Part shown: positions 1 through 35,578 of the stretch, one piece after another
Layout of the letters: every line of letters starts with the position of its first letter
Position numbering within the stretch: position 1 is the stretch's first letter
Program-made: the position numbers and the translations under genes
The notes under the pieces: model-generated
What the model saw: the letters and a program-made list of their open reading frames with translations, nothing else
What the model was told of the DNA's origin: nothing
The model's database searches: none
Origin: Gemmatimonadota bacterium
GTDB lineage: Bacteria; Gemmatimonadota; Gemmatimonadetes; Longimicrobiales; Gaopeijiaceae
NCBI GenBank assembly: GCA_030430625.1
Contig: JAUIKL010000017.1
Span: 1-35,578 of the forward strand
Reading direction: 5' to 3'
Length of the DNA stretch: 35,578 bases

Positions 1-184
1 CCTCGATGAAAACCTGGACCTCGGAGATCGGACCGCCGGTGGTGGCGTTCGTCACCGTCCCGATGATCTGACCCTGTTGGGCCTGGGTTTCCACGGGGTT
101 CGTGAACCCCATGGCGGTCAAAGCTGCGAGCGTCGCAAACGCGACGCCGAGCGATGACCTGCTTCGAACGAGCGTAGTTCGCAT
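1..184 (-). CDS. SusC/RagA-type TonB-dependent receptor or carboxypeptidase-regulatory-like protein, N-terminal fragment
   Basis: Only the first 61 codons lie in the window; the gene runs off the left edge. The start ATG is at 184 with AGGGAG about 6 nt upstream. The protein opens with a basic n-region and a hydrophobic segment ending near residues 35-39 (ETQAQ), a typical Sec signal peptide. Next comes GQIIGTVTNATTGGPI, the first strand of a CarboxypepD_reg-like beta-sandwich. In Bacteroidota and Gemmatimonadota this arrangement usually begins SusC/RagA outer-membrane receptors, where the sandwich precedes the plug and barrel. No plug or barrel is visible here, so a smaller secreted protein with the same regulatory-like domain is possible. 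Signal peptide and domain start are seen; receptor identity is inference. A sigma-70-like promoter and a palindrome lie just upstream. Confidence 0.7.
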   Translation of the reverse strand, partial: MRTTLVRSRSSLGVAFATLAALTAMGFTNPVETQAQQGQIIGTVTNATTGGPISEVQVFIE

Positions 185-216
185 GAATGTCTCCCTTATG
201 CGAGTCCGGACTTCGC

Positions 217-237
217 TATCGCGCACAGTGCGCGATA
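217..237. promoter_or_regulatory. 21-bp palindrome, candidate operator at the transcription start
   Basis: Two perfect 10-bp arms, TATCGCGCAC and GTGCGCGATA, flank one central A. The element sits directly downstream of the -10 box (242-247) and spans the predicted transcription start of the receptor-like gene. A bound repressor here would block initiation. It could instead form a hairpin at the 5' end of the mRNA. No regulator gene lies beside it. Confidence 0.45.
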
Positions 238-241
238 ATCG

Positions 242-270
242 ATGATAGGGCGCGATGGGCGAGTCAGCAA
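242..270 (-). promoter_or_regulatory. Sigma-70-like promoter for the TonB-receptor-like gene
   Basis: Read on the minus strand there is TTGCTG at 270-265, a 17-nt spacer, and TATCAT at 247-242. The -10 matches TATAAT at five of six positions and the spacer is optimal. The predicted start near 235 falls inside the palindrome at 217-237, about 50 nt upstream of the ATG at 184. Confidence 0.5.
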
Positions 271-622
271 TGTTACGGACGGACTCGGAAGCCGCATCCT
301 TATTGGGCTCCGACCGTTTCGGAGTCCACACGCGCTCGCGTTCCGCGTATCACGTCGTCCACCCCACCCACCTTCACCTACTGTACGAACGGGTCGGCCA
401 CCGGTTTCGAGACGCTCGTGACCTCTCGAGAACCCTCCGCGATCACCTCCCGACCGCGGCCCGCCTCCTGGCAGAATGTGCCGCCACGCCCGATAGCATA
501 ACACGATCCGGCCCATGGCGCGGGCGCAGCCTGGGCGCGTCCTGCTGCGGTTCGACGCTTGCGGAGGGGTGCCGCGGGGGCCGTCCGGGAGCTCCTATCA
601 TTTCGGTACGGCCTGGCGCAGC
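271..622. other. Intergenic stretch without a recognised gene
   Basis: About 350 bp between the promoter of the receptor-like gene and the stop of the M28 peptidase. The frames that stay open here are proline/arginine-rich or shadows and show no ribosome binding site or domain. I see no hairpin with a U-tract and no RNA gene. Confidence 0.4.
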
Positions 623-1966
623 TTAGCGGCCGACCTCGCGGATGTCGCTACGCGCACGAGGTGCACGAACGTACGGTGTGACCATGCTCTCGTGGCCTCC
701 CGGCCCGATGGCTGCGACCCCGAAGACGTAGTCGTCGATCGAAATGTCCTCCAGGACGTGCCGGTCGACGTCACCCACGTGCACCTCGTACTGCCAGTCG
801 GGCGTCCACGCTTCTCTCCATACGACGCGGTACCCGACGGCACCCGGGGATCGCTCCCACCGCATATCCGCGTGGTATCCGGTTTCACCCCGCGCCAACA
901 TCGGGCCCCGGCCAGCGTCGACCACCGGGGCGGGGGGCGCGATCGCCATCGTCGCCACGCCGGCAGCGTTCACCCGTGCGTTCTTGGCCAGGTAGTCGAA
1001 GTCGACGCCTCCGAGCGTGTCTGCGGACATGTGCTGGCGGGAGTAGTTCTCCCGCGACTCGGAGAAGCGCACCGCTGCGTAGCCGCGCCTGTTGAATGCG
1101 GTGTGGTCACCACCTCGTCCGAAGCGGTCCTCCCGCGCGATCAATCGGACTTCGTGACCCGGCATGTACGCGGCCCCGTGTCTCCGGATGAAGCGGGCCA
1201 GGTGACGCGAGGGGGAGTCCATCGGGTCCTCGGAGAAGACGCGCACGGTTCGCGAGTCGAGGATGCCGTTTCCACCGAGTGAGTTCCCGATGATGTCGTT
1301 GTTGAAGACGGCGTCGATCCTCCACGCCTCGCGCTCGGCCTTCGAGGCCAGCAGGGACGCCCCCACGAGACCCTCCTCCTCGGCCACGAACGCCACGAAC
1401 ACCAGGGTGGCGTCGAAGTCGATTCCGCTCTGTGCCAGGACCCGCGCCACCTCCATCGTCAGCACGGTGCCGCTGCCGTCGTCGTTGGCGCCCGGCGCGG
1501 GGTTGTCGAAGCGCGACCAGTCGAAGCCGCCGCCTCCTCCACCGGAACGAAGGTCGACGTCGGGCCGTGCCACGGTGTCGTAGTGCCCGCTCACGAAGAC
1601 GCGCCGCTCACTCCGGCCCGGCAGGGTGGCGACTACGTTGCACAGTTCGGCCTCGATCGGGATGCGCCCCTGGGGCTCGACGGTGTAGCAGTCCAACTCC
1701 ACGCGGAGTCGGTCGGAGAACGACTGCATCGTCTCGAGGATGTATTCACGCGCCGGGAGAACACCGAAGTCCGGGCGATCCGAGAAGGAGAGCGAGTGCC
1801 GGGTCTCGAAGCCCGTCAGCGCTTCGAGGTACTCGTAGAGCCGGTCGGGCGACACGTCGTCGAGGATTGCCTCGATCCTCGGGTCGACCGCCTGTGCCAC
1901 GACGGAGGTCGCGGAGGCGAGCAGGGTGGCGGCGGCGAGGGCGGTGCGGCGGAGTCGGGTTCGCAT
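623..1966 (-). CDS. Secreted M28-family zinc peptidase
   Basis: A 447-residue protein if started at the ATG at 1966, which gives an immediate signal peptide (MRTRLRRTALAAATLLAS, cleavage near VVAQA) and has GGGGA upstream. An in-frame ATG at 1981 would add five residues; longer versions prepend arginine-rich non-protein-like sequence. All co-catalytic M28 residues are visible: H128 in SGHYDTV, D162 in GANDDGSG, the E196-E197 pair in VAEEEG, D224 in FNNDIIG and H288 in GGDHTAF. Family members remove N-terminal amino acids or carry out related zinc hydrolysis outside the cytoplasm. The last ~100 residues resemble a fibronectin-III-like sandwich (WERSPGAVGYRVVWREA), common in this subgroup. It is divergent from the hydrolase at 2088. 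Exact substrate cannot be read from sequence. Confidence 0.9.
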   Translation of the reverse strand: MRTRLRRTALAAATLLASATSVVAQAVDPRIEAILDDVSPDRLYEYLEALTGFETRHSLSFSDRPDFGVLPAREYILETMQSFSDRLRVELDCYTVEPQGRIPIEAELCNVVATLPGRSERRVFVSGHYDTVARPDVDLRSGGGGGGFDWSRFDNPAPGANDDGSGTVLTMEVARVLAQSGIDFDATLVFVAFVAEEEGLVGASLLASKAEREAWRIDAVFNNDIIGNSLGGNGILDSRTVRVFSEDPMDSPSRHLARFIRRHGAAYMPGHEVRLIAREDRFGRGGDHTAFNRRGYAAVRFSESRENYSRQHMSADTLGGVDFDYLAKNARVNAAGVATMAIAPPAPVVDAGRGPMLARGETGYHADMRWERSPGAVGYRVVWREAWTPDWQYEVHVGDVDRHVLEDISIDDYVFGVAAIGPGGHESMVTPYVRAPRARSDIREVGR

Positions 1967-2087
1967 GCGCGGAGTCCCCATGACGAGGCGGAGGCGAGGG
2001 GGTGTTCGAAGCGCCAAGAATCCGTGGGGTGAGGAGGTGGGGCAAGTCGGGGTCGCCGGAAGAACGATTTGGCGCGATCCTACGGCT

Positions 2088-3041
2088 ATGGTCGATACGA
2101 CAACCCTTCGTGCCCGCCGCCTGGTCCTGGCCGCGGGCCTCTGCGCGCTCGGCTGCGCCGAAGGGAATGACCAGCCATCCGGGTCGGACCTCGGGCCGGC
2201 GCCGGCCGAACGGATCCGCCACGAAGTCGAAGCGGACGGACATCCGCTCACGGTGTGGCAGAAGGGAGGGGAGGGAGCGGCGGTGGTCCTCCTCGTGCAC
2301 GGGCGCACCTGGAGCACGGTGCCGGACTTCGATCTCCAGGTTCCGGGCGAATCCCTGTCCCTGATGGACGGCTTGATCGAGGAGGGCTTCGTGACGTACG
2401 GCGTCGACCTCCGTGGCTACGGGACGACACCGCGCGATCCGTCGGGATGGAATACACCGGGTCGGGCCGCCGAGGACGTTGCCGAGGTCCTGGCCTGGAT
2501 CCGGGGCCGACACCCGGAGGCGCCCGTGCACCTGTTCGGCTGGTCACGGGGATCGATGGTCTCCCAGCTGACGGCGCAGCGGTACCCGGACCGGATCGAC
2601 CGGCTCGTCTTCTTCGGATATCCGCATCGACCGGGCCGAGAGCGCCCGATCGAGGAGGCTCCCGGTGAGCCCGCGCGGGCAAGAACCACGGCCGAGGCGG
2701 CCGCCAGCGACTTCATCACGCCCGGCTCCATCAGCGAGGCCGCCATCGACGCCTACGTCGAGGCCGCCCTTCTGGCCGACCCGGTTCGCACGGACTGGAC
2801 GGCGGAGCATGAGTGGAACGAACTCGAGCCCTCCGCGGTCGCGGTGCCGACGCTGATCCTTCAGGGAGAGCACGACCCACTCAGTCCCTCGGAGGCCCAG
2901 GCCGATCTCTTCGAGGGGCTGGGGACTGCGGACAAGGCGTGGGTCGTGATTCCGGGTGGAGACCACGCCGCCTTCCTCGAGACCCCGAGGGCCTACTTCA
3001 TCGACGTCCTGGCCTCCTTCCTCCGCGCCGGTGGACACTGA
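2088..3041 (+). CDS. Alpha/beta-hydrolase lipoprotein
   Basis: A 317-residue protein starting at the ATG at 2088. Its N-terminus is a lipoprotein signal (RRLVLAAGLCALGC, lipidated Cys23), so it is probably anchored in the cell envelope. The alpha/beta-hydrolase fold shows the oxyanion-side LLVHGRTWS (residues 68-76), the nucleophile elbow GWSRGS with Ser153, the acid Asp263 in GEHDPLS, and His293 in GGDHAAF. Together these make a complete Ser-Asp-His triad. Likely reactions are ester or lactone hydrolysis; the substrate is unknown. The gene is divergent from the M28 peptidase across ~120 bp and convergent with the alkyltransferase-like gene, ending 6 nt before it. Confidence 0.85.
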   Translation: MVDTTTLRARRLVLAAGLCALGCAEGNDQPSGSDLGPAPAERIRHEVEADGHPLTVWQKGGEGAAVVLLVHGRTWSTVPDFDLQVPGESLSLMDGLIEEGFVTYGVDLRGYGTTPRDPSGWNTPGRAAEDVAEVLAWIRGRHPEAPVHLFGWSRGSMVSQLTAQRYPDRIDRLVFFGYPHRPGRERPIEEAPGEPARARTTAEAAASDFITPGSISEAAIDAYVEAALLADPVRTDWTAEHEWNELEPSAVAVPTLILQGEHDPLSPSEAQADLFEGLGTADKAWVVIPGGDHAAFLETPRAYFIDVLASFLRAGGH

Positions 3042-3047
3042 CGCACG

Positions 3048-3353
3048 TCACGGCCAGCTGAAGTCCTCGAGGGAGATGCGCCCTCGCTCGTCGAAGCGGA
3101 CGCCCTCGGCCTCGAGAAGTTTTCTCTGGATTCGCTCGAACGCGTGTCCGCCCGCCCGCGTGCTCACCTCCCCCTTCGCATTGATGACACGATGCCACGG
3201 AACGTCATGATCGTCGGGCAGCGCCGCCATGGCGTAGCCGACCTGTCGGGCGCGTCCGGGAAGGCCGGCCTCCCGCGCGACCGTGCCGTACGTCGTGACC
3301 CGACCTCGGGGCACCCGTCTCACGACCTCGTAGAAACGCTCGTAGCTGGACAT
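3048..3353 (-). CDS. Alkyltransferase-like protein (ATL), MGMT fold without the active cysteine
   Basis: A 101-residue protein matching the DNA-binding domain of O6-alkylguanine-DNA alkyltransferases: the helix-turn-helix region GRVTTYGTVAREAG (residues 17-30), the arginine-finger region GRARQVGYAM (33-42), and the active-site motif. Where MGMT has PCHRV, this protein has PWHRV with Trp53, so it cannot accept the alkyl group. Known ATL proteins with this change bind O6-alkylguanine, flip it out and hand the lesion to nucleotide excision repair. The start at 3353 fits the family length; an in-frame ATG at 3362 is equally possible and neither has a clear Shine-Dalgarno. The gene is divergent from the YfiT-like gene. 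Confidence 0.9.
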   Translation of the reverse strand: MSSYERFYEVVRRVPRGRVTTYGTVAREAGLPGRARQVGYAMAALPDDHDVPWHRVINAKGEVSTRAGGHAFERIQRKLLEAEGVRFDERGRISLEDFSWP

Positions 3354-3429
3354 GAGAGCCATCGTGATGACGGGCGCCCGACATCGCAAACACCCCTTTC
3401 GCACTTCTACCCACGAGGAGCTCGAAGCC

Positions 3430-3963
3430 ATGGCCGATGACCCACGTTTTCCGATCGGACCTTTCGAATCCGAGCGTCGCCCGTTGACCGACGGCGAGCG
3501 CAGCCGGTGCACCGACACGATCGAAGCCCACCCGGCCCGCATGCGGGCGGCCGTGGCCGGACTGACCGACGATCAACTCGACACACCCTACCGCGACGGC
3601 GGGTGGACCGTGCGGCAGGTCGTTCATCACGTCGTCGACTCGCACATCAACTCGTACATCCGGTTCAAGCTGGCGGTCACGGAGGACCATCCTCGGATCA
3701 CGACGTACGAGCAGGACCAGTGGGCGAACTTCGCCGACGGGAAGACCGCGCCCGTCGAAGGGTCCCTCCGACTTCTGGAGAGCCTGCACGCGCGGTGGGT
3801 GTCCTTCCTGCGCACACTCGGGTCCGAGGAGGGCGCCCGGACGGTCGACCACCCCGAGCTCGGGTCGATCTCGGTCGATACCCTCTTCGAACTGTACGCG
3901 TGGCACTGCCGTCACCACGAAGGGCACATCACCGAGCTTCGACGGGCGCGCGGTTGGGGGTGA
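3430..3963 (+). CDS. YfiT/BstA-like DinB-superfamily metal-binding protein
   Basis: A 177-residue protein of the DinB/YfiT four-helix fold. The N-terminal FPIGPFE signature is that of the YfiT subfamily, and WTVRQVVHHVVDSH (59-72) is the first metal-binding helix. The three expected histidines are present at His67, His159 and His163 (YAWHCRHHEGHI), the same spacing as the B. subtilis YfiT metal site. Relatives are bacillithiol S-transferases (BstA) or uncharacterised hydrolases; which thiol this organism uses is not shown here. The start at 3430 has GAGGAG 9 nt upstream. tyrS follows 57 nt downstream on the same strand. Confidence 0.85.
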   Translation: MADDPRFPIGPFESERRPLTDGERSRCTDTIEAHPARMRAAVAGLTDDQLDTPYRDGGWTVRQVVHHVVDSHINSYIRFKLAVTEDHPRITTYEQDQWANFADGKTAPVEGSLRLLESLHARWVSFLRTLGSEEGARTVDHPELGSISVDTLFELYAWHCRHHEGHITELRRARGWG

Positions 3964-4020
3964 GCGTCGAAGGAGGTGGCACGACTTGACCCCCGGGGCG
4001 TCCGGGGTACCGTTCGGCGC

Positions 4021-5298
4021 ATGAACGGACTCCTGGACATCTATCGCGAACGCGACCTTCTGAAGGACGCCACGGAGGGTGCCGACGAGCACCTGGCCGA
4101 GGCGTCCCGGACGGTCTACATCGGCTTCGACCCGACCGCTTCGAGCCTCCACCTCGGGAGCCTCGTGCCGATCATGGGCTTGATGCACGCCCAGCGGTCG
4201 GGCCACACGCCGATCGCGCTCGTCGGCGGGGGCACGGGACTCATCGGCGACCCGTCGGGTCGCACGGCCGAGCGGCAGCTCCTGACGAAGGAGAAGGCCG
4301 CGGAGAACGCCGAGGGCATCCGCGCGCAGCTCGAGCACTACCTCGACTTCGAGGTCTCGACCAACCCGGCCATGATGAGGAACAACCTCGACTGGCTCGG
4401 CAACCTGACCTTCGTGGACTTCCTCCGGGACATCGGAAAGCACTTCTCGGTCAACCAGATGTTGGCCAAGGAGTCGGTGAAGCGCCGGATCGAGGGGGAC
4501 GACGGGATTTCCTACACCGAGTTCTCCTACGCCCTCCTTCAGTCGTACGACTTCCTCGAGTTGTACCGGCGGGACGGCTGCACCGTGCAGATGGGCGGGA
4601 GTGACCAGTGGGGCAACATCACCACCGGGACCGACCTGGTGCGTCGGGTGGGGGGCGGCAAGGCGTACGGCGCCGTTTTCCCGCTGATCACGAACGCGTC
4701 CGGGACCAAGTTCGGAAAGTCGGAGGGCAGCAACGTCTGGCTCGATCCGGAGCGCACGTCGCCCTTCCGCTTCTACCAGTACTGGATCAACGTCGAGGAT
4801 GCCGACGTGGTACGGTACCTGAAGTTCTTCACCCTGCTGTCGATGGCCGAGATCGCGGAGTTGGAGGATGCGGTGGAGCGGGAGCCGCACCGCCGCGCGG
4901 CCCAGAAGGCGCTGGCCGAGGACGTCACGCGTCGGTTGCACGGCGAGTCCGGCCTGTCGGGGGCGCAGCGCGCCACCAGGGCTCTCTTCAGTGGAGACAT
5001 CGAGGGGTTACAGGCCGACGAGGTGGCCGAGGTCTTTGCCGACGTGCCGTCCTCCGAGATCGCGGCCGAGGAGCTCGGCGGGGAAGGGGCGTCCCTCGTA
5101 GACCTTCTGGTCTCGTCGGGTCTCGCGTCGTCGAAAGGAGACGCGCGTCGCTCGATCGAGGGTGGCGGTGTCTACGTGAATGGTGTGCGAGCCGACTCGG
5201 TCGAGACGCGGGTGACGATGAACGAGACGATCGACGGGCGCTTCGTCCTCCTCCGCAAGGGGAAGAAGAGCTACCACCTCGTGGCCGTTCGCCGGTAA
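4021..5298 (+). CDS. tyrS: Tyrosyl-tRNA synthetase
   Basis: A 425-residue class Ic aminoacyl-tRNA synthetase that charges tRNA-Tyr with tyrosine in the cytoplasm. The HIGH-type motif is HLGS at 44-47, the tyrosine pocket includes YIGFDPTA (33-40) and the QMGGSDQWGNI segment (190-200), and the KMSKS loop is KFGKS at 230-234. An S4 RNA-binding domain occupies roughly residues 355-425 (LVSSGLASSKGDARRSIEGG onward). Length is normal for bacterial TyrS. The ATG at 4021 has no Shine-Dalgarno directly ahead. A strong AGGAGG lies at 3971-3976 and could serve a 12-codon TTG frame (3986-4024) whose stop overlaps the tyrS start as ATGA, suggesting coupled translation. Transcription probably ends at the hairpin at 5331-5365. 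Confidence 0.97.
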   Translation: MNGLLDIYRERDLLKDATEGADEHLAEASRTVYIGFDPTASSLHLGSLVPIMGLMHAQRSGHTPIALVGGGTGLIGDPSGRTAERQLLTKEKAAENAEGIRAQLEHYLDFEVSTNPAMMRNNLDWLGNLTFVDFLRDIGKHFSVNQMLAKESVKRRIEGDDGISYTEFSYALLQSYDFLELYRRDGCTVQMGGSDQWGNITTGTDLVRRVGGGKAYGAVFPLITNASGTKFGKSEGSNVWLDPERTSPFRFYQYWINVEDADVVRYLKFFTLLSMAEIAELEDAVEREPHRRAAQKALAEDVTRRLHGESGLSGAQRATRALFSGDIEGLQADEVAEVFADVPSSEIAAEELGGEGASLVDLLVSSGLASSKGDARRSIEGGGVYVNGVRADSVETRVTMNETIDGRFVLLRKGKKSYHLVAVRR

Positions 5299-5330
5299 CC
5301 GGTCCACGGGGCGAGCCGGGCCGGCACGAA

Positions 5331-5365
5331 AAAGGGGCCGGGGCGACGAATCGCCCCGGCCCCTT
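5331..5365 (-). terminator. Bidirectional intrinsic terminator between tyrS and the outer-membrane gene
   Basis: A perfect 15-bp GC-rich stem (5332-5346 with 5351-5365) closed by the tetraloop CGAA. On the minus strand the stem runs into five consecutive T residues, giving a complete rho-independent terminator for the gene ending at 5385. On the plus strand it follows tyrS by 33 nt with only a short T-run. Confidence 0.85.
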
Positions 5366-5384
5366 CGTCATGTTCGGCGTCGCG

Positions 5385-6413
5385 TCAGAAGGCGACCGTC
5401 CAGCCGAAGCTGAGGCCCCAGTCGAGACCCAACTGCGGACCCTCGTAGTCGTGATGCATCGAGTACACGGCCTCGAGGGAGAGCATGTGACCCGCCAGCC
5501 GTGTGTCCTCCGGCATGCGGAAGTTCACGCCCAGCGGGAGCATGGCCCGCTGACCGGCGATGAGCGAGCCGCTGTTGTGCGGGTCACCGGCCGGGTTGAG
5601 CGTCGCGTCGGCACCCGAGATCGAGTCCCACGTTCTCCAACGGACACCGGCCGAGAGGCTCAGCTGGTCGTTGACGTTGTACGCCGCCCACCCGCTGGCC
5701 TCGTAGTCGTCACCGACCCGGTATCCATTGCTGTTGTTGTTCAGGTAGCGCCGGAGCCGGAACTGGGCGCCGATCGAGCCGACCTCGTTCTGCATCGAGC
5801 CGCCGATGCCGAGGATGGCGGCGAAGGAGCCGGTTCCAGGGCGCATGTCGTACGGCTGGGTGACCATGGCACCGGACTGCGCGGCCGTGGTGTCGGCCAT
5901 CGTCTGCGATGCTCCGACCGGGATCATGGCGCCGCCCTGCAGCTGGAGGCGGTAGGGGCCCGATGCGATCACGCGGTAGAGGGCGCCGACTTCGACATCG
6001 CCGAGATCCTCTACTCCGGTGCGCAGGAGGCCGTTGTTGGCGACCGTCTCACGGTTCATCACCGCGAACTCGCCGCGGGCCAGGAGCGTGAGCTCGTCCG
6101 ACAGACCGTACGCCAGGTGCACCTGGTGACGAATGTCCGACATCTGCGTCGGGGCGTCGTTGTACAGGGTCAGCGTCGTGGCCAGATCGAGCGAGTCGCT
6201 ACCGAAGTACACGCCCATCAGGTTTTGCTGGGAGAAACGGTAGCGTAGCTCCGCCTCACCCATCGCCAGATTCCGGGATCCGAACACGCCGACGGGCGCG
6301 TTGGCATCCGGACGATCTGCACTCCACTGCCAAACCGCTTCGTTGGCCTGTTGGGCCGACAACGGTGACGCGACGGCCAACAGCGCCGCTGCGAACAGGC
6401 TCCTCCGAACCAT
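5385..6413 (-). CDS. Outer-membrane beta-barrel protein
   Basis: A 342-residue secreted protein. The ATG at 6413 has an excellent ribosome binding site (GGAGGAG about 5 nt upstream) and begins a clear signal peptide (MVRRSLFAAALLAVASPLSA, cleavage before QQ). The rest is an alternation of short amphipathic strands (AELRYRFSQ, QVHLAYGLS, YRLQLQGGAM, SAGVRWRTW) and the protein ends in WTVAF. A terminal aromatic residue is the usual recognition signal of the barrel assembly machinery. The layout resembles transporter-like barrels of the phenol-degradation MetA-pathway type, but I cannot assign a substrate. It is monocistronic: a strong terminator follows and the acyl-CoA oxidase gene ends 150 bp upstream. 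Confidence 0.75.
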   Translation of the reverse strand: MVRRSLFAAALLAVASPLSAQQANEAVWQWSADRPDANAPVGVFGSRNLAMGEAELRYRFSQQNLMGVYFGSDSLDLATTLTLYNDAPTQMSDIRHQVHLAYGLSDELTLLARGEFAVMNRETVANNGLLRTGVEDLGDVEVGALYRVIASGPYRLQLQGGAMIPVGASQTMADTTAAQSGAMVTQPYDMRPGTGSFAAILGIGGSMQNEVGSIGAQFRLRRYLNNNSNGYRVGDDYEASGWAAYNVNDQLSLSAGVRWRTWDSISGADATLNPAGDPHNSGSLIAGQRAMLPLGVNFRMPEDTRLAGHMLSLEAVYSMHHDYEGPQLGLDWGLSFGWTVAF

Positions 6414-6563
6414 GAATCTCCTCCGACACGGTGAGTGCGCACCCGCGCACCCTTCGGTGGTCATCGCTCAACCGAACACGGGGGAACCACGAACTGCTCG
6501 CCGAACCCCCCGTTCAGCTCAGGCTTTTGCAAGATGTCCCGCCCACTGCGGGGGAACAAGTGT

Positions 6564-8891
6564 TTATTTCGCCCCTTCGGTCGGACCCTCCCGGACCAGC
6601 TCGGGCAGGATCTCTTCGGGGATGGCGAAGGCATCGACGAGGTCGGGCGCGAGCGCCGCGACCTCACGACAAAGATCGTTCACTCGTGTGCGGATTGCAC
6701 GAGCTTTCGTCGGCTCGAAGACGCCCGTTTCCAGGAACCAACCCCGATCCGCCTCCAGAGTGGAGAGCGCGAACAGTATATAGACTCGGGTGAGAGCGTC
6801 TCGGGCGCCCGGAGGAGCGGCTTCCAGCGCCGCCTGGAAGGCTTCCAAGGTGATGCGCTCGGCGTGGGCCCGGGCCAACGAGACGAGGTGGTCCTGGACC
6901 TCGTTGATGGCCTGGAACGAGTCCATGCCGTCGCGCAGCCGCCCGCGGATCCGCGAGGCGACACTTCGGAGGAGCCGGTCCTCCCGGTACCGGAACGCGC
7001 CCAGATGCATGTCCGGGTCGTCAAGGTGGCCTACGTCGGTACGCCTCTTCGAGACCGGATTCAGTTCGGTCAGCGACGTTTCGGCACGGTCCCCGAGGTA
7101 GCGTAGGGCGCCCCGGAGATCGAGGCTCCCCATCTCGTCCCGATACTTCGACAGCAGGCCCTTCGCCGCCAACTGATAGAGGACGAGGTTCGCGCCCTCG
7201 AAGGTGGTGAAGATGTCGGTGTCCGCTTTGAGCGCCGCGAAGCGGTTCTCAGCCAGATACCCCTGGCCGCCGCACATCTCGCGACCGATCTGGACGGTGC
7301 GCACGCACTCGTCGGACGCCCACGCCTTGAGGGCGGCGGCGCGCACCTCGACCTCGGGATCCGACGCCTCCGTGATCGCGGCAAAGCGCGCCTGCAGATC
7401 GCGGACGGAGAAAAGGCCTGCGAAGGTGCGCGCGAGCGCCGGCATCAGTGCGCGTTGGACCGCGCGGTAGTGGAGGATCGGTGTCTCGGCGGCTCCGTCC
7501 GGTCCGAACTGGCGCCGGCCCGACGTGTAGCGCACCGCCACGGTGGCCGCCACGGACGCTGCGCTCACCGACGCCGAAGCGATGCTGACCCGGCCCGCCA
7601 CGAGGGTGCCGAGCATCGTGAAGAACCGGCGGCCCGAACTGGGAATGGGTGACTGATACCGTCCGTCTTCGTCGATGGTCGCGAAGCGGTCGAGGAGGTT
7701 CTCGACAGGGACACGCACCCGGTCGAACCAGATGCGCCCGTTGTCGACACCGTTGAGTCCGAGCTTGAAGCCCCGGTCCGCGATTCGAACCCCGTCGCAC
7801 ACCGCGCCGTCGTCCGTGCGAAGCGGCACCAGGATGGCGTGGACGCCGTGGTCCTCGCCGTCGACGATGAGCCGCGCGAAGACGGTGGCGAGTCGGGCGT
7901 GGCACGCCGCGTTGCCGATCCAGTCCTTCCCGGCCGATTCGGTCGGCGTGTGGACGAGAAGGGATCGGCTGGCATGGTCGTACGTAGCCGTCGTCTCGAG
8001 GTCCCGGACGTTCGAGCCGTGGCCCGTCTCGGTCATGGCGTACGAACCGGGGAGGTCGAGAGTGGCGATCCGACCGAGGTACTGCTCGTGATGTCGTCTC
8101 GTACCCAGCTGCGCCACGCTCCCACCGAACAGTCCGAACTGGACGCCGAACTTCACCAGCACGCTCAGGTCCCCGTACGCCAGCGTTTCGAAGGCGGCGA
8201 CCGAACCGTGGCGGTCGCCCTTGCCCCCGTACTCCTCGGGATAGGCGAGGGCCCCGAGGCCCCGATCCGCCAGCGCCCGGCAGGCGTCGAGTACACGTTC
8301 CCGGTACTCCTCCTTCGACAGTTCGAGCGGGATGCGAAGAGCCGGGTCGGTCAGAGCGTCTCGCGTCGCGGCCCGGATCTCGGGATGGTCGCTGTCGAGC
8401 CAGGTCGCGAGCGCGGCGACGTCCACCCCGACGGCGGCGCCCGGCTCGAGGGGTGGCCCCTCCAGCCCGCGGAGGCGACGCGCGGTCTCTCGACCGAGAA
8501 GCCCCGCGGCTTGCTCCGCGGCCCGCAGCGCCGACAGAGCCCCCGCTTCGGTCCACCGTCCCTGGCCGTCGGCGGCGGTCCAGATGGCCAGGCCGAGGTC
8601 GGAGAGGGACGCGGTCGACTCGTCGTCGCTCGAGAGGTCGATCCGCCGAATCGATCGCTTCAGCGCGGCCAGCGTGGCGGCGTCCGGCGGTGATGACGGG
8701 TCGATCCACGTCGAGAGTTCGGCCATCGCCTCCGGGGCCAGAACCTCCTCGAGGAGCAGATGTTTTTCGATGGCGCCCCGCTCGATCTCGGACATCACTC
8801 CGTCGGCCCAGACGGCCGCCACGAGGGGGAGGACGGGAATCAGTTCCGTCCGTTCGGGCCAACCGGTATCCGTGAGCTGCGGTTCAGGCAT
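6564..8891 (-). CDS. Acyl-CoA oxidase/dehydrogenase-family flavoenzyme with TerB-like N-terminal region
   Basis: A 775-residue protein. Residues ~200-600 form an acyl-CoA dehydrogenase/oxidase core: YPEEYGGKG (218-226), the FAD-loop SYAMTETGHGSNV (283-295), the beta-domain, YTSGRRQFG (455-463), CGGQGYLAENR (540-550) and TTFEGANLVLYQ with Glu565 as candidate catalytic base. The spacing and the long C-terminal helical region (600-775) match peroxisomal-type acyl-CoA oxidases better than the short dehydrogenases. It would oxidise an acyl-CoA to the 2-enoyl-CoA. Unusually, residues ~14-130 look like two TerB-type helical repeats (PLVAAVWADGVMSEIERGAI and LAIWTAADGQGRWTEAGA). The start at 8891 has AGGCGGAG upstream. 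No other beta-oxidation gene is nearby; it is divergent from purE. Confidence 0.85.
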   Translation of the reverse strand: MPEPQLTDTGWPERTELIPVLPLVAAVWADGVMSEIERGAIEKHLLLEEVLAPEAMAELSTWIDPSSPPDAATLAALKRSIRRIDLSSDDESTASLSDLGLAIWTAADGQGRWTEAGALSALRAAEQAAGLLGRETARRLRGLEGPPLEPGAAVGVDVAALATWLDSDHPEIRAATRDALTDPALRIPLELSKEEYRERVLDACRALADRGLGALAYPEEYGGKGDRHGSVAAFETLAYGDLSVLVKFGVQFGLFGGSVAQLGTRRHHEQYLGRIATLDLPGSYAMTETGHGSNVRDLETTATYDHASRSLLVHTPTESAGKDWIGNAACHARLATVFARLIVDGEDHGVHAILVPLRTDDGAVCDGVRIADRGFKLGLNGVDNGRIWFDRVRVPVENLLDRFATIDEDGRYQSPIPSSGRRFFTMLGTLVAGRVSIASASVSAASVAATVAVRYTSGRRQFGPDGAAETPILHYRAVQRALMPALARTFAGLFSVRDLQARFAAITEASDPEVEVRAAALKAWASDECVRTVQIGREMCGGQGYLAENRFAALKADTDIFTTFEGANLVLYQLAAKGLLSKYRDEMGSLDLRGALRYLGDRAETSLTELNPVSKRRTDVGHLDDPDMHLGAFRYREDRLLRSVASRIRGRLRDGMDSFQAINEVQDHLVSLARAHAERITLEAFQAALEAAPPGARDALTRVYILFALSTLEADRGWFLETGVFEPTKARAIRTRVNDLCREVAALAPDLVDAFAIPEEILPELVREGPTEGAK

Positions 8892-9090
8892 AGCGCTCCG
8901 CCTCGTATCTCGAAGTGTATGTCGTGCCGTACCGTACCCGGACGCCCCGCGACGTTTCCACCGGCCGGTGACCCCCGAATCGGACCCGGTCGGGGGCGCG
9001 ACTTGACCCGGCCCCACGCGCGGGTCAACGTCCGGCCCTCATCGCGAATCGCGATCCGCCACCAATTCGAGAAACACGAGGCTCAGCACG

Positions 9091-9582
9091 ATGTCACAAG
9101 CGCGCGTCGGCGTAGTCATGGGTTCGAAGTCCGACTGGGAAACGATGCAGCACTGCGTCGCCACACTCGACAGCCTGGGCATCGAATCCGAGGTCCGGGT
9201 GATGTCGGCCCACCGCACCCCCGACGTCGCCATCGAGTTCTCGAAGACGGCGGAAGAGCGTGGCCTGGGCCTGATCATCGCGGCCGCCGGCGGGGCGGCT
9301 CACCTCGCAGGCGTCGTCGCGGCCAAGACGACCCTTCCGGTCCTCGGCGTGCCGATGAAGGGGTGGTCGCTGGACGGGCTCGACTCTCTGCTTTCGACGG
9401 TGCAGATGCCGCGTGGTATCCCGGTCGCCACGCTGGCGATCGGCAAGGCGGGCGCGGTCAACGCCGCCCTTCTGGCCGGTCAGATCCTCGGTCTGAAGTA
9501 CCCGGAGGTAGCCGAGGCCGTGAAGCGCGACAGAGCGGAGCGGCGCGAGGCGGTTCTCGCGGACAGCGACCCGCGCGGCTGA
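9091..9582 (+). CDS. purE: N5-carboxyaminoimidazole ribonucleotide mutase, class I PurE
   Basis: A 163-residue cytoplasmic purine-biosynthesis enzyme that converts N5-CAIR to CAIR. The nucleotide-binding GSKSD is at 11-15, followed by SAHRTPD (39-45) with the catalytic His41, and the AAAGGAAHL loop near 64-72. Length is typical of a stand-alone class I PurE. The partner purK is usually adjacent but is not seen downstream: the next gene is a PadR regulator after a terminator hairpin. The ATG at 9091 is preceded by GAGG at a slightly long distance. Confidence 0.96.
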
Positions 9583-9600
9583 GCCCCGTTCCGGCGTGAG

Positions 9601-9641
9601 CCGGTGCACGGACGGCGCCCTCCGGTCCGTCCGTGCGCCGG
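9601..9641 (+). terminator. Hairpin terminator after purE
   Basis: A 15-bp stem (9601-9615 with 9627-9641, one G-T wobble) around an 11-nt loop, 19 nt past the purE stop. The following sequence is only mildly T-rich, so it may be a weak or factor-assisted terminator. Confidence 0.6.
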
Positions 9642-9674
9642 GTGAAACCTCCTTTCGGCTGTCCGCGTAGGGAT

Positions 9675-9691
9675 TTCTGATTTTGTCAGAA
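9675..9691. promoter_or_regulatory. Palindrome upstream of padR, candidate autoregulatory operator
   Basis: Perfect 6-bp arms TTCTGA and TCAGAA separated by TTTTG, in a locally AT-rich patch (9673-9695) that also holds an AATAAT -10-like hexamer at 9690-9695. It lies 19 nt before the padR start. PadR proteins usually repress their own operon through such dyads; binding here is inference. Confidence 0.45.
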
Positions 9692-9709
9692 TAATCCGAC
9701 GAGGGACGC

Positions 9710-10039
9710 ATGCCGAAAGGTGAGCACCTGGGTGACCTCGAAGAGCTCACGCTCCTGGCCGTGCTGCGGCGCGGGCCGGCTGCCGACGGCGCAGGGGTGC
9801 GGGGAGAGCTGGCCGAAGCCGCAGGCCGCACGGTCTCGATCAGCACGGTCTACGTCACCCTGATGAGGCTCGAAGAGAAGGGGTACACCTCTTCGTGGAA
9901 GGGCGAGCCGACCGGGCGACGGGGTGGAAAGGCCAAACGCCACTACGCGGTGACGCCCGAAGGCCGAGCCGCGCTCGAGGCGGTTCGGGCCGTGAGGGAC
10001 GGGATGTGGGCCGGGGTACCCGACGCGGCCGATGCCTGA
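9710..10039 (+). CDS. PadR-family transcriptional regulator
   Basis: A 109-residue winged-helix protein. LGDLEELTLLAVLRRG (7-22) is the first helix of PadR proteins, STVYVTLMRLEEKGYTSS (44-61) the recognition helix and wing, and KRHYAVTPEGRAAL (76-89) the end of the wing and the dimerisation helix. GAGGGA precedes the ATG at 9710. Its TGA overlaps the start of the permease gene by 8 nt (10032-10039), so the two are translationally coupled. PadR genes directly ahead of ADOP permeases are a recurrent arrangement in Acidobacteriota and Gemmatimonadota. It most likely controls this operon via the dyad at 9675-9691. Confidence 0.9.
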   Translation: MPKGEHLGDLEELTLLAVLRRGPAADGAGVRGELAEAAGRTVSISTVYVTLMRLEEKGYTSSWKGEPTGRRGGKAKRHYAVTPEGRAALEAVRAVRDGMWAGVPDAADA

Positions 10040-12761
10040 GCGAGGCCAAACTGAGCGAACCGCTCCACCTCGAGCGGCTGAGCGGTGGATCGCGGTGCGC
10101 CTTCCTGGGGAGGTGGCCGACGCCCTCCTCGGCGACCTGCACGACCTCTACCTCGACCGCCGAGAACACCAGGGGCGCGCGCGCGCGGACCTCTGGTACT
10201 GGGGCCAGGCCTTCTTCCTTCGGGGGGCCGCCCTCCGGCGCGCGGCGCGCCGTTTGGCATGGGTACGCCCCGCCACCGACCGCACCCGATCGGGGCGGCC
10301 CTTTACACCCTCGGCACCGATGCTCATGACCCCGACCGACATCCGCTACGCTCTTCGCCGTCTCCTCAGGTCGCCCGGTTTCACCGCGGTCGCTGTGCTC
10401 TCCCTCGCGTTGGGGATCGGCGCCAACACGGCCATGTTCAGCGTGGTCAACGCGGTGCTCCTACGGGAACTCCCCGTATCCGAACCGCACCAACTCGTCG
10501 AGATCTACACGTCGGAAGACGAGGACACCCCCTACTCGGTGTCGTCTCACCCGGACTATCTGGACCTTCGGGCCCGCTCGGAGTCGTTCGCCGGCATCGT
10601 CGGGAGTCGGACGACGATCATGCGGGCCGATCTCGACGGGGCGCCGCGGGTCGTCTTCGGCGAGCTCGTCTCGTGGGACTTCTTTCAGACTCTCGGTGTC
10701 GAGATGCAACTCGGGCGGGCCTTCGTCGAGGAGGAGGACCGCACCCCCGGTTCTCACGCGGTGGTCATCCTCGGCCACAGGGTGTGGACGCAGGAGTTCG
10801 GGGCTTCGCCGGACGTCATCGGCACCGACATCGTCCTGAACGGACGCCCCTTCCGCGTCGTCGGTGTGGCGCCACGAGCCTACACGGGTTCGATGCCCGT
10901 GATGGTCGCGTCCTTCTTCGTTCCGCTGATGATGACGAACGAGATCATGGGGAGCCCGCAGCTGGCGCGCCGCGGCACCCGAGCGATGTTCCTGAAAGCC
11001 CGCCTTCGCGAGGACGTGACGGTGGAACAGGCCAACGCCGAGCTGGCCGCCGTGGGTGCGGCCCTCGAGGAGGCGCACCCCGAGACCAACGAGGGACACT
11101 CCTTCACTGCGGTCCCCTCCAGCGAGGTCTCTCTCCACCCGGAGGTCGACGGCGCCCTGGCTCCGGTGGCTGGACTTCTCCTCGGCGTTGTCGGAATCGT
11201 CCTTCTCATCGCGTGCGCCAACCTGGCGTCCTTCTTGTTGGCCCGGGCGGAAGAGCGCCGTCGGGAGATCGCGGTTCGGCTCGCCCTGGGTGCTGGTCGC
11301 CAACGGCTGGTCGGACAACTCCTCGTGGAGACGACGGTGATCGCGTTGTTGGGGGGGGGCGTCGGTATCGGCATCGCACACTGGACCCTCGGGCTCATGA
11401 TGTCGTTGCAGCCACCGATGCCGGTACCCGTCGACATCGAGATCTCCATCGATCGCGCGGTTCTGGCGTTCACGGCCGGTGTGTCTCTTCTGGCCGGGGT
11501 GCTCTTCGGGCTCGCTCCCGCTCTGCAGGCCACGAAACCCGATTTGGCCCCGACGCTCAAAGGGGAGTCGGTCGGAGCGGGGGGGCGTGGCCGCCGGACA
11601 TTGCGCAACGCGCTCGTCGTGACCCAGGTGGCCTTTTCGTTCGTTGTCCTCATCGGGGCGGGCCTGTTCGTACGGAGCCTCGACAAGGCGCAACGCATCG
11701 ATCCGGGCTTCGACGTGGGACCAGCCGCGCTCGTGTGGCCACTTCCGGCACTCTCCGGAATCGAGACGCCGGACGAGATCCGCGCCTTCTACGAAGCCTA
11801 CACCGAACGGCTTCTGGCCGACCCGTTGGTCACGTCCGTGGGTCTTGCCGACCGACTACCCCTCGGGAGTGGAATTCAGACCGCCTCGTTCGCCCTCCCG
11901 GGAGTCCCGTCCGAGGACCCCGACGGTGAGCACGATATCGACAACGCTACGGTGAGCGAACGCTACTTCGAGGCGATGGGAGTCGAGATCCTCTCCGGGC
12001 GATCCTTCGTTGACGAGGACATGGATGGTCCCCCGGTCGTCGTGGTCTCGCGTGCCTTCGTGGACCGCTTCTACCCCGGTGAGTCGATCATCGGTCGGAC
12101 GATCCGCAATCGCGGGGAAGACCACCGCATCGTCGGGGTCGCGTCCGACACCAAAGTCAGGACGCTCGGTGAGAACCCGCGACCCTACGTCTACCGACTC
12201 CAGGGGCAGGCGACCTTCTTCGGAATGCAGGTCGTGGTGCGTGGGGAGGGGACGAGCGCACAGCTGGTCGCTATCGCGCGCTCCGCATTGGACGAGATCG
12301 CGCCGGACATCGTGCTCTTCGAGGAAGTGAAGACGATGGACCAGCACCTCGCGCTCCTTCTGTTTCCCCCGCGCATGGCCGCGCTCCTCTTGACCGTGTT
12401 CGGGACGCTGGCGCTGATGCTGGCCGCCATCGGCATCTACGGCGTCGTCAGCCACGCCGTGGCCCGGCGCACGCGCGAAGTCGGTATTCGGATGTCCCTC
12501 GGCGCATCGGCGCGGGAGGTCGTACTGATGGCGATCGGCGGTGGGATGAAGCTCGTGTTCGTCGGTGCTTCGGTCGGCATCGTGCTCGCGATCGCCCTCA
12601 CCTGGTCGATCTCCTCCTTCCTCTACGGGATCTCCCCGACGGACATCGCGACCTTCGTGGGGATCCCTCTCCTTCTCACCGGCGTCGCGCTCGTGGCGGC
12701 GTGGCTTCCGGCGCGCCGGGCGTCCTCGGTGGATCCGGTCTCGTCCCTTCGCGTCGAGTAG
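10032..12761 (+). CDS. ADOP-type orphan ABC permease (MacB/FtsX family)
   Basis: A 909-residue membrane protein of the acidobacterial duplicated orphan permease family. Residues ~15-75 (AERWIAVRLPGEVADALLGD onward) form the permease prefix domain found only ahead of such proteins, which supports the upstream start at 10032 over the internal Met at 97. The first membrane helix follows GFTAVAVLSLALGIGANTAM (116-135). Two halves each contain a MacB-like periplasmic core and an FtsX domain of three helices (around 385-505 and 790-905). The C-terminus LPARRASSVDPVSSLRVE is typical. No ATPase is encoded in the unit. Members are thought to export peptides or lipids or act as mechanotransmission proteins, but no substrate is known. 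Confidence 0.92.
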   Translation: MPERGQTERTAPPRAAERWIAVRLPGEVADALLGDLHDLYLDRREHQGRARADLWYWGQAFFLRGAALRRAARRLAWVRPATDRTRSGRPFTPSAPMLMTPTDIRYALRRLLRSPGFTAVAVLSLALGIGANTAMFSVVNAVLLRELPVSEPHQLVEIYTSEDEDTPYSVSSHPDYLDLRARSESFAGIVGSRTTIMRADLDGAPRVVFGELVSWDFFQTLGVEMQLGRAFVEEEDRTPGSHAVVILGHRVWTQEFGASPDVIGTDIVLNGRPFRVVGVAPRAYTGSMPVMVASFFVPLMMTNEIMGSPQLARRGTRAMFLKARLREDVTVEQANAELAAVGAALEEAHPETNEGHSFTAVPSSEVSLHPEVDGALAPVAGLLLGVVGIVLLIACANLASFLLARAEERRREIAVRLALGAGRQRLVGQLLVETTVIALLGGGVGIGIAHWTLGLMMSLQPPMPVPVDIEISIDRAVLAFTAGVSLLAGVLFGLAPALQATKPDLAPTLKGESVGAGGRGRRTLRNALVVTQVAFSFVVLIGAGLFVRSLDKAQRIDPGFDVGPAALVWPLPALSGIETPDEIRAFYEAYTERLLADPLVTSVGLADRLPLGSGIQTASFALPGVPSEDPDGEHDIDNATVSERYFEAMGVEILSGRSFVDEDMDGPPVVVVSRAFVDRFYPGESIIGRTIRNRGEDHRIVGVASDTKVRTLGENPRPYVYRLQGQATFFGMQVVVRGEGTSAQLVAIARSALDEIAPDIVLFEEVKTMDQHLALLLFPPRMAALLLTVFGTLALMLAAIGIYGVVSHAVARRTREVGIRMSLGASAREVVLMAIGGGMKLVFVGASVGIVLAIALTWSISSFLYGISPTDIATFVGIPLLLTGVALVAAWLPARRASSVDPVSSLRVE

Positions 12762-12807
12762 GCGATAACGCTTCCATCACCGCTCCATTCCGCATATCCT
12801 ATCGATC

Positions 12808-12835
12808 CGCCGCCCCCGTCGAATCGGGGGCGGCG
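12808..12835 (+). terminator. Hairpin after the ADOP permease
   Basis: A perfect 11-bp GC stem (12808-12818 with 12825-12835) around the loop TCGAAT, 46 nt after the permease stop and 27 nt before greA. The downstream CTCTGTT is a poor U-tract, so termination may be partial. Confidence 0.55.
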
Positions 12836-12862
12836 CTCTGTTACCCCCACGTCGTGAGTGCC

Positions 12863-13348
12863 ATGCTGGACGAAATCCGCGACAAGATCGAGACCGAGAT
12901 CGCCAACCTCACCCAGGAGCTCAACGTCGACCTCCCGGTGCGGATCAAGACCGCCATGGAGCACGGCGATCTCCGGGAGAACGCCGAGTTCAAGGCCGCC
13001 AAGGAACGGCAGGCCTTCGTCGAAGCCCGTCTGAACCACCTGACGTCGCGGATGACGGAGTTGTCGAAGATCGACGTGAACGAAATGGCGTACGATCGGG
13101 TAGGGTTCGGCTCCAAGGTGAAGATTCTCGACACGGGGATGGACGAGGAATTCACCTTCACGATCACGGCAGGTGACTTCATCGACCTGGATGCGGGGCA
13201 GGTTTCCCTCGCTTCGCCGATCGGGCAGGGTCTGCTCGGCGCGAAGGAGGGAGAGCAGGTGACGATCGCCCTGCCGGCCGGTGAGCGGATCTACAAGGTC
13301 CTCGAGCTTTCGACCCTCCCGCAGCAGCTGGAGGGTTCGGGCGGCTGA
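12863..13348 (+). CDS. greA: Transcription elongation factor GreA
   Basis: A 161-residue protein that enters the RNA polymerase secondary channel and stimulates cleavage of backtracked RNA. The N-terminal coiled coil runs to about residue 75; its tip carries HGDLRENAE (34-42), with Asp36 and Glu39 equivalent to the acidic tip residues of E. coli GreA. The C-terminal FKBP-like domain contains SLASPIGQGLLGAKEGEQV and VLELSTLP. Length is close to the usual 158. ATG at 12863 is preferred; an in-frame GTG at 12854 would add three residues. The ABC cassette begins 19 nt downstream, so greA probably leads that operon. Confidence 0.95.
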   Translation: MLDEIRDKIETEIANLTQELNVDLPVRIKTAMEHGDLRENAEFKAAKERQAFVEARLNHLTSRMTELSKIDVNEMAYDRVGFGSKVKILDTGMDEEFTFTITAGDFIDLDAGQVSLASPIGQGLLGAKEGEQVTIALPAGERIYKVLELSTLPQQLEGSGG

Positions 13349-13367
13349 GGACGGGAGTCCTGACGGC

Positions 13368-14045
13368 TTGACCCCGACCGGTCCGTCGATCGCGCTGATC
13401 GACGTCGACAAGAGCTACGCCGAGGGCGGGCGGACCCACGCCGTCCTCACCGGAGCATCGCTGACGATCGCGCCCGGAGAACGGGTCGCCGTGCTCGGAC
13501 CCTCAGGGTCGGGAAAGTCGACCCTCCTCAACCTCGTGAGTGGGATCGACCTCCCCGACGCCGGAACGGTTCGGGTGGACGACATCGACCTGGGCGGCCT
13601 CGACGAGCGATCGAGAACACAGTTCCGACGGGACCGCGTCGGCTTCGTCTTCCAGTTCTTCAACCTGATTCCGACGCTGACGGTGCGGGAGAACCTGGCT
13701 CTCCCGCTCGAGCTGAAGGGTGAGGACCCGGGGGATCGTATCGGTGAGCTCCTGGCACAGGTGGGGTTGGCCGACCGGGCGGACTCGTTCCCCGACCGTC
13801 TGTCCGGGGGAGAGCAGCAGCGGGTGGCCGTGGCCCGGGCCCTGGTGCACCGACCCGGACTGATCCTCGCGGACGAGCCGACAGGGAACCTCGATGTCGA
13901 CACGGGTGGGGTGGTCGTCGACCTTCTCGAGCGGCTCGTGGCCGATGCTGGTGCCACCCTCGTCGTGGTGACCCACTCTGCCTCGCTGGCCGAACGGATG
14001 GATCGTACCGTCCGTGTCGACCGCGGACAGCTCGTCTCCACCTGA
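13368..14045 (+). CDS. ABC transporter ATPase, LolD/MacB type
   Basis: A 225-residue ATPase for the adjoining permease. Walker A is GPSGSGKST (44-52), the Q-loop Gln96 lies in FVFQFFN, the signature is LSGGEQQR (145-152), Walker B is LILADEPT (165-172) and the switch histidine is in VVVTHSA (~201). The FVFQFFNLIPTLTVREN segment is typical of the LolD/MacB subfamily. I chose the TTG at 13368, with GGGAG about 10 nt upstream; it is the only sensible start after greA ends at 13348 that keeps the first beta-strand. The stop is 1 nt before the permease GTG, so expression is coupled. Confidence 0.92.
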   Translation: MTPTGPSIALIDVDKSYAEGGRTHAVLTGASLTIAPGERVAVLGPSGSGKSTLLNLVSGIDLPDAGTVRVDDIDLGGLDERSRTQFRRDRVGFVFQFFNLIPTLTVRENLALPLELKGEDPGDRIGELLAQVGLADRADSFPDRLSGGEQQRVAVARALVHRPGLILADEPTGNLDVDTGGVVVDLLERLVADAGATLVVVTHSASLAERMDRTVRVDRGQLVST

Positions 14046-14046
14046 C

Positions 14047-16593
14047 GTGCGGCTCCTCACCCGATCGAGCGTTCGATACTGGCTGGGGCATCGGCTCCAG
14101 ACCGCCCTCTCGATCCTCGGCGTCGCGCTCGGTGTGGCGGTCGTCCTCTCGATCGACATGGCGATCGACGCCTCACGCGAGGGCTTCCGGATATCCGCAG
14201 AGACGGTGGCGGGGCGTGCTACACACACGCTGACGCGGGCCTCCGGCGATGTCCCGGATCGGTGGCTGGGCGTGGTCCGCCGTGATCTCGGGGTGCGCCT
14301 CTCGGCCCCCATCGTCGAAGGGTACGCGCGCTCCGATCTCGTGTCGGGGCGGACCCTCCGCGTACTCGGTGTCGACCCGCTCTCCGAGGGGCCGTTCCGG
14401 TCGTACCTCGCCAGCGCGGTGAACGATCGGGGGATGGGGCGCTTCGTCTCCGACCCCTTCGCGGTCTACGTCTCCTCGGTGTTGGCCGACGGCGCGGGCC
14501 TGACGGTCGGTTCCGACCTCCCGGTGACCGCCGCGGGTCGGTCGTGGATACTGACGGTGGCGGGCATCATCGATCCCATCGACGATCTCCAGCGTTCGGG
14601 CCTGGCCGACGTCCTCCTCATGGACATCGCCGGAGCCCAGGATCTGCTCGGATCGGTGGGCGTGCTCACTCGCATCGACCTTCGCCTGGACGATGGAGTG
14701 GAGCCGACTCTGGATCGAGCCATCGCTGCGGGTCTCCTCACCGCGGACGCGTCGCTCGATCCCATCGGGACGCGGTCGGAGACGCTCAGCGGAATGATCG
14801 GCGCCTTCGACGTGAATCTGACGGCGCTCAGCCTCCTGGCGCTCGTCTTCGGGATGTTCCTGATCTACAACGCGGTGACTTTCTCCGTGGTGCAGCGACG
14901 CTCCCTCTTCGGCCGGTTGAGAGCCGTCGGCGTCACGCGGGGCGAGGTCGTTCGCCTGATCCTGCGCGAAGCCGCCGTCGTCGGCGTGGTCGGCGCGCTC
15001 GTCGGGATCGGCCTCGGTGTCCTGCTCTCGCGAGGGCTGGTGGGCATGGTGTCGAGGACGATCAACGATCTGTACTTCGCGGTGTCGGTCCGAGGCGTCG
15101 AGGTCGACCCACTCCTCCTTCTAAAGGCCGCGTCCCTCGGGGTCGGCGCGACCCTCGTCGCGGCCCTCCCACCGGCGCTCGAGGCCGGCGGCGCCAACCC
15201 GCGACTCGCCGCCCTCCGCTCGGAGATCGAGGTCCGGGCCCGGCAGTGGGTGCCGCGCATCGCGGCCGGAGGCCTCGGTGCCGCCGCGCTCGGCGGCCTC
15301 GTCCTCACGGTTCCGACGCGTTCCCTGATCGTCAGCTTCACGGGCCTCTTCCTGATCATCACCGGCCTGGCGCTCGCGACTCCGGGCGGGACCCTCGTCG
15401 TGGTTCGACTCGCCCGACCCGCACTGACGGCGCTGCTCGGAGTCGAGGGGACGATGGCCGCACGAGGGGTCGGTGCGTCGCTGAGTCGGACGGGGCCGGC
15501 CATCGCGGCGCTCGTCGTGGCGGTCTCGGTCACCGTCGGCCTCGGCGTGATGATCGACAGCTTCCGGGGCAGCCTCACGCGCTGGCTCGACGGAACGCTG
15601 CAAGCGGACATCTATGTCTCTCTGCCCGGCGCGACGCCCTCACGAGCGGCGGGTACCCTTTGGCCCTCGATCGTCGAGGACTTCACGGCCCACCCGGCCG
15701 TGGTGGGACACAGCACGTACCGGGGACAGAGACGCGTGGAGGGCGGGGACGTCTACGATCTGGTGGCGCTCGACCTCGACCCGCGTGGGGAGGCGGCGTT
15801 CGCCTTCCTTCCGGGGTCCGAGCCCGACGCCCTGAGCCGCTTTCGAGCCGGGGACGCCGTGATCGTGTCGGAACCCTACGCGTACCGGCGGGGGCTGGAC
15901 GTCGGTGCATCGGTCCGGATCTCCGGCGAGCATGCCGGAGTCGACGTTCCGATCGCCGGCGTCTTTCGGGACTACGGATCGGAGCAGGGGACCGTGATGA
16001 TGGGACGAGTCCTCTACGATCGACTCCACAGCGATCGCGGGATCACCTCACTGGGGCTCTTCCTCGTCCAAGGGGCCGACTCGGAGGCGGTCGTGACCGA
16101 ACTCCTCCGATCGGTTCCCGAGGACCGGTCCGTGATCGTCCGCACGAACGACACCCTCCGCTCCGCATCACTGGAGGTCTTCGAGCGAACCTTCCGTGTC
16201 ACGGCCGTTCTCCGACTCCTCGCTTTCATCGTGGCGTTCGTCGGAGTTCTCGGTGCGCTCGCCGCGCTTCAACTCGAGCGCGGCCGCGAACTGGGGCTAC
16301 TCCGTGCCACAGGGATGACGCCGGGGCAGCTCTGGCGTGGTGTCGTCGCTCAGACCGGCCTGTTGGGGCTGGCGGCCGGGGTGCTGTCGATCCCGATGGG
16401 GCTCGCGCTGTCCTGGGTCATGGTCTACGTCGTCAACAAGCGCTCTTTCGGGTGGACGCTCGACATGCGCGTGGCACCGGACATCCTGCTCCAGGCCGTG
16501 GTTCTGGCCGTCGTAGCGGCGGTCCTGGCCGGTCTGGGGCCCGCCCGCACGATGGCGAAGACGCGGCCGGCCGTGGCCCTGAGAGGGGAGTGA
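14047..16593 (+). CDS. FtsX-domain ABC permease, AttF/AttG-like
   Basis: An 848-residue inner-membrane protein. The first helix follows LGHRLQTALSILGVALGVAV, then a periplasmic MacB-like core, a three-helix FtsX block (~260-390), a central pair of helices (~410-470), a second periplasmic region and a final FtsX block (~720-848) ending GPARTMAKTRPAVALRGE. This is a LolC/MacB-style permease fused from two halves, working as a dimer or pseudo-dimer with the ATPase encoded just upstream. I place the start at the GTG at 14047, 1 nt after the ATPase stop; the in-frame GTG at 14014 would overlap the ATPase by 32 nt. The stop overlaps the next gene as TGATG. Confidence 0.88.
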   Translation: MRLLTRSSVRYWLGHRLQTALSILGVALGVAVVLSIDMAIDASREGFRISAETVAGRATHTLTRASGDVPDRWLGVVRRDLGVRLSAPIVEGYARSDLVSGRTLRVLGVDPLSEGPFRSYLASAVNDRGMGRFVSDPFAVYVSSVLADGAGLTVGSDLPVTAAGRSWILTVAGIIDPIDDLQRSGLADVLLMDIAGAQDLLGSVGVLTRIDLRLDDGVEPTLDRAIAAGLLTADASLDPIGTRSETLSGMIGAFDVNLTALSLLALVFGMFLIYNAVTFSVVQRRSLFGRLRAVGVTRGEVVRLILREAAVVGVVGALVGIGLGVLLSRGLVGMVSRTINDLYFAVSVRGVEVDPLLLLKAASLGVGATLVAALPPALEAGGANPRLAALRSEIEVRARQWVPRIAAGGLGAAALGGLVLTVPTRSLIVSFTGLFLIITGLALATPGGTLVVVRLARPALTALLGVEGTMAARGVGASLSRTGPAIAALVVAVSVTVGLGVMIDSFRGSLTRWLDGTLQADIYVSLPGATPSRAAGTLWPSIVEDFTAHPAVVGHSTYRGQRRVEGGDVYDLVALDLDPRGEAAFAFLPGSEPDALSRFRAGDAVIVSEPYAYRRGLDVGASVRISGEHAGVDVPIAGVFRDYGSEQGTVMMGRVLYDRLHSDRGITSLGLFLVQGADSEAVVTELLRSVPEDRSVIVRTNDTLRSASLEVFERTFRVTAVLRLLAFIVAFVGVLGALAALQLERGRELGLLRATGMTPGQLWRGVVAQTGLLGLAAGVLSIPMGLALSWVMVYVVNKRSFGWTLDMRVAPDILLQAVVLAVVAAVLAGLGPARTMAKTRPAVALRGE

Positions 16594-17792
16594 TGGCTGA
16601 GATGCTGCACTCCGATCCCACCCCTGGCCCTGGCCGCGCGTGCCTACTCGCACTCACCCTCCTCCTCGCCGGCGCCTGCTCCGAAGAACGTGCCGAGGTT
16701 GCGGCCATCGGATCGGGCCTGTCCCTGGTCGAAACACTGGGCGGCGCCGATACCGTCGGCTACGCACGCGCCGACACCGCCCGGGACTTCGACTTTCCGC
16801 GGGACCACGGACCGCACCCCGACTTCCGAACGGAGTGGTGGTACGTGACCGGCAATGTCTCGGCCGACGACGGGCGGGCGTACGGCTTTCAGTTCACGAT
16901 CTTTCGATCCGCGCTCTCGCCGGACGCGGGTGAGGCCGAGTCGGCGTGGGCCACGAACCAGGCGTACATGGGTCACCTCGCACTCACGGACGTCGAGGCC
17001 GAGCGCTTCCGTGCGGAGGAGCGCTTCGCGCGCGGTGTGCCGTGGTTGGCCGGTGCCGAGGCGACCCCCTTCCGCGTGTACCTGGAGGACTGGTCTCTGG
17101 CGGCTGTCGACCCGGGGGCGGGGACCGCCCCGTTCCCCATGAGGTTGTCCGGCGAGATCGACGGTGCTCGGCTCGATCTCACGATGGAGGCGGGTAAGCC
17201 CCTCGTCCTCCAGGGGGAGCAGGGGCTGAGCCAGAAGGGGCCCGAGCCGGGCAACGCATCGTATTACTACGCCCACACACGGATGCCGACGGCGGGATGG
17301 CTGGTCGTCGAAAGCGACTCCGTGGCGGTCGAGGGACTCGCTTGGCTCGACCGGGAGTGGTCCACCTCGGCCCTCTCTCCCGGGCAGGTCGGTTGGGACT
17401 GGTTCGCCCTCCAACTCGACGACGGTTGGGAGATGATGGTCTACCAACTTCGGCGGGAGGACGGGAGCGCCGATGCCCTCAGCGACGGCGTGCTCATCGA
17501 CCCCACCGGACAGCGGGTTCCCCTGGAGTGGGGGAGGGACGTGGAGGTGACGGTGACCGAGGAGTGGGCGTCCCCGGTCGACGGTGTCCTCTACCCGGCC
17601 GGATGGCGGATTCGCGTCCCGGACCGCGGATGGGACCTCGCCGTGACCCCGGTGATCGCGGATCAGGAGTTGCGCCTGGCCTTCCGCTACTGGGAGGGGG
17701 CGGTTCGGGTGGTGGGGCAGGGAGAGGCCGGCGTCGAGGTCGAGGGTCGCGGCTACGTCGAACTCACCGGGTACGCGGAGGCGGGTCGGTAG
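16593..17792 (+). CDS. AttH/CrtC-like lipocalin-fold lipoprotein
   Basis: A 399-residue protein translated by TGATG coupling with the permease, with GAGGGGAG just ahead. LLALTLLLAGAC (18-29) is a lipoprotein-like signal ending at Cys29, although alanine at -3 is off consensus. The body is the AttH/hydroxyneurosporene-synthase family: HPDFRTEWWYVTGNV (75-89), GFQFTIFRS, then SYYYAHTRM and AWLDREWSTS, all hallmark segments of this double-lipocalin fold. In Agrobacterium attEFG encode an ABC exporter and attH lies beside it; the gene order here matches. CrtC relatives hydrate carotenoids, but with an export cassette and no carotenoid genes a lipid-carrier or hydrolase role is more likely. Actual substrate is unknown. 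Confidence 0.85.
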   Translation: MAEMLHSDPTPGPGRACLLALTLLLAGACSEERAEVAAIGSGLSLVETLGGADTVGYARADTARDFDFPRDHGPHPDFRTEWWYVTGNVSADDGRAYGFQFTIFRSALSPDAGEAESAWATNQAYMGHLALTDVEAERFRAEERFARGVPWLAGAEATPFRVYLEDWSLAAVDPGAGTAPFPMRLSGEIDGARLDLTMEAGKPLVLQGEQGLSQKGPEPGNASYYYAHTRMPTAGWLVVESDSVAVEGLAWLDREWSTSALSPGQVGWDWFALQLDDGWEMMVYQLRREDGSADALSDGVLIDPTGQRVPLEWGRDVEVTVTEEWASPVDGVLYPAGWRIRVPDRGWDLAVTPVIADQELRLAFRYWEGAVRVVGQGEAGVEVEGRGYVELTGYAEAGR

Positions 17793-17795
17793 CCG

Positions 17796-18443
17796 TCACC
17801 CGACGATCGACACGGCGGCCTCGATCTCCTCCGGGACGATCCAGTGTCCGATCGGGTAGTCGCCAGCCTGGAAGGGGATCCCGGCGGTGGCCAGGCGCGC
17901 GCGGCCTCGCTCGGCGATCTGGAAGGGAATCGCCGGATCGGCGAGTCCGTGGCCCCAGTAGATCGGCGGGGCCGACGCACCGTGCTCCGATGGATCGACG
18001 TGTGCGGCCAGGAAGCCGGAGAAGTTCCAGACGGCGGCCACTCGGCCGGGGTGGGTCAGCGCGTACGCGAGGCTGGTCGTGCCCCCTTGGGAGAAGCCCC
18101 CGAGCACGACACGGCCCGGGGTGAAGTCCACGATCCCAGGGAGTGACTCGAGTAGGTCGTCGACCCGGCTCAGGCTCGCCGCCAGCGTCTCCTCGACGAC
18201 GCGGTCCTCGGCCCGGTAGCGGTACCAGGCCCACCCTGGGCCGTAGCCCCAGAGGGCCCCGTGGTTCGGCGCCTGTGGGGTCACGACCGTCCAGTCGGAG
18301 GGCAGCGCCGGCGCGAGGGACTGAAGGTCGTCCATATGGCTGCCACGCCCGTGGAGCAGCACCGCGACCGTGCCGCCGTCGGCAGCGTCGTCGGGCCGGC
18401 GGAGGCGGTACTCGAGGAGCGGGGTGGGATCTGCGTTCGTCAT
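17796..18443 (-). CDS. Alpha/beta hydrolase, phospholipase/carboxylesterase family
   Basis: A 215-residue cytoplasmic esterase of the Abhydrolase_2 family. VAVLLHGRGS (26-35) forms the oxyanion region, Ser118 sits in GGFSQGG, and Asp169 (HGLADP) and His200 (IGHWI) complete the triad. Relatives hydrolyse short acyl esters, and the neighbours of MhqO-type dioxygenases are often MhqD-like esterases of exactly this family. ATG at 18443 is chosen; a TTG at 18452 would overlap the upstream stop as TTGA and is a real alternative, giving translational coupling. It forms an operon with the dioxygenase gene and converges on the AttH-like gene with 3 nt between stops. Confidence 0.88.
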   Translation of the reverse strand: MTNADPTPLLEYRLRRPDDAADGGTVAVLLHGRGSHMDDLQSLAPALPSDWTVVTPQAPNHGALWGYGPGWAWYRYRAEDRVVEETLAASLSRVDDLLESLPGIVDFTPGRVVLGGFSQGGTTSLAYALTHPGRVAAVWNFSGFLAAHVDPSEHGASAPPIYWGHGLADPAIPFQIAERGRARLATAGIPFQAGDYPIGHWIVPEEIEAAVSIVG

Positions 18444-18448
18444 GTGGG

Positions 18449-19519
18449 TCAATCGATAGGGACGAGGGCGCGCTCGACCTCGTCGCGGCTAGGCTCGAGC
18501 CAATCGGGAAGCTTCAGGGCCTGGCCCAGACTCTCGACGGGTTCGTCGATCGCGAAGCCCGGGCCGTCTGTGGCGATCTCGACGAGCAGCCCGTCGGGCG
18601 CGCGGAAGTAGATGCTCTCGAAGTAGCTCCGGTCCAGAATATCGCTCACTCGGAGGCCCATGCCGACGAGGTGCTCGCGCCACGCGACCTGCTCCTCGGC
18701 GTCCTTCGCGCGGAATGCGATGTGGTGTGTCTGGCCCGCACCGGGGCGGGCACGGACGGTCGTGTTGGACCAGTCGAAAAGGGTCATCGACGACCCCGGT
18801 GTGACGACGCCGTCTTCGTAGTGGGCCCAGAAGAAGTGGCGGGTCTTTCCGTCGTCCTGGTTCACGGTCTTCTTGACCAGGCGGAGGCCCAAAGCTTCCT
18901 CGTAGAACGCTCCGTTGGCGTCGAGGTCGTCGGTGATGGCCGAAATGTGGTGGATGCCATCCAGGCGCATGTCCGCTGTGACCTCGGGAACCGGGTCGGG
19001 CCAGGTCGTGGCCGCGATCTCACCTTCGTCCCTCCCGGTCGGCAGTCGTTCTTCGGCCGGCATGACCAACTCCGCACCGAGTGCGTCTGCGGGTTCGTCG
19101 AAGTCGTAGCCCGGACCGCGGGTCGCGATCTCGAGGATCTGACCGTCGGGGTCGGAGAAGTACAGACTCTTGAAGTAGCCCCGGTCGAGGGGGCCGGTCA
19201 CGGGCACACCCGCATCGGTGAGGCGGCGCTTCCACTTCAGCTGCGCCTCGGGGGTCGAAACCGTCAGCGCCAGATGGTGGACGCCTCCGGCTCCCCAACG
19301 CCCCTGACCGGCGTCGCGCCATTCGAAGAAGGTCAGGATCGACCCGGGTCGGCCGGTCTCGTCACCGAAGTACAGGTGGTAGGCGGACGGGTCGTCGAAG
19401 TTGACCGTCCGCTTGACCAGCCCGAGACCGAGCAGTCGGCCGTAGAAGTCGATCGTTCGGCGCGCGTCCCGCGACACCATCGTGATGTGGTGGAAACCGA
19501 GAGTTCTCAGCGTGCTCAT
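18449..19519 (-). CDS. Ring-cleaving dioxygenase, MhqO-like two-domain VOC protein
   Basis: A 356-residue vicinal-oxygen-chelate protein built of two homologous halves. Metal-ligand positions repeat: GFHHITMVS (His10/11) and GIHHISAIT (His190/191), GVHHLALTV (81/82) and THHIAFR (265/266), and ILEIATRGPG (Glu130) with LVEIATDGPG (Glu314). The segments LVKRTVNFDD and LVKKTVNQDD are characteristic of the MhqO/MhqA-like hydroquinone dioxygenase group. A role in quinone or catechol detoxification is therefore likely. ATG at 19519 has AGGAGG 7-8 nt upstream. The esterase follows with almost no gap, and a 28-bp palindrome covers its promoter, fitting a quinone-responsive mhq-type operon. Confidence 0.9.
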   Translation of the reverse strand: MSTLRTLGFHHITMVSRDARRTIDFYGRLLGLGLVKRTVNFDDPSAYHLYFGDETGRPGSILTFFEWRDAGQGRWGAGGVHHLALTVSTPEAQLKWKRRLTDAGVPVTGPLDRGYFKSLYFSDPDGQILEIATRGPGYDFDEPADALGAELVMPAEERLPTGRDEGEIAATTWPDPVPEVTADMRLDGIHHISAITDDLDANGAFYEEALGLRLVKKTVNQDDGKTRHFFWAHYEDGVVTPGSSMTLFDWSNTTVRARPGAGQTHHIAFRAKDAEEQVAWREHLVGMGLRVSDILDRSYFESIYFRAPDGLLVEIATDGPGFAIDEPVESLGQALKLPDWLEPSRDEVERALVPID

Positions 19520-19554
19520 CACCTACCTCCTGGGTCGGAGTGCATGCCTAAGTA

Positions 19555-19584
19555 GACAATCATTCAAAGTTGAAGCATTGTCAA
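19555..19584 (-). promoter_or_regulatory. 28-bp interrupted palindrome overlapping a TTGACA -35 box
   Basis: Centred at 19568.5, the dyad reads GACAAT-N2-TTCAA-N2-TTGAA-N2-ATTGTC, with both arm pairs in perfect register (19555-19582). On the minus strand a consensus TTGACA -35 box occupies 19584-19579, inside the outer arm, and a weak GATTGT -10 follows after 17 nt. Binding of a dimeric MarR- or HxlR-type repressor here would block the dioxygenase-esterase operon. No regulator gene is adjacent. Confidence 0.65.
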
Positions 19585-19623
19585 TGGACCGCATTTCCTT
19601 CGTCGGGGTGGGCCCGGCCGTCC

Positions 19624-20403
19624 TCAGCGGACGGCTTCGACGACCTCTCTCATCGCTCGGACGCCGTCGACCAATCGTGGCCCCGGCCGCCCCATGTAGG
19701 GCTCGCCGATGCAGAAGACCCGCTCGTTCTTCACGAACGGGAGGTCCCGCCATCGCGGGTTGCCCAGGACGACGTCGGGCCGGTACTTGGCCGGGTCGAC
19801 ACCGCACCACGAGAGGACGACGGCGTCCGGCTCCAGCTGCGCCACTTCGTCGTCGGTCATCGGTCGACTCTTGTGATCCTCGTGTCCGAGAAGCGCCCGG
19901 CCACCGGCTCGCTCGACGACCTCCGTGGCCCACGAGTGTCGGCCGGGCGTGATGACCGGCTTGGGCCACCACTGGACGAGGATCGTGGGGCGATCGGGAG
20001 ACGCATCATCCAGCGCATGGGTGGGGGGATCCAGCTCGGCGCGCATGTCGTCGACGAGCGCTTCGGCCCGACGCTCGACTCCCAGGTGCTTCGCGATCAG
20101 CCGGATGTCGTCGTAGACGTCGTCGATCGAGGTCGGCTCCGGCGCGAGGTAGGGGAGCCCCGAGGCCTCGAGTCGTTCGACGACCTTCTCGTGACCCGGC
20201 ACGGTCAGCGTCGCCAGGACGAGGTCGGGTCGGAGGTCCGCCACACGGGCGATGTCGATCTCGAGGTCGGGCCCGACGCGAGGCAGGGAGGAGACGACGT
20301 CGACCGGGTAGTCGGAGTGATCGTCGACGCCCACCAGGAACTCAGCGCAGCCCAGGGCGCAGACGATTTCCGTGTTCGAACACGCAAGAGAGACGATTCG
20401 CAT
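19624..20403 (-). CDS. BtuF-like cobalamin/corrinoid-binding protein without signal peptide
   Basis: A 259-residue type III periplasmic-binding-protein fold of the BtuF/FhuD class. RIVSLACSNTEIVCALG (2-18) is the first strand-helix of these proteins, followed by VGVDDHSDYP, LRPDLVLATL, the long linker helix around 105-125, and ILVQWWPKPVITPGRHSW in the C-terminal lobe. The start at 20403 gives no signal peptide or lipobox, and no upstream in-frame Met improves this, so the protein appears cytoplasmic. Signal-less BtuF-like proteins are widespread and poorly understood; no BtuCD is encoded here. It is divergent from the peroxiredoxin-like gene across 92 bp. Confidence 0.8.
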   Translation of the reverse strand: MRIVSLACSNTEIVCALGCAEFLVGVDDHSDYPVDVVSSLPRVGPDLEIDIARVADLRPDLVLATLTVPGHEKVVERLEASGLPYLAPEPTSIDDVYDDIRLIAKHLGVERRAEALVDDMRAELDPPTHALDDASPDRPTILVQWWPKPVITPGRHSWATEVVERAGGRALLGHEDHKSRPMTDDEVAQLEPDAVVLSWCGVDPAKYRPDVVLGNPRWRDLPFVKNERVFCIGEPYMGRPGPRLVDGVRAMREVVEAVR

Positions 20404-20495
20404 GGCTGCGGTACCCGGAGTGGGGGCGGCCGGTTTCGGGCACAATCGGGCCGAGGGGGTGTTCACCCTGAGACCGACCACCAACCCGGAGAACC

Positions 20496-21077
20496 ATGGC
20501 CCGCACGCCTTCGACGATGCTCGACCTCGGCACACCCGCGCCCGACTTCGCCCTCCCCGACCCCAGGACCGGGGCGGTCGTCTCACTCTCGGACTTCGAC
20601 GATGCGTCGGCTCTCGTCGTCATGGTCCTGTCGAACCACTGCCCGTTCGTGAAGCACATCGCCGACGAGCTGGCCTCATTCGGACGACAGTATGCGGAGC
20701 GGGGGGTGGCCACGGTCGGAATCTGCGCCAACGACGTGGAGCGCTACCCGGACGACAGCCCGGAGAAAATGGTCGAGGAAGCCGACCTTCGCGGCTACAC
20801 CTTCCCCTACCTGTACGACGCGGGGCAGGAGGTCGTCCGGGCGCTGCGCGCGGCGTGCACGCCCGACTTCTACCTCTTCGATCGGGACCGGCGTCTGGTC
20901 TATCGGGGGCAGTTCGATGCCAGCCGCCCCTCGCTTCCGACGCCGGTGACGGGTGAGGATCTTCGCGCCGCGTGTGATGCCGCGCTCGCGGGGGACGGGC
21001 CGATCGAGGAACAGCTGCCGAGCCTCGGATGCAACATCAAGTGGAAGCCCGGAAATGAACCGGAGTGGTTTGCGTAG
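20496..21077 (+). CDS. Thioredoxin-fold peroxiredoxin-like protein (PRX_like1 group)
   Basis: A 193-residue cytoplasmic AhpC/TSA-fold protein. GTPAPDFALPDPRTG (12-26) is the usual peroxiredoxin entry, and SNHCPFVKHI (46-55) is the signature of the PRX_like1 subfamily, with Cys49 as the likely redox residue. Family members usually read CNHCPFV; here the first Cys is Ser, so no CxxC pair exists. Cys76 and Cys120 are other candidates for a resolving partner. The C-terminus CNIKWKPGNEPEWF is conserved in the group. GGAGA lies 2-3 nt before the ATG at 20496, somewhat close. Peroxide reduction is plausible but not shown for most members. Confidence 0.85.
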   Translation: MARTPSTMLDLGTPAPDFALPDPRTGAVVSLSDFDDASALVVMVLSNHCPFVKHIADELASFGRQYAERGVATVGICANDVERYPDDSPEKMVEEADLRGYTFPYLYDAGQEVVRALRAACTPDFYLFDRDRRLVYRGQFDASRPSLPTPVTGEDLRAACDAALAGDGPIEEQLPSLGCNIKWKPGNEPEWFA

Positions 21078-21104
21078 TCAGAGGCGTGTCAGGTATCACA
21101 CAAC

Positions 21105-21144
21105 AAAAAGAGACGCCACCGGCGAACTTCTCCGGTGGCGTCTC
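21105..21144 (-). terminator. Intrinsic terminator with U-tract on the minus strand
   Basis: A perfect 13-bp stem, GAGACGCCACCGG (21110-21122) with its complement at 21132-21144, loop of 9 nt. On the minus strand the stem is followed by TTTTTGTTG, a proper U-tract. On the plus strand, after the gene ending at 21077, no T-run follows. The orientation implies a minus-strand transcript arriving from 21145-21400. Confidence 0.75.
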
Positions 21145-21210
21145 ACCGTCGCAGCCCAGCGCGATGGCCGGGTACGGCGCGAACAGCGAACTACTAAGAT
21201 TCGGTTCGGC

Positions 21211-21273
21211 TTAGAAGCCGCTCCAGCGATCGCTTGCCCGTGCCGGGCTGGACAGGGTACTCGGACTAGACAA
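21211..21273 (-). CDS. Possible 20-residue peptide with a maximal Shine-Dalgarno sequence
   Basis: A TTG at 21273 opens a 20-codon frame ending in TAA. The peptide is serine-rich in its first half and ends RASDRWSGF. Directly upstream is AGGAGGTGATCC (21285-21274), a full 12-nt complement of the 16S rRNA 3' end, with GGAGG 6 nt from the TTG, an ideal spacing. A seven-codon frame from ATG at 21300 ends with its TGA inside this Shine-Dalgarno. I do not recognise the peptide. Such a ribosome binding site is hard to explain by chance, but the frame is too short for coding statistics and could equally be a leader peptide. Confidence 0.35.
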   Translation of the reverse strand: MSSPSTLSSPARASDRWSGF

Positions 21274-21403
21274 GGATCACCTCCTGTTTTGGGTTGACAT
21301 AGGGCGCGGACGCCGGCGGGCTCGAGGCCCGCGGTCCCCGATCGACGCCTTCTGGGGCTGTCGTTCGGGGCCCAGATCGGAACAACCAGCTCCGATCAAC
21401 GCC

Positions 21404-21433
21404 ATGTTACACCTTGGACGGGCAGGGCCGCAA
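21404..21433 (-). promoter_or_regulatory. Candidate promoter of the small minus-strand transcript
   Basis: TTGCGG (21433-21428), 18-nt spacer, TAACAT (21409-21404). Each box matches consensus only partly (3/6 and 4/6). It is supported mainly by its position, 7 nt before the first base of a perfect hairpin. It is divergent from the MBL gene starting at 21467. Confidence 0.35.
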
Positions 21434-21466
21434 GCCTCGCTGCACGAGGTCTGGTAGGAGAGGGGA

Positions 21467-22639
21467 ATGGGGGTACGACATCTGGTGGTCGGTGCGGTCT
21501 CCTGGGCCGTGGTGTGCGGCTCGGCTGCGCCTTCGGGCGCGCAGGAAGCCGAAGCGTGGCGTGTTCACTTCGCCGCCGGGGAAGAGGCGCGCGTAGCCGA
21601 GCAGCACGAGCGGTACGCAGCGGAGATGGCATCCGCCGCCGAGGCGTTGCCGGAGGGGCAACTCAACCGGCCGTTCGTCCAATACCACGCCGCGCGAGCG
21701 GCGGCCCTCCTGGGTCGGGAGAGGGAGGCCGTGCGCTGGCTCACGATGGCGTGGGAAGAGGACATCGAGGCCCTGATGATCTCCTTCGCCCCTTTCGACC
21801 CCGCCTTCGAGACCATCAAAGAGTCACGGGACTTCGTGGCGCTGATGGGCCGCGCCGGCAGAATGAGCCTCGGCACCCGGCATCTGGGTGGGCGAGTCCA
21901 CCTGATCACCGGGGCGGGAAGCAACGTGGTCGCGCACATCGGCCCGGACGGCGTGCTCCTGGTTGATACGGGATACGGGCCCGCGCTTCCGGCTCTACGC
22001 ACCGCCGTGGCCGGCCTCTCCGACCAGCCGATCACCGCTCTCGTCGTCACACACCCGCACGAGGACCACATGGGTGGTGCCGCCGAACTGGGCGGCGAGG
22101 CCGTCGTGTACGGGCATCCGGGCACGACCGCGGCCATGAAGGAGCCGTACGCCTTCATGGAGGGCGTCGAACTCCCCCCCAAGGCCCCGACGGCGCACCC
22201 GGACATCGCGATCGAGCGGGACACGACGATCGTCGTCGGTGGGGAGGCCGTTCGCGTCGTGCCGACGCTGGCCCACACGACGGGAGATCTCTCTGTCTAC
22301 TTCACCGAGTCGAACGTGGCGCACCTCGGTGACACCTACCTGGCCGGCAACCCGATGATGTTTCCGGGACAGTCCGATCCCGAGGGCTTTCTCGACCGGC
22401 TCGACGCCTTTTTGGACGAGATGAACGAGGGCACGGTCGTCGTCGGCGGCCACGAGGACGTGGCCGACGTGGCGGCCGTCCGCGCTCAGATCGACGTCAG
22501 TCGGGCGTGCATCACCTTCGTGAAGGACGCGCTCGCGGACGGACGAAACCTGGAAGAGACGGCTCGCGCCGGTGCGGATCGTTTTCCCCCGCAGTGGATC
22601 GCCTTCTTCTACGGGGTCTACACGCAGCGGGGTGGGTGA
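21467..22639 (+). CDS. Secreted MBL-fold metallohydrolase with TPR-like N-terminal region
   Basis: A 390-residue protein starting at ATG 21467 behind AGGAGAGGGGA. Residues 1-25 form a signal peptide ending SGAQ. Residues ~30-130 are helical and TPR-like (FVQYHAARAAALLGREREAV, then a WLTMAWEEDI block). The metallo-beta-lactamase domain occupies ~135-385: HPHEDH at 196-201 (His196, His198, Asp200, His201), His270 in AHTTGD and Asp289 in HLGDT, with His329 in VGGHED. That is a full dinuclear zinc site. Similar secreted MBL proteins are cyclase-like or general hydrolases; substrate unknown. The gene ends 3 nt before the convergent M50-like gene. Confidence 0.87.
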   Translation: MGVRHLVVGAVSWAVVCGSAAPSGAQEAEAWRVHFAAGEEARVAEQHERYAAEMASAAEALPEGQLNRPFVQYHAARAAALLGREREAVRWLTMAWEEDIEALMISFAPFDPAFETIKESRDFVALMGRAGRMSLGTRHLGGRVHLITGAGSNVVAHIGPDGVLLVDTGYGPALPALRTAVAGLSDQPITALVVTHPHEDHMGGAAELGGEAVVYGHPGTTAAMKEPYAFMEGVELPPKAPTAHPDIAIERDTTIVVGGEAVRVVPTLAHTTGDLSVYFTESNVAHLGDTYLAGNPMMFPGQSDPEGFLDRLDAFLDEMNEGTVVVGGHEDVADVAAVRAQIDVSRACITFVKDALADGRNLEETARAGADRFPPQWIAFFYGVYTQRGG

Positions 22640-22642
22640 CCC

Positions 22643-23305
22643 CTACGCGTCGTCCCAGGCGCGGAGCATCAGCCAGGCGCTGAATGCCAGCGCGATCGCC
22701 ATCCACAACGCCCCCCATGTGGTGGCGCTTCCGATCCCGGTGTACTCGGCCAGCATGTAGGCATCGGACTGCACCTCCGGCCGGTCGAGGATGTCGTCCT
22801 TGATGTCGAGGATCGCGTAGAGAGCGCTCGTCAGGCCGAGTGTCAGGAGGAGGCGACGGTTCCACATCTTCCCGACGTTGCGGGCGGCGGCGACCATCAC
22901 GACTCCGAAGAAGATCCCGAAGACGATTCCGAAGCCGCTGCGGACGTAGAAGAGGGTGAGGAGGATCACCAGCACACCGATGCCGCCGTTCACCCAATCG
23001 GCGCGAACGCGCTGATTTCGACCGGCGCTGAAGAGCAACCCGCCCCACAGGAGGCTCCCGAGATACCCGGCGCTCATGGCGAGTACGGTGTTGCCGCCAC
23101 GGAAGTAGGTGGCTCCGCCCTGGTGCGGGTCGAGGGTGATGGACTCGAGCGTGCCCCCGGTCGCCACCACCGCCAGCGCGTGGCTGGCCTCGTGCAAAAG
23201 CACGACGAAGATCTTCAACGGGTACACCACCGGGGTGTTCCACAGCAGCCAGAGACCGGCGAAGAAGGCGCCGAAGCCGAGGGCGAAGCGGAGCTTGCTG
23301 TTCAT
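22643..23305 (-). CDS. M50B-like integral membrane metallopeptidase
   Basis: A 220-residue multi-pass membrane protein. The second helix carries HEASH (His38, Glu39, His42), the HExxH zinc motif of M50-type site-2 proteases, in KIFVVLLHEASHALAVVATG. GGATYFRGGNTVLAMSAGYLGS and LLWGG follow, the usual second conserved block of the M50B family. About six hydrophobic helices are visible. Start at ATG 23305 gives a clean N-terminus (MNSKLRFALGFGAFFAGLWL). Family members cleave substrates inside the membrane or are uncharacterised. It is the last gene of the minus-strand group with the PpiC lipoprotein 100 bp upstream. Confidence 0.82.
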   Translation of the reverse strand: MNSKLRFALGFGAFFAGLWLLWNTPVVYPLKIFVVLLHEASHALAVVATGGTLESITLDPHQGGATYFRGGNTVLAMSAGYLGSLLWGGLLFSAGRNQRVRADWVNGGIGVLVILLTLFYVRSGFGIVFGIFFGVVMVAAARNVGKMWNRRLLLTLGLTSALYAILDIKDDILDRPEVQSDAYMLAEYTGIGSATTWGALWMAIALAFSAWLMLRAWDDA

Positions 23306-23405
23306 ACCGATGGGGTTGGCGGAAGCCGTCGTATCCGAAGGTGAGACGCCTAGGGCGTCCTCGTCGTTGCAGGTCGCGGCCGGGACCACGACCCCGTACA
23401 GAGCC

Positions 23406-24485
23406 TTACGGTCCTCGTCCGAGTCGAGTTCCAGCCGAGTCCGGAAGGGTCGGCGGGTAGCGGCGCTCGATGAGCTCCCGACGCGCGACGACATCCCGTC
23501 GTGCCAACTCGACCCCCTGACCGGGGTCGGACAGCGCCTCCATGGCCACGCGACCCACCTCGGCCGACGACATTCCGTAGCGGAAGCCGAACGCGGCGCT
23601 CCACCGATACATCTCGTCTCCCCACGCCCGCTCGATCTCGTCATGCTCGGCAGCTGGCACCGTGATCGAGCGCCGGTCGGCCTCGGCCACCGCGGCCGAT
23701 CGGCGCGCCTCGGCATCCTCACCCTCACCACGGTCGTCGAGCCATGCGTCGAGTACGGCGGCCGGGTCGTCGACCTCGTCCGCCACCGACCGAACGACGA
23801 CGGTCCTGGCCTCCGCGAAGGGCACGGGGGCCCGGTCTTCCAGGCGGAGGATGTGATACCCGTATTCGGTCTCGGTCACCGGGCTGATCTCACCGGGTTC
23901 GAGGGCCAGGGCTGCCGCCCAGAACTCGGGGACCCACGAGCCGCGCCGTCCCGGCGTCAGCAACCCCTGCCGCCCCTCGGCGCCCGGTTCCTCGGAAAGC
24001 GCCGCGGCCGTCTCCGCGAAGTCGGCCCCGTCCCGAAGGGAGACGAGTGCCCGCTCGGCCTTCGCTTCGGCCTCCGCTCGGTGCGAGGCGGAGCGCCACC
24101 GCTCACTGAAGAAGAGGATGTGCCGGACGACCAACTCCCACTCGGGGTCGGTCAGATAGCGGGCCTCCAGGACATCGTCACCGATGCCGTGACGTTCGAG
24201 GGTCAGCTCCGCAGCGAGAATCTCGACGCGTCGGTCGTCGGTCCACCGCTCGACGAGGGGCTCGCCGAGTTCGGCCTCCGTGGAGTCCGCGATGGCGAGG
24301 CCGACACCGGCCAGGTTGGCGAGCACTCGCCGTCGGTCTTCCGAGAGGCCGAGGAGTTGGTCCTCGGTGTAGCCGATCGGTCCGATCGAGAGGGCGGGGG
24401 GGGACTCGCTACCGCACGCAGCGGTGAGTGCCGACACGATCACGACCGCCGATGCGGCGTGGCGGGAGATTGATTTCGTACGCAT
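23406..24485 (-). CDS. PpiC-type peptidyl-prolyl isomerase lipoprotein
   Basis: A 359-residue envelope chaperone candidate. The start at 24485 gives a lipoprotein-like signal (SAVVIVSALTAACG, Cys24). Residues ~118-217 are a parvulin domain: VVRHILFFSERW, AERALVSLRDGADFAETAAA, SEEPGAEGRQGLLTPG, FWAAALALEPGEISPV and the closing YGYHILRLEDR. Flanking helical regions (30-115 and 220-359) would form the SurA/PrsA-type chaperone body. It likely helps fold exported proteins. The small membrane protein gene ends 41 nt upstream on the same strand, so they may be co-transcribed. An arginine-rich upstream extension of the frame is not protein-like and was rejected. Confidence 0.85.
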   Translation of the reverse strand: MRTKSISRHAASAVVIVSALTAACGSESPPALSIGPIGYTEDQLLGLSEDRRRVLANLAGVGLAIADSTEAELGEPLVERWTDDRRVEILAAELTLERHGIGDDVLEARYLTDPEWELVVRHILFFSERWRSASHRAEAEAKAERALVSLRDGADFAETAAALSEEPGAEGRQGLLTPGRRGSWVPEFWAAALALEPGEISPVTETEYGYHILRLEDRAPVPFAEARTVVVRSVADEVDDPAAVLDAWLDDRGEGEDAEARRSAAVAEADRRSITVPAAEHDEIERAWGDEMYRWSAAFGFRYGMSSAEVGRVAMEALSDPGQGVELARRDVVARRELIERRYPPTLPDSAGTRLGRGP

Positions 24486-24526
24486 GCCGGGGAGTATCGC
24501 CCACCGGCAGCGCCGCGCAAACGGAG

Positions 24527-24808
24527 CTACTCGCCGTCGGAGACCAGCCGGGGGGCCGAGTCGTCGAGTTCCCGATCGAAGTCCTTCCCGGCCAGCAGCC
24601 GATCGAGGGAACCCTCGATCGAGTCGAGCCGGAGGTCGACGTCGGCGAGTTGCCGCTCGACGAGGTTCGCGCCCTCCCGCCTCATACCGAACAGCTCGCG
24701 CAGCGTCGGGGCGATGAAGAGGCGAACGGACAGCCCGACTGCGATGACCAGCGTGGAGAGTCCGAGGAGCGACATCATGACGAGTTCGGCGAGCGCTCTG
24801 TAGTCCAT
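24527..24808 (-). CDS. Small single-span membrane protein with coiled-coil tail
   Basis: A 93-residue protein I do not recognise. Residues ~9-33 are a hydrophobic helix (LVMMSLLGLSTLVIAVGLSV), followed by a basic turn (MRREG) and an amphipathic, coiled-coil-like region LVERQLADVDLRLDSIEGSL. The tail is acidic. This looks like a one-pass inner-membrane protein with a cytoplasmic or periplasmic oligomerisation helix. Coding is supported by its fit between the PpiC gene (41 nt downstream) and the divergent CcdA gene, and by its regular composition. No Shine-Dalgarno is obvious. Confidence 0.6.
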   Translation of the reverse strand: MDYRALAELVMMSLLGLSTLVIAVGLSVRLFIAPTLRELFGMRREGANLVERQLADVDLRLDSIEGSLDRLLAGKDFDRELDDSAPRLVSDGE

Positions 24809-24940
24809 GAGCCGTCCTGGGTGCGGGGTCGGAGTCGAAGGGACCTACGGCCCGCCGGGGCCGACGGTTTCGGCCGGCCCAGGAACCCGCTCGCGCGGCC
24901 GGGGGTTGGTCCGCGGAGCCTTCCAACGCACTATGGCTTC

Positions 24941-25681
24941 ATGCACGCACTCCCACTCTTCGCCTTCCTGCAGATCGAGCCGCCGGGGGGCCTCACCGAG
25001 GCCCTCTCGAACAGCCCCCTCCTCGCCCTCGGTGCGATGTTCGGAGCCGGGGTTCTGACGAGCCTCACGCCGTGCGTCTACCCGATGGTCCCGATCACGA
25101 GCGCGGTGATTGCGGGCACGGCGCGAGAGAACCAGTCGAAGTGGCGGACGATCTCCCTGACGCTGACGTACGCGGTCGGCCTCGCACTTCTCTACGCGAC
25201 CCTCGGTGCCGTTGCCGGCCTGACCGGACAGCTGTTCGGGACTGTGAGCGCCAACCCCTGGGCGCTTTTCGCCATCGGGAATCTCCTCCTCCTCTTCGGA
25301 CTGGCGATGCTGGACGTCATCCCGGTCCCGGTGCCGCGGAAGCTGCTCGAGAGGGCCAGCCAATCCGAGGGTGGCTCGTACGGAGCGGTCTTCGTCATGG
25401 GGGCGATGTCCGGCGTCGTCGCGGCGCCGTGCGGAGCTCCCGCCTTTGCGGTCGTGCTCACCTGGGTAGCCGCTACGCAGGCGGGGCTGATGGGCTTCGT
25501 CTACCTCTTCGTCTTCTCGTTGGGGATGACCTCGATCCTGATCGCGGTCGGACTGTTCTCGGGAACTCTGGCGCTCCTCCCGCGTTCGGGTACGTGGATG
25601 GTGTGGGTCAAGCGAGTGGCCGCCGTGATCATGTTCGCGATGGCGGAGTACTACTTCATGACCGCCGGGTACAACCTGTGA
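24941..25681 (+). CDS. CcdA/DsbD-type transmembrane thiol-disulfide transporter
   Basis: A 246-residue membrane protein of the CcdA/DsbD-beta family that carries reducing equivalents from cytoplasmic thioredoxin to the outside. Two conserved helices carry the redox cysteines: Cys45 in SLTPCVYPMVPIT and Cys164 in VVAAPCGAPAF, both followed by proline as in DsbD. Six to seven membrane helices are visible. The start at 24941 (MHALPLFAFLQ) is preferred because the longer frame upstream is not protein-like. The TlpA-like thioredoxin gene follows 20 nt downstream and is the obvious electron acceptor. The selenocysteine peroxiredoxin beyond it may be the ultimate client. Confidence 0.9.
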   Translation: MHALPLFAFLQIEPPGGLTEALSNSPLLALGAMFGAGVLTSLTPCVYPMVPITSAVIAGTARENQSKWRTISLTLTYAVGLALLYATLGAVAGLTGQLFGTVSANPWALFAIGNLLLLFGLAMLDVIPVPVPRKLLERASQSEGGSYGAVFVMGAMSGVVAAPCGAPAFAVVLTWVAATQAGLMGFVYLFVFSLGMTSILIAVGLFSGTLALLPRSGTWMVWVKRVAAVIMFAMAEYYFMTAGYNL

Positions 25682-25701
25682 GCGAGAGTGCGAGACATAC
25701 G

Positions 25702-26229
25702 ATGATCGAACGAATCCGTACGACCGGGGCGTTGGCGCTGACCGTCGCGCTGCTCGGTGCGGCACCTCTGGCCGCACAGTCGGGTGGGGTGTCCCTGGCG
25801 CTGGGCACGCAGGGCCCGACCGCCGAGCTCGAAGATCTCGACGGCAACGCGGTGAACCTCCTCGATTACGTCGAGGCCGGCCAACCGGCGGTCCTCGAGT
25901 TCTGGGCCACCTGGTGCGAGCAGTGCGAGGCGCTCCAGCCGCAGATCGACCGGATGCAGGCGGACTACGGAGACCAGGTCAGCATCGTGGCGGTGGCGGT
26001 CGGTGTTTCGCAGAGTGTGCGCCGTGTTCAGCGACACGTCGAGGAGCACCAGCACGATTACCCGTACCTCTACGACAAACGGGGTGCGGCGGTGCGTGCG
26101 TATAACGCGACCACCACGTCGATCGTCGTGATGCTCGACGCGGACGGGAAGGTGGCGTACACCGGTGTGGGCACCGACCAGGATCTGATCGGGGCGGTGC
26201 AGCGGCTTCTGCCGTCGGAGTCGCGCTAG
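25702..26229 (+). CDS. TlpA/ResA-like exported thioredoxin
   Basis: A 175-residue protein with signal peptide (ALALTVALLGAAPLAAQ, cleavage near residue 25) and a thioredoxin fold. The active site is WCEQC (Cys72, Cys75) in LEFWATWCEQCEALQPQ. The following QVSIVAVAVGVSQSVRRVQR and the TTSIVVMLDADGKVAYTG segments are typical of TlpA/ResA proteins; the cis-proline position reads Thr-Thr-Ser, where thioredoxins have Thr-Pro, which could alter redox potential or partner choice. It lies 20 nt after the CcdA gene and should be reduced by it. A strong hairpin at 26290-26320 ends the operon. Confidence 0.9.
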   Translation: MIERIRTTGALALTVALLGAAPLAAQSGGVSLALGTQGPTAELEDLDGNAVNLLDYVEAGQPAVLEFWATWCEQCEALQPQIDRMQADYGDQVSIVAVAVGVSQSVRRVQRHVEEHQHDYPYLYDKRGAAVRAYNATTTSIVVMLDADGKVAYTGVGTDQDLIGAVQRLLPSESR

Positions 26230-26289
26230 GAAGCTGGTCGAAGTCCGGGCCCTTTAAGGTCCGGTCCGGGCCAACAACGGGACGAACGA

Positions 26290-26320
26290 AGGCCCCGGCG
26301 CGCACCGCGCGCCGGGGCCT
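26290..26320. terminator. Bidirectional hairpin between the TlpA-like and selenoprotein genes
   Basis: A perfect 14-bp GC-rich stem (26290-26303 with 26307-26320) around a 3-nt loop, in the 118-bp gap between two convergent genes. No long T-run follows on either strand, but strength of the stem and position between two convergent stops support termination in both directions. Confidence 0.65.
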
Positions 26321-26347
26321 CGTCATGTCACCGAAGGATCGGGACCG

Positions 26348-26935
26348 TCAGTTGCCCTCGTCGAGCTCGGGCGTCACTTCGTCGACGATCTCCGCCAACT
26401 CCTCGTACGCCAGCGGGTCGTTCTGGTTGAACTGCGGGATGACCCCGGCAATCCGACCGTCCGGCCCGACGACGATGACGGCGCGACTGTCCACCATGTT
26501 GTTGTCGCGCAGACCACCGCCGAAGGCGGTGTAGGTGGCGCCGTCGTTCGCGGCATCGCTCACGAACAGGAAGGGGAAGTCCTCGTCCTTCAGCCAACTC
26601 GCGCCTTCTTCCGGCGAGTCGTTCGAGACCCCCACCACTACGACGTTGTGTCCTTCGTTGAACAGGCTTGCGTACTGATCACGGTACGCTCTCATCTGGA
26701 CTGTTCAGCCACGCGTTCGAACGCGGAAGAAGAACGCGAGGACGACGGTCTCGCCGCGGTAGTCGCTCAGGCGTACGGGATCCTGGAGCACCCCGTACCG
26801 AGTCGCGCCCGGAAGCACGAAGTCGGGGGCCATCTCACCCACGGCCAGGAGGCCGCTGTCCTGAGCACCCGCGTCTACGGGGCCGCCCATCGCGAACGCT
26901 GCCGCGAGAAACGCGACACAGATTGCTTTGCGCAT
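26348..26935 (-). CDS. Selenocysteine-containing peroxiredoxin (redoxin-domain selenoprotein)
   Basis: A 195-residue exported AhpC/TSA-fold protein if TGA at 26707-26705 is read as selenocysteine. ATG at 26935 has AGGAGAG upstream. Residues 1-24 are a signal peptide (ICVAFLAAAFAMGGPVDAGA). MAPDFVLPG and VRLSDYRGETVVLAFFF lead to RVRTRG-U-TVQMRAYRD. Sec77 sits exactly where the peroxidatic Cys of the TxxC motif should be (Thr74). Sequence then continues in the same frame with VVVVGVSND, DEDFPFLFVSD and VIVVGPDGRIAGVI, all normal peroxiredoxin segments, to a TGA stop with no other interruption. A hairpin fitting the bacterial SECIS model starts at the TGA. It probably reduces peroxides in the envelope, with electrons from the adjoining CcdA/TlpA pair. 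Without Sec incorporation a 76-residue fragment would result. Confidence 0.88.
26659..26707 (-). promoter_or_regulatory. Bacterial SECIS-like element at the in-frame UGA
   Basis: Beginning with the UGA itself, TGAACAG (26707-26701) pairs perfectly with CTGTTCA (26665-26659). Inside, GCGTAC (26689-26684) pairs perfectly with GTACGC (26675-26670) around an 8-nt apical loop CGTGATCA. The loop lies 21 nt after the UGA and has G at its second position. Both match the published bacterial SECIS consensus (about 16-37 nt, G among the first two loop bases). SelB would bind here to deliver Sec-tRNA. The selA/B/C/D genes are not in the window. Confidence 0.8.
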
Positions 26936-27106
26936 CCGGGTCGTCTCTCCTGAAAAGCATTCGTATGGATCGATGCGCCAATATCGGGACGTGCCGAACC
27001 ATCGGCCAGGTCCGTACATTGCGCGCCTCCACATACGCGATCGGAGCGCGAAGGTGCCACGGCTGCCGCCGCGAGCTTCGGTCCCTACCCGAGGAACGGA
27101 CGCACC

Positions 27107-28279
27107 ATGGACCGACGCTCCGCCATCAAGGCCATGGGTGCCGCCACGCTGGCCGCACCCGCCGTCCTCAGGGGTCGCTATACCCTCTCGGCTCAGAGCG
27201 CCCAGGAGTACTCGGCTCGAGCGATCCGGCTCGTCGGCGAATCACCCGTTGTCGATATGCTGTCCCAGTTCCAGTTCACGGATCTTCGAACGGAGGAGCC
27301 GCGACTCTTCGACCTGTGGATGAGTGACCCCACCTCCTTCACCGAGGAGGACTGGCCGAAGTTCCGCGACTCGGGGGTCGACGTCCTGGCGCTGGGGCGG
27401 GGGGCTCCCGACCGCACCAGTGCCCTCGAGTTCATGGCCCAGTGGAACGGCTTCATCGCATCGCACTCGGAGTGGTTCGTCCGCATCGACGACCCCCGGG
27501 ACCTGGCGGCGGCGGCCGAGTCGGACCGCTTCGGGATCATGATCACCTGCCAGAACTCGGATCACTTCGAGAGCCTGGACGACGTCGACCTCTTCTGGGG
27601 GCTCGGGCAGAAGGTTTCCCAGATCACGTACAACTTCCAGAACCGCTTCGGGAGCGGTTTTCTGGAGAACAACGACGGCGGCGTCCCGGTGGAGGGCGAG
27701 CGGCTCATCGAGCGGATGCAGGAGGTCGGGATGGCCGTCGACCTGTCCCACTGCGGAGACCGAACGACGATGGAGGGGCTCGAGGCGGCGACGCGCCCCG
27801 TGATCTTCACCCACGCTTCGTGCCGCGGTCTGCTCCCCGGCTTCCTCCGCTGCAAGACCGACGAGGCCATCCGGGCCCTCGCCGCCGGGGGCGGCGTCAT
27901 GGGCATTCCCTTCATCCGTTTCATGATCAAGGAAGGGCCGCCGGTGGGCGTCGACGACGTCGTCGATCACTTCGACTACGTCGCCAACCTCGTCGGGGTC
28001 GAACACGTCGGGATCGGCTCGGACCTCGATGTCGACGGGTACGGCTCGCCGCGTGTGCCGCCGGACCGCCAGCTCGGGCCGGTCGGGCAGGCCAACTTCG
28101 AGCGATACAGGGCCTACTTCACCGAGGCGGGCCACGTGCATATCGACGGACTGAATCACCCCAAGCGCGTCTTCGACCTCACGGACGCCCTGATCCGACG
28201 CGGGTGGTCCGACGACAACATCCGTCTGGTACTCGGCGGGAACTTCATCCGGGTCCTGTCCGACCTCTGGGCGGCGTAG
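27107..28279 (+). CDS. Peptidase M19 (membrane dipeptidase)-like protein with an incomplete metal site
   Basis: A 390-residue TIM-barrel protein. MDRRSAIKAMGAATLAAPAV is a twin-arginine-type signal, so it is probably exported folded. M19 landmarks are clear: ITYNFQNRFGSGFLENNDGG (173-192), VDLSHCGDRT with His215, VIFTHASCRGL with His236, GIGSDLDVDG with Asp306 and the closing VLGGNFIRVL. The N-terminal HxD of active dipeptidases (usually DGHND) reads DMLSQ (50-54), and the bridging Glu is Gln149 in TCQNSD. Three of six expected metal or bridging residues are therefore missing. It may use another metal arrangement, act on different substrates, or be non-catalytic. GAGGAA precedes the start. 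It is divergent from the selenoprotein gene. Confidence 0.85.
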   Translation: MDRRSAIKAMGAATLAAPAVLRGRYTLSAQSAQEYSARAIRLVGESPVVDMLSQFQFTDLRTEEPRLFDLWMSDPTSFTEEDWPKFRDSGVDVLALGRGAPDRTSALEFMAQWNGFIASHSEWFVRIDDPRDLAAAAESDRFGIMITCQNSDHFESLDDVDLFWGLGQKVSQITYNFQNRFGSGFLENNDGGVPVEGERLIERMQEVGMAVDLSHCGDRTTMEGLEAATRPVIFTHASCRGLLPGFLRCKTDEAIRALAAGGGVMGIPFIRFMIKEGPPVGVDDVVDHFDYVANLVGVEHVGIGSDLDVDGYGSPRVPPDRQLGPVGQANFERYRAYFTEAGHVHIDGLNHPKRVFDLTDALIRRGWSDDNIRLVLGGNFIRVLSDLWAA

Positions 28280-28338
28280 AACACGGCCGAAGTCCGGACC
28301 CGCCCCACCGCAACTCGATCCCGACACTCGGCACGTCA

Positions 28339-28367
28339 TTGACATAACGCACTCGTTATATAACAAT
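28339..28367 (+). promoter_or_regulatory. Promoter and overlapping dyads for the arsR-like operon
   Basis: A consensus TTGACA at 28339-28344 and AACAAT at 28362-28367 are 17 nt apart. Between them ATAACG-CACT-CGTTAT (28344-28359) is a perfect dyad, and GTTATATAAC (28355-28364) a second one overlapping it. The operator fills the spacer, the usual place for ArsR-family autorepression. The start codon follows at 28374, so the leader is very short. Confidence 0.7.
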
Positions 28368-28373
28368 CTGGCT

Positions 28374-28697
28374 ATGTCCATCACGAATGTGTTTTCGGCG
28401 CTCTCCGATCCGACGAGGAGGGCCATCGTCGAGCGGCTTTCGCAGGGTGAGGCCACCGTGAAGGAGTTGGCCCGTCCTTTCGCGATCTCCCAGCCCGCGA
28501 TCTCCCGGCACCTCAAAGTGCTCGAGGAGGCCGGGCTGGTCTCTCGGAGAGTCGACGGTTCGACGCGCCCATGCCGGCTCCGCGCCGACGGGCTCGGGGA
28601 TGTCGAGGAGTGGCTCGACATGCTCCGCCGAACGATGGACGCGAACTACGATCGCCTCGACGCACTTCTCTCACGTATGGATGACGCCCCCCGATGA
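28374..28697 (+). CDS. ArsR-family winged-helix regulator
   Basis: A 107-residue protein with the ArsR/SmtB fold: FSALSDPTRRAIVERLSQGE (7-26), then VKELARPFAISQPAISRHLK as the helix-turn-helix and LVSRRVDGSTRPCRLRA as the wing. No metal-binding ELCVCDL-type motif is present, so it belongs to the metal-independent group found beside SRPBCC genes. It overlaps the SRPBCC gene by 4 nt (ATGA). Its own promoter is filled by dyads, indicating autorepression; the effector is unknown. Confidence 0.92.
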   Translation: MSITNVFSALSDPTRRAIVERLSQGEATVKELARPFAISQPAISRHLKVLEEAGLVSRRVDGSTRPCRLRADGLGDVEEWLDMLRRTMDANYDRLDALLSRMDDAPR

Positions 28698-29176
28698 CCC
28701 CGCTGACCCTGAAACTCGATGGCGACCGTCACGTCGTCGTCACCCGCCGCTTCGCAGCACCACCGGAAAAGGTGTACCGGGCCCACCTCGAGCCCGAGTT
28801 GCTCCAGCAATGGATGCTCGGCCCCGAGGGGTGGACGATGCCGAAGTGCGAGCACGACGCCCGTCCCGGCGGTACCTTCCGGTACGAGTGGACCGACGGC
28901 GGTGAGGGAAGCTTCATCGCGACCGGCGAGTTCATCGAGCTGGTGCCGCCGACGAAGATCGTCCACATCGAGCGCTATCACCTCCCGGAGCTACCTGGGC
29001 CGACCCCGGACTGTCGCGTGGAGACGTACTTCGAAGCCGATGGGGAGGGGACGTTGCTGACGGCGCGCATGACGATGCCCGACGCCGAATCCCGGGAGGC
29101 GATGCTCGCGACCGGGATGGAGGAGGGAATGGAGGCCAGCTACGAGCGCGTCGACCGAGTTCTCGGTCACGGCTGA
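28694..29176 (+). CDS. SRPBCC (AHSA1-like) domain protein
   Basis: A 160-residue START-like protein. VVVTRRFAAPPEKVYRAHLE (14-33) and LQQWMLGPEGWTMPKCEHDA (37-56) are the conserved first half of AHSA1/CalC-type SRPBCC proteins. GGTFRYEWTDGGEG and IATGEFIELVPPTKIVHIER give the central strands, and the last helix ends ASYERVDRVLG. Such proteins bind a hydrophobic ligand in a deep pocket. The pairing with an upstream ArsR regulator through a 4-nt overlap is very common; the ligand is not known. A terminator hairpin follows at 29194. Confidence 0.9.
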   Translation: MTPLTLKLDGDRHVVVTRRFAAPPEKVYRAHLEPELLQQWMLGPEGWTMPKCEHDARPGGTFRYEWTDGGEGSFIATGEFIELVPPTKIVHIERYHLPELPGPTPDCRVETYFEADGEGTLLTARMTMPDAESREAMLATGMEEGMEASYERVDRVLGHG

Positions 29177-29193
29177 CTTCAGGTCCCAGCGGT

Positions 29194-29226
29194 ACTCGAC
29201 CCGGCCACCCTCGGGCCGGGTCGAGT
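29194..29226. terminator. Hairpin between the SRPBCC and histone-like genes
   Basis: A perfect 13-bp stem (29194-29206 with 29214-29226) and 7-nt loop, 17 nt after the SRPBCC stop and 15 nt beyond the stop of the convergent histone-like gene. It can serve both transcripts. The flanking T-runs are weak. Confidence 0.65.
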
Positions 29227-29241
29227 GCCACACTTCTCTGG

Positions 29242-29799
29242 TTACTTCTTGGACGCGGCCTTCTTCCTGGACGCCGACTTCTTCTTGGCCGCAGCCTTCT
29301 TCTTCGGAGCGGCTTTCTTCTTGGCCGCAGCTTTCTTCTTCGGAGCGGCTTTCTTCTTGGCCGCAGCTTTCTTCTTGGGAGCGGCCTTCTTCTTCTTGGC
29401 GGCCGTCTTCTTCTTCGCCTTGGTCGCCGTCTTCTTGGCGGCGGTCCGACCCTTCTCGAACTCGTCCTTGGCGGCGGCGGCCCCGGCGGCGACGGCCTTG
29501 GCACCGGTCCGCGCCTTCTTGGCCACCTTTTTCGCGCGCTTCGAGGCCTCCTTCCCGATCTCCTGAGCCTTGATGGCCGCGGCCAGCTTCACCTGTGCGG
29601 CCTTCGCCTCCCGGCTGGCGGCGCGGGCATCCGACTTGGCGGCTCTCGCCTCCGACTTGGCGTCCTTGGCAGCGGCCTTGGCCTCCGCCGTCCTGGCCTT
29701 CGCCTTCTCCAGTTTCGACTCGAGCTTCTCGACGGCTTTGCGGATCTTCTTCAGCTCACTCTCGAGAGCTTTGACCGACTTGTCGGACTTGCTTCCCAC
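29242..29799 (-). CDS. Histone H1-like lysine/alanine-rich DNA-binding protein
   Basis: A 185-residue protein. The GTG at 29799 is preferred because GGAGG lies 5 nt upstream; a TTG at 29838 would add 13 residues without a good ribosome site. Residues ~5-75 form a charged coiled coil (VKALESELKKIRKAVEKLES, then repeated KAKARTAEAKAAAKDAKSEA). The C-terminal 60 residues are almost entirely K, A and P in KKKAAP/KKKAAA repeats, as in eukaryotic H1 tails and bacterial HC1/AlgP/BpH1 proteins. It should bind and condense DNA non-specifically through the tail, with dimerisation by the coil. Three 36-bp DNA repeats encode part of the tail. Confidence 0.82.
   Translation of the reverse strand: MGSKSDKSVKALESELKKIRKAVEKLESKLEKAKARTAEAKAAAKDAKSEARAAKSDARAASREAKAAQVKLAAAIKAQEIGKEASKRAKKVAKKARTGAKAVAAGAAAAKDEFEKGRTAAKKTATKAKKKTAAKKKKAAPKKKAAAKKKAAPKKKAAAKKKAAPKKKAAAKKKSASRKKAASKK
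29287..29394 (-). repeat. Three 36-bp tandem repeats encoding KKKAAP/KKKAAA units
   Basis: Units begin GGCCGCAGC at 29287, 29323 and 29359. The first two differ by one base (C/T in the tenth position), the third has diverged in its second half. Each encodes twelve residues of the lysine-rich tail. Near-identity at DNA level suggests recent expansion by slippage or unequal exchange. Confidence 0.8.
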
Positions 29800-29977
29800 G
29801 ACGACCTCCGGTGCATGGACTCGGGCGACATCCGCCAAGGTAGGTCAACGCACCTCCGTTGCGCACGCGAATCACGGTGGTGTTCGACGCACGTTGGCGT
29901 CATCTTTGCAGCGCCTCCCCAGTGCGATCGTAAGAAAAGTCGTGTAACCGAGGAGGATAGCGCCCATATTCCCGCCC

Positions 29978-30427
29978 ATGGGTGATCCAACACTGCTGGT
30001 CGTAGAGGACGCGCGGGACCACGCGCTGCTCGTTCGCGTCGCCGCTCGACGTGCGATGCCCGGGTTGGACGTACGTGTAGCCGGCGATGGACGAGAGGGG
30101 ATCGCGTACCTCGCGGGAACACCTCCGTTCGCGGACCGACGGTCGCATCCGGTTCCGGATCTCGTCATCCTGGACTTGCTGATGCCGGAGGTCGACGGCT
30201 TCGAAGTGCTCCAGTGGATGCTGGAGCGGAGGCCCGCCCAGAGAATCCCGATCGTCGTCCTGACCTCGTCCGAACACGCCGACCACGAGAACCGCGCTCG
30301 CGGCCTCGGTGCTGTCGCATTCTATCGGAAGCCGGGGAACCTCGATCAGTTGAGCGAGGTCGTCGAGGGCATCGTACAGGAGTGGGTCGGTCGAGACCTC
30401 AGCTCTGTACTTCCGTCGGCTGGGTAA
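29978..30427 (+). CDS. Single-domain response regulator (Rcp1-like)
   Basis: A 149-residue receiver domain without output domain. The acidic pocket is Glu10-Asp11, the phospho-acceptor Asp66 in DLVILDLLMPEVDG, Thr96/Ser97 in VVLTSSEH and Lys118 in FYRKPGN. The 20-residue insertion before the acceptor strand (GTPPFADRRSHPVPD) is typical of the Rcp1-type regulators paired with hybrid or phytochrome-like kinases. It may be phosphorylated by the kinase at 31694-34270. The ATG at 29978 has no close ribosome site; a strong AGGAGG lies 21 nt upstream with only an in-frame ATA at suitable distance. Its 3' end overlaps the convergent 50-residue gene by 29 nt. Confidence 0.9.
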   Translation: MGDPTLLVVEDARDHALLVRVAARRAMPGLDVRVAGDGREGIAYLAGTPPFADRRSHPVPDLVILDLLMPEVDGFEVLQWMLERRPAQRIPIVVLTSSEHADHENRARGLGAVAFYRKPGNLDQLSEVVEGIVQEWVGRDLSSVLPSAG

Positions 30428-30551
30428 GCTCGTCCGGCACGAAGTCCCGTAGGTTCCCCCAGACGACGAGCGCCCAGATCGCGATCGCGATCACGATGAT
30501 GGCCACGCCCGTCCGGTAGTCGATTCGGGCGCCCCGTATCCATTCGAGCAT
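30399..30551 (-). CDS. Small membrane protein, 50 residues
   Basis: ATG at 30551 has AGGAGAC 6-7 nt upstream. The protein is a short amphipathic head (MLEWIRGARIDYRTG), one very hydrophobic helix VAIIVIAIAIWALVVWGN (~16-33) and a polar tail. I do not recognise it. The ribosome site, the textbook membrane helix and the small size support a real gene although it overlaps the convergent response regulator by 29 nt. Longer forms of the frame are arginine-rich and not credible. Confidence 0.55.
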   Translation of the reverse strand: MLEWIRGARIDYRTGVAIIVIAIAIWALVVWGNLRDFVPDELTQPTEVQS

Positions 30552-30670
30552 CGAGCGTCTCCTGTGTCGTTCGTGGGGCGTGGCGAAGGGCCGGGGAGGA
30601 AGGTACGGGACTCCGCGGCGCTGAAGCGAGGGCTCCCGGGGTCTCGGCAAAGCGAAAGGTCCCGGCACAA

Positions 30671-30710
30671 GACGAAGGGGGCGAGGCCGTCCGGCCCCAC
30701 CCCCTTCGTC
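30671..30710 (-). terminator. Hairpin terminator after the DUF481 gene
   Basis: An 11-bp perfect stem GACGAAGGGGG (30671-30681) with its complement at 30700-30710, with a further GGCC/GGCC pair inside the loop. It lies 20 nt beyond the stop of the minus-strand barrel gene. The T content after it (TCTTGTG) is modest. Confidence 0.6.
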
Positions 30711-30730
30711 GACTCTCTCGGGTGTCTCGT

Positions 30731-31585
30731 CTACAGCTTGATGACGAGAGAGACGGTGAGGAACGAATCGAACTCGTTGCTCGGAACGAGGACGTTCGAG
30801 CCGGCTGGCGTGCCACCGGTATCGAAGAGCGGAACCCCGATCAGGGCCGGGTCGTTGTCGAAGAGCAGCTGGAGCGAGGTCTTGAAGGCGAGTCCCTCCG
30901 CCAGCGCAACGGACAGCGAGGAGATCCAGTCGAAGCGAAGGTCGTCTGTGTTCTGGAGGTTCTCGTCGATGACGATCCCGCTCTCGAACGCGGTCGTTTC
31001 GGTGAGTTCCCGGGTCAGCTCCAACGTGGCCCGAATACCGCCGAAGCCGTCGCTTTCGCCAGGGGTCGGATCGACGTCCTTCTGAATCGTGTAGGTGCCA
31101 CCGATGTCGGTCTTGAAGAGCGTCCGACCGTCGTCGACCCACGTGTCACCCACACCCGCCACGAACGAGACGCGGTGGTTGTAGCCGGCGAAGGTGTTCC
31201 TCTCCCAACCGGCGCCACCGAAGACGAAGAAATCGTTGTCTCCGAGGTTCCGATCGAAACGGGAACGGGCAAAGTAGTTCTCGGCCGACTTTTCGGTGCG
31301 CGTCTCTTCGTTCACCGTGAACGACGATGCCGTCCCGACAGCCGTCCGTGTACGGAAATCCGAGGAGGCGCGGATGCCACCGACCTGGAGCTTGAAGACG
31401 CTGACGTCTCCCGTCCCGGTGAGACCGGACTTGAGTCCGAGCGTGGTGGACGAGGCGTTGCCCGACGTGGTGACGAAGGAGAACTCGGTGCTGTTCTCCC
31501 AGGTGAGGGGGTCCTGAGCCGCAGCGGGGCTCACGAGGGCGGCCGTCAAAAGGGCCGAAGTCATCGCCCTGTAACAGAGTTGCAT
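30731..31585 (-). CDS. DUF481-family outer-membrane protein
   Basis: A 284-residue secreted barrel. ATG at 31585 has AGGAG about 10 nt upstream; the signal peptide is AMTSALLTAALVSPAAAQ. WENSTEFSFVTTSGNASSTTLGLKSG opens with the DUF481/YdiY pattern (strand, TTGNSxxxxLG). Repeated beta-strands follow, such as NYFARSRFDRNL, FVFGGAGWERN, VSFVAGVGDTW, and the C-terminus FLTVSLVIKL. DUF481 proteins are outer-membrane barrels often described as salt-induced, function unknown. The terminal residue is Leu, where many barrels have Phe. An inverted repeat GTTGTA-N6-TACAAC (31642-31659) lies 57 nt upstream of its start and may be regulatory. Confidence 0.85.
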   Translation of the reverse strand: MQLCYRAMTSALLTAALVSPAAAQDPLTWENSTEFSFVTTSGNASSTTLGLKSGLTGTGDVSVFKLQVGGIRASSDFRTRTAVGTASSFTVNEETRTEKSAENYFARSRFDRNLGDNDFFVFGGAGWERNTFAGYNHRVSFVAGVGDTWVDDGRTLFKTDIGGTYTIQKDVDPTPGESDGFGGIRATLELTRELTETTAFESGIVIDENLQNTDDLRFDWISSLSVALAEGLAFKTSLQLLFDNDPALIGVPLFDTGGTPAGSNVLVPSNEFDSFLTVSLVIKL

Positions 31586-31641
31586 TCTAGCCAGCTCCTG
31601 AATGATCGATCAGCGGGAAGCCCCGAAGGGCAGGCGCGTAC

Positions 31642-31659
31642 GTTGTAGTACGGTACAAC
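31642..31659. promoter_or_regulatory. Inverted repeat upstream of the DUF481 gene
   Basis: GTTGTA and TACAAC form perfect 6-bp arms 6 nt apart, in the 108-bp gap between the kinase stop and the DUF481 start. It could be an operator for the DUF481 gene. I see no clear -35/-10 pair around it. Confidence 0.3.
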
Positions 31660-31693
31660 CCTACCGAAGATCGACCCCGGAGATCCAGTCCCC

Positions 31694-34270
31694 TCAGTGC
31701 GGGATCGACGTCGCCCGTGCGCGGTCGATCGATTCCCTTACGCGCCGCCGAAGTTGCGCGGAGGTGAACGGCTTCCGGATCAGACTCTCCGGGTAGTCTC
31801 GGAGTGCCGAGGAGAGGACCGATCCATCGAGGTAACCGGACATGAACAGGACAGGAGTGCCCGGTGCCAGGAGAGGAAGTCGCGCGGCCAGCTCGGGGCC
31901 CGAGAGGCCGGACATGACGACGTCGGTGAGCACGAGGTCGAACGGTTCGTCGGATACCCGAAGTCGGTCGGCGGCCTCGAGGCCGCTCGAGGCGGGCACG
32001 GTGCGATAGCCGGCCTGGTCCAGCGCCCTCGAGACGAAGCGGCGAACCAGATCGTCGTCTTCGACCACGAGGATGCGTTCGGTGCCGACCGGGCCGGGAT
32101 CGTGCTCGGGATCGTCCACCGAGAGACTCCCCTCGTCGGCCAGGGGGAACCAGAGACACATCTGAGTACCCTTGCCCACCTCGCTCTCGGTGAGAAGTCG
32201 ACCCCCACTTCGTTGCACGACGCCATAGACGGTCGAAAGCCCGAGCCCGGTTCCGTGTCCCATGGGTTTGGTCGTGAAGAAGGGCTCGAAGATCCGGTCC
32301 CGCACCTGGGGGTCGATCCCGACACCGGTGTCCGTGACCCCGATGCGAACGCCGTCCTCCTCCTCTTTCGTCTCGGAGTCGACGAAGGTGTAGCGCTCGG
32401 CCGATATCGTGAGGGTGCCGCCGCTCGGCATCGCATCTCGTGCGTTGAGCACGAGGTTCACGAGCGCCTGCTCCAGATCGCCCACGTCGACGGAGATGGT
32501 GAGCGGGCCCGGTTGGATCTCCGTCCGTAGGGAGATCGATTCCCCGAGGAGGGGGACCAGGAGCTTCTCGAGTTCGGGGATCACGGCCGTCACGTCGACG
32601 ACCTGGCCGGGGTCTCGCTCCCGACGGCTGAAGGAGAGGAGTCGACCCGTGAGCGACGTGGCGCGGGCGGTCGCTTTCGAGATCTGATGTAGGTCCTCTC
32701 TCAGGCGGTCGGTCTCGGACAGCTCGTCTTCGAGCAACTCGACGTTGCCCCCGATGACCGTCAGGAGGTTGTTGAAGTCGTGCGCGATGCCCCCCGCGAG
32801 CTGGCCGATCGCATCCATCTTCTGTGTGTGGCGGAGCTGCTCCTGGGTGCGACGCTCCGCGGTGATGTCCTGGGCGATCATTTCCATGATCGGCGTGCCG
32901 TCCGGACCCGTCATCAGGGAGCCACTCAGTCGGACCGCGATCAGCGTCCCGTCCGCGCGCACCCACTCGACCTCGCCGACCGGAACGGCCCCCGCCTCCA
33001 GGGCCCGCGCGACCATCGTTTCTCGGAGTTCCGGCCGGTGGTAGAGGGACGACGGTCCGACCTTGACCAGGGCCTCGGCCGATTCGAAGCCCAGCATGTC
33101 GACCAGCGCCCGGTTGACCTGTAGGAAGCGCCCGTCCGGAGTGGAGAGGTACAGGCCGACAACGGCGTTGTCGAAGAGCGACTGCAGGCGCTCACGCGTC
33201 CGTCGTTCCGAAGCCTCGGCTCGGTGCCGATCCTCCAGCGCCCGGTTGAACTCGGTGACGACGGCTCGCACCTCGTCCGGGGTGTTGAACGGCAACTGCA
33301 CCGTCTCACCACTGGCCAGTGTCTTGGTGCGTTCCGCCAGCTCCTCGAGGGTTCGGGCAATGCGGGCGTACGATCCGCCCGCGAGCGCGACGCCGATGAG
33401 GAGGACGAGGAGGGTCGCCGCCACGTTGCGTAGCGACTCGGCCTTCGCCGGCCCGTAGACGTTCGCGTCGGGTACGCCGACGTAGATCACCCAACCCGGG
33501 TCGATCTCGACCTGTCCCCACGTTCGCGGAATGCCATTGAAGTCCGGGCCCGCCGCGACCCAGCGACCCGGTGCGACCAACTCGTCCCACTCGGAGAGTT
33601 CGGGGAGAGTCGTTCCTACTCGCGTTTCGGCCTCCTGGGACCTCGCGACCACGACGCGCTCGGCGGTGGCGACCGTCGCCAGATGATCCTCGGGGATCGT
33701 GACACCTCCGAACAACTCGCTGAGCTCGACAAGCGCGACCGTTCCGACCACCGCGCCCTCGATACGGCCCTCTTCGTCCAGGGCCGGCGCCGCGAGGGGA
33801 AGGATCCACTCGTTGGTCACGGGAGCGCGAACCGGGTTGCCGAAGGTGAACTGACGGGTGATGACCAGCTCGTCCCACCAGGTCCACTCCGTCGGTCGCG
33901 GGCCTCGGTCCAGGTTGCCGGTGGCAGAACAGAGGACCGCTCCGTCGCCCGTGACCGCGATCGCGTCCCGGAGGAAGGGGTGATGGGCCACCGCCTGCCA
34001 CATCTGCCTCAGACATCCGTCTGGATCCTCCGGATCGAGCGCAGCCATATCGGCCGAGGCGTGCATCATCGCCTCGGCGGTTCGAAAGAACTGGGTCACG
34101 CCGAGGGCGGTCGCGTCCGCGAACGCCAGGGCGTCTTCTTCGGCCGCTTCGCGCGCGCCCCGGAAGTCCCTGTAGCTCCACCAGCCCTGGAGGGCCAGGA
34201 GGGGTACGGCCAGCGCCGCGACCAGAAGCATGATCTGGCGGCGAAGCGAGGTCCCGGAACTGATGCTCAT
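31694..34270 (-). CDS. Hybrid sensor histidine kinase: Cache-like sensor, HAMP, PAS, HisKA, HATPase_c, receiver
   Basis: An 858-residue inner-membrane kinase. TM1 is at ~12-30 ([20 protein letters not shown]) and TM2 at ~283-302; the ~250 residues between them form a periplasmic sensor of the dCache type ([12 protein letters not shown] and [12 protein letters not shown] are typical). HAMP follows (303-355), then PAS (360-475, [20 protein letters not shown]), HisKA with His497 in [10 protein letters not shown], and HATPase_c with N-box NARDAMP (609-615), G1 DTGVGID (647-653) and G2 GHGTGLGL (671-678). The receiver has Asp783 in [10 protein letters not shown] and Lys833. The signal is unknown. 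The response regulator at 29978 is a plausible partner. Start 34270 has a GGCAGG ribosome site. Confidence 0.94.
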
Positions 34271-34368
34271 CTACCTGCCGTGGGTGTGTGGAGCGCGCAG
34301 GAAGCCAACCTATTCGGGTGCCTGTCCCGCTACCAGCCTGCCCCGGGGTGGACTATCTTCTCCGTCCC

Positions 34369-34441
34369 GGGGCCATAGCTCAGTTGGGAGAGCGCCTGGT
34401 TTGCAACCAGGAGGTCGCCAGTTCGATCCTGGCTGGCTCCA
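34369..34441 (+). tRNA. tRNA-Ala (anticodon TGC)
   Basis: A 73-nt cloverleaf. The acceptor stem pairs 34369-34375 with 34434-34440 and includes the G3-U70 wobble that identifies alanine tRNAs. D-arm GCTC/GAGC, anticodon stem CCTGG/CCAGG with loop TTTGCAA (anticodon TGC, 34402-34404), T-arm GCCAG/CTGGC with TTCGATC. The 3' CCA is not encoded. A TATCTT hexamer at 34354-34359 could be the -10 box. It is not next to rRNA genes. Confidence 0.98.
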
Positions 34442-34551
34442 CTTCACTTCGAGTCGAGGCGTGCTTCGCACCTTCCGCGTCGGCCGTCCGGTCGACCCCG
34501 GTCCTCGTTTGATCTCCGGCTCGTAGCCCCCGAATCGGGAGAAGCTTCATC

Positions 34552-35130
34552 GTGCGCGATCTCGTCTATTACATCGCCGTGACCCTCGACGGCTTCATTG
34601 CCCGGACGGACGGATCCTTCGCCGACTTCCCGTGGGACGAGGAGTTCATCGAGGCGCTGCGGCTGCGCTTTCCCGAAACGCTCCCGGCACCCATGAGGCC
34701 CGGCGCGGATCGCAGTCAGAACGTGCGCTTCGACGCTGTGCTCATGGGCCGCCACACGTACGAGGTCGGATCGAAGCAGGGGCTGACCAGCCCCTATCCG
34801 ACGTTGGATCAGTTCGTGTGCTCGCGCACGATGAGTGAGCGCCCGGATCCCGCCGTCGAGGTGATCGGGGGCGGCCTGGCGGAGCGCGTTTCGGCGCTCA
34901 AGGCCGAGCCGGGCAAGGACATCTGGATCTGTGGCGGCAGCGAGGTCGCGTCCGACCTCCTCGGGGCGGGGCTCGTGGATCGGCTCATCGTGAAGTCGGT
35001 GCCCCTGGTGCTCGGGACGGGCATTCCACTCCTCCGCCGTGAGGTCACCGACGTGGCACTGACGCTGGAGTCCCGGGTCGGCTTCGACAGCGGCTACTCG
35101 ATCACGGAGTACCGGATCGAGCGAGCGTAG
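34552..35130 (+). CDS. Dihydrofolate reductase-family (RibD C-terminal-like) protein
   Basis: A 192-residue NADPH-type reductase fold. LVYYIAVTLDGFIARTDGSF (4-23) is the first strand of DHFR/RibD_C proteins, RFDAVLMGRHTYEVG (59-73) the characteristic cofactor-side block, and DIWICGGSEVASDLLGAGLV (124-143) the dinucleotide-binding turn. It ends YSITEYRIE. Stand-alone proteins of this group (YyaP/YwjB-like) have no established substrate. The GTG at 34552 is supported by GGGAGAAG 7-8 nt upstream. It stands alone between the tRNA and the partial membrane protein gene. Confidence 0.88.
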   Translation: MRDLVYYIAVTLDGFIARTDGSFADFPWDEEFIEALRLRFPETLPAPMRPGADRSQNVRFDAVLMGRHTYEVGSKQGLTSPYPTLDQFVCSRTMSERPDPAVEVIGGGLAERVSALKAEPGKDIWICGGSEVASDLLGAGLVDRLIVKSVPLVLGTGIPLLRREVTDVALTLESRVGFDSGYSITEYRIERA

Positions 35131-35187
35131 TCGGGCTTCGCGCGTTTGGATCGCCGCCACTCCGCTCGTGGCGTAGCTTCGACCGCC

Positions 35188-35578
35188 ATGGACTCTCTGC
35201 TTCCGGTCATCGGGTGGTCGCTCGGCTTCGGCCTGACGCTGGCCTCGCTCGCCTACGCCATCCAGCACTTCCGGATCTCCAGTGCGATGTCGTACATCCA
35301 GCGGCTGAACAGCTCGGACATGGTCGAGATCCGGAGCGCGATTCATCAGTGGCTCGACGGGCCGGGGACGGACGCCGAGAAGTTCCAGGAGGCCGAGAGG
35401 GATCAAGAGCCCGGACGGGCTACTGGTTCCGGTACCTTGCCGAGGAGATCTCGGCCGACGCCGCCAAGCGCGAGCGACTCCTTCGGGATCGGTACGAGAT
35501 CCCCGCCACGTATCTTTCGACGGCGACCGGCGAGCGTGTGCCGACCGAGCGGCTCCGTATCGGCGTCGCGCCGGCCGA
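35188..35578 (+). CDS. Unrecognised membrane-anchored protein, partial, apparent frameshift
   Basis: ATG at 35188 opens a protein with one membrane helix (LLPVIGWSLGFGLTLASLAY) and an amphipathic stretch, ISSAMSYIQRLNSSDMVEIR then IHQWLDGPGTDAEKFQEAER. From about 35395-35418 the natural reading moves to another frame: the original frame becomes P/R/S-rich, while the -1 frame reads GYWFRYLAEEISADAAKRER and continues RLLRDRYEIPATYLS to the window end without a stop. The simplest view is one protein with a one-base deletion near 35410-35418, either real or from assembly. The first part is loosely like small membrane proteins of the DUF4760 type, but I would not name it. It runs off the right edge. 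Confidence 0.5.
   Translation, partial: MDSLLPVIGWSLGFGLTLASLAYAIQHFRISSAMSYIQRLNSSDMVEIRSAIHQWLDGPGTDAEKFQEAERDQEPGRATGSGTLPRRSRPTPPSASDSFGIGTRSPPRIFRRRPASVCRPSGSVSASRRP

Follow-up and report, generated by a model that had tools for sequence, protein, structure and literature searches.

A gene on the minus strand of a Gemmatimonadota contig almost certainly encodes selenocysteine (Sec), by means of an in-frame TGA codon, at the catalytic position of a predicted exported peroxide-reducing enzyme. Chance, a sequencing error, a pseudogene or plain readthrough are very unlikely explanations of this TGA. To judge from the sequences compared, the Sec trait and an almost unchanging hairpin behind the codon are kept across much of the phylum, so that the Gemmatimonadota, a large environmental phylum, gain a selenoprotein of wide occurrence, whose gene is cut in two by mechanical calling. 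The window, that is, the whole stretch of DNA analysed, has 35,578 nucleotides (GenBank assembly GCA_030430625.1, contig JAUIKL010000017.1). Beyond the first reading of this sequence, which we call the initial annotation, we describe here the hairpin, a replaced motif Pro, a missing second Cys, DsbD/TlpA neighbours and the spread over the phylum.

The gene and its in-frame TGA

The gene comprises the following features:

26348..26935, minus strand: Sec peroxiredoxin-like gene, putatively exported, 195 aa plus TGA stop, conserved in relatives
26705..26707, minus strand: in-frame TGA read as Sec (U77), at the peroxidatic position of TxxU, from sequence and homologue alignment
26946..26951, minus strand: Shine-Dalgarno-like AGGAGA, read from the sequence

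From its start ATG (26935-26933) to its natural stop TGA (26350-26348) the gene keeps a single frame, and the TGA at 26707-26705, within the motif FFFRVRTRG-U-TVQMRAYRDQY, is the sole interruption of the 195-residue AhpC/TSA reading frame. When read through, the protein matches Pfam AhpC-TSA over residues 32-163 (E 1e-21, 77.6 bits, cut-off 26) as well as Pfam Redoxin (7.8e-15), and its PHROGs match is a family of unknown function. NCBI naming includes the term 'redoxin domain-containing (seleno)protein'. We use 'peroxiredoxin' as a name by homology, the activity being predicted.

Mechanical ORF calling gives two separate ORFs, 26705..27034 (109 aa) and 26348..26695 (115 aa). These are exactly the pieces that the initial annotation had taken for halves of one AhpC/TSA protein, parted by one in-frame TGA with no frame shift; it had also expected automatic gene calling to split that protein. 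Sequence, translation and ORF calling agree with it on both points. Two ORFs are also what one would obtain if the TGA were a true stop, arose by sequencing error or signalled a gene in decay, in which case only fragments, or nothing functional, would be made. We give this explanation hardly any chance, as the following sections explain.

Conservation of the TGA among homologues

The site was first read in 94 of 97 loci (two were without the site and one gave no match), with TGA in 89, TGC in 2 and TGT in 3, these last being distant peroxiredoxins. Since many of the 97 loci were the same genes fetched twice, we prefer a de-duplicated count: 222 homologues from 214 loci were read and 173 of them were different, identical sequences being counted once and near-identical ones staying in. 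Left out were the Sec machinery loci (L001-L020, L118-L121), distant relatives (L114-L117, the three readable ones having Cys with Pro in the motif) and the source-genome PF00578 matches (L143-L153), with the exception of the window's gene, which is among the latter and was retained as L021. The set of 173, nearly all from Gemmatimonadota, over-represents Sec forms with Pro in the motif (Pro-type forms), a pattern that was itself used to retrieve 30 of the loci.

The alignment of these 173 homologues confirms that the TGA stands at the catalytic Cys of a TxxC motif, as had been proposed: 153 carry TGA at this site and 20 a Cys codon (TGC in 19, TGT in 1). The retention of TGA in 153 different homologues argues against termination, error or decay, and so does the half downstream of the TGA, for which 15 comparisons between the window's gene and related ones give dN/dS 0.07-0.28, a sign of purifying selection. 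Selection on this half would likewise be maintained if the UGA were read through as something other than Sec, whether by a suppressor tRNA, by misreading as Trp or Cys or under a changed code. Nevertheless, the gene's own terminator is TGA and the sole alternative residue among the 173 homologues is Cys, so that we attach next to no weight to such a readthrough.

Regarding the spread of the gene, matches at E 1e-15 were found in 34 of 59 relatives, and 33 of the 36 matches listed have exactly one TGA. A Gemmatimonadota sample gave matches at E 1e-10 in 298 of 346 genomes, which may include more distant paralogues, and TGA matches among the matches listed come from the family groups f1, f2, f4, f5, f6, f7 and f9. 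The homologue search in depth covered the Gemmatimonadota. Short exact peptides, which have a limited reach, found 67 loci in 84,980 species genomes, 7 of them titled outside Gemmatimonadota, including three Gammaproteobacteria MAGs, two Bacillales and one Syntrophales. The gene of the three Gammaproteobacteria-titled records (L063-L065) is 78% identical to the window's and lies amid otherwise Gemmatimonadota sequences, and these titles may be wrong.

About ten genomes have neighbouring Sec and Cys copies of the gene (L206, L227, L229, L231, L233-L235, L238-L240, L259, L261, L264), and one has two adjacent Pro-type Sec copies (L236, L260). Natural Sec/Cys pairs, some adjacent in one genome, let one ask why Sec persists outside the cytoplasm. 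The titles and abstract openings of the open-access literature searched described no Gemmatimonadota Sec peroxiredoxin and no FxxxTxxU motif, and a word search for 'Gemmatimonad-' gave no occurrence in either of two reviews.

A hairpin frozen downstream of the TGA

26670..26689, minus strand: bSECIS core hairpin GCGTAC-CGTGATCA-GTACGC, whose apical loop starts after 21 nt from the UGA

The RNA hairpin GCGUAC-CGUGAUCA-GUACGC lies 16-35 nt downstream of the UGA; with the U of UGA as 0, GCGUAC at 18-23 pairs with GUACGC at 32-37 around the loop. A passage of PMC13188914 gives as constraints of bSECIS elements a loop of 3-9 nt, a stem of 4-16 bp, a G in the first two loop positions, a distance of 16-37 nt from the UGA and an MFE of -7.5 kcal/mol or lower. 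The hairpin fits them with a loop of 8 nt (CGUGAUCA), a stem of 6 bp, a distance of 21 nt and -10.9 kcal/mol, the last value being for the 48 nt from the UGA; that passage does not define the stretch to fold.

All six pairs of the stem are possible in 152 of the 153 TGA genes versus 3 of the 20 Cys ones (Fisher p 1.4e-19, the sequences not being independent); the remaining Cys genes retain 3 to 5 of the six, most of them 4-5. The p-values overstate independence because the sequences are related; the other codons of the same genes serve as an internal control. Where the commonest residue is encoded, codons 6-11 of the TGA genes are GCG in 100%, TAC in 100%, CGT in 95%, GAT in 97%, CAG in 100% and TAC in 100% (rounded), while codon 5 is Arg in 35% of the genes, with AGA making up 94% of these. 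Away from codons -3 to +12, these genes have a background of 45% for GCG, 7% for CGT, 24% for GAT, 83% for TAC, 86% for CAG and 5% for AGA. Codon identity exceeds background by 0.36-0.67 at codons 5, 6, 8 and 9 and by at most 0.18 at codons 14-36. The Cys genes favour CGC, GAC and TAT at the hairpin codons. Silent sites of the hairpin are, in short, frozen when the codon is TGA.

Codon skew appears in the TGA genes also at -2, -1, 2, 3 and 12 (CGT, for example, makes up 87% of the Arg codons at -2). Given the skew at -2, +2, +3 and +12, the constraint may extend past the 20-nt hairpin and also upstream of the UGA. Compared with synonymous shuffles, the MFE of the TGA genes is no lower than that of the Cys genes, and their stretch at 24-69 nt is even less stable than the shuffles; as the MFE is not unusual, the case for the hairpin rests on the frozen codons and the pairs and not on stability. 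No second copy of the hairpin 20-mer with up to 3 mismatches was found in the window or in the source genome, whose assembly is incomplete.

Frozen hairpin codons are difficult to reconcile with a true stop, an error or decay. A bSECIS at the expected distance, degraded in most Cys forms, speaks likewise against a readthrough as another amino acid. The almost invariant 20-nt hairpin offers a clear comparative example of a bacterial SECIS, frozen with Sec and decaying once Cys substitutes.

Sec machinery in the source genome

The source genome (3.46 Mb in 294 contigs, 87.4% complete) has selA (532 bits), selB (344.6 bits) and selD (382.4 bits), all above curated cut-offs, and a tRNA-Sec with anticodon tca on contig C140 (68.6 bits, cut-off 47). 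The initial annotation had proposed to look for selA, selB, selC and selD, and all of them were found with scores above their curated cut-offs; the lack of selB and of tRNA-Sec, which it had named as evidence against a selenoprotein, is therefore excluded. A base other than TGA at 26705-26707, its second such evidence, is made improbable by the TGA that 153 of 173 different homologues have at this codon and by the frozen hairpin. A complete Sec machinery is a further argument against a mere stop, error or decaying gene, and the selD of the same genome, itself with one in-frame TGA, against a non-Sec readthrough. This machinery, the TGA/Cys homologues and the frozen bSECIS hairpin support the selenoprotein reading first proposed, and on this comparative evidence we are highly confident that the gene is a real selenoprotein.

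We also tallied by hand, from the genome searches, the co-occurrence of tRNA-Sec and the TGA gene. The tRNA-Sec model matches all 14 control genomes (above the cut-off in 5), and because of this only matches of at least 62 bits were counted, a line chosen after the scores were seen. Among the 26 genomes at least 90% complete, 12 had both the tRNA-Sec and the TGA gene, 5 the tRNA only, none the gene only and 9 neither (p 7e-4). For all 39 genomes the respective numbers were 16, 8, 5 and 10 (p 0.055), owing to 5 genomes, 64-85% complete, that have the TGA gene without a strong tRNA match. The association is weaker at the curated Rfam cut-off of 47 bits than at 62 bits: 17, 11, 4 and 7 in the 39 genomes (p 0.28), and 12, 8, 0 and 6 in the 26 more complete ones (p 0.017).

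Two further AhpC/TSA genes of the source genome (L144 on contig C192, L145 on contig C121) have an in-frame TGA in WUPYC motifs, one of them with a lipoprotein-like signal. The genome likely has, with SelD, the window gene and these two, at least four selenoproteins. Elsewhere in the window, 20496-21077 (plus strand) encodes another AhpC/TSA-Redoxin protein, which lacks a TGA and shows no evident signal peptide, and 34369-34441 (plus strand) is an ordinary tRNA gene (Rfam RF00005).

Active site and enzyme class

26726..26728, minus strand: Phe70, in the place of Pro in the peroxiredoxin motif PxxxTxxC, from the homologue alignment
26483..26485, minus strand: Arg151, invariant in 69/69 aligned representatives

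The window protein joins an AhpC/TSA domain to the TxxU/TxxC motif, as in peroxiredoxins, and has Phe70 where these have the motif Pro. The U/C site is invariant in the 69 aligned representatives, and Thr stands at -3 of the site in 168 of 173 homologues. Arg151 corresponds to the catalytic Arg that peroxiredoxins conserve. In 172 of 173 homologues the stretch that starts 50 residues before the site and runs to the end has no other Cys or Sec, which means that the resolving Cys of 2-Cys enzymes is missing. Matches to NCBIfam peroxiredoxin models are far under their cut-offs, and the PrxU equivalog NF040737 gives 39.9 bits, under its cut-off of 270. By family profile, the best solved relatives are the archaeal Bcp/PrxQ-like 2ywn, 3hjp and 2cx3 (E 2.2e-28, 1e-24 and 4.9e-22), with AhpE further down the list (E 4.5e-17).

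It is conceivable, though unlikely, that peroxide removal is not the main job of the exported Sec enzyme, which might instead be a sensor, a handler of thiol-disulfides or sulfenic acids, or act on other oxidants. The single Sec with no second Cys, the replaced motif Pro and the thiol-disulfide proteins encoded next to the gene (see below) would suit such roles; nevertheless TxxU/TxxC and the Arg are retained, and the nearest solved relatives are peroxiredoxins. We therefore prefer a peroxidase, whose activity the replaced Pro may alter.

Regarding this Pro, the 153 TGA forms have Phe in 106, Tyr in 17 and Pro in 30, and the Cys forms have Pro in 20 of 20. Early counts (Phe/Tyr in 123 of 124 TGA forms, Pro in 12 of 12 Cys forms) had suggested a strict covariation of Sec with Phe/Tyr, which was overturned by the Pro-type Sec motif. 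Of 395 genomes, 48 have this motif, and a single family group accounts for 43 of them; as these are matches to the motif alone, a few may be unrelated. As Pro-type Sec forms exist, the rule linking Sec and the aromatic residue is one-way only: Sec is not sufficient by itself to displace the motif Pro, and the aromatic residue occurs only with Sec in the sampled sequences.

A careful tree of 83 sequences was made with the motif columns removed, leaving out L194, incomplete rows and TGA rows more than 80% alike. It contains a clade of 40 with good support, made up of 38 Phe/Tyr Sec forms and 2 Cys forms that both have Pro. The other clade, of 43, is mixed and comprises 19 Pro-type Sec, 17 Cys and 7 Phe/Tyr Sec forms. 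Codon state and Pro/aromatic state each change 7 times on the tree, therefore Sec and Cys have swapped places several times. A count of correlated change on supported branches had only 3 independent pairs and is underpowered (on average, Pro going with Cys in 1.4 and no difference in 1.6). The association of this loss of Pro with Sec poses a structure-function question that is open to direct test.

Predicted export and neighbouring genes

26864..26935, minus strand: N-terminus resembling a signal peptide, with likely cleavage after AGA (residues 22-24), from sequence and a heuristic
24941..25681, plus strand: CcdA/DsbD-type membrane electron transporter gene, convergent (Pfam DsbD_TM 1.5e-46)
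25702..26229, plus strand: TlpA/ResA-like thioredoxin gene, convergent (Pfam Redoxin 7.4e-18, Thioredoxin 6e-9)
26290..26320, no strand assigned: perfect 14-bp inverted repeat with a 3-nt loop between the convergent genes, no T run

The signal peptide noticed in the initial annotation finds support in the homologues. By a simple heuristic, which is not a signal-peptide predictor, a hydrophobic signal-like N-terminus is present in all 154 that are long enough (19 were too short), versus 41/173, 27/173 and 29/171 inner stretches of the same proteins passing the hydrophobicity measure as a control. Of the 154, 150 have an AxA-like site and one has a lipobox, while the remaining 3 have neither. 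The sole Cys of the window's precursor (C6) sits in this region.

The TlpA/ResA-like protein of the window has a WATWCEQC motif and a signal-like N-terminus, and matches NCBIfam ResA at 5.1e-20, below the cut-off. The inverted repeat is perhaps a shared terminator of the convergent genes; the promoter and terminator scans reported none.

A CcdA/ScsB-TlpA-Prx gene set of the envelope type is present in the window and recurs at 87 of the 119 Phe/Tyr Sec forms whose flank is at least 1.3 kb. In 86 of the 119, ccdA and tlpA lie tail-to-tail to the Sec gene, and in 1 both are in the same orientation; tlpA stands alone in 7, and 25 have neither. Four further Phe/Tyr Sec forms and one Cys form had too little flank and were set aside. 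Neither neighbour was found beside the 19 testable Cys forms, nor beside those 14 of the 15 Pro-type Sec loci that had a flank of at least about 1 kb; flanks were about 1.5 kb in many loci, so a more distant ccdA could be missed. Among 117 other loci, some of which had short flanks, 3 have the divergent M19 dipeptidase gene that lies on the opposite side of the window gene.

This adjacency might reflect an inherited gene order only, the peroxidase being served by another reductant. We regard this as a real though less probable alternative. It is allowed by the genes being convergent and not an operon. Since 25 of the 119 Phe/Tyr Sec forms and every one of the 19 Cys and 14 Pro-type Sec forms lack the neighbours, a relay through them cannot be general. 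On the other hand, both genes or tlpA alone accompany 94 of the 119 Phe/Tyr forms and the other flank is rarely conserved, which favours a functional link.

Proposed function

Our whole explanation is that the gene encodes an exported one-Sec peroxiredoxin, with Sec inserted through SelB and the hairpin and the enzyme reduced by its TlpA/CcdA neighbours; from sequence comparison we consider it probable. SelB with Sec-tRNA(UCA) would bind the hairpin that lies 16-35 nt downstream of the UGA and would insert Sec at position 77, as the comparative evidence suggests, and the protein would then be exported via its signal peptide. Outside the cytoplasm the selenol, to judge from TxxU/TxxC and the Arg, would reduce H2O2 or an organic hydroperoxide and become selenenic acid. 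As the mature protein is without a second Cys, an outside thiol must then reduce the oxidised Sec. Conserved adjacency points to the neighbouring TlpA/ResA-like thioredoxin as the best candidate reductant, which the neighbouring CcdA/DsbD protein may keep reduced across the membrane.

An envelope one-Sec peroxidase is likely, and the CcdA-TlpA relay to the Sec protein is plausible, with about even odds, on the strength of that adjacency. We propose more tentatively, and would sooner doubt than assert, that Sec let the near-universal motif Pro change and that, with the external CcdA-TlpA reductant, this made a dedicated selenoperoxidase relay of the envelope, its pocket perhaps suited to bulkier hydroperoxides.

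Comparison with known systems

The archaeal 2ywn, 3hjp and 2cx3 and AhpE resemble the window protein by profile match. AhpE (Rv2238c) is a 1-Cys peroxiredoxin, and both it and the archaeal Bcp/PrxQ-like peroxiredoxins are cytoplasmic and use Cys, unlike the window protein with its Sec. The motif Pro is present in the three archaeal alignments, one chain having Ser for Cys.

Sec peroxiredoxins of the TxxU class are already known. PMC13188914 lists this class (PF00578; PrxU of Eubacterium acidaminophilum) as experimentally verified and calls PxxxTxxU highly conserved in Sec peroxiredoxins, and PMC2398784 counts 253 sequences of marine GOS 'Prx' selenoproteins. Like PrxU, the window protein has an AhpC/TSA domain in which Sec takes the place of the peroxidatic Cys in TxxC. 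Unlike it, the window protein has a predicted signal peptide and no second Cys, and 123 of the 153 TGA forms have Phe/Tyr for the motif Pro. Predicted export, no second Cys, the replaced Pro and the DsbD/TlpA neighbours are therefore what is unusual here.

PprX, a peroxiredoxin of Caulobacter, is Cys-based. It is the end point of the envelope pathway ScsB -> TlpA -> PprX (Cho et al. 2012, as described in a passage of PMC5403849). As far as that passage describes it, the pathway resembles the present set of genes, in which a predicted envelope peroxiredoxin lies beside a TlpA-like thioredoxin and a DsbD-class transporter, the likeness being one of genes only on our side. The present set differs in its Sec, in its convergent gene order and in having, where the pathway has ScsB, a short CcdA-like transporter.
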